Of a stretch of DNA of 64,000 nt, positions 1 to 64,000 are shown piece by piece (position 1 is the first letter of the stretch; the number at the start of each line of letters is the position of its first letter). The stretch is taken from the NCBI RefSeq assembly GCF_014356525.2, contig NC_052518.1:9888155-9952154 (forward strand), in the 5' to 3' direction. Origin of the DNA: Nilaparvata lugens (Eukaryota; Arthropoda; Insecta; Hemiptera; Delphacidae). Made by a program: the position numbers and the translations under genes. The notes under the pieces are model-generated. The model worked only from the letters and a program-made list of their open reading frames with translations. It searched no databases and was not told the origin of the DNA.

Positions 1-955
1 AAAAAGCTTTTCGAACTAGAATAATCAACGAACATCACAGTAGTAATTAACTGTTTCAGACCAAGTGAAATTGAAATATAGACTACCAGATACTTCAATG
101 ATCACAATCACACACTTCATTTCACAAAAACTGATTAATGCAGTAGAACTCCAACCATCCGAATTAATTGGGATCAAACCCCACTTGGTTAATCAAGTTT
201 ATTAATATTTATTTATTTATAAGGTTGGCAAAAAAAAATACAAGAATCGGAAAAGAAAAAACAGGCTATTGCCTAAAACTTCTTCAATTTCCTAATTAAG
301 TTTTAAATTGTCCAAATATTATAGGTTATGTCCATTCAAATTCCTACACCAAATCACAATCTAAAATATTAATTAGAATAAAACAAACAATTTTAAATTT
401 GGATGGATTAATAATAAGAGTTTCTTAAAAACATGAAACAAACTATAAATTCACATATTATATTATATTTTAGCAATTATATTATAGAATATATTTGAGC
501 AATAAAAAAATACGGGGAATTTCGATACAAACCTTTATAAAATCGATATTTTTAGTACGCTATAAAAATATAGAAAACCAATATACTATAGTAGAGGTGA
601 AATTGACTATAGTAGAGATATTGTCATTTTAACATAATTATGTGGAACCTTGATTGTCCAGGCAATGAATGCTCAAAAAAGGGTATAGGAGGAAAAGTAG
701 GGAAGACAATTTTCAACCCCGCGGTTCTGTTTAGGGTAGTAACAAGGTAAACATATCAAAAGTCCCCACCCTCACGCCCTGTGCTAAGAGGGTGAGGGTG
801 GTTCAAAAGTAACATTTCATGGTTTATCGAATATAACTCGAAAATTATACGTCTTACAGACATGGCAGTTACATACAAAATTGAAGCTTACATTATGTCC
901 TTCAATCTCATCTATGTCATTCATCTTACAACATTTTTCTATATCTTCTGTAATA
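1..955. other. AT-rich intergenic sequence, no gene recognised
   Basis: This stretch is strongly AT-rich with frequent short A and T runs. A short GC-richer patch near 715-800 contains a small inverted motif around 'caccctcacgccctgtg' and 'gagggtgaggg' that could form a hairpin. I see no coding exon with convincing splice sites. Short open frames here have no recognisable domain. Confidence 0.5.
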
Positions 956-2004
956 TAGCCCAGTCAATGAAGACAAAAAAACAAGGGTTTGCGCAACAAA
1001 TTAGAGGAAAGCTGAATTTTTGCAACTTATGGGGACATAAGTTTAAAGAAGCTGAAGATTTCAAGAAATATTTATCCTTTCTCCAGAGCTCAAACAATTT
1101 TTCAAGCAAATGGTGTAGAAAACAAATTTGAGACTACAGGGCTTTTAGAGGATACAATTTCCTACAATTTTATTTATACAAATTACGTACTCGTTTTTAT
1201 TCTATTTGATTGCAGAATGGCTTCAATTTTGGAGGTATGATAATTTTCTTGAAATCTTCGGCCTCTTTAAAATTTTCTAACTAATTTCAATACTATTTAT
1301 TATTTCATTAAAATGCACATGAAAGGAAAAATCCTGGTCTACAATTTGAGATCAATTCAATTTTCTATCACCAAGGGCTTCCGAGCTTCCGGGCATTGAG
1401 AAAAGAAAAAAACGCATATATTATAATGATAGTTATCCCGGATAACACCTGTTGATGGTAATTATACTACTCAAATGGGCATCTAACCCGAAAACGTATA
1501 TTATGCAGATTAACTGGACAGTCAAGATTATAGGACATCGAAAAAGTTTGACTTATGATAGACCTACATAGTTTTAAAGCTATTAAAACTAGCAATAACT
1601 TTTATACGAAATATTTTCTCGCAAAACGAGAGCTTAAACAAAATATGAAATAATTAAGAGGTAAAAATTTCCTGATTTTCTGGCTTTGTATGGGAATAAC
1701 TACCTTTAATATAATGAATAATCGATGAAATGTTAAAAACATTTATATAGTAGATTCATTCTTCATGGAAATGATGAGAACAAAGTCAGATCGATATTTT
1801 GATTAGGAGTCGAGGTATACATGTTTTAAGAAATCATTGCAGTTTGAAACTTCGGTGGGATCCTGGGGGGAAGCAAGCAGTATATGACGATGGGGACTCT
1901 TCGGCTCCAGGCTATGTAAGTAGCCTACTATGTATACTAACACCCTGCAAAAATTCAACTTTCCCCTAATTTGTTGCGCATCAATTTCTTTATTCACTGG
2001 GCTA
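956..2004. mobile_element. Inverted-repeat element (TIR about 60 bp), about 1.05 kb
   Basis: The left end (from 956, 'tagcccagtcaat') and the right end (to 2004, 'actgggcta') are inverted copies. Both arms carry 'gcgcaacaaattag' followed by a shared 'gaatttttgca' segment (about 990-1024 and 1944-1980). A related terminal motif ('agtccagtcaatatagaca') recurs near 5916, which suggests a repeat family. The interior has no recognisable transposase. It could be one non-autonomous DNA transposon, or two independent copies of one MITE in opposite orientation. No clean target-site duplication was found. Confidence 0.5.
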
Positions 2005-3088
2005 AAGTTATCAGGAAATCCAGCAGCTCTTGAAGGTGTGACAGTTTTCAAAAAACTAGTTTGCCTCTAATTTTTTGCTATTTCTCCTCTTATAACTTTT
2101 TAAAAAATCGAAGAGATCTTTAATTTGCTGATTATAAGCTTATGACGCATCAAATTCTCTTCAATTGATTTATAATTCCACACATTTACGCATTCTCCTA
2201 CGACTGTTACAGTGTTGAGTGTGAAATCTCCAGTTTTGCAACAATAGATCAATTGAAATTGCATGGAGGGAATGTTTTGAACACAATTTTTGACTTAGCA
2301 GCTTTGTTGGGACTATAGTTGGGAAAACATATCAGAAGTAGCCCATGTGTTGAAGGGTTGTTGAGGCCGGTTTGAAATTTTTCTTTTTTTCTTATTCAAT
2401 TATATCTTGGGAACAATCTATTCAATCGACATGACTACGGTAACTATTCAAAAATGAAGCTTGATGAATTTCCTACACTTTTAGTTCAGCAGAATTTTGC
2501 GATATTTGTAATAGTTTTCGAGATATTCACCCTTGAAAATGTGAAATTGTTAAAATAATTTTATTCAATTTTTGCTCAGTCAGGAATTATTACTCTCCAA
2601 CAATTCACTTAAAAATTAATTCTTATTTTAGGTCTGTAGATCATTAAATTATTTTTTATTTGATGTATATTTTCACTATTTCAAGTTTTCCTCTCATTGT
2701 TATAGCAGCTTCCAGCTTCAAGGTGTGGGATGAAAATTTCAATATTGCAACAAGTCAGTGTCAATTCAGCAGTATCACATCTACAGAGAAGTAAAAATGC
2801 GCTCTTTTGCTATAGTCTCATAGTCTGTTGTTTGACGATTCTTGTGTGGCGGACTAGTATATTTTTATAATAATTATTCTACTGTAAGCGACTCTCCGTA
2901 CACTTCGAAAACCAGCTAAAGAATGTTTAGCGACAAGAAAGAAATTTTACTTTCCTAGGTTGGTAACGCGTTTAAAAGTGAAGAAGATCCAAGAAGAACT
3001 TGAACAAAGTCCAACCACAGAATAGGTACAGAATGGAAACTGCCAATCAAACGCCTATCCAAACAATGCTTTTTACATGGCGCAAATA
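2005..3088. other. AT-rich sequence, nothing recognised
   Basis: No conserved domain, RNA gene or clear repeat is visible. Short open frames have no family resemblance. Confidence 0.5.
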
Positions 3089-3838
3089 CTATAGTGAGGT
3101 CCACGTTATAATGACAGTATTGGATCAACTTTGGTTTCGCTATCCTTGTCTATCATTGGACAAAGCCGGTGGTACTATCCTTTTCTAGGTCCACAACGAT
3201 GACAATTATGTTTTTGACTGTGTAGAAATATAATTAATCAATGCAGAGAATCGGCATCGCTATTCTTCTGTCTTTATCCACTGCCATTATAAGGTGGACC
3301 ACACTGTAGACACGTCACGTGACCTTAGGAAGTTCCAATCCTGGTCTTCTGATTGTTTGCGGCAGTGAACGAGATCAATAGATATTGATCAATTATTGAT
3401 CCGGATCAGTAAAGTGATCCAACCTCCCATCAGTACTATTAGGGCACTGTAAAAACCGTCGTTATAGTGCCTTAATACTATTACAATGCGGAACTTTCTA
3501 ACACGATCGCGAATTTTTAACAAGATGGGGATAAAGAACGTCTTTATAGTGCCTTAATACTATTACAATGCGGAACTTTCTAACAAGATGGCGGATTTTT
3601 GCGCCAGGGTGGATTTACTATAGTGTGGTCCACGTTATAATGGCAGTGGATAGAGATAGAAGAATAGCGATGCCAATTCTCTGCATTAATTAATTATATT
3701 TCTACACCGTCAAAAACATAATTGTCATCGTTGTGGACCTAGAAAAGGATGGTACCACCGGCTTTGTCGAATGATAGACAAGGGTAGCAAAACCGAAGTT
3801 GATCAAATACTGTCATTATAACGTGAACCGCACTATAG
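3089..3838. mobile_element. Foldback element, 'ctatagtgaggtcc' family, copy 1
   Basis: Two arms of about 221 bp (3089-3309 and 3618-3838) are inverted copies. Each starts with 'ctatagtg(a/t)ggtccacg' and contains the same markers, including 'gccggtggta' and 'gatgccaattctctgcatt'-type sequence. The loop (3310-3617) holds a direct duplication of 'agtgccttaatactattac' (about 3466 and 3546). A second full copy lies at 9532-9967 and a divergent one-ended copy near 10969. There is no coding capacity, so this is a non-autonomous foldback or MITE family. Confidence 0.8.
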
Positions 3839-3890
3839 CCAAGTTTCCATACTGTATGTATACTTTAGTCCAACTTTTGTTGGTGGTGGT

Positions 3891-4224
3891 CTTAGACCAG
3901 TTAGACACGGCCTATTGTATATTCATACTGTAAGTCGATGAAGCCAATATCTACTGCCATATCTCCAAATCGTGACGTCAGCATCAGATAGAAAACTTTT
4001 TTGTAGAGTTTGTTTACATTGTTTTCCATAGCAGATTGTGTCTATTTCAGAGGGAGCGCAGCTGGAGTTTACCATTTTAATGAATAAAAATCTACATCCT
4101 TCTGAAATAGACACAATCTGAAAGTTTTCTATCCGATGATGACGTCACGATTTGGAGATATGGCAGTAGATGTTGGCTTCAGAGGCTAGACATCCCAGCG
4201 TATCTATTCTATAACTGGTCTAAG
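3891..4224. mobile_element. MITE, 334 bp, hAT-like target-site duplication
   Basis: The termini are 'cttagaccagtta' and 'taactggtctaag'. The inverted arms continue inward through 'gaagccaatatctactgcca' and 'gtgacgtca' on both sides, plus an inner inverted 'agattgtgtctatttcag' pair. The flanking 8 bases are 'gtggtggt' and 'gtggtggc' (7 of 8 identical), compatible with the 8-bp duplication of hAT elements. The flank is itself a GGT repeat, so this is weak evidence. No transposase is encoded. Confidence 0.7.
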
Positions 4225-6960
4225 GTGGTGGCGAATGGGAGGGGATACCCATAATGCACTACGCCAGCAAGCACCCAGACTCAGCAAGGAGCAAGCAGCA
4301 TTTCTGCAAGTCACCATCACCAGTGACCGCTGACCACGTGACCAGTCTGGCTTCATGGGTGACAGTCCAGTCGCCTTTCGCCATTAAGTTTAGGTTGTGA
4401 AGTACACTTGTAATGTAATTTATGCACAAAATATTGTGCATAAATTTAATGCCCTAGAAATTGCAATAAATATCGGCGGTTGTGATTAATGTGTCGAGTT
4501 GAATCGGTCAGGAGCTGCAGGAGCAGTTTTGGCAGCAAGAACGAGATCATAGTGAAATAAGGTAAAGTACCTATGCAATAATTGTGTTACCCATCATGGT
4601 TTTTGCAGAGTTTTAAGACAACAAATAGCCTAATATTCTCGTAAATAATCTACAGGGAATGTTTTGTTTACTCTTGGTATTGATGTAGTAGTTGTGCTCA
4701 TTTCAAGTTAGAAATTGAGGGTACAGTGCGAAAAGTAATACTTTTGTAAAAATATTGTTGAACTATTGTTTGCATTGCATCATTTTGCGATTGGCGTGAT
4801 GGCGTCTCAAGTCCTGACAAGCAACGCCATCTTTCCATTCAGAAGGATGTATAGAGACATGAAGTAAAGAAATATTATTTCTGTGATCTCTATAAGAGGT
4901 AACCGGTAACTATTACTGGAACTGTTTGTTATTTATCATTGATACCTGAATTTATTTGTAGGCTACTTAGTAGCCTAATTGTAGAGTTTCTTTACAAAAG
5001 TGACTATCTCCAAAAACGTAATTTCTCAGAAGCAAAAAACGATTATGACACCCCAGAAGTAAAATGGTCTGATGGTAGTTGGTAGCTTTGAAATATAACA
5101 AATTGCATTGAATTTTAAAAAGAATCAGTGAGTATAAAATAAAAATAGGATGCTTTTCCAGGCATTTAAAAATTCTACATTACTTGGTATTCTAGTTTCA
5201 GCATAGAATCAGCTATTTTTCACAATCATTATTATGTGCTTGCCTGCACAAAAATGAAAACTGATCAAGCAAAATAATGAATAAAATGTATCCCTTGAAG
5301 CTTCCATCAGCTGTACCTATATGGCATGCGGTGCTTATGGTGTCTTTCTGGTTGAAAATAAGATTCATTATTATTGTATCATATTTCTTCAATTATATAA
5401 TGTTCAATGAAATTACTTTAACTATGTCTTCATTTTATAAATTAATATTAATAGCAGTTGATGACAAATATTAGCTAGGTACTTAGAAGATTACACTGTT
5501 TTAAGACGGTACTTTGAAGAGTTTTTGTATAAAATCCATTATTTCTTAATTCGATTTTTTTGATAATATTATTCACTCTCAACTTCTGCTTGTTCCACAG
5601 CCTGACTTGTAGGGAAATGATTTTATCAAGAAAAGAGAAACAAACTGGAAGAATAGTTTGGTTTATTTAAAACTACAAGAACTTAAACTGGATACTAAAT
5701 TGAAATATACCAACATTTTGAATCTTATAAGCTGGAAACAACATACCGCATTTTTATATAAATTAAAGTATTATATGATATTATGACTAAGTTATATAAT
5801 TGACGTGGACATTTATTTGCTTCACTATTAAAAAAAATCTTCACTGTTGGTTTCCATCTGCTTTGTCACTTGTTTATAATATAAAAATATGATGACTACC
5901 GGTACCGTAGTAGTCCAGTCAATATAGACATAAAAAAGGGGGTGTGCTTGCAATATATATTGTAGTTCTGATTTTTTAATATATTATTTGGGTACATTAG
6001 AGAACTCCAGAACCAATTTCTTCATGCAAAATTTCCTTGTGCTAGTTACAGAGTGGCCCAAAAATCTCGTGATCGGACAGAAAATGTTGCTCTTGCCTTT
6101 TTTTTAGATTATTAAATGAGATCATTCGGAACTCTCTTTCTTCAATGAGTACTGAGTTATGATTTTTCAAAAATGAGTGAAATTTGAAGAAAAAATCAAT
6201 TTTGATGAATTTTAGTTTTTGATCAACAATATCATCCGATTGTTACAATTAAGATCTGTAATTCAAAATCCCTGTGGGTGTATTTTTGTGCTCTACAATC
6301 TGAGATCAGGTAGATCGCTCTACCTCATTTAGATTTCCAGGTACACCTGACAACAATGCTCCTTGTATTGTGAAAAACACCTAATTTTCAGCTTCAACCA
6401 TCATCACCAACTACATTGTCCTCACATTGATATTTCGCACAATGACATAACTTCATGAGATCATGTTCTATGAGAATCACCCATTAGATGCACTTCATTT
6501 CAGTATTTCCTAGTGGAGAGGCGCGCTTAAGAACACCTCAAGGATCAAAATTTCAGACACGTATAACTTTTGACACAATGCTCAGATTTCATCATACTAC
6601 ACTTAATTCTTCTCGGCTCGTCAAGGCGGTCCAAAATCATGCATCATAAGTCCAATTTGGTCGAAAATGGAAAAAGACCTACGGTCTTTCCCTATCATAC
6701 TTATGCACTGTCGCGACTTAGGCTGCAGACACACGGGTTGAAAATAGTCGTCCGCAACGAACCGGAATGATTTATTTGCTAATAACCGTGAAATAGGAGA
6801 AATCGCTTTGGGTCTTCACATTGTCGATTCTTGGATTCAGCAACTTTTCGATACAATACAATTCCAAGAATGGATTCTCTTGTCTAACATTTTCTTCCAA
6901 TTGTTTCACAAGTATCCACAGCTGAAAGCTGGGTGGAAGGTGGAACTCACCACCAGCTTC
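4225..6960. other. AT-rich non-coding sequence
   Basis: No gene is recognised. A short direct inversion around the 'cacaaaatattgtgcataaa' motif occurs near 4423-4446. A terminal motif resembling the 956-2004 element occurs near 5914. Position 6049 onward starts with 'acagagtggcccaaaaatctc', which resembles ends of other insect repeats, but I could not pair it with a matching opposite end. Confidence 0.45.
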
Positions 6961-6962
6961 AA

Positions 6963-7530
6963 GATGGATTTCGAAGAGATAGTTTGTGCAACTCCACTTA
7001 TTTTAAAAGAGCGTCGAATCAAACGTCGTTCAAGAGATTATTGGGTGCATCCCTTGATCAGTTCTAGGCTACTCAACGGGCAATTTTATAGAATATACAG
7101 AGTGGGTGAAAAGTCCGAGAATGGCTTAATACACAAAGGTAATTTGACGGTGGGTGTGATTGGGGATCCTACTAAAATTGAAAATACTACTTTACTATGA
7201 TTTCAAAAATATGTTCCGCCATATTGAATGCAACCTTATTTTTGTAAATAGGAAGGTGGTCATGTGATACATGATTTCGATTTGGAATTTCAAGAAAAAA
7301 TGAATGGCGAAAACCGCATATCAATATCTCAAACCGTTTCGAAGATATTCACATTATTAAAGTAACATTCTCAATTTTAGTAGGATCCCCAATCACACCA
7401 ACCGTCAAATTACCTTTGTGTATGAGATATTAAGCCGTTCTCGGACTTTCCACCCACTCTGTATAGTAATTTGAGACAGTATCCAAACAAATTTTACCAG
7501 TACTACAGAATGGTTTTACCTGGTAGACAA
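6963..7530 (+). pseudogene. PIF/Harbinger nuclease-like (HARBI1-type) N-terminal exon, split by a MITE
   Basis: From ATG 6963 the frame reads a short acidic start followed by 'KRRSRDYWVHPLISSR', which matches the conserved N-terminal 'RR.WVHP.' signature of PIF/Harbinger-derived DDE nucleases. The frame is interrupted at about 7094 by a 372-bp MITE. It appears to resume at about 7466 with 'SNLRQYPNKFYQYYRM', the next conserved stretch ('...LR.....F..YFRM') of the same family. A possible splice donor (gtagac) follows near 7532. The catalytic DDE region is not seen in the window. It may be a transposon remnant or a domesticated gene broken by the insertion. Assignment rests on these motifs only. 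Confidence 0.55.
7094..7465. mobile_element. MITE, 372 bp, TIR about 98 bp
   Basis: The left arm (7094-7191, starting 'tatacagagtgggtgaaaag') and the right arm (7368-7465, ending 'cacccactctgtata') are near-perfect inverted copies. They share markers such as 'aatttgacggt' and 'ggggatcct'. One-ended relatives of the same terminus occur near 17000-17060 and 40715-40785, inside the duplicated DUF4806 segment. The element interrupts the Harbinger-like coding exon. Confidence 0.85.
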
Positions 7531-9531
7531 TAATTACTTCTATGCACGTTCTTTTTGAAACACCATTCTATCTTTTCATATTTTCTTATAGACTTGAAAC
7601 TGGAAATATCCGAGAGTTTGCTTCTGAAATTCAATACCGTACCCTCTTTGTTCCGTGTGAAGTAGAAATTTCCAGAAGCCTTACAATAACACTTATAAAT
7701 ACTTCCATAAAGTACTACACTACAAGTAAAGTAAACTACACCAATTCTAGTTGAGAATTTTGAATGCTTGAATGATAATGACTTCAGAAGTATAATAATA
7801 TTTTTACGGTGCAGCTATTTTCAAAATTATTATTTTTGCATAATTGTTAATTGGAATTTGATATGTTTTGGAAGCAATAATGTTTATCCTAGAAAGCGTT
7901 TATCATTTTTTCTAATTCAACAATCGAATAAATAACCTTTTATTCAATTAATTGGGATCATTTCGAAATATACTCACCAATGAGTATTAATTTGTACTAT
8001 GAACTTAGAATTTTGTACTTAAATTTTAACCGTGATTAATTCCACGATAGAAGTTTTTTTTTGAAAAGACGGCTTCTCTGATTGGTTCTCGTGGAATTAA
8101 TCATGATTAAAATTTAACCGGCTCTGAGTGAGATATAAGAGCGAGAACCAACAGAGAACAGTGGCTACTGGCATAGACTAAACAAAAAAACAGATCAGTG
8201 CTACTGGCTACTGGCTAGCTTATCAAACTAAGCCAAGTAGCCTGAGGCCTGACGCTAAGAAAAACCATTTTCTGGTTTTGTGCTTGATATGATCATTATT
8301 ATGATAGAAATAAACATATAATTACGATATAACGGTCACTGATTCCATGTAACCAGGGGCGAATAATGCAATGGTATCTTCAATTAGCATGTTATCTTTC
8401 TTTGTTTAATTTATCAGGGATGTGTCGATGATTTAACAACAATAATATTGTAGTTTTAATTACTAGTAGGTAGTTCGGAGAACAGTAGAACTCGCTACAC
8501 TCACTAACATCACTACTCACACACGCCCGCCTATTCACACACACACACACACATACAAATTGGATTTAGAGAATATAATCATGCAATAGGATCGGTGGAG
8601 GTCGCTGAGAAATATAGAAGTTCTTTAAACTTTTGAGTTAGAATAAATGGTTGAAGAGAAAAAAATATATAAAACTTGAAATGTGGGACGGAAAAATTTA
8701 TCGAATTCTAATTTTTTTTAAAATGAACATGTGATATATGAAATAAGACCACCTTGGAGAGCTGAAGAATAAAGGTCCTCAACACTTTTCAGCTTGGAAG
8801 CACGGTTGAAAAGATAAAAAATCTGAAACTTGAATTTGAACTTTAAACTTTATTCGATGAAGTGTTAGTGTTGAAAAGTTATGTTAATTTTTAGAGTGAA
8901 ATTTCTGAATAAAGGGTTTTAAAAGTTTAAATACTGTATATAAGTTTCTGCGCATTGTTTCAAAGTATTGTAATTGTATACCAAAATTTAATTTTATCCA
9001 AATCAGACCATAACTGCGACTGCGGCACAATCGCCGATTGACTTGAAGCATAGAATTCGCTTCGCGCATTCAATTATAATATAATTGAATGCATATAAAT
9101 CGAAAAATGCGGGGACTGTAAACGAACCAATAACACAGAATTGATGGCTTTGCCTAGTGTACCTTATTGGGCTACAGAATGGTAATCATCGAAATGTTTA
9201 TAGGCCTAAAATAATCCAGTGAGATTGGAATAGTAATTACACAATAATAATTATTGTGTAATCATATTAATAATCATATTAATTATTAATATGATTTGAC
9301 AGTAAACAGAGTACATTACACCTGGAAAATTGGATGTTGTAAAAAATTACAACACGCGACTGCTTGTGTGATTGAGTAGGGCGCGACTACCGGAAGATTA
9401 AAAACATAAATAAACTGTAAACTGGAATCTTCAATCGCACATGGTACACGTTTGTAATCATGCAAAGTTGTGCAAAATAAGAGAACGGTATTTTAAGGAG
9501 TTTCTTTTATTATTATATTTTGGGAAAATTG
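7531..9531. other. AT-rich sequence with small hairpins and a CA microsatellite
   Basis: A hairpin at about 8021-8116 has arms 'aaccgtgattaattccacg' and 'cgtggaattaatcatgatt' around an A/T-rich loop. A (CA)n run lies near 8535-8552. Near 9068-9090 'attcaattataatataattgaat' is a perfect palindrome. At 9238-9297 there are AT-rich palindromes with 'acaataataattattgtgt'. No coding region is recognised. Confidence 0.5.
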
Positions 9532-9967
9532 CTATAGTGAGGTCCACGTTATAATGACAGTATTTGATCAACTTTGGTTTTGCTATCCTTGTCTATCATT
9601 CAACAAAGCCGGTGGTACTATCCTTTTCTAGGTCTACAGCGATGCGAATTATGTTTTTGACACTGTAGAAATATAATAATTTAATGCAGAGAATCGGCAT
9701 CGCTATTCTTCTATCTTTATCCACTGCCATTATAACGTGGACCTCATTAAAGTGAGGTCCACTTTATAATGGCAGTGGATAAAGATAGGAGAATAGCGAT
9801 GCCGACTCTCTGCATTAATTAATTATATTTCTACACTGTCAAAAACATAATTGGCATCGTTGTGGACCTAGAAAAGGATAGTACCACCGGCTTTGTCGAA
9901 TGATAGACAAGGGTAGCAAAACCAAAGTTGAACAAATACTGTCATTATAACGTGGACCTCACTATAG
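9532..9967. mobile_element. Foldback element, 'ctatagtgaggtcc' family, copy 2
   Basis: This is an almost perfect head-to-head palindrome of two arms of about 210 bp meeting near 9745-9765 ('ggacctcattaaagtgaggtcc'-type centre). The termini are 'ctatagtgaggtcc' and 'ggacctcactatag'. The arms match the arms of the 3089-3838 element, but here the 308-bp loop is almost absent. It is non-coding. Such a palindrome would form a long hairpin if transcribed. Confidence 0.85.
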
Positions 9968-11583
9968 GTCGAATCTCGTATTTCATAGGAATATAGTGTG
10001 CACTGTATCTCTTTTATTATTTACTATTAGGTAACCCGTGCTCCGCAAAGGACTAACTGAAAACCTGACGTATTGGAATCTTGAAGAATTTAAAATAGGC
10101 CTATAACCATCCTCGGTAAATTGTAATCCATATGGGTCTTATATATAATAAAATATTTTATCTCATATTGATTAGGATTTGGATTTTAGAGTTTCAAATT
10201 ATAATTCAATGAACAGTCATTTGTCATTGACAGAAAGATTGTTTGTTTGTTTTCAATAATGCATGTAGAATCTTCTCTATTTAATAACAAATGTGTGTGC
10301 TCGAGCGATAGATAGAACAATTGTATACTCGAGGTGACTTTCATGTTTGTCATTGACTGATAGTTTATTCATACCCCAAAATTATCTTTTTTGCGGAGAG
10401 CTCGTTTGATTTCTAGTTTGATTAGTGAAGTCCGTCTGATCTAGTGAAGAGGATAGGCTTGTTTTTTATAATAGTTTTTCTGTCGCAGTTCGGGTAGTTT
10501 AAAAAATATATGACATATATATGACCAGGTGACAAAATTAAGAATCTATAATATGCAACATTTAAAGTTAATCAGTTCAGTAGTTCAGACGTAATGATGC
10601 GTCATTCGTGAATTTCCTATCCCGTACGTATATAAGCCAATTCTTTCCTTTATTATATTATAGATTATCAATATTTCCACTTCCCTTTCATTTTTACCAT
10701 TTCATGTAAAGTTATTACTAGCCGGCAAGCTCGCTTCGTTAGTCTTATCAGTCTTTAAAAGATGTGCAACCCCTGGACCTGCGACGTATAAGGCAAATGC
10801 ACACAGAAGCAAACAGACAGACGGAGAAAAAATCAAACGTCTGCATGCAGACGTGAGCAGAGAGACGGACGGCTGTGTGCGTTGCAACCAGTGAGTATAG
10901 AATGTAACATTCTTACTATACTCTCATTCTATCTATAGGTACTCACTGGTTGCAACATTCGTTCACCCATAGTGAGGTCCACGTTATAATGGCAGTGTAC
11001 GATCGTCGATAGTGTTGTTATTCTTGTCTAACATGCAACAAAACAGTTAGCGCTATCTCTCTCTATCTTTGCAATGTTGCCAGTTGGCCAGAAATATTTT
11101 ATTTCACTTTTGACAGTGACTGTACAGAAGTAGACACAATCCTCAACCGCCATGTTTTTATTTTGATTTATAACAAAATGCTAAAGTAGAGGAGTCGTAT
11201 AATTGATTTTAAATATATATTAATGAAATAATTTTTAGATATTACCTTATGAGAAACACAAATTATACTTGAAATGACACTTTAAAAGTTTATAACTTTG
11301 AGACCATCGTAGACTTTGTCCATGCTTCAGTTTACCGGAATAGGTTAGGCCTACCGGCGTAAATAAATCATATAAATCATATTGAAAGGTTACTTCAGAA
11401 TTTATCATTGAAATTATCTTATTATAGATGAGATTTCTTTTTTTCTACTATTTTGAAAAGAAATTGGAATAGAATACCTACCGAATAACTTAATTGCTAT
11501 TGATTTGAAGTTCATATTGGTGTATCACAGCTTTTCAAATTAGCCGCCATTTCAGGTTTGTAAATCTGATGTCAGTTATGAAA
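9968..11583. other. AT-rich sequence with hairpin and partial foldback copy
   Basis: No gene is recognised. A hairpin at 10881-10956 has arms 'gttgcaaccagtgagtatag' and 'actcactggttgcaac'. Immediately after it, from about 10969, is one end of the 'atagtgaggtccacg' foldback family, without a matching second arm before the assembly gap. A minus-strand open frame at 10702-10887 has no recognisable family. Confidence 0.5.
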
Positions 11584-11683
11584 NNNNNNNNNNNNNNNNN
11601 NNNNNNNNNNNNNNNNNNNNNNNNNNNNNNNNNNNNNNNNNNNNNNNNNNNNNNNNNNNNNNNNNNNNNNNNNNNNNNNNNNN
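11584..11683. other. Assembly gap, 100 N
   Basis: There are exactly 100 consecutive N, the usual convention for a scaffold gap of unknown size. Continuity across it, including any open frame spanning it, is not supported. Confidence 0.99.
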
Positions 11684-11746
11684 GACGACACACTATTGAA
11701 TTTCATGTTGAAATAAACCTGTTTAGATTTTCCTCTTTTGTGCAAA

Positions 11747-11870
11747 TAGAACTTGCTACTGATGTTGAAGAGTCATTTTCAGATACGATTCAGACTAAAT
11801 ACTTGAACGATTGTCATTACTTCTCGATAAGCCCAATATTTGATTTCATTATTGATACGGTACTGTATTA
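11747..11870 (+). pseudogene. Possible hAT/zinc-finger transposase C-terminal scrap
   Basis: After an 'aaatag' that could act as a splice acceptor, the frame reads 'ELATDVEESFSDTIQTKYL'. This resembles the 'DVERSFS.YK..L.D.R..F' stretch found near the C-terminus of hAT-related and BED-finger transposase relatives. Only this short motif supports the call, and the rest of the frame to the stop near 11871 is not recognisable. It could be chance. Confidence 0.22.
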
Positions 11871-11871
11871 A

Positions 11872-13700
11872 TCAATTACACGTAAACTTCCAGCACATAA
11901 AGTAAATGCATCGTTAATTTTGTGTATCAACATATCACAAAAACTATCATAATAATATTGAGAGTATTGAGAGGAGAAAAAAGTATCTTATTTGTATCAC
12001 ATTTGCTAGAAGCTCATCACAGTTTATATAACTCAAACGCTTCAACAATATTTGTCTCTGAAAACAGTCCTGAAAATTTCTTGAAGTTAAAGTTATTATA
12101 TCCACAAGATAGCTGCATTATTGGTAAACATCTAGGATCTTAGAAAGCTGTTGTTTTTCATTTTTAATGTTTCTATGTATAAGAAATAATAAGTTTCATC
12201 ACAACCCATAAAGTAGTTTTTCAGAAATATTGTGATAAGTAGTAATTTCCAGAATTCAACAATCAAGTCTTTATTAATTACATACTGACTCAATTAATCT
12301 ACCCAGTAGATCTATATATTAATCAGAGAGCACTTAAATACCTTCAATTACATTGTAGTCGCTTGATTCAATTAACGGAAATCGAAATATTGAATGTCAA
12401 AGAATATTAACTTACTGTATTGTCTCTTATGATAAATGGAGACTATTTGAAAGAAAAATAGACTATTTGAAAGAAAAATAGACGATATCTCTTCAGTCTT
12501 TGAAATGAAATTCACCTCGAAAGTGGAGATATTTCGTATTTATTTCCATTTACAATAATAACAGCATTTACTTTGCACCCAACCACAGCCCTACCACCAG
12601 TGACTGGTGGGTTTTTTTATACTCTTTGAATTTTGGTTCTGTTAACTACTAGAAGATCGATATCCAAAGGTTCTGATTGAGACTATGATTCGAAAATTGG
12701 TTTTCATGGTTGAGTATTGGAATAGATTAGAGATATCAAATTGAATTCTATAAAAGAAACTCAGGAACCAATTCAAGGAAAGTTGTGAGAACAGCAAATG
12801 TTATGTATGCCAACGATACTCCCCTGTACAGGAGTCAATTCAATCATTGCAATTACTACATTTTTGAGAATCATAGTGATTCTAGATTAATATGTGGTTC
12901 TTCAAGGCTTGGAATGAGCTTGTAAAATATAATTATCACACAAGAGACAATACAACATGATTTTTCATTACACAACATGAAGGAGAAAGAGAAAATAGCT
13001 CACGCCTCACTCACTTCATTCAGGTGCTTAGTTTTTAGCATTTATACAAGCGAAATTAGATTGCCGAGATCATTTCGTAGCCGGAGTTGAGAATCCTTTT
13101 AAATGGGGATGAATGGCAATTTAGTTTTTTATCTCTTTTCTTATTTGAACCATATAGATTAATTTTGAGGTCTCACAGCATTTTACAAGTCTTCTTTAGT
13201 TTTAGCATTTTGCACTTTCTCTGATATCGTATCAATCTTATTCCGGTCGCGTATTAATGGGGAGGATATTATTTTATAATTATACTTTTCCGACAGTTGC
13301 ATAACTTGGCAAACAGATAATGTATTCAAGAGTTTCAAGTCTCGTTTAATCTGGTAGATTTCATAAGGACAGCAAAAAATCAAACGTCCAAAAATCTATG
13401 TGTGTAACTGGCTTAACTATCACTGGCTTCACGAAGCTCAAGAAAATAGTTTTCTTATTATAATATGAAATTATCAGATTGTAGGTATGGAGGCTTGATA
13501 TTAGAATACCGCTACAGAAAGTTTTTCAGTAGTAGAATCGCTTATTTCTCAGGAATACTTACTTACTTCTACCAGAATCGGTGTTTATTATTCGATCAGA
13601 TCAGAGCATGATCACAATAACATTTCTTTCTTAATTATAATTTTATTTCGTGGCTTCAAGTTGAGTGAAACTAGTTTTTAGTTACACCATATCGAGACAA
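11872..13700. other. AT-rich sequence, short tandem repeat at 12440-12481
   Basis: A 20-bp unit ('gactatttgaaagaaaaata') is repeated twice in tandem near 12440-12480. A small hairpin ('ccaccagtgactggtgg') lies at about 12595-12611. No coding sequence is recognised. Confidence 0.5.
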
Positions 13701-13929
13701 AGGTGTAAGTTGGTGTATACATCGACGCGCAGTAAGAAAGGAATATTCTTGCCAAATCTCATAGAATTCTATCAACGCGTTTGTTTGGCCGTAAATGCAT
13801 TACATACAGACAGACGAAAGAAAATCCGAGTTATAACATAGAACTCACTGCGTTCGGTCAATTATCGTTATTCAAAAATTGCATTCAATCTCTATTCTCA
13901 TTAATTAATTCTTCATATCTTGTAAAATT

Positions 13930-14050
13930 CGTTCAATAATAAGAAATATTGCCATTCAATCTAAATTAGTGTATAAGCCAGCAGTGTATTATATTGTAAC
14001 ATAACATAGGCCTGCATGAATAAAGAACTCTAATCTAATCTAATCTAATC
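13930..14050 (+). mobile_element. LINE-like 3' terminus ending in a (TCTAA)n tail
   Basis: An AATAAA-containing stretch ('gcatgaataaagaactct') runs into four to five copies of TCTAA (about 14028-14050). This is a typical 3' end of a non-LTR retrotransposon. No reverse-transcriptase frame is visible just upstream, so only a short 5'-truncated tail would be present. Inference from end structure only. Confidence 0.35.
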
Positions 14051-14219
14051 CGTAATCCCTACGCTGTATGTTCTCTTTTCAACTGCAAATGTCTTCTATT
14101 GAATTCTTCAATGTTGTTTTCCATCACGAACTGCTTATTGCTTTTTGCTTTTTAAAAATCACTTTTTGCTTTTAGAAAAAACGACTAGCAGTCAGATATT
14201 TTTACAATAAATGAATAAA

Positions 14220-14603
14220 CCACTTACTGGACAACGAGATCTTTCGGCAGTTCCGCCATCTTCTTGGTTGTCTTCTATTGCTATACTTTTTAGTACGGTA
14301 TATTGTTTGAGTCTCTCCCCCTCCTACAAGCTCCTTCTTTTGTAATAGTATGTAGGCCTAACTTTCACCATTGTCCACGGCCGTGCTCTCTCTCTCGAAA
14401 CTCACTCCTTCTTTGTCGAAGTATTTTAGCGCCTTTTTGAGTTGTGTTTGCCTTTTAGTTATTGGACTTGATCTTCTTGTCTAATGCAGTCGCAAGGGTT
14501 AGTTTCAGTTCATCACGTATTGAATACAGAGTACATTTCCTGTTTCCAGTGTTTTATCCAGGCATTTATTTGTTTTGAAGTCACGTGATCTTCTATCATC
14601 AAT
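14220..14603 (+). promoter_or_regulatory. Possible 5' UTR exon of the DUF4806-like locus
   Basis: This segment is less AT-rich, with CT-rich tracts, and ends at 'catcaat|gtaagtac', a good splice donor at 14604. The next exon of the DUF4806-like pseudogene starts about 850 bp downstream on the same strand. The only sizeable ATG-initiated frame here (from the ATG near 14484) hits a stop before the donor, so the exon would be non-coding. Assignment to that locus is inference. Confidence 0.3.
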
Positions 14604-14838
14604 GTAAGTACACAATAATATTACTAAATTTATGGAAGTTTGAATCAGTTAGACTGATAAAAGTTTAATTACTATAGGGTAGCTTGGAGAAAATGATATA
14701 CATTATTATATTATAGATGTAGCTTGTGTTTTATCTTTTCTCTATAAGGGTGGGTTTAGTTGATTTATTTTGGTTGACCAGTTGAATTCTACCTATCCTG
14801 AATACACATTATAGTTATAGTAGGCTGTAATGAGCTAC

Positions 14839-15054
14839 AGCTTGAACCTCCTTTTTTTCCCCAGTCATACAATAGCCAACAAATTTGGGTTGGGTTATTA
14901 TAATTATTTATAATTATAAATTATTCATAACCCAACCCAAATTTGTGGGCTAAATTATAATTTATAACCCAACCCAAATTTGTGGGCTAAATTATAATTT
15001 ATAACCCAACCCAAATTTGTGGGCTATTGTATGACTAATAAGGAGGTTCAAGCT
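14839..15054. mobile_element. MITE with internal 37-bp tandem repeat
   Basis: The termini 'agcttgaacctcc' and 'ggaggttcaagct' are inverted. The arms continue through 'agtcatacaatagcc' and 'acaaatttgggttgggttat'. The right arm has expanded into three tandem copies of a unit of about 37 bp containing 'aacccaacccaaatttgtgg'. It is non-coding. Confidence 0.75.
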
Positions 15055-15456
15055 AAAAATAAATATTTGGACACTAAATTATTTAGTCTCTTATTTCCAT
15101 CGGTATAAGAGTATCAGAGCCTATAATTTTTTTTCAAATGTTCAGCGTTTTAAAATCTTTTCAAATCACTAACTTTAAAATTATTTTTTTCCGAATTCAA
15201 TCCTGAATCCAAACCCCTAGTTCAATAATATTATTTTCTGCCGTACCTATAAATTCCACTAAATGGAACCGAACTTAGCACTTAGAACAAAAATGATTTA
15301 CATACCGTACATAATCTGTTATTTAATAGAGTTTTTTTGGAAATTGCAAAAAATCAAAGGTTACATTATGAATTCATCAGACATACTTGATACCTTTGAG
15401 AATACTTTAATTTTAATTTTATTCTTCAACTAAAGTATTTTTTCCATTATTCAAAG

Positions 15457-15627
15457 GAGACGACTGTTCAAAGTATGTCGCGTCATGCGCCGATAAAGCT
15501 TCGGAAGGGCGCACAATCACGAGTATCATGGGGAAGCTGGTGACCCTTCGTTACCATCCAAAGCAAGGACGACCATAAGAGAGAGAAAAACCTTTCAAGG
15601 ACCTTCTGATAACTGAAGTTATGATTG
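15457..15627 (+). pseudogene. DUF4806-like gene copy 1, exon A (degenerate)
   Basis: Compared with copy 2 at 38924-39104, this exon keeps 'EGRTITSIMGKLVTL' and '...PFKDLL', then a normal donor 'g|gtaaga' at 15628. It lacks the 'NFSWKG' core, and a shift or in-frame TAA around 15560-15590 breaks the reading. Its 5' edge differs by a short indel beside the acceptor (possible AG at 15456 or 15473). The exon ends in phase 1, matching exon B. The family name comes from the pattern 'MGKL...V..NFSWKG....K.PFKDL...KVMI' in copy 2. This copy is a pseudogene exon. Confidence 0.6.
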
Positions 15628-16716
15628 GTAAGATTTCAGCTAATTTCTCTTTTGAAGTTCACAGTGCAGCTTGCTTTATATTTTTCAAACAACTCTAATT
15701 TTGCAATATCAATATCAGTCAGACAAAATCCCACTTGAATAGAAAATTCTTTTTCACTGTATGACTCAAAAACTTTATTTCGCCATTAAACATGACATCC
15801 ACAAACACCGTGGTTGAGTGGACATTACTGTCCAAACTTCGCCACGTCATTAAAATGAAGAAGTCATTCTATTCTATTTAATAAAAAAAGAAGTCATTCC
15901 ATCCAGGATCTGCAATATTGAATCTCTAAGTTGATTTTTTTCAATTTGGGAGGTGGTCATTATAATGCTGATCATTAATTAGTATTGGAAATATCAATTG
16001 ATTTGTAGTAAGGAAGTAAGCTACAAGTCTGTGATTAACACTCCACATAGCTTTGAAACAGTTTGTCCTATTGATTTAAGGTTCTCACCATTCACTTCAT
16101 ATTGAAATTCCGTATTGGAATAGAATAGAAACGTTACCTTCATTTCAACCACCGAGGGCGGGGCCTACTTGCTTTGCGGTAGCAAGTTAAGTGATAGGCC
16201 TATCATGCATAACAAGACCAGCTTTCGATTTCCAATAAAGAAATAATATATGGAAAAATAGAGATAAATGACTTTTATCCAAATATATTTCATTCTATTT
16301 CGAGTTTCTAGAATATCAAGGTGATAGGCCTACTAATTGTAGGGCACTGTTAATTCTACATAATAAAAAGCATGATTCCATTACCGAATAATGGATATTT
16401 TTTGGAAATTCATTAATATTACAATTTTCTTATAACATGCTCAGAAGATTCACTTTTTCCTCTCAAATTATTTCACCCAGACTTCTTATCGGTTTTTCTA
16501 AACACTTTCCTGTTCATGTTTTACTACAATCTGCCTATTACATGATAAACCATGATTTATAAAATATTCTTCCTCCTCATCTTATCTTTCCAGCCGATCC
16601 CACCTAGAAAAAGTGGTTTTGTTCATACATTGTTTGTCCTTTATACTTTTCTTTCGCATTGTAATGAGTAATGTGTGATAGGATTAGTGTTCTCATAAAT
16701 TTTATTGTTACAGCAG

Positions 16717-16813
16717 CTGCTACAAACCGGTGCTGGCCGAAGGCAGAATTGAAGCAGGTCTAGTTGAAAGCGGCTACGTGGCTTGCACAAACCCAATCCA
16801 AGTTGGACAAAAT
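16717..16813 (+). pseudogene. DUF4806-like gene copy 1, exon B (contains a stop)
   Basis: The exon is bounded by acceptor 'ttacagcag' (a tandem NAG-NAG site) and donor 'aaat|gtaagc', 97 nt long as in copy 2. Joining phase 1 from exon A, the frame reads 'RCWPKAELKQV', then TAG, then 'LKAATWLAQTQSKLDKM'. The 'W L . . A . . . L' pattern is the C-terminal helix typical of DUF4806 proteins. The in-frame TAG makes it non-functional. The exon ends in phase 2 (AT|G). Confidence 0.65.
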
Positions 16814-17173
16814 GTAAGCATTAATCTTACAATTCAATTTTTCTTGAAAAACAGCATTGGAATCATGTATAACACGACCATCTTCCCATTCGAAAAAAAG
16901 AGCTTGGATTCAATATCACTGAGCCAAGATAGCAGACCAAATTTTTAATGTCATGATTGAGTATAGGAACTTTTATATTAGCACGATCCCCTACGTTCGA
17001 CCATCAAATCACCTCTATGAAAAGTATCAAGCCGTTTTCAAACTTTTTACTCACTCTGTATTGAGCTGTTTTCTGAATAAGCATCTTTCACCCAAGGTTA
17101 TTAAAAAGAAGGTTGTTCCATAACTGCCTGATATTGGGACGAAATGAAAATCGGGTGGGTAGAGTAAACTTTT

Positions 17174-17994
17174 GGCCGGGACACACATAACCACACCGAG
17201 CTCGCGCTGCGGCACGGCCGAGTGTCGGTCGTACTACGGCGAGAGAAAACAAAAGCTTTGAAACGTGTAGGGACACATACTACCGCACTGCGTCAGTACC
17301 GTCACCGTGTTTGTTGCCCGAGCCGTGCCCGCGCCGTCACCGACTAGTTCAGTTTACTTTTTAACGGTGACGGTGCGGGCTCGTTTAACATAGAGAGTGA
17401 AAAACTTATTGAAGAGATACGTAATTTTCCAGTTTGGTACTTTCGAAGTGATGAGAAATATGGTTGAACGGAAAAATAAGTTAAAAGTAAAAGTAGAACC
17501 AAATAACTTAAGCCAAAGGTATAATAGACATAATATAATAAATAATAAAATAAGCAGCAAAAAGTATAAAAGATGAACCCATGACTGTGTCTTAAATTTT
17601 AAATTCAAAACCAATTACGTTTAGATTTACATACGGCAGAAGATAACAATTTTATTGCTTATATTTATATTTCCAACACATGACTGATTGTGGTATTGTT
17701 ATGCACCGAAATATTTACCAGCACTATGATTCTCATCTTCTGTGTCTACAGGTAATTAGTTTAAATTGAAAAATATAAATTTAAATCGGATGTAACAAGC
17801 TTTAATAGTGTTATATTATTAACAATAGTTTAACACATTCAGAAATCAGACCAGAGTAGCACTACAGAACTGAGACACTGCTGCCGGTCGGCTGTAGCAC
17901 GGATATGTGTGTTCTCCTATCACCATCACCGTGTCGCGGGCGTAGCTCGGCCGTACCTCGGCACGGGCTCGGTGCGGTTATATGTGTCCCGGCC
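17174..17994. mobile_element. GC-rich TIR element, 821 bp
   Basis: The termini 'ggccgggacacacataacc' and 'ggttatatgtgtcccggcc' are inverted repeats of about 50 bp. The GC-rich arms ('caccgagctcgcgctgcggc') contrast with an AT-rich interior. Near the left end a second nested inverted pair ('gccgtgcccgcgccgtcacc' and 'ggtgacggtgcgggctcg') makes a further hairpin. There is no transposase. The flanks show only 'tttt' on both sides, so the superfamily is undecided. Confidence 0.75.
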
Positions 17995-19206
17995 TTTTAA
18001 AGTGCTACAGATCAGAAATTCTAGTACCGTGCGCATGCACTTGTCTTTTCAGCAAGACAATAATATAATTTATGTTGTAATCTTGTTACACTTCTCAAAA
18101 TAGAACACTTCACTTGGTTTCTACTTGGACTAAATCTAATAAATAGATCTGATTTCAACATTACAGAAACATGATATTATTAGTAAAACATTGGTAAAAA
18201 TTTAAAACTCAATTGATCAATATTTTTTTTATTAAAGCAACCTAGTGGATGTTATGAGCCATGAAAGCTCAATATGATTAATATTTTCAATGCGCCAGTC
18301 GTGATCTCAAATGTAGTCGGGATCTCTGATCTGTACTATTTTTCGGGTTCCCCATCTCTTTTAGTTTCCTCAAATCGGAATAACCTTGTTTTTAATAACC
18401 TTGTCTTTCATCAACCAACAATTTTTTTATTGGGCACTCTAGCTATAACTTCATTCTGGAGGGAATGTTGATTGGCATGATTGTGTAAAACTTACCAAAG
18501 ACTCAGAAATTGTGATCAAATGATCAAAACAGAGAGACTAAACACTGATTCAGATGTGCTATGGTTTGACTATTTTGTCTTCTTCCGATCGGGATTTCTG
18601 AAATTTGAGTCACTTCAACACAATCACCGCCATTCAACGTTTTCTTCAGAATCTGATTCTCTACAACTTCTATCAATGAAAAATACAAGTTTATGATTTC
18701 ATATCCAATTTTATTTATTCTTATGGCTTTTTCGGCAGAGAGATCCTTTCGGATGTTCTGCCTTACCCTATTATCCAATGTCATTTCCTATCAACACTCA
18801 ATTTTATAGGTTATATATTGAGTTCTTCATTTTTTTCACTAAAAATTTGCACTTCCACTTCCTGAGTTCGTTGCATCTCTAGAATCTCCTCTATGCAGTT
18901 CCAAGTCTTTTTACTATTACCTTTGGAGTTTGATATTTTAGTTTTCCTTCAATGCCCGACCTTCAAATTTGTCCTAGTTTCCCCAGCTATGTCTCAACCT
19001 TCTGTAATCTGTGGGATGACCTCTTCGATTTTCCTGTTTTTCTCATTTTTATGACATACCAGGGATTCTTGACAGTCCAATATAACCAATTCTTGTATTC
19101 TTATATCCAATTATAACCATTAAGTATTAATAAAACAAATTGACCAACTATTTTCTGCTTTGTATTAGTTTCTTTCTGATTTTTTTATTATTTTCATTTT
19201 TTCCAG
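17995..19206. other. Probable intron and AT-rich filler before exon C
   Basis: This lies between the GC-rich element and the last DUF4806-like exon. A pyrimidine-rich tract directly precedes the acceptor at 19205-19206. Open frames at 18481-18784 (both strands) show no recognisable family. Confidence 0.45.
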
Positions 19207-19276
19207 GAATCAGCCATCAACACCAGCTACAACAACAATAATTGACATCGATTGTGAAGATGAACCCCTCGAATAG
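19207..19276 (+). pseudogene. DUF4806-like gene copy 1, terminal exon C
   Basis: Acceptor 'tttttccag' is followed by G that completes the ATG left open by exon B (AT|G). The frame then reads 'NQPSTPATTTIIDIDCEDE' and ends with TAG at 19274. An AATAAA signal lies at 19328. The exact phase match across three exons argues that A, B and C belong to one ancestral gene. The short acidic tail has no known function. Copy 2 lacks an obvious exon C before unrelated sequence begins. Confidence 0.55.
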
Positions 19277-19467
19277 AAAAGAATATAATAGTAGTGTCTA
19301 CTTGTTCAATTTACTGACATCATAAACAATAAATTAGTAATTGATTATAATTACGGGTTTTAATTGAATAAACAATCCCTGAAACCTCAATATTGTTGAA
19401 AATATTGATTGAAATTTACAAAATTGCAAAAATGTATATATAATATATTTTTTTAAATTGTGTAATG

Positions 19468-19750
19468 AGGGTACAGTTACACTATGAGCAAGTTTGCTCA
19501 TATAAGCGCTTTCAAGCTGGTAGTGAAAACTTACAGGTAAAAACAGAATCATGCATAGAAACACCTCATGACATGCACAGAGAGAATAGAACTGATCCAT
19601 GAATAATGCAGAGTTAGTTCCATTCTCTCCGAGCACATCATAACGTGTTTCATCCATTTGAAAAAAAATGTTTTTCACCTGTAAGTTGGCACTAGGTACC
19701 AGCTTGAAAGTGCTTATTTGAGCAAGTTGCACATAGTATAACTGTACCCT
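19468..19750. mobile_element. MITE, 283 bp, TIR about 80 bp
   Basis: The termini 'agggtacagttacactatg' and 'catagtataactgtaccct' are inverted and the arms match well for about 80 bp each, through 'tttcaagctggta' and 'taccagcttgaaa'. It is non-coding. The flanks ('tgtaatg' and 'tatgttc') give no clear duplication. Confidence 0.8.
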
Positions 19751-21545
19751 TATGTTCTCACAATATTGTAAAATAGTGTCAAAAATTTTTGTACAAAATT
19801 GTGGAATAATGTTCTCACAATACTGTGGAATAATTTTCTCACAATATTATGAGATAATTTTTCCACAATTTTTTGTGGAAATATTCGGTTAAATATCAAT
19901 AATGTGTTAATATATTTCAATATTTCAGGAAAATATCTTCCCAACATCAACCAATATTTTCAAATATCGTAGGAAAAATATTGAAGGTTTCATAAAGATA
20001 TTGTCAGAGTATTCTGACAACATTGACCAACATTTCCAACACATTGAACAATGTTGTGATAATTTTTGTCACAATATTGAGACAATATTTTTTAAAAAAT
20101 GTTTTGCAATATTGTGACAATATTTTCCAATATTTTGTCAAAGTATCTTAGCAATATGTACCAACATTGCTGTAATATTTTCAAAAAAATATTAAAGGTT
20201 TCATGAAGATATTGTCAGAGTATTCTGACAACATTGACCAACATTTCCAACACATTGAACAATGTTGTGATAATTTTTGTCACAATATTGAGACAATATT
20301 TTTTAAAAAATGTTTTGCAATTTTGTGACAATATTTTCCAATATTTTGTCAAAGTATCTTAGCAATATGTACCAACATTGCTATATTTTCAAAAAAATAT
20401 TAAAGGTTTCATGAAGATATTGTCAAAGTATTTTGACAACATTGACCAACATTTCCAACACATTGAACAATGTTGTGATAATTTTTGTCACAATATTGAG
20501 ACAATATTCTTTAAAAAATGTCTTGCAATTTTGTGACAATATTTTCCAATATTTTGTCAAAGTATCTTAGCAATATGTACCAACATTGCTGTAATATTTT
20601 CAAAAAAATATTAAAGGTTTCATGAAGATATTGTCAGAGTATTTTGACAACATTGACCAAGATTTCCAACACATTGAACAATGTTGTGATAATTTTTGTC
20701 ACAATATTGAGACAATATTTTTTACAAATGTTTTGCAATATTGTGACAATATTTTGTCAAAATGTCTTAGCAATATGTATCAATATTGCTATAATATTTT
20801 CAAAAAATATTAAAGGTTTCATAAAGATATTGTCAGAGTATTTTGACAACATTGACCAACATTTACAATATATTAAACAATATTGGGAAAATTTTTGTCA
20901 CAATATTGAGACAATATTTTTTAAAAAATGTTTTGCAATTTTGTGACAATATTTTCCAATATTTTGTCAAAGTATCTTAGCAATATGTACCAACATTGCT
21001 ATATTTTCAAAAAAATATTAAAGGTTTCATGAAGATATTGTCAAAGTATTTTGACAACATTGACCAACATTTCCAACACATTGAACAATGTTGTGATAAT
21101 TTTTGTCACAATATTGAGACAATATTTTTTAAAAAATGTCTTGCAATTTTGTGACAATATTTTCCAATATTTTGTCAAAGTATCTTAGCAATATGTACCA
21201 ACATTGCTGTAATATTTTCAAAAAAATATTAAAGGTTTCATGAAGATATTGTCAGAGTATTTTGACAACATTGACCAACATTTCCAACACATTGAACAAT
21301 GTTGTGATAATTTTTGTCACAATATTGAGACAATATTTTTTACAAATGTTTTGCAATATTGTGACAATATTTTGTCAAAATGTCTTAGCAATATGTACCA
21401 ATATTGCTATAATATTTTCAAAAAATATTAAAGGTTTCATAAAGATATTGTCAGAGTATTTTGACAACATTGACCAACATTTACAATATATTAAACAATA
21501 TTGGGAAAACATTCCTTCCAATATTAAGACAATATTGTTTTGCTA
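19751..21545. repeat. Satellite of about 205 bp with a 618-bp higher-order repeat
   Basis: The marker 'aaggtttcat' recurs at about 19984, 20195, 20403, 20614, 20813, 21021, 21232 and 21431. Spacings are 211, 208, 211, 199, 208, 211, 199, so from 20403 on a trimer of 618 bp repeats. Units are full of short inverted motifs around 'acaatattgagacaatatt'. The first 230 bp (19751-19983) is a divergent, related AT-rich lead-in. Overlapping open frames are by-products of the repeat. Confidence 0.9.
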
Positions 21546-21660
21546 CTTGGGTAGAGTCAACAACTCTATTTCAAGTTCTAGAAGGATACAACATTTAGGT
21601 GTTAAATCATAATGTTAACAAATTATTTATTACTATGAGCCTGTCACACCATCTTAAATG
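21546..21660. other. Spacer after the satellite
   Basis: This is a short non-repetitive stretch between the satellite array and the LINE ORF1 remnant. Nothing is recognised. Confidence 0.4.
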
Positions 21661-21663
21661 CCG

Positions 21664-22063
21664 CTACTTAATACATTTAGGATGTGAAAATAAGTGACAT
21701 GAACATAGATTTTTATGATTTTCCAACAAAGTGCCCTTTTGAATTTTCAATTTATTCAGAACATCCTCGATATCAGTGTTGCACCTCTCTATGGAATTTC
21801 CTAGATCAGTCTTTATTCTTTTGAAGTCTTCTACATGTTTGAGGGATAATTCATCCGTCGAGGCCGCAGCTTCCAGGGAGATATTTAACCTCTTCTCTCT
21901 TGTACACATATCACACCTACAAACCTTTCCCTCATCAATCAGGAATTTAATTTCTATATATCAACTCAGCCACAGTGGAACTTACTGCAACAATTGCTGC
22001 ATTCAACTTCAATATCTTTCCCCACCTTAAGAGACTTATTACACATTTTGCACGACATATTTA
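21664..22063 (-). pseudogene. LINE ORF1-like remnant: PHD-type zinc finger plus coiled coil
   Basis: Reading from ATG at about 22061 on the minus strand, the frame gives 'MSCKMCNKSLKVGKDIEVEC' followed by 'SNCCSKFHCG', a Cys/His pattern like the PHD finger of CR1-type LINE ORF1 proteins. After a stop the pattern continues with 'CDMCTREKRL' and a heptad-rich segment ('LKHVEDFKRIKTDLGNSIER'). An in-frame TGA within the finger and frame slips show decay. A related coiled-coil and SGNH piece sits at 50097-50862. Chromatin-factor origin is a less likely alternative. Confidence 0.5.
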
Positions 22064-22600
22064 CCGAATAACACTCACTTAACCTCCAAATGTAATTATA
22101 AGAATGTAAAATTAAATGATTGAACAGAGCGAGAACAGTAGAAGAAGCACAGCTCTATCTTTTTCTAAAAAGCGCGCACCAAACGAAAACAACCTTCTCC
22201 TTTAACTGTTCCTTCTCTATAAACATATATTTCTCATTCACTTATTTAATAATAAAAAGTTATTAATTGATAGCCCAACCTAGATCAACCCCTTAATCAA
22301 CACTGTCTCGCCTGTGGAACAGGATCTGAAGTAAAATCTTATTATTAAAGTTATCATAATTTTTCACTGCTTTTTTTACTTGGAGATAATTTTTATCATA
22401 AGTTCGATGTGAATGATGACAAGGTGCTCACATGAGGAAAGAAAAATGAACTAATCAGAAGGATAGGGTCAATCAGCAACAGGGGAAACCGACTGGGCAA
22501 GGCTAGAGAAGTGCCAATGTCAGGCCGGTTACCGGTAGGGTTAACCCGCCACCAAGGAGTATTTTAGAAGACAGAATCAAGTGATTTATTCATTTATTTG
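22064..22600. other. AT-rich spacer
   Basis: No gene is recognised. It contains a short GC-richer patch near 22520-22560 ('ggccggttaccggtagggtt'). Confidence 0.45.
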
Positions 22601-22626
22601 TGAACAATATCGATACAAATCTATTA

Positions 22627-22812
22627 TTACGCGATTTTTTCTATCCCAGTAAGACTACCACAGTGGTTCCGCTGAGCTAAAAATATAGCTTTACTAGAGG
22701 CGCTCTGGAACCCACTGGTAGCACTCAGGCGCTCTGGTAGTGTCTCTAGAAGTTGTTGCTGTTCAATTTTTTGTTGCTTTTGTAGCTCTTTAATTTTGTT
22801 CCTTTTTTTCAA
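22627..22812 (-). CDS. Unrecognised Lys/Gln-rich open frame beside the Jockey-like gag
   Basis: The frame begins with 'MKKRNKIKELQKQQKIEQQQ', a charged stretch that could be helical, and stops after 61 residues. It lies immediately downstream of the gag remnant on the same strand, where ORF2 of a complete element would begin. No endonuclease motif is present, so it is probably a chance or remnant frame. Confidence 0.2.
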   Translation of the reverse strand: MKKRNKIKELQKQQKIEQQQLLETLPERLSATSGFQSASSKAIFLAQRNHCGSLTGIEKIA

Positions 22813-22876
22813 TAAAATAATTTTGAGTAGTAATTTTTGTAATGAAAATGACTAGCAAGAACAAAAGGGAGTTCTG

Positions 22877-24021
22877 TTACAGAATGGCAATGGCTTCACC
22901 AATGTTCAAGGCATTGATGAGACGTGGTAGGGTACTTACCACCCATTGAACTAATTTTTCAGAGCTCAGAAAGCCCAGAAGACCTCCCTGTCCCTGTTGA
23001 GATTGTGAGGAGGGAGGTTGTGAACTTCCCGAGTTTGACTCCACTGAAGGTGGTGTCTTTGTTTGGGAAGGGAGAGAGGGGAAGTTCTCTCGAATATTAA
23101 TGATAGGTGAGGAGGGAACCCTTTCCACTGGGATAGATGGAAATTTATTTTTTACTATCACTGGTCGTTCTTTGAGAAAAACTTTTGTCACTTTGTGACT
23201 ACTGGGAGGGGGTGGGGGACTCTGACTGTTCCCTGTAGCCCCCTGAACGGCCGCCGAGTTTTGGCTGGTAGCCTGTTAAGTTGTGCCTGATGTGTTGGAC
23301 ACCCTCTATAGTTGGCTGTGTGCGCTCCTTGTCGTCCTCTTTTTAAATCACAACATATTATGACAGTGTTCAGTTTGTATGTTATGCTTCTTCTGATAAA
23401 AGTAAAAAATGAGTTGCATACTTTGAAGTGTAGATCAGAAATGCATAGGCACGACACTAGACAGAGTAATTATTTGGATGTTCCCTATGTAAGATTGAGA
23501 AAGTAGCAGTGTCAATCTGACGTTCTATCAATAAGAGCTTTCAATAGATTACCGCTGTGTTCCAGGAATCTGAATATATCTGTTTTCAAAACAAAAGTGA
23601 AAAGGATGCTTTTAGAGAACCCACTGTACAGTGTTGGAGAGTTCTTTGATCTCCCTTGTGATATTGTAAATAATTTCTTCCAAGCTGACTGATATATTTA
23701 TATAATTACGAGAATTGTTATGTTATAATATTATTGATTGATGTTTATAGGTATGTTGTAACCTGTATTTTTTTTATATTGAGATGTTTATATGTGACAT
23801 GGCCCACTGTACTATTCTAAGTATTTATCGGCTAATAAATATATTTCTATTTCTATTTCTTGACAGTTCACACAACTGGGCTTCTCTGATTGAAGATTTC
23901 TCTTACAATCACTTGCTTTGTGGTTTTCACCACACTTCACACAACGTGGTGTGTGGAAGCAATTTACAGAAATGTGGCCATATCTCTGGCAATTGAAGCA
24001 TTGAGGTATGCTTGGCTTGGC
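22877..24021 (-). pseudogene. Jockey-type LINE gag (ORF1) with CCHC knuckles, interrupted
   Basis: The minus strand reads 'CFNCQRYGHISVNC', then 'CVKCGENHKASDC', then 'CVNCQ' at the edge of an insertion. It resumes after the insertion with 'GAHTANYRGCP', the third knuckle. Three CCHC knuckles with 'HTANYRGCP' are the signature of Jockey-clade gag. A Pro/Ser/Gln-rich C-terminal region ends at a stop near 22877. One frame slip lies near 23190. Upstream the gag is cut at about 24021 by the 18S-containing repeat. A nested LINE occupies 23332-23858. Confidence 0.75.
23332..23858 (+). mobile_element. 5'-truncated LINE inserted in the gag zinc knuckle
   Basis: The plus-strand frame '...LLLIKVKNELHTLKCRSEMH' with 'HDTRQSNYLDVPYVRLRK' and later 'FNRLPLCSRNLNISVFKTK' is the usual C-terminus of CR1/Jockey-like reverse transcriptases. 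A frame break lies near 23505. The element ends in a simple tail of repeated 'tttcta'. The flanks share only 'cttg', a short possible target duplication. Removing it would make the host gag knuckle continuous, which fixes both edges. Confidence 0.7.
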
Positions 24022-24207
24022 TTAATAACTCAAAACGACATTACACAGAGCTTTATTTGCCCATTTAAACGGTTATTTCATGCTCACAGTTTATTATCAC
24101 AATGGAGATAAGAGTGATTTTTGATTGAAGATTTGTTTGTATTTAAAGTGTGAATGTTTATTTTAGGAAGTGAAAGTAGCTTGAACTGAAAGTCAGTTTG
24201 TTGTTAC
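24022..24207. repeat. Repeat X, copy 1 (partner 30207-30393)
   Basis: About 186 bp beginning 'taataactcaaaacgacatt' is repeated at 30207 with few differences. In both places it runs straight into 18S rRNA-like sequence at 'gggttcgatta'. It is non-coding and its origin is unknown. It does not resemble the part of 18S that would normally precede this point. Confidence 0.75.
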
Positions 24208-24469
24208 GGGTTCGATTAAGGAGAGGGAGCCTGAGAAACGGCTACCACATCCAAGGAAGGAAGCAGGCGCGCAAATTACCCACTCACGGCACGGAGAGGT
24301 AGTGACGGAAAATAACGATATGGGACTCATCTTAGGCCCTGTATTCGGAATGATTGTACTCTAAATCTTTGTACAAGTATCAATTGGAGGGCAAGTCCGG
24401 TGCCAGCAGCCATGGTGATTTCAGCTCCAATAGCGTATTTTGAAGTTGTTGCGGTTATAAAGCTCGTAC
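24208..24469 (+). pseudogene. Degenerate 18S rRNA fragment (about 260 bp)
   Basis: The sequence contains the conserved eukaryotic small-subunit strings 'gggagcctgagaaacggcta', 'gcaggcgcgcaaattaccca', 'gaggtagtgac', 'attggagggcaagtc' and 'ggtgccagcagcc', ending with '...gttgcggtt' and 'agctcgta'. These are collinear with the 5' domain of 18S rRNA up to the 530-loop region. Several substitutions in invariant positions (for example 'ccatggtgatttcag' where 'ccgcggtaattccag' is universal) show it is a pseudogene. A shorter copy lies at 30394-30503. Confidence 0.9.
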
Positions 24470-25070
24470 AATGAATGAAGATTCACCAAGATACAAGATG
24501 AGTAAATTGATGAGACATACAAATGTGTGTGGAATTATGGCCAAGTTACAGTAAACACAAACTATCTATGGACTTGGATCATGTCAGAAAAGTGAACTCA
24601 CCAGTATCCATGCAAGAGTGAATGATGCAAAAAACAGTTATTCAGAGTCATCAAGGAGTATGGCGCAGTTAGGCAAGCCAACTGACGTCCATTGGTTATG
24701 ATAAAATAAAAGCGCCCCTTCCATTTCTGATCGTGACTCTGCTTTACTTTCTGTAAGTGCTCTCCTAGTTCCCACCACATTTTTCTCATCTTTCTGCAGG
24801 CAAGGAGAAGCGCACCTAGAGCGTACACACTGGGACCCAAAAGATGGTGAACTATTCCTGGCCAGGATGAAGTCAGGAGAAACCCTGATGGCTGTCCGCA
24901 GCGATTCTGACGTGCAAATCGATCGTCTGAGCTGGGTATAGGGGACTAATCTGAAGTACTGTAATTAAACATTAGTCACATAGAATATATTTTTTCAAGT
25001 CAAAAGTACCTATGTGCACTCAGTCAAAAGTACCTATGTGCAAGGGCCTGTGTTGATTCGAAGACAAGGA
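24470..25070. other. Spacer with a 24-bp tandem duplication
   Basis: 'gtcaaaagtacctatgtgca' occurs twice in tandem at about 24999-25042. The minus-strand open frame at 24598-24840 has no recognisable family. Confidence 0.5.
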
Positions 25071-25078
25071 ACAATATA

Positions 25079-25228
25079 TTACTCCTGTAGAAATTCATCC
25101 ACAGAATAATATGGCCTTTCAACCAACAGCCTCTTCAACAATCCTCTGTATTTTCGCAAGTCCTTCATGTCTTTAATATCCTGAGGGAGCCTATTATATA
25201 TTTTTGGGCCCATATATTGCGGACATTT
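25079..25228 (-). pseudogene. LINE reverse-transcriptase C-terminal fragment
   Basis: The minus strand reads 'GPKIYNRLPQDIKDMKDLRK' followed by 'LLKRLLVERPYYSVDEFLQE' and a stop at 25079-25081. This is the standard C-terminal end of CR1/Jockey-like LINE ORF2 ('GPK.WN.LP..I......FK..LK..LL....YSV.EF'). Nothing upstream keeps the frame, so it is a 5'-truncated remnant. Confidence 0.65.
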
Positions 25229-26150
25229 TGCAAACATGTATTATTTGATCATTGTAGGTGAAGTTTGGTAGGTTGAGTGTATGTACAGATCTTCAAGATA
25301 TACAGTAAAGGCAGTGTAAGTGACGGCAGTAACACATCCAAGGAAGGCAGGAGTGAAAAACTGATCATTAAAATTGTTATAAACAAACCTAGATTGTACT
25401 CAACCGAGATGGTTTTTAGTGACTTTAAGGTAATGACAATAACTATATAACAAAAACCATAATTGAATACTACTTGATAAAATATTAATCTTATTTTCCT
25501 CGCACTTCAAACTCAATAATTAATATCATTCAAGGCCCACTGCAAATAGATAAATCACATATCAGACCAATATTGAATCATTAAGAAAAGATCTATATAA
25601 GTACTAAAATAATAAACCTTATTCTGGATGACTAAAAATGCTTATTGCAGATTAGTAGAACAACTAAACTTGATATAGAAAACTGGACTCACAGTAACTT
25701 GTTTTTCCATATCAACTTATAAGGCTCCAGAGTTCCTATCTTATCCTCCCATTCTACCCTTTTTCGATCCCCTTCACTATTTATTTCTTCCTTTTATACC
25801 CTCTACCAGCCTTTAACATGAAAAACCATTGTTGGCTAGGTATTATTCCTCCTTTCTTTCTTTTCAGCACACTTCACCATTTTTGTAATTAAAAAAAATC
25901 TGTTTTGTATTTTTCGAAATTTGTATTTTGGTTGTATTGTTTTGTAGGCCTATATTGATTTATTTTTTGTATCTTTTGTTGATTAGAATAAAGTTCTCAG
26001 CTTCACACAGCAAGGAGAGCTTTTACACTGCCTTGAAGAACTTCATTTTTGCTTTCAAGCAAACCTCTTTTACATTCCAATCTGGGTATTGTGCAAATGG
26101 TAGAAGGTGTTAATATAATAACCTTTCTCACTCTATTAAAGAGCTTCCAG
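25229..26150. other. AT-rich spacer
   Basis: No coding region is recognised. A patch near 25335-25356 ('cacatccaaggaaggcagga') resembles part of the 18S fragment but is too short to call. Confidence 0.45.
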
Positions 26151-26152
26151 TT

Positions 26153-26443
26153 GCATCTTTCCATTACTGCTCGGGACAATTCTCAAGTATTTCAGATGAT
26201 TGACTTGCTCTAATCCCTTGCCTCCTCACAATATTCATTTCCTCAGTATAATCTGTTATATTTGAATTGCTGTTCAAGACAGTTCCCGAGTATTCGAAAT
26301 GATTGACTTGCTGTAAGCGCTCGCCACAACTCACAATATCCATTTCCTAAGAATTTCCTGTTATCTTTCCATTGCTGCTCAAGATGGTTCTCAAGTATTC
26401 GAAATGATTTACTTGCTCTAATCGCTCAATCCCAACTCAATAT
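26153..26443. repeat. Tandem repeat, period about 105 bp, nearly 3 copies
   Basis: Units starting near 26157, 26262 and 26364 share 'caagtattcgaaatgattga' (with variants), 'cttgctctaatcgctc' and 'ccatttcct'. Divergence between units is moderate. No clear frame is conserved on either strand. Confidence 0.7.
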
Positions 26444-26580
26444 GTCAGAAATCCCACCACTTAAGATGCCACAAGCTGTCAGGGAGAAGCTCATTATCAC
26501 GTAATCACTTATTGTCCTATATTCCCGCCCAGGCCAGTACAGTCTCAGACCAATGTCTTGTTTACCAAGTGGCTCCAAGG

Positions 26581-26679
26581 AAGAGAGCAGCAGGAGAAGG
26601 AAATTCTGAAAGAAAGAAAAGAGCAGCAGAAGAAAATTCTGAAAGAAAGAAGAGAGCAGCAGAAGAAAATTCTTCCGCG
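26581..26679 (+). repeat. 33-bp in-frame tandem repeat inside an open frame (26558-26767)
   Basis: Three copies of a 33-bp unit encode 11-residue repeats of the type 'REQQKKILKER' in one frame and 'KKRAAEENSER' in another. The first frame would be a charged helix or coiled coil. The alternative frame (26512-26859) ends 'RRSTRMKL', which resembles ends of some retrotransposon pol proteins. Neither frame has a recognisable family or clear exon boundaries. Confidence 0.55.
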
Positions 26680-26689
26680 GCTGCTGACT

Positions 26690-27129
26690 CAAGGAGGAAT
26701 CGTTTCCCAAGTAACTACTGTTCTAAGCTGTTCACACAATCCTCGAGCAGGAATCAACATGAGATAAACAATTGCAAATTGAATCCTACTATAAATGAAA
26801 AAACCATGACAGATGAAGAGGAACAGGAACCTAGAAGATCTACGAGAATGAAACTCTAAAAAATAATAGATGTTAAAAACTTGTATTTCTCCTGGAATTA
26901 GGTTTAAATAATTTGATGTTTTATGTTTAATTTCAATCAAGTTGACATTAAAGATAATATTAATGCGATTTATTTCGACAAAAAATATGTTATTTTTGAA
27001 TAATAATTAGCAGCTTCTAACGAAGTGTGGAGAGTGAAGAGAACTATTCAATCAATGTAGATCTCGCAGTGTTAGTTATCACTGAATGTATTCATTTACT
27101 TGACTATAGACAGTGTTGCCAAGTTTCAG
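26690..27129. other. AT-rich spacer
   Basis: Nothing is recognised apart from the end of the open frame mentioned for the 33-bp repeat. Confidence 0.4.
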
Positions 27130-27134
27130 TACAG

Positions 27135-27480
27135 TAACTTCCTTCTTCTTCTTCTTCTACCTTTCAGCGTTTAGGCATCTCTGCCTGTTCCATACCTCAT
27201 TTCTGCCCATTGTTTTCTTGGACAGCCTCGGTCTCTCTTGCCTACTGGCTGGTAGTTGAGTACCAATTTTGGTAATCTGTCTTCCTCCATCCTATTCACA
27301 TGCTGGTACCATTTAAACCTACTATGAGATATCTTTTCATTTATATAGAAGCCATTAAGTTGTTTTCTTATTTCAGTATTCCTGAAATGATCTTTTCGGC
27401 TGCACCCATAGGTTCTTCAGAGAAATCTCATTTCAGATGCCTGTAGTCTACTTCCCATTGAAAGAGTAACTTCCTTTGAA
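27135..27480 (-). pseudogene. LINE 3' end (RT C-terminus and 'GRPRK' tail), single unit
   Basis: On the minus strand this matches the LINE at 33340-33890: an RT tail region with the 'RNLWVQPK' type stretch, then the terminal 'GRPRK' coding segment. It contains only one copy of the terminal unit that is tandemly expanded at 33 kb and 48-50 kb. The frame is broken. Confidence 0.6.
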
Positions 27481-27854
27481 AGAAAAAACCTGTAGACTTC
27501 CAGTTTCAAACATCATAGACAAACATGTGATGATAAATACAGGTTATGTACCCAATTTAGTAGTATATAAACTCAAAAAGCATATACAAATTCGTGGACA
27601 ACATACTCATTGAGCATACACCTTTTGTAGTCCCGTTTGGTCAGTCCAACCGGCAAAGTGTGTGTACAATGTGTGTATTCAGAAGTGACGCGGATCTGGT
27701 GGATTTTCTCTCTAAGCGTGAGTATGTGAACTCTAGATGCAAAACGGGGTGACTTTTGAAAAAAGTGTGTGAAGTAGTAATTCGGATCCAGAACAGTCCT
27801 AGAAGTCGTTTTGTTAGGATGCACACTGAGTTAGAAAACGGGCACATCCTTACA

Positions 27855-27890
27855 AACACACACACACACACACACACTCTCACACATCTC
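27855..27890. repeat. CA microsatellite
   Basis: There are about 12 CA units followed by a CT/CA mix. The minus-strand 'VCVCVCV' frame is an artefact of it. Confidence 0.85.
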
Positions 27891-27966
27891 AAAATAATGG
27901 AAGTATTATAATAGGATGGGATTCATATAATTACAGAAAAATTACTCTCAATAGTTTCAGGCAAAC

Positions 27967-28321
27967 GTCCAGAAAGTCATTTAAATATTTTTTTCAAGTA
28001 TTTTGTTCTCAATATTACTTATAAAATCAGGTGAATCCTTGAAAAAATTATGATCTCAACAAGACAAAGGATTTCTGAAAAAATGTTTTACGCCCTGGGG
28101 TTTTCAACTGCACTTCTAGTTCTGTATACATTATCAATATCAAACATTTTCCGACTTCGATTGCCTGATAGAATGTAAAAGGACATTTAAAACATATTTA
28201 TAGCACAATGACAGACAATTGGAATATGGGGAAAATGGATAAAGAGTGTTCGATCCTTCTCACACCCTTCATACACTATGGCTTTTTGTAGTACAATTAG
28301 AGGTGCTAGATGGGTTTTGTA
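27967..28321 (+). repeat. 355-bp inverted duplication, copy 1, with a 42-residue membrane-anchor-like frame
   Basis: This segment is repeated in inverted orientation at 30505-30858. It contains an ATG frame (28050-28178) with a basic start 'MISTRQRISEKM', then a hydrophobic stretch 'FYALGFSTALLVLYTL', as in the anchor of a type II membrane protein. It stops shortly after. The same peptide is kept in the other copy ('MVSTRQRMSEKM...'). It may be a captured first coding exon of a membrane protein or part of an unrecognised transposon. Confidence 0.6.
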
Positions 28322-29081
28322 GGTGGATCCCCAGCAACCAATGCCATAACTTGATTTGGAATGTACCAGAGCACAAAGTTACCAAAGCACAACTGAAGGA
28401 AGGAATTTTCCAAGATGATAGAACTTTTTAAGAAGATGGCAGAGGGAATTTTCACAATATTTGACAGGATGATATGTTGATTATGTTGTCTGTTGTGATA
28501 TATAGGGTGATGCTAGGGTGTTACTCAAAAGTTTGCTTATTTAGCTCTCAATGTGATGCGGTTGTGTGCTCTCTCTCTCTCTACAAGACCACATTTCAAC
28601 TCCACTAAATCTCAAACTGATCTTGAAAAAAGTTTCAATACTAAAATCTTGAGAGATCAATCCCATGAAGTAGAATATCCCCATACAGAGAGAAATAGTT
28701 ATATTAGAGATAAAATACTAAGTGATAATATGCAGTATAGAAATTGGTCATATCAATGGAAAAATATTTCTGTAGTTCTTTGTCTAAATTTATAATCCTG
28801 AAGGATTGATTAACCTTTACCAAAGGTTGAATTGGACTCCATGAACCCAATCTATAGTGCGAATTTTACAGGAGAACATAGTTGCCACGTTTCCTTTCCC
28901 AAAGCTTCCTATAGTAGGTAGAGAGGTGAAGGTGGGTGAGAAGTAGTGGAATATTGTTTGGAATATTTGGACTCATATCTTCAACGTGAAAGCATAAGCT
29001 GTATTTTCAAAAATTAGTGTTTTTTGTATTTTCTTGCATGTGGTACTATGCTGGACACATCAACCTATTTTTGTAAATTTC
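28322..29081. other. Spacer without recognisable gene
   Basis: The plus-strand open frame at 28553-28795 has no recognisable family. A CT run lies near 28570-28582. Confidence 0.4.
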
Positions 29082-29605
29082 TCTAATCGGACCCTAAAAC
29101 GCAATAAGTAGTAGTGTTTTTCAAGATCAAATCCATCAACACTGCGAAATATTGTACGCCTGTCGCCAAAACAAAGTCTTGCAACATTTCACAGCATAAG
29201 ATTGATCGATCTTGAAAAAACGATATTAAAATTTTGTAATTTTGGTAAGGAACTGTACTAAATCAATTTTTAATTGAAACCTATCAATCATCAGCATAGA
29301 AAAGGCAATAGTTCACGATACATTTATCAAAGAATAATTAAAGTTCATGCTGAACACATTATGAGTGATAATAATGTGCGTGAATGATGTCGAAAAATTA
29401 GAGACATTAGTTGAAATGACTTCCGGAATCGTTGCGATCCATGACAACTCGGCCTTACAGAACTCTTGACATGACTTTAAAGGCAGAGAATCTAAACTGA
29501 TGAGGAAGTCGAAAACCTGGTCATAGCCCACTAAAACTCATCTGGCGGCAACATTTCATAATGAGATAAACACTACTTATTGCATTGTAGAGTCTGATTA
29601 GAAAA
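29082..29605. mobile_element. Possible TIR element, about 520 bp
   Basis: 'ctaatcggaccctaaaacgc' followed by 'aataagtagt' at 29082 is mirrored by the inverse near 29570-29604 ('actacttattgcattgtaga', then 'gtctgattag'). The arms are about 35 bp with mismatches. It is non-coding. Boundaries are approximate. Confidence 0.45.
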
Positions 29606-30206
29606 GCGATGTTAACGAAACGATACTGGCTAGTGGATTTCCGATATGGATTTGTCTAGTATAATTACCCAGAATATAATTATAGTACTAGTAGCAACAT
29701 CACACACCACACTGTGAAATGTTGTACGCCTGTCGCTCAGCCTTCACAACATTTCACAGAGTTATATGCTGGCTGACTTGCTTATAAGCTTCAGACTCTA
29801 TAAGATTTTGTTAGGATAAGAATGATTTTCATATGACCGCTTATTTTGAAATCTTGTGGGACCCCAAAAGCAATATGATAAAATATGGATGAAATCAGAT
29901 GGGAATTGGAAGTTTTTCAAGGTTCTAGGGCAGAGAAGCGAGGAAAATGAAACGATACTGGCTAGTAAGATCTCCTAGATAGATTTCCCTGGTATAATTA
30001 TACAGAAGATAATGGAGTAGCAAATTCACACACCACGCTGTGAAATAATGTATGTCTGTCGCTCAGTCTTGTTTGTTTTTATGAGTCAGTTTGTTTTTAT
30101 GGGTTCGATTCCAAAGATTATTAGAAGGATGTTGTTGTCCATCTCTTTATTATGAACAACAATCAAATATGGTATGAAACACTGATACAACTTGACTAAA
30201 TATTGA

Positions 30207-30393
30207 CTTTTAATAACTCAAAACGACATTACACAGGGCTTTATTGGCCCATTAAAACGGTTATTTCATGCTCACAGTTTCTTATCACATTGGAGATAAG
30301 AGTGATTTTCGATTGATTGTTTGAATTTAAAGTGTAAATGTTCATTTTAAGAAATGAAAGTAGGTTGAACTGAAAGAGTCAGTTTGTTGTTAT
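30207..30393. repeat. Repeat X, copy 2
   Basis: This matches 24022-24207 and again leads directly into 18S-like sequence. Just upstream, at about 30085-30108, there is an additional short echo of the junction ('atgggttcgattcc'). Confidence 0.7.
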
Positions 30394-30503
30394 GGGTTCG
30401 ATTACGGAGAGGGAGCCTGAGAAATGGCTACCACATTCAAGGAAGGCAGCAGGCGCGCAAATTACCCAATCACGGCACGGAGAGGTAGTGACGAAAAATA
30501 ACG
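30394..30503 (+). pseudogene. 18S rRNA fragment, short copy (about 110 bp)
   Basis: It contains 'gggagcctgagaaatggcta', 'gcaggcgcgcaaattaccca' and 'ggtagtgacgaaaaataacg', collinear with the first part of the 24208-24469 fragment. It stops abruptly at 30503, where the inverted-repeat segment starts. It is too short and isolated to be functional. Confidence 0.85.
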
Positions 30504-30504
30504 C

Positions 30505-30858
30505 TACAAAACCCATCTAGCACCTCTAATTGTACTACAAAAAGTCATAGTGTATGAAGGGTGTGAGAAGGATCGAACACTCTTCATCCATTTTCCCCAT
30601 ATTCCAACTGTCTGCCATTGTGCTATAAATATGTTTTAAATGTCCTTTTATATTCTATCAGGCAATCGAAGTCGTTAAATATTTGAGATTGATAATGTAT
30701 ACAGAACTAGAAGTGCAGTTGAAAACCCCAGGGCATAGAACATTTTTTCAGACATCCTTTGTCTTGTTGAGACCATCATTTTTTTCAAGGATTCACCTGA
30801 TTTTATAAGTAATATTGAGAACAAAATACTTGAAAAAATATTTAAATGACTTTTGGAC
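30505..30858 (-). repeat. 355-bp inverted duplication, copy 2
   Basis: This is the reverse complement of 27967-28321 with few differences. The membrane-anchor-like frame is kept for about 32 residues, then ends earlier than in copy 1. It abuts the 18S fragment with no spacer. Confidence 0.75.
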
Positions 30859-31080
30859 TCCCCCAAAAGCAATATGATAAAACATGGATGAAATCAGATG
30901 GGACTTGGAAGTTTTTTTTCAAGGTTATTGAGCAGAGAAGCGAGGAAAATGAAACGATACTGGCTAGTAAGATTTCCCACATAGATTTCCCTGGTATAAT
31001 TATACAGAAGATAATCGAGTAGCAACATCACACACCACACTGTGAAATATTGTATGTCTGTCGCTCAGTCTTCACAAATC

Positions 31081-31733
31081 AAATAATTTTTTATTTTGAC
31101 AAGAAGAACGATAAGATAATTAAGATAATTTACTATCACTAACTCTGTGAAATAAAGATAACACTATACAGTTAGTTCCTATCAGATCAAAACTACTACT
31201 TTCTAAACTATTCTTAATTTGTTTACAAGTAGGTGAAAAAAGTGTTCTAATGCTACACTCACACACTCAAACATATTTCTCTTTTAAATCTTTATGTTCT
31301 AAAATGAATAGTCGTCAATGTCAATGTCAATGTCAAAGTCATAGGGGAAAAAACTGTTTTTTCAGAACACAAATATTGTAAATAATAATTGAATGTTTAA
31401 AATGACTTTCAAATCCTGTAACTGGGCTTCACTAAAGCTAATTCTTTTAAATTTTTGACAAAGCTATTCAACTGGCAAGCATATAATTCTAGTTTCTGGA
31501 CGCTTTGATGAGGACCTTTTTGGCCGTCTTGCTAGTCTCTGGCTCCAGTCCTTTCTCGACCACGATGTGACGTGATTCCTTCATTGAGCCACAAAGCACT
31601 TGGGACAGTGATCATCTGGTTGCAGACAGTGCCTCGTCATCTTCGTCCGTGTTTCTAAGTGAAAAATTCTAGTTTTTCTCGATGACTCTTTTCTAGTGAG
31701 GATAATTATATGTTTTCCCCCTGACCATACGAA
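31081..31733. other. Spacer without recognisable gene
   Basis: There is a small 'gtcaat' hexamer run near 31315-31340. No coding region is recognised. The minus-strand frame at 31581-31766 has no family resemblance. Confidence 0.4.
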
Positions 31734-32603
31734 TATACAGAGTGTTTCAGAAGTAGTGTCGAACATTTAAGGATATTGTTTCTGGATGATAGGAGACTAC
31801 AAATGTCGTATTTGTAGTGTGCAAAACTCAGCGGCTATCCTAAAAGCTACCATTTTTTTCAACTAATTAATTATCATCTCAAGAACAAAATTTTGTATTG
31901 ATCTAAAATTTGGCATGAATATTTATGCTAATGAAGACTCAACTTTAAAAAAAAAAGTAATAATTTTCTATGTAAATTTTCAAAATGGCGGCCATTTTTA
32001 ATTTTTTATGACAAATTTCACGAAAACTGTTCACTTTACAGAAAATTTACTTAAGACAAAAAGTTGGCAAATTTTATCAAGATTTCAAGGATACCTCATT
32101 TATCAAGATTGTTCAAAGAATAACAGAGAAATTAATTCTTTTCGTAATGCATGCATGACCACTTTTCACCATTTAGACATCAATATTGAATTTTTAATTC
32201 CAATAAATTGTAGTTAAGATGAAGCTTTGAAACTCTGTATGACTCCATATGGACATACAACTGATTTTACAATGTTTTTCAGATGATCTTGCTTGTCATG
32301 TGAAAGTATGATTGTAGGAAAATAATCAATTTCTCTGTTATTCTTTTTACGTTTTAAATTTACATGGAAAATTTTTCATTTTATTTTTTAAAGTTGAGAC
32401 TCCATTGCAAAATATTCATGCCAAATTTTAGATTAATACAACATTTCATTCTTGAGATGAAAATTCTCAAGTGAAAAAACAAAATGACGGCTATAAGGAC
32501 AACCGCAGAGTTTTGGACACTTCAAATATGACATTTGTAGTCTCCTATCATCCAGTAACAATACCCTAGAATGTTCGACACTACTTCTGAAACACCCTGT
32601 ATA
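31734..32603. mobile_element. TIR element, 870 bp ('tatacag(a/g)gtgtttcag')
   Basis: The left end 'tatacagagtgtttcagaag' and the right end 'cttctgaaacaccctgtata' are inverted. The arms continue for about 130 bp through 'gataggagactacaaatg' and its inverse. A further inner inverted pair surrounds 'caaaattttgtattgatcta'-like sequence. Open frames inside have no recognisable domain. A single similar terminus ('cagaaacaccctgtac') occurs near 34480. Confidence 0.75.
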
Positions 32604-33440
32604 TTTATATTCAAGTTGTCCTTGCACTTATCAAGTTTGAATTGTATGTTGAATGAATGTTTCAGAAAACGTGATAGCCCTGCAACCCGTGAAAGAAAGG
32701 AGGGGGTCTTCCCATTATTAAAAAATTTTCATCGAGCCCGGTGCTGTTAAAAACGACGATTTAGTTTGCTCGCATGCCCCCTGCGTTTCCAAAGACCATA
32801 AACAAAAAATCTCCATACAAGTTTCAGCTTCTTCATGGGACTCCATTTTGCAAAAGTCTTTTCTTCTTCTATACCTTTCATGCGTTTAGGCATCTCTGCA
32901 TGTTCCGAACCTCATATCTGCCCATCATTTCCTTGGACGGCCTCGGTCAGCTTCCCATTTCAGCTTCTTTATGGGACTTCATTTTCCAAAAGTATTCTTC
33001 TTCTTCTTCTACCTTTCAGGGTTTAGGCTTCTTCTACCTTTCAGGGTTTAGGCATCTCTGCCTGTTCCGAACCTCATATCTGCCCATCTTTTCCTTGGAC
33101 GGCCTCGGTCAGCTTCCCATTTCAGCTTCTTTATGGGACTTCATTTTCCAGAAGTATTCTTCTTCTTCTTCTACCTTTCAGGGTTTAGGCATCTCTGCCT
33201 GTTCCAAACCTCATATCTGCCCATCTTTTCCTTGGACGGCCTCGGTCAACTTCCCATTTCAGCTTCTTTATGGGACTTCATTTTCCAGAAGTATTCTTCT
33301 TCTTCTTCTTCTACCTTTCAGGGTTTAGGCATCTCTGCCTGTTCTGAACCTCATATCTGCCCATCTTTTCCTTGGACGGCCTCGGTCTCTCTTGCCTACT
33401 GGCTGGTAGTTGAGCACTGATTTTGGTGGTCTGTCTTCCT
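32604..33440 (-). repeat. LINE-derived minisatellite and 3' tail, copy a
   Basis: On the minus strand, units of about 131-137 bp each contain 'ggccgtccaaggaaaagatg', 'ggcagatatgaggttcggaa' and 'aggcagagatgcctaaaccc', followed by a GAA-rich tract. The first of these encodes 'GRPRKRWADMRFGTGRDA' and a stop, which is the C-terminus of the neighbouring LINE. At least four units are seen. The tail (32610-32830) matches the tails at 48780-49000, 49750-49990 and 62220-62460. Confidence 0.8.
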
Positions 33441-33890
33441 CCATACTATTCACATGTTGGTACCATTTAAAACTCCGCTGAGATATATTTATAGAAAATA
33501 CATTAAGTTGTATTCTTATCTAAGTATTTCTTAAAAAATGATCTTTCTGCTGCACCCATAGGTTCTTCTGAGAAATCTCATTTCAAATGCCTGTAGTCTA
33601 CTTTCCTCTGGCACTGACAACACCCAGGTTTCACACCCATATAAAAGGGTTGGTGCAGCTATAGTTTTGTAAAATTTTAGCCTGGTGCTCTGGCTAGCAT
33701 TATTCTTCAGATTTCTATGTATGGTACCATATATGTTTTGGAAGCGATGTATTTTGTTGGTAGTATCTCTCCCTTTCCTGTAAGAGATATCAAAGGCCAA
33801 GTAATTGAAATTTGATATCTGTTCCAGGATACTATTATTTAATACTATCTTGCTCCTTACTGGCACCTCATACCCTATTGAACATTGAAA
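33441..33890 (-). pseudogene. LINE reverse-transcriptase C-terminal region
   Basis: The minus-strand frame (33531-33866) reads 'ILEQISNFNYLAFDISYRKG', 'HRFQNIYGTIHRNL' and 'LKFYKTIAAPTLLYGCETWV', then 'LQAFEMRFLRR'. This is the post-RT region of non-LTR elements in which 'LLYG.E.W.L....RL.A.EM..LRR' is diagnostic. It leads, after a frame break, into the 'GRPRKRW' terminus within the minisatellite. The N-terminal RT catalytic part is absent, as expected of a 5'-truncated insertion. Confidence 0.7.
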
Positions 33891-35560
33891 CCAGCTTGAA
33901 GCGGGCGGGGAAGTAGTACAATCACAGACACTGATACTTGAATTAATGCTTCTGGTGTACAGAATGTTACCTTCTTTTTGTATTTTCTAATCAGTATGCT
34001 TAGATTTTAGCATGTAAAATATAATAATTTTATGTTATTTTATGGGACTCCATTTTGCGAAAGTAAGTTATATAAGTGATAGACTCACAAGTATTATGCA
34101 ATACTGCAAAGATTATGACAATAGAATTCGCAGGTAATGAAAATTTAAGAGTAGTTGAAACAGGTGACATAAATCTTGATGTAAGGCAAAGACTCTTAAT
34201 TTTCTTAATATGCTGTGATCAACAAATTTCTACTGCCTTAATTACGAACCGACTTGACTCAACTCTTGTCTGGACAACGATTTACCAAATATCAGTTGGG
34301 GCGAAATTGAGTGTGCAGTAGAAGAACCACATCTGTCAGACCATCAAGGACTTGGAATTTATATTGAAAATCCAGTTATGAAATCTATGTACCACCTACT
34401 CACCCAATAATTTCAGTTAATTTATTGAATCATTTTTTGTACCCGGGAACAATGCCCTGGAATTTTGGTAGGGAGTTCAGAAACACCCTGTACATAGAAT
34501 TGTATTGATGCAGTTACCCGAGGTACAGTGTATCAACCTCAATAGATTCTTGCCGGACTCAACAAAGAAAACTCAACAGGTTTCATTCCCGATCACTGAA
34601 CTCGACATGACACCTTATGCTCATTCTGGTAATGCTTCTCTACTATTCTCTCTCCTTGTCTAGAGACTGATTGAATTTTAATGTGAATTATACAACATTC
34701 CATTATTTCCAGTTTTGCCATTGACAAGATGATGTTCTACATAGTCAAATATATGAAGCCAGTCAATGACAAAATGTCACTTAATGAATGCCTGTAGTAC
34801 AGAATTTGATTGCTTTTGAATAATTTGTTTATTACTTTCAAACTTTCATGAATTCGACAATTTCCAAGTAACTAGTATCTCAATTGGCATTTCTCAATTG
34901 TGATGGAGAAATCAAAATGTTTTTGAATTGAATTTTGATATGTATTGCTTTAGTTGTTTCGGAGCTGATTTATGTGAAATAACTGAGCAAGAAAAGAGCT
35001 CCAAGAAAATGCATCATTCGATTATTGTAAGACATTATTCGACTGAGGGAGTTACAGAGTCCAGGACTGAAATAAGCTCTCGGGTCTAAATCGACTTTCT
35101 GAGTCACGATTTTATTTTCTAAACTCCGGGGTCTATTAAGTTCTCGACTTATTTGAGTCCAGGACTTTAAAGCAGTAAACATGAGGGAAATCCACAATAT
35201 TTGGCTGTTGTATTGTTGGCATTATTGCAAAACGGAAACAGCTGATTGCAGCGGGATAATTTAAATAAGCATGCTCTCCAAATTATTTTGTAAAAACACG
35301 TTTCGATTTTTTTTGTAGGCCTATTCAAAGCAAAACCTTTGAAAAGTGAATGAATTAACATTTCATTTTACGTTATGTTATTATTGATCATTGATCCTAA
35401 CCAGTGATTTTGGAATAAACATTTCATTACTATAACGGTATATACATGGCATTGTACCCAACCACCACTTCCACAACTATCAGGTTGAAGTAGGGAGGGG
35501 GTGGATATTTCTTTTCGAATAAGGCAACCACTTCTGCTCAGCATTCGTCTCTATGACTGG
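33891..35560. other. Non-coding, with remnants of repeats
   Basis: A single 'cagaaacaccctgtac' terminus lies near 34480. A cluster of 'gagtccaggactt'-like motifs at about 35045-35165 recurs as a longer cluster at 63260-63540. The segment 35325-35425 is the approximate reverse complement of the last 110 bases of the window. The open frame at 34076-34321 resembles no family I can name. Confidence 0.45.
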
Positions 35561-35675
35561 TCTTTCGTTCAAGTTCAAGACATTCCTTCAAGAAGTGGTT
35601 TGTTAGCGTTTGCTGTTGCTGTTTTTCCTGTTGCAGTGTTTGTTCCTGTTAGCGTGTGTTACGACGTCTGATCAG
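35561..35675 (+). promoter_or_regulatory. Possible 5' non-coding exon
   Basis: This is a less AT-rich stretch ending in 'gatcag|gtgagtaag', a consensus splice donor at 35676. It lies about 410 bp upstream of the candidate first coding exon at 36087 on the same strand. A promoter may lie just upstream, but no definite core element is claimed. Confidence 0.3.
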
Positions 35676-36086
35676 GTGAGTAAGAATTAAAATTGTTTTC
35701 CTATCATAAATTAATTTAATTCAATTGAAAAAAATTGATGAACAATTCACAAATTTGACTTTGATGTCCTCAGATCCTGCATTGTTTCGAGATCTTAACT
35801 GAAAATTTGAATGAGAATTTTCAATCTAGTGTAAATGTGTGAGTACAATTAAAGTGTATTTGTGTTAGTGTACGGAAAGCGCAGAGCGGCGCAACCTCCT
35901 CTCTCACTCTTTCTCTCTCACTACCTCTTCCGTCGCAGTCACTGTCAGTTGGTGCTAGGTTACATCTATTGTTTTGATGGAGGAGCGCATCCTGACAGTG
36001 ACCGGCGACTCTGTTGCAATACATTTTGATCGGCTAATTGAAATTACGATCTGAATAAATCGATCAGACGTAGTGCAGTGCCAGCC

Positions 36087-36132
36087 ATGGCTAGTTCTAT
36101 CTGGAGCCATCTAACTCTTATAGCTTACTTTG
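36087..36132 (+). CDS. Candidate first coding exon, signal-peptide-like start
   Basis: An ATG in good context ('gccagccATGG') opens 'MASSIWSHLTLIAYF', a short hydrophobic start typical of a signal peptide. After 46 nt it meets a consensus donor 'g|gtgagt' at 36133 (phase 1). Just upstream are CT-rich sequence and a GC-richer leader. The AT-rich tract downstream would be a long intron. No later exon could be linked to it within the window, so the product is unknown. It would be secreted or membrane-bound if real. Confidence 0.4.
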
Positions 36133-37020
36133 GTGAGTAATTGCTCAATTCAAGAAAAATTCACTCATCCTACCCCTATTCAAAATTCACAGATCTATTC
36201 ATATTATCTCTTTCAAAGTCTATTTTCATGGTTTGTTCGAAATTACTGAGAGAGAGAAAGAGAGGAGAGAGAAATGGCAATTTTACATTTGATTTCTATA
36301 GAGGTTTAAGAAATGTTTGAACAAAGGATGGTGAGCATCGTCTTCTTTAGTTGATTATTCTTGAAATGATTATTAATGAAATGATTATTACTTGATTTAT
36401 GTTTGATTACGGCTTTGCTTAGAGTTCAATGTTAATGATTGATGCTCTGATTAAGTAGATGACTGCTTAAGGAATTTGATTAGTAGTTGATTAAAGTTTG
36501 GAATAAATTTGATTAATTATTGAAATAATTTTTGGTTATTGATAAGATTAATTTTTGGTATAATTTTGATTTATTATTGGAATAATTTTGAGTTATTAAG
36601 GAGATTGAATTTTGACAACTGTTTGGTATAATAAATTTGATTAATTATTGAAATAATTTTTAGTTATTGATAGGATTAAATTTTGATTCATGTTTGGAAT
36701 AATTTTGATTGATGCTCGGTTTAATGATGATTAATGTTTAGTTTAGGGAATAATAATTGTATTTGATGTTCTGATTCTGAATTTGATTGCTCAAGGGATT
36801 TGATTCGTGATTGATTAATGTTTTGTTTAGTTCACTGATAACGATTGATGATATGATTAAGAATTGGGTTTACCTTATTGAGAATTAAGGAAGTTGAATA
36901 TTGTTATGTTAATGAAATTCCATTTGATGGAGCGCGTCCAGAATTGATTGGAAGGGGAAGACTGAGGATAACAGTCCTGTTGGGTTAATTGTTAATTCTC
37001 ATGGTTTCCTTGTTTAAAAT
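36133..37020. other. Probable intron, degenerate 'gattaatta...ttattga' repeats
   Basis: The sequence is dominated by imprecise repeats of 'gattaattattgaaataatt' and 'ggttattgataagatt' between about 36450 and 36760. No coding potential is seen. Confidence 0.5.
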
Positions 37021-37160
37021 AGTATATTTCGCACCTAGAGCAGAAAATGAGATTTTTCCAGCTCGAAATCGGTTTTCAAGTCCGAGGCCGTAGGCCGAGG
37101 ACTAGAAAAGATTGAGAGCTGGAAAAACATTTTTGCCCGTGGTGCGAACGATATTTTTCG
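37021..37160. repeat. Hairpin with 'gaggccgtaggccgagg' loop
   Basis: 'tttcgcacctagagcagaaa' and 'atgagatttttccagctc' on the left are mirrored by 'gagctggaaaaacatttttg' and 'gtggtgcga' on the right, enclosing a short palindromic 'gaggccgtaggccgagg'. This is a MITE-like structure. Confidence 0.55.
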
Positions 37161-37229
37161 CCACACTACAGGTATTGCTGACAAAATAAATAAAGAATAC
37201 AAAATAAAGAATACTCGTTAAGCTATCGT

Positions 37230-37344
37230 ACCTATCTCTTGATTTTAGTGGTAGAAGATTTGCAGTCAGGATTTCAGATTCTTTTAAAATTTCACTTGGA
37301 ATACCACAGTCATCTTCAAGCATTTTTAAAAATTCGGAATGCAC
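37230..37344 (-). pseudogene. Possible tyrosine-recombinase-like (Crypton-type) N-terminal exon
   Basis: The minus-strand frame from ATG 37344 reads 'MHSEFLKMLEDDCGIPSEIL' and then 'LLPLKSRDRYDSL'. The latter resembles the 'LLP.KS...YE..Y' start found in Crypton-like and related host proteins of insects. The frame then runs into non-conserved sequence. Evidence is limited to this motif. Confidence 0.3.
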
Positions 37345-37417
37345 TAATCAACAATAAATAATTGAATAAAACTGGTTGCGAAGCGAATTAGTTTGATTCG
37401 AAACTGGAACTAAAATC

Positions 37418-37696
37418 ATGGCGACTTCAGCTTATTATGAAAGTGGACACTCGCCCGATCTAGCGGATGACTTATTAATAATAATAATTAGCGCGTTGTT
37501 TCCAGCCATAAGCGGCTGGAAAGAGACAACTTTCTGGGCTAGCCCGGAAAAGAAACCCTTTTCTGACGTCGTCTGCAAACAAGGTCTTTCAGATCTACGT
37601 AGGGACTGGAAAACAGCTGCTTTCTGTGCAGAAAATATATTTGTTGAGTCAAAATACTGTTGTTTTATCGATATGAAAGTGATTTTATTATTTTGA
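37418..37696 (+). CDS. Unrecognised open frame, divergent from the preceding one
   Basis: A 92-residue frame begins at ATG 37418, starting 'MATSAYYESGHSPDLADDLL'. It lies only about 75 bp from the divergent start at 37344, so the two may share a promoter region of one old element. The composition is less AT-biased than the surroundings. I do not recognise a family. Confidence 0.3.
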   Translation: MATSAYYESGHSPDLADDLLIIIISALFPAISGWKETTFWASPEKKPFSDVVCKQGLSDLRRDWKTAAFCAENIFVESKYCCFIDMKVILLF

Positions 37697-37699
37697 TTA

Positions 37700-37772
37700 T
37701 TTACCGCTAGTAGTGTAATAATGGGGGTTCTAGGACCAGAGCTAGTAGTGTAATGATGGGGGTTCTAGGACC
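37700..37772. repeat. Tandem duplication of about 35 bp
   Basis: 'gctagtagtgtaatgatggg' plus 'ggttctaggaccaga' occurs twice in tandem with one or two differences. Confidence 0.8.
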
Positions 37773-38443
37773 AGAAGTTGATTGTTAATTTGTATGGTTA
37801 GAGTTTGTCATTTTCGAGTCTTTTGATTATTGTTATACTGGAATTATATATTTACTCATTTTATTAAGAATTAGAACTTATTCTGATGATGACTAATTTC
37901 AAGTGAACTTTTGTTAGAGGAGGTACCTAGTGAGGTCTGAATAGTAATTATAGACTTTACAAACTAGAAATATGAAAAGCAATTAAAATAAAGATTTTGA
38001 TTTGAATTTGCAATTATGATGATTACTGTAGCGGATATCGAATAGATGTCAGTAGTGTTGCTAATAATTGGAACTTTTACGTTTATGATTGTTAATAAAA
38101 TTTTATCTTTTTACCTGCATTTGTGTAATTTTTATTGATTTGGTAGTTGTAAGACCTTGATTGTAAGGGTAGCCTTGAAGGGTTCTGCAACGGTTACACT
38201 ACACAGCATAACTCAAAAATAAAAACTATCAGAAAAAATTGATATTGCTCATAGGTAGTCAGATTGCAAATAAAAGAATATCTTACAATAATAGGCTTCA
38301 GAGTCTGAAATTTTATTTTTTGGCCGAGATTTCTGGAGTGATAGAAGTTTTTATAAAGAGTCTCAAAAGTAAACAAATTGAGAGTGATAATTTGATTTTA
38401 TAAGAGTTTTTTAGGCCAGAAACACTATGATTTTTAACCGTGT
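37773..38443. other. AT-rich spacer
   Basis: Nothing is recognised. Confidence 0.4.
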
Positions 38444-38601
38444 ACCTACCTATAAATTCCACTAATTGAAATACAACCTAGCACTTAGAACAAACTCAAA
38501 AATTATTTGCATACATAATCTGTTTTCTAAGTTCAGTTCAATTTGTGATGTTTTTGGAAATTGTAAAAAAATCACAGATCACATTATGAATTCAACAGAC
38601 A

Positions 38602-38797
38602 TAATGAAATAAAAACACACATATGTTTTGTTGGATTCTACACAGTTTTATTCTTTACAGGACCATGGATTCGCGACCACACTGATCACATTTTTCAGTC
38701 AACTTAAAAATGTGACCTGTGTGGTGACGAAACCATGGTCCTGTACCGAATAAAACTTTGTAGAATTTGACAACATATGTGTCTTTTTATTTCATTA
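38602..38797. mobile_element. Foldback element, about 196 bp, inserted in copy 2
   Basis: 'taatgaaataaaaacacaca' at the left end is mirrored by '...gtgtctttttatttcatta' at the right. The centre carries inverted 'caggaccatgg' and 'ccatggtcctg' blocks. Copy 1 lacks it. A 13-bp string 'ttcaacagacata' occurs at 38591-38603 and again at 38837-38849, bracketing the extra sequence. Confidence 0.75.
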
Positions 38798-38923
38798 TGA
38801 AACGGTTCTAAATATTGACAATGACTCAGTCAAATTTTCAACAGACATACGTGATCCCTTTGAGAATATTGTACTTCAATTTTATTATTCAACTTAAGTA
38901 TTTTGTTTTTCATTTGTTCAAAG

Positions 38924-39104
38924 GAGACATATTTCGCGTCGTGCGCCAACAAAACCTCAGAAGGGCGCACAATCACAAGCATAATGGGGAAGCTGGTGAC
39001 GCTCGACGTAGCCGTTAACTTTTCTTGGAAGGGAGTACAACGGAAGGATCATAAAATAGAGAAGAAACCATTCAAGGATCTGCTAATAGCCAAAGTTATG
39101 ATTG
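38924..39104 (+). CDS. DUF4806-like gene copy 2, exon A
   Basis: The exon starts after acceptor 'ttcaaag' and is open for 60 codons plus one base. It reads 'ETYFASCANKTSEGRTITSI', 'MGKLVTLDVAVNFSWKGVQR' and 'KKPFKDLLIAKVMI'. The pattern 'KL...VA..FSWKG....K.PF.DL....VMI' is characteristic of DUF4806, a domain of unknown function in many insect proteins, often of transposon-associated character. The expected donor GT is GA here ('g|gataag'), whereas copy 1 has an intact 'gtaaga', so splicing of copy 2 may be impaired. Family assignment is from pattern memory. Confidence 0.5.
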
Positions 39105-40190
39105 ATAAGATTCCAGCTAATTTCTCCTTTTTCAGTTTACTGTCGCTTGCTTTATATTTCATAAAGTACGCTAATTTGGCACTATCAATTTCAGGTAGAA
39201 AAAATACCACTTGAATAGAAAATTCGACTTCACTGACTCAAATAATTCAATTTGTCTTTAAATATTACATCCACAAACATCGTGGTTAAGTGGTAAAGTG
39301 GACATTACTGTCCAAACTTCGCCACGTCATTGAAATAAAGAAGTCATTCTATCCTATTGAATGAATAAAGTAATCATTCCATCCAGGATCTGGAATATTG
39401 AATCTCTAAGTTGATTTTTTTCAACTTGGGAGGTGGTCATTATTAGGCTGATCATTAATTCGTATCGGAAATATTAATTGATTTGTCTTTGATTAATACT
39501 TCATATAGCTTTGAAAGGGTTTGTCCTATTGATTTGAGGTAATCACTATTCACTTCATACTGGAATTCTATATTGGAATAGAATAGAATCGTTGCCTTCA
39601 TTTCAACCTCGGAGGGCAAAGTTAGGGTGGAAGGAAGTTAGGTGGTATCATGCACAACAAGACCATCTTTCAATTTCCAATAAAGAAATACTATATGGAG
39701 AACTAGAGATAAATTACTTTCATCCAAATAAATTTCGTTCTATTTTGAGTTTCTAGGATATCAAGATAATAGGCTTACTAAAGACTCCATTGTCTAGGAC
39801 ACTCTTAATCCTACATAATAGAAGACAATCATGATTTCATTACTGATTATTGAATATTTTCATCGGAAATTCATTAATACTACAATTTTCTTACAACATG
39901 TTCATTAGATTCGCTTTTTCCTTTTAAATTATTTCACCCTGACTTTTTATTGGGTTTTCTGAACCCTTTCCTGTTCATGTTTCATTACAATCTGCCTATT
40001 GCATGATAAATCATGATCCATGAGGTATTTTTCCTCCTCATCTTATCTTCCTAGCCGATTCCATTTAGAACAAGTAGTTTTGTTCGTACATTTTGTTTGT
40101 TCTTTATACATTGTTATTTGTACTTTTCTCTCGCATTGTAATGAGTAATGTGTAAGAGATTGGTGTTCTAATGATTTTTTTTTGTTACAG

Positions 40191-40287
40191 CTGCTACAAA
40201 ACGGTGCTGGCCAAAATCAGAATTGAAGCAAGTCCAATTGAAAGCGGCTACATGGCTTGCACAAGCACAATCGAAGTTGGACAACAT
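40191..40287 (+). CDS. DUF4806-like gene copy 2, exon B
   Basis: This 97-nt exon lies between acceptor 'tttgttacag' and donor 'cat|gtaagc'. In the phase set by exon A it is fully open: 'ATKRCWPKSELKQVQLKAAT' then 'WLAQAQSKLDN'. The final 'WL..A...L' helix fits the C-terminus of DUF4806. Length and splice phases equal those of copy 1, and the copy 1 stop codon is absent. No exon C equivalent was found before unrelated sequence starts near 40900. Confidence 0.5.
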
Positions 40288-40346
40288 GTAAGCATTCATC
40301 TCACAACCAATTTCTCTAGAAAATCTGCATTGGAAAAATGTATTAA

Positions 40347-40592
40347 GCTGTGTACACATATTCGCGCTTCCAACTTGCACCGAGCATGCTCCTCCCTCGT
40401 TCCGCCCTTGTACCGCCCTCGTACCACCATCGAACCACAGTCGCGCCGCCCATGCACCCATCATGAACATTACGGAAGATGTTAGATCTTCTCACGTTCC
40501 CCGGTCGAACCACTGTTGCTCCTCGGTCGATCATCAATCGCTCTGCTGGAGTGACGTTCGGTTGCGGAGCAGAGCAAAAGTCTGTACGCACC
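40347..40592. mobile_element. MITE, 246 bp, TTAA target duplication, inserted in copy 2
   Basis: TTAA flanks both ends (40343-40346 and 40593-40596). The corresponding place in copy 1 reads 'gtataacacgacc' with no insert, giving an empty-site comparison. The termini 'gctgtgtacacatattcgcg' and the inverse of 'gcaaaagtctgtacgcacc' are imperfect inverted repeats. The interior is GC-rich and its open frames are not recognised. The duplication suits a piggyBac-like (TTAA) or a Harbinger-like (TAA) mobiliser. Confidence 0.75.
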
Positions 40593-40890
40593 TTAACACG
40601 ACCATCTTTCCATTCGAAAAATTTGAGCTAGGATTTAATATGACTGATCCAAGATGGCGGACCAAATTTTTAATGTCATGATTCAGTGGAAAATTTTAGC
40701 ACAATCCCCCATGTCACCTACCATCAAATTACCTCTATGAAAAGTATCAAGCCGTTTCCAAACCTTTTACTCACTCTGTATTGAGCTGTTTCCTGAATAA
40801 GCATTTTTCGCCCAAGGTTATTAAAAAGAAGGTTTTTCCATAACTGCCTGATATTAGGAAGAAATGAAAATTGGGTGGGGAGACTAGAAT

Positions 40891-41719
40891 TAGTTTGTTC
40901 CAGGAACAAGTAAAGAAAAAGTTACATTGTGCTGGCAAAAGGCATTGTAATAATAGGCTGACATCTGTTTCCAGAGAATCTTATCTAGTGGCGAAAACAA
41001 TTAACAAAAGAATTCCTTAGTCAAGCTCAGTCTCTCTCACTTTCGCTCTGTCACTCGATCCCCTTCTACCCCTTCTACTCACTGTCTTTTCATACAAGCG
41101 CTCTCACTCCATCTTTAACAGTCCAGCGTGCCTTATCTCTCTCACTTATACTCTCTTTCACCCTCAATCTATCTCTTCCCTCTCACCCCTCTCATCGCTC
41201 TCTCTCGTCTGTTCTGTTCTACCATTTTGGAATTATTTGTTACTTCTACTTGGTATTTTTGTTACCTATTTCTACTTGGCCAAATTCGGAGAAAAGCTTG
41301 GTATTCGATCTAGGCGCGTAAGAAAAAAGCTATAATAGGCTACACTACAGACAACAGGGTTGACGCATCACCCTAAGCTTTTTTTTCGCACACTTCCAAA
41401 ACACTTACAGCATTATAATTACATGTGAAGCAGGTTCACAGTCCACTAGAAGAATACAAAAAATCCCAGGTCTGCAGACACAAATGTAACAAAAATGACA
41501 ACATAAAATATAAGTTACCTGCCTGGGGTGACGCGTCACCCCTGTTGTCTGTCTAGGGTTGTGCTTTGATAAGATTGTATGAAATATTTTTTATCCAGTA
41601 TGATTCAAATATATTATAAAGAAGTAAAAAATACATGACATTATTAAATATGTCAATGAGTAGCGGAAGTATCCAATACTACTGATATATAGCATTATTC
41701 AATTTATTAGTATAGGCTA
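40891..41719. other. Spacer with CT-rich tracts
   Basis: CT-rich microsatellite-like sequence lies at about 41030-41220. 'gacgcatcaccc' and 'gacgcgtcacccctgttgtc' near 41355 and 41530 form an imperfect inverted pair ('caacagggttgacgcatcac'), suggesting another small MITE of about 210 bp (41347-41552). Confidence 0.45.
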
Positions 41720-42066
41720 CTCCTGCCAAGAACAGAAGAGCCTTTGGCAAAATGGCGGAGGGATAAGTACGCATGCGCAGATCTAAAATTTCTAGTCTAA
41801 AAGCACTTCTGCCAACCTACCGATATTGCACCAGATCTATGATTCCGGGAGGCTGAATCAACAGAGCACACATTGCAACTGCCAATATGTATTTGTATTT
41901 ATACTACAAATATATTTCATTTTAGAATATATCATACATTTTATTAAATATATTTGATAATATTTTGTTTGTGAGAGTAGAACAATTTTCATTTCGACTG
42001 CTGGCTGCACTGATTGATCAGCGCTGGCAGCCATCTTGCCAAAGGCTCTTCTGTTCTTGGCAGGAG
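41720..42066. mobile_element. MITE, 347 bp, TA target duplication
   Basis: The termini 'ctcctgccaagaacagaaga' and 'tcttctgttcttggcaggag' are perfect inverted repeats for over 30 bp, continuing 'gcctttggcaa'. 'ta' flanks both ends, as for Tc1/mariner-type mobilisation. It is non-coding. Confidence 0.85.
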
Positions 42067-42184
42067 TATATCACTCAAGAGGACATAATCCGCAGCAGAA
42101 AGATAAATAACGATTTTAATGTGTAATTATACAAACTTGAAACCATTCAATAGTGTAAAAAATAATAATTTATTTAATTTCTAG

Positions 42185-42873
42185 GAGGTCTCCAGCGAAT
42201 CGAGCAGGAATTCTATTTCAAGCAGCTCAGAAATGACAACATCCTCGACCTGAATAACCGTAATCGCGGGAGGATGGGTCGTTTAACTACGGCCGGAATC
42301 GCTGACTCAATGAACTTACTCGTTCGACGACAAATAAGTTTGATTGACTTTTTAAAAAGAGTCTCACATCAGACTGACTCATTGTTTGATGTTTTCAACC
42401 ACTCTCTACAAGCAAACGAGGGATTATTCGCGGAAGAACTGGAGGTTGACATCAGAGATGAGTGGATAACTCTAGACGTCGATGAGGAGGAGGACGAGGA
42501 AGAGGTGGTGGTTGTGGAAGAAGCTGCTGCCGTCCCAGCTGTTGCCGAGCCAGTCCCAGAAAGGTTGGTGCAACGAAGACCTCGCGGCCGTGGCCAATCG
42601 CGGGGTCGTCGTGGCCAGCAGCCAAGAGGTGCTCGTGGCCGATCTCGTCTTCAACAGTGTGGGCAAGGAATGAACAACCGGCACAATTTCGGCCGCTGCA
42701 CCATCTGTTTGGACCTCGAGTCAACCCATGCGGCGATTCCATGCAGTCACATCTGCATGTGCACTCGATGTGCTAATCTAAATAGACAACATAATCCACG
42801 GGACTTGAGATGCCCACTGTGCAATATTCCGAGCACGGAATACGTCAGAATGTGGGCATCGGATACTGTGTAG
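42185..42873 (+). CDS. RING-finger protein (probable E3 ubiquitin ligase), terminal exon
   Basis: Acceptor 'atttctag' precedes an open frame that runs 29 codons before ATG 42274 and on to TAG at 42871, so this is probably a last exon (phase 1) rather than a complete gene. Counting from that ATG there is a helical N-terminal part, an acidic stretch (about residues 60-80), an Arg/Gly-rich stretch (about 98-128) and a C-terminal C3HC4 RING: C142, C145, C157, H159, C163, C166, C180, C183. RING domains bind E2 enzymes to ubiquitinate substrates. The RG-rich part may bind RNA. AATAAA follows at 42967. The upstream exon was not found, and the substrate is unknown. Confidence 0.7.
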
Positions 42874-42966
42874 AGGGTGGAGATTTCTTTTTTGGATATG
42901 GCTAATTATCAAAGTTTACGGTATTAATTAATGAAATAGCAATCTCAGTAGGCTACCCTTTATTTC

Positions 42967-42972
42967 AATAAA
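42967..42972 (+). terminator. Poly(A) signal of the RING-finger gene
   Basis: AATAAA lies about 95 bp after the stop codon on the same strand. Confidence 0.55.
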
Positions 42973-42979
42973 CGACAAG

Positions 42980-44561
42980 TTTCAACTCTTGAGAGCCATT
43001 TGTAAACGTGAATTTAAAATTTATTAAATTTTTTGATATTTCTGCCCGTCTTTTAATCTCTTCATCCAACTTTTATTGAATTTATAAATATATTCTGTCA
43101 TTAATTTTATTATTATCATAATGTGTCTTAGACTGAAGACGTTTGGCGCATGTATATGTACAATGTACATTCTAGATCATCAGCTACACATATTAATGAT
43201 TTATAGAAGTTTTTGGAATTGTTGAGATGTGTTATTATAAATACGGTATTCAGTGTAAGACATATTATGATAATAATGAAATTGGTGACAGAATATATTT
43301 TATTTATAAGTTCAATACGGTACATGAAAAGATTCAAAGGCGAGCAGAAAATTTATTTTCTCCTTTCAAGTCGGATTTAAAAACATTGGTTTTTAATTTT
43401 TTTCATTTTTATTTATCTTTTTAGTTTTACATGTATGAATGATTTTAAGTATAGAGAATATAATATAATCATAGTGTGAGTATAATATAATCATAGATTT
43501 CATTATTGGTGTAAAAAGCTTCAAAATAGTACGCTGAGATAAAAAAATTTCCCGCCAGCCGCCATCGATTTGTCAAGCTTTTAAATCCTGTTGAGATTTA
43601 ACAGTAGGCTAAGTTTTGGAATATTAGTTCACTTGTCCAATTTTTTCTAAGAGGTAACTTACTTTGCAAAATTCAAAATTGTCTCTTTACTTTTATTATT
43701 TTTTAAAATTATTCGATGGGGAATAGCATTAGCAAAGTGGCATAGATGAAGTTTTTGTTGGAAATTTTTCACATCAAGATAACTGATGATTCACGTGTCT
43801 TTTTAATGTAAATCTTGGCAAAAGTAAAGCGGATTTCACAGAGCTGACCAATCACAAGTGACACAGTCAATGTCCTCACAATAATTATACAGTGTTCAAA
43901 TTCAAAATTTATCATAATGAAAATTATTGAAGGTTGCATTGTCATCGGATTTTGATCTATTCTGGAAGTTTCAAGTCTCTAGTTTATCGGGAAGTGGGTG
44001 AAAATTGCTTTATAAAATTGGCAAAAGTATTCAAATAGGCTACAACTCAAACATCAAACTATGAAGAGTGTGACTCAAAACGAGAATTTAAAAAAGTATT
44101 CCTTGATCAAAGTTATTCCAACTTTATAAATAATAGTCTAAAGCTTAATTTTGTTTGAGCAACACTTTTAATAGTTTGAGTTATAGTAGAATTCTTAACT
44201 TAGAGGTATGAGAGAAAGAATTTCTATTAACCGATGGTGTGATGAATTAATGTGTTTTCTTCTTTCTAGTAAACTTTAGAAAGTGATGAAGTTTTCTTTA
44301 AAAAGTAATGTTTTTTCATAGTTTTACTTTTGATTAAAAATTATGAGCTATATCTAAAAATTTGAAAATGATATCCTAGGATACACAGAGACTTTGGGGT
44401 TAAAGTAGTGTCGCTAAACCAATTAGAGCAGAAGTCAAGATATACCGTAATGATAATGTTATTTCCATCTTTTCACTTTTGTTTGAAAATTATGAGCTAC
44501 TGAAACTAAAAATTTGAGAAAAATCTCCAAGACCACACAAAGACTTTTGGGTTGAACTAGT
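42980..44561. other. AT-rich spacer
   Basis: A small 'gtgagtataatataatcata' duplication lies near 43455-43495. The segment around 44400 and 44535 is imperfectly repeated ('acttt(t/g)ggggttaaa', 'gctaaac'). No gene is recognised. Confidence 0.45.
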
Positions 44562-45508
44562 TGCTAAACTAGAGTGACCAAATCAATCCCAGAAAAAACC
44601 GGGCCTCCTAAAATGTATCCCCCCACCCCCTATGCACCCAGGAAAAATAACAAGAATTACCCAGTAATTTTTAATAATATGTAGGCCTAATGCAACTAAA
44701 AAACCCAAATTTTATGCTTTTCTTTTTAATTACAACTACACACTGCTTGTAGACGGGGTGAATTTATCTTGAAGAAACGAGCATTTTGTTCTGCTTCCAG
44801 CCTTCTTGTTCATGTCTTTGTCCTTCAAAACATAGTTGTATCTTGTATAATTGTACACAGTCCTTTTGTAATTGTACAGGATGAGCAGGATTGATTCAAG
44901 GGACTCCACTTTCATTCTGTTTCTCCCATCAGTCCATTGTAAATTCATGAGAGAAAATATTTTTTCTATGTTTACTTTGTGGGCTGGTATTTCAAACAAT
45001 TATAGTGAAATTTGTAGCCTAGAGTGCTGGCGAGGACTGTCACAATCTCACAATATTTTATAAAACTCACACATTTTTCATGACATCACAATAGTGCTTT
45101 CTTTTATTTTAAAAATTTTCTTCATTGAATTTTTTATTATTCCGAACTGATCAGATAGAATAGAATCGTCAATTTCAATGTGCTTCTTGTTAAAAAAGCA
45201 ACTGTATTCTCAAGATTTTCCTATGGCTTGCCGCTCTTTTCAGTATCATTCAATCAAAAACTGACAATGCTGAAAATGACTTGCTCCACTTGCTTGAATA
45301 TCCCATATACAAGAACCATAAAGTGCCACATGTCAACTTCTCATCATGCGAAATATTTTTTAAATTATTTTAGAATTTTTGTAAAACTAAAAACCAATTA
45401 CCGGGACTTTTGTGCGTCCCGAAAAAAATTTTTCTGGACACCGTATTTTTTCATGAAAAACCGGGACAATCCCGGTTTCCCGGGACGTTTGGTCACCCTA
45501 TGCTAAAC
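44562..45508. mobile_element. hAT transposon, deleted copy, with perfect 8-bp target-site duplication
   Basis: TGCTAAAC at 44562-44569 is repeated at 45501-45508. The element lies between (44570-45500), with ends 'tagagtgaccaaat' and '...tttggtcaccctaa'-type inverted termini matching the widespread 'TAGGGTGACCA' hAT ends. Subterminal 'aaaaccgggcc' and 'ccgggacaatcccggtttcc' blocks are typical of this group. At 931 bp it is far shorter than an autonomous hAT (about 3 kb) and keeps only the transposase C-terminus. Confidence 0.85.
44736..44999 (-). pseudogene. hAT transposase C-terminal (dimerisation) fragment
   Basis: The minus strand reads 'FEIPAHKVNIEKIFSLMNLQ' then 'WTDGRNRMKVESLESILLIL', the classic hAT dimerisation motif ('IP.....E..FS.....T..R..L..E....L'). 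The sequence 5' of this on the minus strand is unrelated, so the transposase body has been deleted. Confidence 0.8.
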
Positions 45509-48055
45509 CAATATTAAAGCAGAAGTAAAGATAAATTATCAATCCCAGAAAACGTATTTGAAAATTTTATAATTGAAAGGTTGAACAATGAGAGAATAAA
45601 TTAAAACACTAAAGAGAACAGTTGACAAATTGAAAATATTTCATCAATACAGATACTTTAAAGACATCAAATTAAAAAAAAAACACATACTCATCATGTG
45701 TTCAGTTGATATACACATTCTTTTAGAAATTAAAAGTTATGGAATTCGCCAAACACTTGAATACTAATAGATACACACGTAAATACACATAGACAAACTA
45801 GTCTCACTTCAAATTTAATTTATTTGATTTAATAAATGATCAACACCAAATCCAATGAAATTTTACTCAAGTTGTAGCGTCGGATGGCACCATTCAGCTA
45901 GTAAGAACCAGAAGTCTTTATGTGGCCTATGAGTTGAGATATACAATCGAAAAACCATGGCACATAAAAGTTTGTCCCAAGGCAGAGTAGGCTAGATAAA
46001 AATTGTAGAAAAACAATATACAAAAAATGGTTCAAACATGTAACTATTACTTGAAATACAATTAATTTATTGAAAAAGATATTTTCTTGGCATTCTAAAA
46101 AAAGGCCTATTGGCCTAGATTGTAATAGAGGGTTCACCGGTATGGGTTGTAAGAAATATTTTTCACTTGTCCTGCTGAAAGTAGTCCTCTTATGAAGACT
46201 TTCCTGAATAATATTCTCACAATAAAATTTCTCCCAATAAATTTTTTGAGGAAACAATGATGATCCTAATTTTCCATAAATATTCTAGGCTACTGTTACT
46301 TCAATAACAGTAATAATAATGTTTCCACTATTATTATTTAGGTATGATCTGTTTATCTTTAAAAAATGGATTGCAAGTGGAAAATGATATGTGCAATTCA
46401 AAATGATACGTGCAATCCAGAATGATATGTGCAATCAAAAATTATACGTATGCAAAAATGATATGATTCAATGTGCACACTTCTTATAATTTGATTAAAA
46501 ATAAAATAATTATATGCTTCTTTCTTATTTTTTATGTTGATATTTTATAATAAACTTGACATTAATTTGTCTAATTTTATAAACAGTCATTTTGTTTCAT
46601 TTATTATCTTCTTTTCACAATGAAAGAAACTTGAAACATTCAATTCCACTTGAAGTTTCTTTCATTTTGAGAAGTTCCACAACATCAATATTTAGTCTAC
46701 TCTGAGAGTTTAAGCATTGACTATGGATGTAAGCATTGACTATGTATGATTGACTATGATTGACTTACATCCATAGTCAATGGTTTAAGTTATCTTATTT
46801 TCATTTTTTCCAATTTAAATTACACTACACAAATTAGTGTAGTTAGTGCATGCTGAGAGTTACTTTCTTGCTCTTAATGCTAGAATATCTTTCTGAACGG
46901 CCCAAAATGAGCACTGAACTTCTGTATATGACAACGAATTCCTGCCATTTAGTCCTAAATGAAGTTATCCTGCCCAGAGTTAAATTCGATCGCTAGGGTA
47001 ACCGACCAAATTTCATTCTCAGCGCAAGTGGACACGTGGACTATAGTGATCTGGACATTGCGGTCACCATCAAATTCAAGCAATGCAATTGTGCTATCAA
47101 TGCCATTGAGCTATTTTTTACAAATCCCATGACTGTTAGATTAGAGCATATTAGTATTATATTTTTGTTTCATCAACTCTTGTTTTTTGTAAACTCTACT
47201 GTAATCATTTAAACTATTTAGCCTATAGTTACAATTGAAGAATAAACATCAGTGTAGGGTGCTGTTTGAGGAAATGTTCAATCACATTTCTGAGGAAACT
47301 ATTAATTAATAGGTAGGCCTACCTAATAAATTACGGTAGGCCTACAGACTAACTCATAAAATGTTAATATATTTTATTGAAATTTCTAGGTTTTTAAAGT
47401 GCAGTTCAATAAATAACTCAACTGAGAAATGCAGTCTCATAAGTACCGGTAACCGAGAATTGTAGGGTACTATATCATGGAGATTATTTGATTTTTTTTA
47501 CAAATTTCGTTGTGCAAATTGTTTATTTCTCAGTAAATAAATAGTACAACCAGAAACATAGCTTCTGAAATATTCATAAAACTATGTAGGTAGGCTACTC
47601 TAAATCGATGTATTCTAGAAACACTTATCCAAATTTACTGAGGGAAGAAACTTGTGAGGAAATTTTTTAAGGCAGATTCCATCAAAGTCATTCTCTACAA
47701 TTATTTATGTTGTAGGTTTTAACCTAGGTTATAAGGAATGTCCATAAATATTCATTTCCAATTTCTATTTCTAATACGGTAACTCAATTCCATTGTCTTA
47801 CAGAACTTATATCGTAGGCTGTAGGATACCTGTCAACAGCTTTTTTCTGACTTAATAAAAACTATGATAGCAACAATAGACTACAATACTTGGAGTAAGG
47901 TAAAATCTAGTTGTGAAAAGTTACCTATATCAAATTGAATAATCATCAATCATTTACTGATTGATAAGATGCTTTTATGGTGGTTTTACCAAATCTAATA
48001 ACCTCATCCAAATTTAATAATACAGATCTAACCTCAAAATCACAAAATAACACAA
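45509..48055. other. AT-rich spacer with hairpins and a short minisatellite
   Basis: At 46379-46440, three imperfect copies of a unit of about 22 bp ('aatgatatgtgcaatccaga') occur. Hairpins lie at 46620-46670 ('tgaaagaaacttgaa' with its inverse) and 46712-46782 ('cattgactatggatgtaag' with its inverse). The minus-strand open frame at 45898-46257 has no recognisable family. Confidence 0.45.
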
Positions 48056-49145
48056 ATCTAATAAAAAGTATAACAAATAGTTAACCTTTAATAGCAGGTT
48101 TGAGTATAGCTTTGATACAAATATCTTCATAATGTCGAAAAATTCAAAATCACTCAACAAAATGGAAAGAAAGAACTTGAAGTGAATAATCACATCGTGG
48201 AGTTGTTGTTAAACCTAGGGCTGCTTGCCGACAACTGAAAATGATTTCTCCTCTCCACCAATGCCTCACACTGGCTGGGTACTCACCCAGAGTTGGCTGA
48301 GTAAGCACAAATAAATAAATGCTCTCTTTGTTCTTATTCTTCTTCCTAAATGTTAATACTTATTTGCCATATTATTAAAGAAAGGGATGTGAAATTTGAT
48401 TCATAATCAAAATTCGTTTCAACCCTGAAAGGTAGAAAAAAAGAAGACTTTTGGAAAATGAAGTCCCATGAAGAAGTTGAAACAGGAAGCTGACTGAGGC
48501 CGTTCAAGGAAAAGATGGGCAGATATGAGGTTCGGAACAGGCAGAGATGCCTAGACCCTGAAAGGTAGAAGAAAAAGAAAACTTTTTTCAGCTTCCCATG
48601 ATGAAGCTGAGATGGGAAGCAAGCTGACCGAGGCCGTCCAAGGAAAAGATGGGCAGATATGAGGCTTGCAACAGGCAGAGATGCCTAAACCCTGAAAGGT
48701 AGGAGAAGAAGAAGACTTTTGCAAAATGAAGTCCCATGAAGAAGCTGAAACTTATACGGACATTTGTTTATGGTCTTTGTTAACGCAGGGGGCATGCGAG
48801 CAAACTGAATCGTCGTTTCAACTGCACCTGACTGGATGAAATTTTTTAATTTGCTCAGCCATAGTTTGGAAAGCACATAAAATGGGAAGGCCACCTCTCT
48901 TCTTTTACGGGTTGCAGGGCTGTCATGTTTTCTGTAGCATTCATACAACATACATTTCAAACTTGATGATTGCAAGGACAACTATAATATAAATATATAG
49001 TAACTAGTGATTTCACTCCAAGGAGTTTTTTCTAGAAACTGTGAGTGAAAATTGTAAGAGAAGAATTCTTACATCTAATAATATAATTATATTTATTTCT
49101 CTCTTTTTTATTTATTTACAATGCAAATGAAACCAATGTTATCAC
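48056..49145 (+). repeat. LINE-derived minisatellite repeat, copy b
   Basis: This includes a 360-bp lead (48060-48420) that also precedes copy d at 61515, then three units (about 48430, 48558, 48690) with 'ggcagatatgaggttcggaa', and the common tail with 'gtctttgttaacgcaggggg' and 'gggttgcagggctgtcatg'. Open frames on the minus strand are artefacts of the repeat. Confidence 0.8.
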
Positions 49146-50090
49146 AGGCAGAGATTCCTAAACCCTGAAAGGTAGAAGAAGAAGAAGACTTTTGGAAAAT
49201 GGAGTCCCATAAAGAAGCTGAAACGGGAAGCTGACATAGGCTGTCCAATGAAAAGATGGGCAGATATGAGGTTCGGAACAGGCAGAGATGCTAGTCCCTG
49301 AAAGGTAGAAGAAGAAGACTTTTGGAAAATGTAGTCCCATGAAGAAGCTTAAACAGGAAGCTGACATAGGCTGTCCAAGGGAAAGTTAGGCAGATATGAG
49401 GTTTGGAACAGGCAGAGATGCCTAGACCCTGAAAGGTAGAAGAAGAAAAAGAAGACTTTTGGAAAATGGAGTCCCATAAAGAAGCTGAAACGGAAAGCTG
49501 ACGGAGGCCGTCCAAGGAGAAGTTGGGCAGATATGAGGTTTGGAACTGGTAGAGATGCCTAGACCCTGAAAGGTAGAAGAAGAAGACTTTTGCAAAATGA
49601 AGTCCCATGAAGAAGCTGAAACGGAAAGCTGACTGAGGCCGTCCAAGGAAAAGAGGGGCAGATATGAGGTTCGGAACATGCAGAGATGCCTAAACAATGA
49701 AAGGTAGAAGAAGAAGAAGCCTTTTGCAAAATAGAGTCCCATGAAACTTGTATGGACATTTGTTTATGGTCTTTGTAAACGCAGGGGGCATGTGAGCAAA
49801 CAAAATCGTCGTTTTAACTGCACCGGACTGGACGAAATTTTTCAATTTGCTCAGCCATAGTTTGGAAAGCGCATACAATGGGAAGGCCTCCTGTCTTCTT
49901 TCACGGGTTGCATGGCTGTCATGTTTTCTGTAGCATTCATACAACATACATTTCAAACTTGATGAGTGCAAGGACAACTTTAATATAAATATATAGTAAC
50001 TAGTTTTATTACTCCAAGGAGTTTTTTCTAGAAACTGTGAGTGAAAATTGTAAGAGGAAAATTCTTCCAGCTAATAATATAATAATTTTT
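49146..50090 (+). repeat. LINE-derived minisatellite repeat, copy c
   Basis: Five units begin near 49167, 49298, 49430, 49567 and 49703 (period 131-137 bp). The first retains the frame 'KRWADMRFGTGRDA'. The unit array is followed by the common tail to about 50090, where it is cut by the LINE and gypsy sequences. Confidence 0.85.
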
Positions 50091-50096
50091 TTCATT

Positions 50097-50862
50097 TTAA
50101 TTCATTTTCATTTTTTTCACACGATTTTGACGAGTCTATTACCAATGAGGAGAAAGCAGATTTTGAAATTAGTGAACTTAAATCAAAGCTTAGTTTCAAT
50201 ATGACATCAGTTGATGAATTAAAGACTGAAATTAGTTCCAAAGACGCGATAATCAATTTGTTGAGTAACGATGCGCAAAATGCTGCGGAAAAAATTTTAA
50301 AACTGGAAACTGAATTGAAATCTATGAGGAGGAATTCAATCGATTCACACATCACAAATCACATAATAATGACGATTTCATCACTCCGAGAACTACAGTT
50401 AGAGCTCGAAACAATGCAACTTGTGCTATTAAAATGAATAACAGATTTACAGTACTCTCAGAAAATATATCAACATCAACTTGCTCAAATAGGTCCACAT
50501 CCGATAAACTACTGGTCAAGGCGCAAATACATAGATCCACTACACCCGAAAATAAATCTTTCTCAAAACGCATAGTAGTCAACAATAGCTCCAACAAAAA
50601 GAAAAGGAGATTAACTATTATGGCAGATAGTCAAGGTAAACAATTGAGTGGATATCTGCAGCATCTCGATGATGACTTCGACGTCTTCGTTTACACCAAG
50701 CCAGGAGCCAAACTAAAGCATGTTGTTCAAGATGGGCTCGTTTTTGTTAGCGATTTTACTGAGGACGATTTTATCATCATATTAGCTGGCTCAAACGATC
50801 ATCACTTGGATGAACCTTATCAGCTAACCCTGTTTCAAGGAATAAGCGTTCATAAAAATTAA
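50097..50862 (+). pseudogene. LINE ORF1-like remnant: coiled coil plus SGNH-hydrolase-like segment
   Basis: The first part is heptad-rich ('ISELKSKLSF', 'LLSNDAQNAAEKILKLETEL'). A frame slip near 50355-50434 leads to 'MNNRFTVLSENIST' and then 'TIMADSQGKQLSGYL' and 'FIIILAGSNDHHL'. These match block I (DSxG) and block III (GxND) of SGNH/GDSL esterase-like domains found in some LINE ORF1 proteins. The domain is cut off after block III. It sits directly upstream of the gypsy pol remnant. Confidence 0.5.
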
Positions 50863-50865
50863 AGT

Positions 50866-52355
50866 AGAAAACTTCAGTTGGAAATTTCGATTTCATATTA
50901 GTGAAAATCTTTCAGCTCCAGTTATACTCGGTTGTGATTTTATACATCACACACAGTTAGTAATCGATTTATTCAACAAGAGGTATTATTTCAATTTTAG
51001 ACCACGATTCAAATTTTCCTTTGAAAGTAAAATAAATCCCGATTCATTGAAAATACAAATTGCAATTAGTTCAGACATGAGTGAAGATAATTTGAATGCT
51101 GAGCAACAGAGAAAATTGCAAAGAGTACTAGACAACTTTGATGATGTGCTCATTGATAAATTATTGGGAAAAACGAATTTAGTTGAATATAAAATTCGCC
51201 TTATATCAGAGGAACCGGTAAGAAAAGCTCCCTATCAAGAAGAAAATCAAGAAGATGCTCCAAGAGGGAATAATTGAGAAGTCGACTCCATGTTATTCTA
51301 GCCCAGCGTTTTTAGTATCAGAAAAGGGAGGAGGTGAACGTGTAGTCGTTGATTATCGTGCACTAAATAAGAAGATATCATTAGATTCTACTCCGCTGCC
51401 CAATCTGGATAACATATTCCACTGGTTCCATAATGCCGAGTATTTTTCGGTGTTAGATTAAAATCAAGCATATTATCAGATGCCCTTATCTGAGGAAAGT
51501 AAACATTTAACAACTTTCTGTACTCAGAGGAGAACCTATCAGTATACTAGAGTTCCGTTCGGTATAAGTATAGGTGCACAAGCCTTGACTTCCGTTCTAG
51601 ATACACTCTTTGAGGATATAAAATTCAAATTTGTTTTAAATTATCTTGATGATATAGTGATTTATTCAAAGGATTTTGAATCTCATTTAGTACACATTAA
51701 AGTTGTGTTATCAAAATTAAGAGAAGCCGGATTTACTGTGAAACCAGAAAAGACCAATTTTGCGAAGAAACAAATTTCATTTTTAGGAAATCTAGTTGAT
51801 CGAAATGGTATAACTATCGACCCTAACAGAACAAACTCCATCCGAGAATTTCCAAAACCCAAAAATGCCAAAGCTATAGCGAGATTCGTTGGTATGACTG
51901 GGTATTATCATAAATATATCCAAATCTATGCTGAAATCGCAGCCCCATTGAATGATTTGAGGAAGAAAAATGTCAAGTTTGTATGGGAAGTGATACATGA
52001 CAAGGCATTCCATCAATTGAAGTATGCAATCATGAACCCACCAGTATTGAAAACTGCCGATTTTTCAAAACAATTTGTATTGCAAGTAGACGGAAGCTGC
52101 AAAGCTGTAGCAGCTATACTCTCACAGGAAATTGATGGAGTATTAAAGCCCATTGCTTATGCATCTAAAAAACTAACTCAGCAAGAGTGTAAGTACTCAA
52201 CTTATGAAATTGAATGTTATGCTGCAATTTTCGGAATGGAAAGATTCAAACTTTACCTTCAACATGCAAAATTCCTATTATTAACCGATAACAGTGCACT
52301 ATCATGGATTCTACGACAGGACAAACAAATTGGTCGTTCAGGAAGATGGATACTT
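50866..52355 (+). pseudogene. Ty3/gypsy pol, 5' part: protease end, RT, most of RNase H
   Basis: From about 50866 the frame gives the protease C-terminus 'APVILGCDFIHHTQLVIDLF', then the RT: 'IIEKSTPCYSSPAFLVSEKG', 'VVVDYRALNK', 'VLD' (motif A), 'VPFGIS', the catalytic 'YLDD' at about 51643-51655 and 'SFLGNLV'. The RNase H follows ('FVLQVDGS', 'YEIEC', 'LLTDNSALSWIL'). An in-frame TAA after 'VLD' at 51459 and a frame slip near 51255-51277 disable it. No 5' LTR, primer-binding site or gag is visible. The frame is cut at 52355 within RNase H by the viral insert. Confidence 0.85.
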
Positions 52356-52384
52356 AATGAAGGGCTGGGCTCAACGGTTCCGTG

Positions 52385-54856
52385 ATGGGCACGAACCATT
52401 CCTACTTCGGCTATCTACCCCAGTTTTTAGGCTCTGCAGGTTATCAAGCCTGGTTGGAGGGCAATGCTCCGAATTGTCCGCTTAATGACGTAATCGGACG
52501 TGCATTGGTCGATCGCGTGGGTAGAGAGTACGTCATAGCGCAGGCACTACTCCACCAAGAGAACGCAGATGCAGACGGCATATTTGCCCAGCGATGGTTT
52601 GCTGTGGGGACACGTCACGGAGTAGCACATGGCAAACTCACAAAAACCGCAGGCCATTAATGTGTTAGTAAACATGAATGACAGTGCACAGTCGGGAGTG
52701 CTTATCAACGACCAAAGAGCGTACAATGTCCTGCACTATCTCAGTGGAGAAGTACAAACTGTGGAGTCTGTGTCCAAGTTCATGGACCATCTATCCGCCG
52801 ATTGGAGAGCACTCGGGATAAAGATAGCTCTGTATGACGATCTGCGAAGTAGGTCAATTTCTCAGCCTACCGGGGTGGAGTGGGCGTGGGCCCAAAAAGC
52901 AATGCCATTGAGAAACATCATAGATGGGGTTGACGATGATCTTTGGACGTTCAAGGCTATCTTCATCAGCGCTGACTACCTAGAGTCTTGTGTGCGATAC
53001 GGTGGCATCATCAACGTGGTACCCATTGACGGCGATGACAACGAAGATTGGTCAGTGTTTTCCCATGAGACACAATTGATTGGAATAGACGGTTGCACCT
53101 CTAGTGATATTCAGAAGGCGATATGGGTAACTTCTCATCTTACTTACCCTTTAATGCACGTCTTCGAAGAGTATGGGGTGGCTATTGCAACTGCTGGAGT
53201 GGCACCACTATGCTTTGAAAAGAATGCATCATGTGTTAGCATTCGCAACAACAGGAGGAAATTGGTGGTCGTCACAAACGCAAAGGTATCAGAGACTTTA
53301 CCTACGGGGTGCATCATTTCCTGATACAAATTGGACATAGACATGGTGCTCAGGCACCACCAGCTAACCGGCATGATGTTAACGACATGATCAAACTGAT
53401 GGCCCGGGATATGTTCAACCACCAACTCTCGCTGCGAGTTGAGTTTGACTGGGCATTTTCATCGATGTTCTCAGGTGGGGGCAATTGGTTAGAAGTGCAT
53501 ATGTTGGTGGCTGCATTAACGATTCGGTTCCCACCCAGAATCGAGGGCAGGATAGAGGTCAGGGACGGTAACGTCAGGAAGCGACACCAGGGTATAATAC
53601 CAGCAGCCCAGGAATTTCAACCGTGTATGGTACTGACACAGGATCCCATTGATATGACTGCCTTTGGCAAGGACAACTGTGTTAACTGCCTAGATATGGG
53701 AGTAGGAACGAGAGTGATCGCTGAGAACCACCCCGTCATCTATATAGGCGATTGGTCAAATGTGGCCGAAATAGCAGTCACTCTTAGGTTGGCTGTCTAT
53801 GATGTATACAATGTGGAAAATAGGCTCGACATAGAGCAGAGGAGGATCAATTGCGGACTAGACAGAATCCAGAGAGCTTGTTTCCTTCGCCGATCGGTCG
53901 AGAACTTCAAACGGGAGGCGGGAATAGTAGATGGTATAGTTCACCCCGCACTGGTCGACAACAACAGGATCCCTATTTGGCTTGACTGGATCCAGGGCAC
54001 AGGTGATGTCAAGGGTTTGCACGAGTATGTCAAGTGCTTTATCGGTGGTGGAAAAACGGACTTCAGCTGGGAAGTTAACATTAGGTGCGGAGTCCAGGCT
54101 ACTTGGACAGGAATTAGGACCACGTCAGATATGTGGATATCAGACCGCAATAAGAAAACCCAGGATATGGTGATAGAGAATTACGGCCTCAAGAGATACG
54201 ACATGCAGAATGACTGGAGACTAGGCCAATTCCATCAGGTAGTCGACAGGGTAGCTGTATCCTGTGAGCTTGAGCAGCACTTAATGCGGATAGATCTAGA
54301 GAATGCATTCGAGGATTTTAACCGTTGTGGTTGGCCTGGTGGTATCGAGAGGGCACATTCCGTCGCATGGGTAGTCCACAGGACATGCGCTGGTCTGACT
54401 GCAGCTAGACTTGGTTGGTCAGCAAAGTTAATCAACTTCCAGAATGCTCGAATCGCCTGGGGTTGGGGCCTAAGCTCGCTGATAAAAGATTGGGAGTATA
54501 TGGAAATGCAGTCCTTGGGGTTGAAGGATTCAGGATTTACCCTACTGTGTTCCAAGCAACTGGTCAACGGGTTATGGCTAGCAAGCCAGCCTGCGCCTGA
54601 TGCAGCGCCGACCATCTCGGCAAGCTACGTATACCGGCCAATGGGCCTCAAGGAACTGCCGACAAACCAGAGGCACAGACTGACTCTAGGAGCCGGTCAG
54701 CCTGTGCAGAAGGAGTCCGGTTCGGAAGAGACTGCCCAGCGTGTGGAGGAAGCAACACCAGCAGAACAGGAAGAAATTGCTCGTGCAGAGAACAGGATAG
54801 TGGCAGAAGCAGCCGTACAGGAAGAGATCGCCCAACCGGCTGTGATAAACGTGTAA
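52385..54856 (+). pseudogene. Totivirus-like capsid ORF (broken by two frameshifts)
   Basis: Three overlapping open segments (52385-52660, 52629-53324, 53309-54856) lie in frames 2, 3 and 2 of the window. This indicates one frame change between about 52629 and 52660 and a compensating one near 53309-53324. The total coding length is about 820 codons, normal for a totivirus coat protein. The C-terminal region is rich in Glu/Ala/Gln. Assignment rests on position and size, because capsids are poorly conserved in sequence. It cannot be translated as one protein in this copy. Confidence 0.65.
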
Positions 54857-57238
54857 ATAAGTTTTTATTGGACGAGAATTGGAATAGTGTGGTTTTCAAC
54901 GAGTTTGAGTCAGCACTACTCTCAGAGATCAGGGGAAAGACTTGTATTTGTAAGCATCCCAATGTATATAATAGTGATCAACCTAAATTTGTACAGTACC
55001 TATGAAGGTTCAATACCCGCTATGTTCAACGAATAATACCCAAAAGAGGGTTTTTAGAAGACAATTTTAACGTGTATCTATTTACTGCCAACCCTAATGA
55101 GGTTGCCGCGCTCGTTGAGGAATGGTATCGAAGGAAAGGACTCAGCCAAGATTTCTGCCTGTGCAGGTTGCGAGCATATTACAAAAAGGTTACGGGCCTC
55201 TATAAAAAGGGCGGCACCTACCTAACCCCACACTGGCGACTTTTTTGTTACTGGGAAAGTATGTTGGGATATCATCCATATGTGGGGTTAGACAATATGT
55301 GGGACAATACTTTGGACTGGCTACATAATAAACAGCCCATAGGTCAACGCATCGGTGAGGAGTACTATTGCCGGCTAATATACAATAAGATGATGTATAT
55401 AATAGATTCGTGGTGGCATGCCCCCAAGCAAATACTGTCGGCTGACGAATGGATAAAAACGGGTCAGTGGCTCCAAGGGAAGGCTGGCACTGGAGGAAAG
55501 ACAACTGTTGAGATTGCACATAAAACAAAGAGGAGTAAAGGAATGAAGGCTGTAGCAGGAGTGTACTACGACGATGACGACGTACTGTTGGATATGAACA
55601 AAGTAAGGCGAGAGACTATGGTCGTGATGGAAAAGAGCGAGCAGGGTAAGTCTCGTCCCGTCGTCAAATGCAGTGATCATTCAAACAGAATTATGAACTT
55701 CCTCTCGCAATGGGTTGAAAAAGGCTTTAAAGGATGTCCAGTATCATCGTTATTCATGACAGCACAGCAGAAGGAAGAATACAATATCAATATGGTAAAC
55801 CTGATGGAGTCAGCAGCAACTTACAAGGTCCCTCTAGATCAAGGATCGTTTGACAACATGCAAAGCAAAGACACGATACGAGCTATCTTTCGAGCGCTGC
55901 AGGATGGGATATACAAGCGTACCTCCAGCGCAGAGTTTAAACAGTATTTCGATACGTTGTACGATAGCATCTTTGGATTAGCTCCCATTGTCAAAGTTGG
56001 CGCCAGAGAAACGACTTGGGAAAACGGCGTGCCCAGCGGTTGGCGCTGGACCGCTCTTCTAGATACGATGCTAAACTTATGCAGCTTCCTTGTAATAGTG
56101 GATCTCGCAGAAGAAGAGAAAGGAGGTTCCATACAGTATGACAACCTCATAGCTCAAGGCAACGATATATTGTTTACAACCAACAATTACAGTGACGCGG
56201 TTCGCATTATTGAATGGTACGCTCACATCGGTTATGACGTCCACCCAGAGAAGACGTACATATCGCGTGTTCACGCAGAGTTTTTACGGAAATCCTACAA
56301 ACCTAATACCATTACCGGATACAGAGCCAGGAGTATGCTGTCCATCCTATATCGAAACCCTATCAAGGTACCTGAACTAATTAAGCCTATGAGGCTTTAC
56401 GGACGTATCTCAGTGTGGAGTCTGCTCATCCAGAGAGATGCAGACGCGGACAGAGTGGGGTCACTTATGATAGAGGATGCCAGGCAGGCAGGAGTGGACA
56501 AGGATAAAGCTCTAGGTTTCATGCTCCTCCCTGCAGCCTATGGAGGAGCAGGGGTACCCCATCAGAGCCAGCTAGGTAATAGATTGCATGCATACTGAAT
56601 GGGACGGTCGTTACTGGAGGCCATCGTGGATAGCCAAGCCGAATAAAACCAATATTCGACTGGGAAAATGGAGCAGCAGGTTAGCTAGGTATGAGATAGA
56701 GCTAAAAGGGAGCATAAAAACAGCATTCGAACAGAACCTACTACAGACTTGGGGCTACACACCTCAGCTACTAACCAAAGAGGTCCGTCTAGATTGGGAG
56801 GAAGTCGAAGTACGTGCGCAACTGCAAGTCTTCCATAATTACGACCCTGTGCCTGACCCGGACATCATCTGGAACATCGAGGGAGTGGCCGTTCAGGCTA
56901 TGCCATTTGTAAAACAACAGATCATCGAGGAGCAGCTGGAGGCCAAATTTGTTCACCCTCAGTTCATCGACTGGCTACTCAGTTACAAACGGAGAGTGAG
57001 TAAGGCTGTATACAGGCGCTATCTTCTCGGACAAGTCAACATCCCAGCACCAGCAACTGACCTACGATCAGCTCGTTTCGGTGCAAAGATAAAGAAAACG
57101 TGTCAGCACTGGTGTCACAGGCTCTTAAATACTAAGAACCTAACTTTGTCCGGTCTGGAGTCTGGGCTATATGCCCTAGAACTGTACTACTTGAAGCAAT
57201 ATCATATAAACTTCAAGGATCTGATCCTTGCCCCATGA
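54601..57238 (+). pseudogene. Totivirus-like RNA-dependent RNA polymerase (broken)
   Basis: The frame is open from 54601, overlapping the capsid ORF by about 250 nt in the -1 relation typical of totivirus capsid-polymerase fusions. Around 55654 'GKSRPVV' matches the basic motif before motif A. 'DQGSFDNMQS' (about 55838) is motif A, 'SGWRWTALLDTMLN' (about 56035) motif B, and 'QGNDI' (56155-56169) motif C. Breaks: TGA at 55003, a frame change near 56588-56598, and Asn in the second position of the usual GDD. The remaining 216 codons (56588-57238) are the C-terminal region. I see no canonical slippery heptamer in the overlap. Confidence 0.8.
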
Positions 57239-57290
57239 TTAATTCATGCCGTCCTGCGGGACAACAAGAACTCATCGATTTTTTTTTTTA

Positions 57291-58750
57291 GACTTCTAAT
57301 TAGACTTCTAGCATTCCAATTTGAAGTGAAACATATTCCTGGTCGTTTAAATGTGACCGCGGATTGCTTATGCAAGATGAGAGTGATATCGAAGAAGAAG
57401 AGAATGAAAATAAGGAAATTGAAAGTGAAAATGTATTGAATCTCGTGAATACATTGAGAATCACAGATTTCCCACTAGCGTTTACTGACATCAGAACACA
57501 TCAAGAAAATGGTCCTTTCATTCCTGACATAATGAAGAAAATTGCTAATAACCAAGATCAGTTTCCTTACAGTATTTCCAACGGAGTATTAGTAATAAAG
57601 ATTCGAAACCAAGAAAAGCTCAGAATTGTAGTACCCAAACTTCTAGTGCCACTGATATTTCGATACTATCATGACAGCATTCTTGGTGCACATCTTGGAA
57701 TTTCAAAAACTATCAACAGAATCTTTGAACATTTTTATTGGCCAGATATGAGGAAAGATATTCAATATCTAGTTAAATCATGTATAAAATGTGGTCAGAG
57801 TAAGTCTGCACAACAAACGAACTATGGATATCTTTCTTCCAAAATAGAGGAAGAACCATTAGCAATGTTACACATCGACACTGTTGGTCCATTGATACGT
57901 ACGACTCAAGGGAATATGTACATTTTCAGTTGTATTGATGTATTCTCGAAATTTTGTTGGTTGATTCCACTACGAAAAGCCAATTCAGAATCAGTGATAA
58001 AAGCATTGAAGTCAATTTTCATAAATTTTTCAACACCCAAGTGTATCATTTCCGATAATGCTTCAATATTCACGTCATCAAAATTCAAAAACTTTTGTTT
58101 CCAGCTTGGGATAAGACATAGTACTACAAGTCCATTCTACCCTAACCCGAATTTAGCTGAACATTTACATAGAAATATCTACGCAGTGCTCTGATAGCTT
58201 TTCATGCTACTAGTCAAAATAAATGGGACGAAAGTGTGACGTCATTTCTCCAACTCGCCTTTAATTTAGCTAAACATGACAAATTGCACATGCAATACAT
58301 GCAAACATGACAGTACAAATTGCACACCATTTTCATTGATGTATAGATTCAAGCCAAATCATCCACTGCTGAATGTGTGGCACATCAACGAAATCCTTCC
58401 AGATAATTTCAATGACGAAACTATGAAAGTTTGGAAAGATATGAAGGAACATTTGCTAAAAGCTCATCATAGGAGAAAACAAAATTATGATAAGACTAGA
58501 AAGGAAGTACCATTCCAAAAAGGAGACTTGGTTTGGCTCAAAACGCACATTTTAAGCGATGCTGTAAAGAAAATCTCTCACAAGTTAAGTTACCGTTGGG
58601 CCGGTCCTTACGTGATAATTCGTTGGCTGCGGAAGTGACAGTAGAGTTAGTCTACTTGATCCGGAAAACGATAGAATTTTACAGAAGGCACATGTATTCC
58701 AAATTAAGAAATACTATCCTAGAGAAGAAGAAGATAAGAACAAATGAATG
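57291..58750 (+). pseudogene. Ty3/gypsy pol, 3' part: RNase H end, integrase, GPY/F module
   Basis: Reading resumes with 'RLLAFQFEVKHIPGRLNVTA', the last RNase H motif, immediately after the viral insert. The 9-mer 'agacttcta' is present twice at the edge. The integrase follows: HHCC zinc finger ('HDSILGAHLG' and 'CIKCGQ', about 57669-57795), core D in 'LHIDTVGPL', D in 'IISDNASIF', and E in 'NLAEHLHRN'. A frame slip at about 58194-58290 precedes the C-terminal 'KLSYRWAGPYVIIRWL' (GPY/F module) and a last 'VFQIKKYYPREEED' segment ending near 58747. No 3' LTR could be defined. Confidence 0.85.
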
Positions 58751-59595
58751 AAGAGAAAATAGAAATGTAAAATGATAAATAGTAGAAATATAGTAAAATT
58801 CATTATCTTTTATGAAAGCTATGCAAGCTGAAGGCTTATAATGATTGACTTTCAAAATGGAAAATCACACAGGCAACATTTAGTAATTTCTTTGCAACGC
58901 AGCAGATAATATATATGTTACTTTACTATTTCTCATTGGCCGTGACAATGGAAAGTTCTATCGAAACAATAATCACTGCTGTTGAGAAATAATAAGTTGA
59001 TTTAATATGGTGAAGTGAACTATCTTTTGAAGTCGAATTATCTTCTTACCGATTAGTTTTGTCTCACATCAAATAATTAATGTATGTAAATATTAATGTA
59101 TATTATTATCAATATTCCGACTTATACAATCGGCAATATATGACTCAACAATCAGGCTAACTGATACTGTTTATGCTTTTTGTACTATGAGCATTTTGTT
59201 CTCTCTTCTGAAATCATGTTATAAGGAATATTGAAACTTATTGGATAAGATGTATAAATGAAAATAAACTTATGGTTTTGATTTTCCAGTAGAGGTATTT
59301 ATGTGAACGATTGATATGATTTTTTAATGATACTTTCTTACTGATAGTAGTATGACATTATTGAAGAAGTTTGTAATAATATTGTAGCAATCATGATTAG
59401 ATGTTTAATAATTAAAAAAAAAATGTTTTTGTACTCCTCGTGTTGTAGTTAATTAGTTAAGAACAGACGATAATTATTAATGATCATAATACGTATTATT
59501 ATTGTATGTTAACAGTTGTTATTGTATGTTAACTGATAACAGTTTAATAACTTCCTACAAAGGGAACACCCATACGAATAATATATTTGATTATT
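58751..59595. other. AT-rich spacer; possible gypsy 3' sequence
   Basis: This follows the gypsy pol end. A purine-rich stretch ('gaagagaaaatagaaatg') begins near 58749 and could be a polypurine tract. Because no 5' LTR copy exists upstream, an LTR cannot be verified. No gene is seen. Confidence 0.35.
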
Positions 59596-59599
59596 AAAA

Positions 59600-60595
59600 T
59601 TACCGTATTTTGCGTTCAATCTGATAGTAGTATGAAAAGTTGTAAGTCTTTATTATCATTTTTTGAACGGTGAATAGAGATGAAAGGTGAGAATTGAAAG
59701 TACCTCCCCAAATTACTAATCCGTATTGCAGTAGTGATTGAACTATAGTGAAGTAAATCATTCTCATTCTAGATACATTCAGTACAGACCTCAATTTATA
59801 GAATTTGTAAGATATAAATTTCAATCTATTGCAGATGTAATCAATATGCCTCTTCCACTTGAAGCCCTCCTCGATTATAACACCTAAGTATTTCAAGTGG
59901 CTGGTTTTCTCAATCTCGGGACAATTACATTCGTCTTGATCATTACTTACATTACAATTTAAATGCAATTTAAGTTGGCAGTGAGTTATCTCATGACCTG
60001 TAATACTCCTAGAGAATGCAATGTATTTAGTTTTTTTAATATTTAGGCTAAGGGAGTTTGGGAGTTTACGTCTAGCCATCTCTTAAGTGTGGAGATGCCT
60101 CTAGAGGCATTTCTATAAACGTCTCGCCAAGTTCCATCCCCAAACAACAGTACCGTGTCATCCGCAAAAGAATAAACTTCACCACCATTGAGGTCTAACT
60201 TTAGTATATCATTTACATATACCAAGAACAAAATTGGGGAGAGTACTGTCCCTTGGGGTAGGCCGTAACCAGTAAGTGGAATCTCACTAACACTGCTATT
60301 AAGTGATAAAACTTGTTTTCTATGTGAGAGGTAGCTTTCGAATAGTTTCAATGGGATTCCTCTAATACCTACCCTATCTAGCTTGATAAGTAATTGACTA
60401 TGACACACTGTGTCATAGGCTTTTGCCAAATCCAGGAAGACAGTCAGAGATTTTTGTCCTTTATTCAGAAAATCTGATACGGAATTTGAAAACTGTATTA
60501 GGACATCATCGGTACTTTTATAATTTTGGAAGCCAAATTTTGTTAAGTTTTTTTTAAAAGTTTTGTTAAGACAACGGTTTTCTAAAAAAATATTA
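59600..60595 (-). pseudogene. 5'-truncated LINE reverse transcriptase (CR1/Jockey-like)
   Basis: On the minus strand from about 60595: 'FGFQNYKSTDDVLIQFSNSV' (RT block 2), 'TVFLDLAKAYDTVCH' (motif A), 'GLPQGTVLSPILFLVYVNDI' (motif B) and 'SFADDTVLLF' (motif C, FADD). After a frame slip near 60043-60079 come 'LNIKKTKYIAFSR', 'HLKYLGVIIEEGFKWKRHID' and 'LLQYGLVIWGG'. The endonuclease and C-terminal end are missing. The catalytic residues are present but the frame is broken. Confidence 0.85.
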
Positions 60596-61510
60596 AATTA
60601 ATTTATAAGTTATTGATAATCAGTATTAAGGAAACCCTATTACTAATTATTCGGTATTCTCATCTAATGGAATGAATTCAGGAAAAATTAAATCAAACAC
60701 CATGAATGTTTAGAAATTCATTATTAAAAAAAAAGGATTACCACTTCACAAAGTTCCATATACATGACAATATCCTTATTCTAAATTGATGATGGGCCCA
60801 TATATTTGTTTAATAACAATTCGTCTTTCACGAATCTCAATGCCGGAAAATATAATTTGATCGTCACATTACCTCGGTACCGAGTTACGTCGCAGAGTAT
60901 TTTATAATGATGCTCCATAATTGCATAAAAGAAAACACAGCTTGGCAATTATCTCTTATCCTCCATATCCGCTTTAACCTGTTCCTCGTATGATGCACTT
61001 GGAGTTCCTTGTCTCCTATTCATAATATTTTTGGATTGATTTGGTATCAACAAGGATCGTTCTTCCATAGTCAGTCGTAAATTAGTTTGCCACAAACATG
61101 GACCGCTGTGGAATAGAACAGCCAAGAATAATTTCTAATTCGAACTTAATACTTATCTTTCCAAAAAGAACAATTCAATTATTACATTAGTGTGAACGAT
61201 TTTCTCAAATACATTCAGACTTTAACCCTTTGAATTGTAACGTAGTCTAAATATACACTCTACTTTTACTTTAAGTTAATAATACAGTTATAAAGTTTAA
61301 GAAAACTTTTGATAATTACTTTTCCCAATGAACTAATATGACATAATATTTATCAAAACAATTTAATAATAACATTTCTATTTTACTTGAGTGAATTACT
61401 TGTGAAGTTAGTTAACTCTGAGAATGAACAAGAATTTAAATATCAATTTCGCACATAATCTATCAATCTGCTCTAATGAAAGTAACAATGAAAAGTACAT
61501 GAAATATAAT
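60596..61510. other. AT-rich spacer
   Basis: No recognisable gene or repeat. Confidence 0.4.
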
Positions 61511-62580
61511 AAAAAAGTATAACAAATAGTTTATCTTTAATAGCGGGTTTGAGTATAGCTTTGATACAAATATCTTCATAATGTCGAAAAATTCAAAATC
61601 ACTCAACAAAATGGAAAGAAAGAACTTGAAGTGAATAATCACATCGTGGAGCTGTTGTTAAACCTAGGGCTGCTTGCCGGCAACTGAATAAGGAGAAAAT
61701 GATTTCTCCCTTCTACCAATGCCTCACACTGGCTGGGTACTCACCCAGAGTTGGCTAAGTAAGCACAAATAAATAAATGCTCTCTTTGTTCTTATTCTTC
61801 TTCCTAAATTTAATACTTATTTGCCATATTATAAAAGAAAGGGATATGAAATTTGATTCATAATCAAAATTCGTTTCAAACCTGAAAGGTAGAAAAAGAA
61901 GAAGACTTTTGGAAAATGAAGTCCCATGAAGAAGTTGAAACAGGAAGCTGACTGAGGCCGTTGAAGGAAAAAATGGGTAGATATGAGGTTAGGAACAGGC
62001 AGAGATGCCTAAACCCTGAAAGGTAGAAGAAGAAGAAGACTTTTGGAGAATGGAGTCCCATAAAGAAGCTGAACCGGGAAGCTGACCGAGGCCGTCCAAG
62101 GAAAAGATGGGCAGATATGAGGTTCGGAACAGGCAGAGATGCCTAAACCCTGAAAGATAGAAGAAGAAGAAGATTTTTGCAAAATTAAGACCCATGAAGA
62201 AACTGAAACTTGTACGGACATTTGTTTATGGTCTTTGTAAACGCAGGGGGCATTCGAGCAAACAAAATCGTCGTTTTAACTGCACCGGACTGGAAGAAAT
62301 TTTTTAATTTGCTCAGCCATAGTTTGGAAAGCGCATACAATGGGAAGGCCTCCTCTCTTCTTTCACGGGTTGCAGGGCTGTCATGTTTTCTGAAGCATTC
62401 ATACAACATACATTTCAAACTTGATAAGTGCAAGGACAACTTCAATATAAATATACAGTAACTAGTGATTTTACTACAAGGAGTTTTTTTCTAGAAACTG
62501 AGTGAAAACTGTAAGAGGAAAATTCTTACACCTAATAATATAATAATTATTTTTTTATCTATTTTATTTTTTTACAATGC
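61511..62580 (+). repeat. LINE-derived minisatellite repeat, copy d
   Basis: The 360-bp lead (from 61515) matches 48062 onward. Three units follow (about 61885, 62020, 62150), then the common tail with 'tttgtttatggtctttgtaa' and 'cttaca(c/t)ctaataatata'. It has the same orientation as copies b and c. Confidence 0.85.
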
Positions 62581-64000
62581 AAATGACACCAATGTGTTAA
62601 CATTGGAAGATAAAATAATAAGATAGTCCTTGTGCTATTTCTCTTCCAAATTTATAGGGGACAAAGTCCAAGATAAGGTTAGAATTTCATGTGAACAATT
62701 TTTACAATATTTTAGTCCTAAATAAACATGAAAACTATAAACTTTGAATTTTGATGGCTTGAATTAACAAATTTATTGGATATATCCCACTCTTACCACT
62801 TGTAACGAAAAATATGGAGTTATTTAAGAAAATTTGGAACCATTCAAGAAACACAAACTTGTAAACACTGAAGCTCAGCTGAAATTTTATATACTTATCA
62901 TCATTTTTCCAGTGAATTCACCATGATGAAAATTAGAATTTTCACACCATGGGTGTTGAAACATGTTTGTAACTTTTAAATAAATTTGTGATATTTTTAA
63001 ACAATATTCCAGTGATTTTCATAGATCATTATATCTCACCAAAAACATTATCTGAAATCTGAAATTGTATTTATTCTTATTGTATAACAGTGAACTACAA
63101 CAGCTATATGTTAATAGTATGGAGAATGGTCTTCACATGATCTAATGCCTATGATTGAGAAGCGATTTCCTATGATAAAGTGTAGCATTGGAAGACCATT
63201 AACATGAAATTATTATACTGTACATGCTAAAATTGAAGCATACTGATGAGAAACTTCAACTGGCTTTAAACTCTGGAGTCAGAAAATTGGCTTTCCGAGT
63301 CAGAGCGTTAACGTAGTTGAGGACTTAAATAGACTCTGGAGTTTAGAGATCACGTTAGACCCTTGAGTTTATAATTTCGCTTTCTGAGTGAAGGGCTTAT
63401 AAGTCCAGGAATTGAATTAGATTCTCGCCTCTTTCCGAGTTGAGGATTTATCAAAAATCGTTAAGTCCAGGACTTGAAACAGCGTGATATTAATACCTCG
63501 ACTGGGGTAGGGTTTGAATTTAAGTTCTAGACTTAACTGAACAAACACAATTCATTTATTGTTTTGGAGTAGATGAAAAGCCAAATAGATGTCATGGAAT
63601 ACCTAAATTATTTGGATTAGTCCATCTAAATTCATAATTTATAGTTTGCAAATTTATTTTGGAATAAAATTGTATAAGATTTATGCTTAAAAAACTAACC
63701 TTATTTCACATACCGCTGTCACATAACCTAGAAATGTTCAAGAAAAATAATACAAGGATTGCCTTGGAATTTATATTCCAATCTGAATGTTATTAATTAA
63801 TGTCATATTCAACATATTAATAATAACAATATAACAATTATAAATTATTATTACATTTTTTTCAAAAAAAATACGTTTTCAAACTCAATAGTCTAATGAA
63901 ATTTTTATTCCAAAATCACTGGTTAGTATCAATGATAGCATAACGTAAAATGAAATGTTTATTCATTCATCTTTCAAAATGTTAGATTTTGCTTTGAATA
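62581..64000. other. Spacer; 'gagtccaggactt' cluster and inverted end segment
   Basis: 63260-63540 holds several diverged repeats of 'gag(t/g)...aggactt(a/g)aa' related to 35045-35165. The final 110 bases (about 63890-64000) are the approximate reverse complement of 35325-35425. No gene is recognised. Confidence 0.5.

Follow-up and report, generated by a model that had tools for sequence, protein, structure and literature searches.

How a totivirus-like sequence came to lie within the pol region of a Ty3/gypsy retrotransposon, and whether the retrotransposon itself captured it, is the question raised by a 64,000-nucleotide stretch of the Nilaparvata lugens genome (C15:9888155-9952154, hereafter the window). 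The stretch belongs to a 1.085-Gb assembly, in which the genome matches reported here were found. The initial annotation described a sense-oriented viral block at 52356..57290 inside the RNase H region of a gypsy pol. Its location and orientation were confirmed, with gypsy RT and RNase H sequence to the left and integrase to the right, all on the plus strand and in the RT-RNase H-integrase order of Ty3/gypsy elements. The boundaries were sharpened to 52357-57299, delimiting a contiguous insert of 4,943 bp with a G+C content of 0.477, compared with 0.344 and 0.323 in the gypsy flanks (Table 1).

Table 1. Coordinates of the totivirus-like insert, its parts and the surrounding gypsy sequence in the window.
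Feature	Position	Strand	Evidence
Gypsy pol, 5' side (protease/RT/RNase H)	50833..52356	+	Pfam RVT_1, RT_RNaseH; 98.5-98.6% identity with the C2222 copy; 5' truncation at 50833 when compared with other copies
Entire insert (totivirus-like sequence and junction filler)	52357..57299	+	Missing in 10 gypsy copies whose sequence spans the site
Capsid piece 1	52361..52657	+	65% over 96 aa to P0034 residues 627-722
Capsid piece 2 (different frame: frame lesion)	52626..53321	+	68% to P0034 716-942
Capsid piece 3, reaching the CP C-terminus	53240..54853	+	70% to P0034 940-1458
RdRp N-terminal piece, -1 frame relative to CP	54895..55002	+	ORF 54601-55005 compared by eye with P0001; premature stop 55003-55005
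RdRp core; motif C is GND, not GDD	55006..56595	+	78% to P0001; RdRP_4
RdRp C-terminal piece, shifted frame	56576..57235	+	81% to P0001 565-780
Viral stop (57236-57238) and 3' UTR with small hairpin	57236..57278	+	Similar 3' UTR of like length in C15 array copies (by eye); fold
T11 run at viral 3' end	57279..57289	+	Sequence reading
Filler TTAGACTTCTAA, 11-base copy of adjacent gypsy target	57288..57299	+	Sequence reading
Gypsy pol, 3' side (RNase H end, then integrase)	57300..58640	+	Integrase_H2C2, rve; weak SH3_Tf2-1 under its cut-off
Gypsy 3' non-coding part common to other copies	58641..59517	+	Comparison with other copies

The viral identity of the insert was established by protein comparison. 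The capsid (CP) pieces matched the coat protein of N. lugens toti-like virus 1 (NlToLV1; P0034) at 65-70%, the RdRp pieces matched a 780-residue protein (P0001) at 78% and 81%, and the RdRp core was recognized by Pfam RdRP_4 (E 1e-13). The predicted arrangement of a capsid ORF followed by an RdRp in the -1 frame was thus borne out, and the best protein matches of both genes were viral, with no cellular gene family among them. No classic XXXYYYZ slippery heptamer was present in the CP/RdRp overlap (54590-54860). The capsid search yielded one match among the best 7,996 candidates scored, solved structures gave no sequence match to the RdRp or CP pieces, and of two pattern matches among IMG/VR viral contigs none was confirmed as a relative. 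More distant RdRp homologues (37-39% identity) belong to Lebotiviridae (Hubei toti-like virus 19, Solenopsis midden virus) and group near the clade of the insert; unlike the insert, these viruses are exogenous and known as contigs of 6.8-7.2 kb. NCBI lists NlToLV1 under unclassified Orthototiviridae, which fits poorly with these homologues.

The insert is less complete than the initial annotation proposed. In the alignment to P0034, CP homology begins at residue 627 of 1460 and residues 1-626 are absent, so that about 1.9 kb of CP together with the 5' UTR is missing. As the NlToLV1 genome comprises 7037 nt (PMC10636211), about 70% of a viral genome is present; the description as near-complete therefore does not hold for a copy truncated by about 30%, nor is there a leader at its start. 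The viral 3' end, by comparison, is retained. The stop codon is followed by a 3' UTR whose length and brief CCGTCC...GGAC motif recall those of the tandem copies elsewhere on C15. Both genes are decayed, CP by two frame changes and RdRp by a premature stop, one frame change and the replacement of the catalytic GDD by GND. By CP and RdRp homology, contiguity with host sequence at the level of the assembly and an identifiable empty site, the locus is an endogenous totivirus-like element (an nrEVE of Ghabrivirales). An assembly chimera between a contaminating virus and a gypsy element is very improbable: although the viral relative P0001 was itself assembled from public sequence data, the lesions described above inactivate both genes, the junction filler derives from the target, and diverged sister copies occur at other places in the assembly.

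A search with the left gypsy flank gave 16 genome matches (at least 89% identity over at least 110 of 156 bases), from which the insertion site was reconstructed. Ten other gypsy copies were read across the site and all were uninterrupted, with the form GGATAC(T/A)TAGA(C/T)TTC. In two further matches (C15:9.957 Mb and C1538), an unrelated position four bases upstream is occupied by another insert, about 100 bp long and flanked by GATA at either end; the remainder comprise two on C8 that abut by coordinates only, one partial match and the window itself. In the window the site is split into GGATACTTA on the left and TTAGACTTC on the right of the insert, so that no gypsy base was lost and TTA stands on both sides.

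The gypsy copy hosting the insert is a fragment. Repeats at 48063-50092 and 61512-62602 were considered as its LTRs and rejected, since the LTR of a gypsy copy on C12 (a pair of 932 bp, 97.7% alike) matches there on the opposite strand; its matches in the window (48086-48421 and 60556-61878) are on that strand only. With the C12 LTR as query, neither LTRs nor a target-site duplication (TSD) of the window copy, which is truncated at 50833, were found. The C2222 copy, 96-99% alike, was rejected as a haplotig carrying the empty site since the window flanks 47000-50832 and 59646-63500 are unmatched in it. A mobilized virus-gypsy chimera was likewise discarded: there is no second full CP copy among the 17 genome matches to capsid piece 3, only that of the window being full-length, and the chimera has apparently not multiplied.

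At the right junction the insert closes with the 12-base filler TTAGACTTCTAA; 11 of these bases are a copy of the neighboring target, and the filler overlaps the T11 run by two bases. Three features together favor viral cDNA sealed into a break: the site is exactly empty in other copies, the TTA repeat is short and the filler is templated by the target. We consider that the window insert, a 4.9-kb lebotivirus/totivirus-like segment lacking its first ~2 kb, probably arose in this way in a chromosomal gypsy copy. A reverse transcriptase, presumably of retroelement type, would have copied the viral RNA starting at its 3' end; a break in the gypsy copy would then have been repaired using the viral cDNA as a seal, the sealing step perhaps resembling polymerase-theta end joining. 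The 3-bp TTA repeat can be read as microhomology or as a target duplication of minimal length. The T11 run lacks a unique explanation; a comparable GATTT closes the viral 3' UTR of the C15 array copies, which suggests that the run grew from the true viral 3' end. The sense orientation counts against break repair, under which it is only a 50% event.

That orientation would fit a switch of the gypsy RT onto co-packaged viral RNA and back again within a virus-like particle, the chimera then integrating via its LTRs. At the window we regard this course of events as unlikely. The return switch must have landed on the very base of departure with zero gypsy loss, the filler repeats the target instead of reflecting simple homology between templates, and, the gypsy copy being truncated and the C12 LTR unmatched on its strand, an LTR-bounded chimera cannot be demonstrated: no LTR-bounded unit with a primer-binding site (PBS), PPT and integrase-type TSD was found around the virus in the window. 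The TTA on both sides, the 11-base target copy and the T11 run are better accommodated by break repair than by a simple gypsy template switch. Less probable still is that a LINE enzyme acted on a nicked gypsy copy by target-primed reverse transcription. This would account for the 5' truncation with a retained 3' terminus, AA could have primed against the viral 3' U-run, and an RVT_1 ORF of LINE-like appearance is present in the window at 60043-60597; yet poly(A) is absent and the tail is instead the T11 run, TTA is the sole candidate for a target duplication where a longer one is expected, no LINE endonuclease site is evident, and the 11-base templated filler does not fit. Break repair is retained as the preferred reading of the window insert, which probably has little or no present function beyond possible piRNA production.

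A second viral locus, on C7, has a different structure. Here the 135 C-terminal residues of CP, a remnant with one stop, are followed by the polymerase up to residue 777 of 780, which continues in frame into a Baculo_F protein (PF12259, E 6e-9) within an open frame of 1441 residues. A 661-base stretch of this env had at least 40 genome matches, and at least 20 of them, C7 included, were at least 96% identical over all 661 bases; the env part therefore belongs to a multi-copy element. In another env copy that was read (L059), an integrase end precedes an open env frame. The virus-env junction on C7 falls in bases common to both partners (AAGGA...). On the 5' side a 1286-bp LTR is followed by TAATTTGGTGTCAGGTGT, as it is in a further copy located on C9, and the virus comes next; TGGTGTCAGGTGT at this locus is presumed to be the PBS, judged by its position rather than by comparison with tRNAs. 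On the 3' side the second LTR comes after a purine-rich tract. Comparison of the two LTRs over their 1286 positions shows 4 differences, and both ends of the unit are flanked by TTAT, a target duplication.

The virus on C7 thus lies in an LTR-bounded unit with a positional PBS, a purine-rich tract and a TSD, as expected of a template-switch chimera. Read from its sequence, the locus is best explained by a retroelement RT that would have switched onto viral RNA, followed by integrase-mediated insertion. Recombination between an arenavirus and an IAP element in mouse reportedly proceeded in this way, the RNA virus being copied into DNA by the RT of an LTR element with template switching, in an experimental somatic event in a mammal; the C7 locus resembles that case, while the window lacks the LTR-bounded structure. 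No RdRp-env fusion was found among 8 matches in the protein collection (best 7,991 candidates by shared words scored), and no report of an LTR-bounded totivirus hybrid was found in the open-access literature, judged by title or the start of the abstract. For the window, the occurrence in the same genome of a related virus between retroelement LTRs, together with a TSD, a PBS-like tract and a purine-rich one, speaks in favor of a gypsy template switch: since the C7 locus shows that template switching by an LTR element can also place sense viral sequence in a retroelement, it weighs against the break-repair view. At the same time, capture of a related virus by a retroelement in this genome is a point for the preferred reading, in which a retroelement-type RT makes the cDNA. 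The specific capture mechanism suggested by the initial annotation is accordingly supported on C7, but not at the window, where the exact empty site and the filler look like break repair.

Further viral copies are widespread in the genome. An RdRp piece had 54 genome matches and capsid piece 3 had 17, forming about 17 clusters by our own grouping. Copies are arranged in tandem on C15 (6.41-6.43 Mb, at a spacing of 2948 bp) and on C2 (96.09-96.11 Mb), and the long open copy on C7 is a further member. Between the window and the C15-array RdRp, 526 codons gave a pS of 0.95 (pairs 0.94-0.98) and a dN of 0.09; dN between the window and the C7 RdRp was 0.13. Saturated silent sites combined with low dN, seen against both of these copies, indicate that the divergence arose under purifying selection, that is, in replicating virus, and that the entries were separate. 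The unit pairs compared within the C15 array differ by about 1%, so that the array formed later, by duplication. In a phylogenetic tree, P0001 grouped with C7 (support 0.997), then with the C15 array (0.862) and then with the window (1.000). P0001, which nests among the endogenous copies and stems from assembled public data, may be NlToLV1 itself.

The surroundings of these copies were screened with ORFs of at least 75 aa and with the window gypsy, covering 8 of the ~17 clusters. In the C15 array, each unit carries 3' of the virus a 99-base piece that recurs in at least 35 places outside the array at 97-99% identity (best 40 of 466 candidates) and is weakly similar to the zinc domain of integrases (E 0.058). 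In the C2 array, about 60 residues resembling gypsy RT lie downstream on the same strand (E 1e-9 against the window RT, and a weak Pfam match at E 0.053). Such short same-strand fragments downstream of virus in both arrays are a further point for template switching by gypsy elements. On C2222 and C1651 a gypsy copy belonging to the window's family is followed downstream, within about 1 kb, by a divergent totivirus fragment, and these two loci are 95-97% alike over the totivirus/gypsy stretch. The downstream flanks of the copies at C1:28.37, C5:59.25 and C3:67.08 Mb gave no match to an LTR element in this limited ORF screen; the stretches upstream of them are still mostly viral, the flanks proper lying beyond. 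In total, 5 of these 8 clusters adjoin LTR-element-like sequence, in all five on the strand of the virus. The apparent clustering of viral copies with retroelements is a lead rather than a test, and the evidence for independent entry covers the window, the C15 array and C7.

Endogenous totiviruses of this clade have already been catalogued in N. lugens, and the window insert is a well-resolved case of a known kind. Huang et al. (2023) described 22 endogenous toti-like elements (NlToEVEs) that vary among 256 individuals, and most planthopper ToEVEs yield piRNA-like small RNAs (PMC10636211). Like the window, these elements belong to the clade closest to NlToLV1, comprise CP and RdRp and have broken frames; they occupy several chromosomes, with some copies spanning both genes (PMC10636211). 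They differ in their reported context: by word search, the main text of that paper contains neither 'gypsy' nor 'LTR', and piggyBac is noted near NlToEVE3-5 (PMC10636211). In Aedes, Palatini et al. (2017) found integrated RNA viruses enriched near Ty3_gypsy elements, with AeBunya1 embedded in a Pao-Bel element (PMC5497376). These integrations resemble the window in that non-retroviral RNA virus sequence lies with or inside an LTR retrotransposon; they concern other virus groups, and neither a base-exact empty site nor an LTR-PBS-virus-env-LTR structure is given in the passages on them (PMC5497376).

The added interest of the window lies in its clean insertion site and in the C7 hybrid that was found from it. 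A broader scenario, which we put forward tentatively and hold to be somewhat doubtful, is that lebotivirus/totivirus-like RNA is taken up time and again by LTR retroelements of this planthopper, both env-bearing and gypsy-type, which would switch templates onto it and integrate to give heritable hybrids. C7 would then be a young LTR-bounded hybrid whose viral polymerase runs in frame into an F-type envelope, and the window a second capture, in a gypsy pol. That jumping genes help to capture such RNA viruses is likely. The origin of heritable DNA from RNA viruses without a reverse transcriptase is usually inferred from the mere proximity of retroelements; here a single genome provides two base-level records, the window with its exact empty site and repair-like filler, and C7 with its LTRs, presumed PBS, switch-like junction and integrase-type duplication. 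With both loci, the question of capture can be put to a direct test in a pest insect, one in which toti-like elements are reported to vary between individuals (PMC10636211).

Viral sequence related to the totivirus-like insert of the window is present elsewhere in the N. lugens assembly (G000), in a virus-retroelement hybrid on contig C7 and in two tandem arrays. The hybrid has a TTAT duplication and 1441 open codons, with a Baculo_F-type envelope in frame with the viral polymerase. Units of the array on contig C15 differ from each other by about 1% where compared, and five of them contain a 99-base piece that is also found at many other places in the genome. On contig C2, a fragment resembling gypsy RT and a LINE-like RT come after the low-end unit of the array.

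Virus-retroelement hybrid and tandem arrays of viral polymerase units in G000.
Feature	Location	Stretches	Unit spacing
Hybrid, order LTR-PBS-virus-env-PPT-LTR	C7:51747979-51759562	L007 with L044 and L045	
Tandem array, units bearing polymerase	C15:6410920-6430039	L002-L008	2948 bp
Second tandem array, units being polymerase 3' halves	C2:96090510-96110730	L048	

ORFs with PF13843, a piggyBac-type transposase, were observed close to four viral clusters (L044, L047, L048, L052), and a passage in the published account of the endogenous toti-like elements mentions piggyBac in the vicinity of NlToEVE3-5 (PMC10636211).

A gypsy copy that lies about 5.6 kb past the end of the window, and the matching sequence on contig C1538 (the pair L013 and L017), each hold an unrelated insert of about 100 bp. 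In both, this insert is four bases away from the site of the viral insertion and is flanked by GATA at either edge. Within the window, the match of the truncated gypsy copy starts abruptly at 50833, near the end of an upstream ORF (50314-50862) that by eye resembles the SGNH-hydrolase type of some transposons. Another ORF (42178-42873, 231 aa), located in a G+C-richer stretch, has a C-terminus that looks RING-finger-like by eye.

Finally, a predicted protein of the moth Scirpophaga incertulas (P0028), encoded on a 194 kb contig, combines a totivirus-like polymerase and PF05485 (THAP) in one chain, and possibly represents a domesticated or fused element in this moth.
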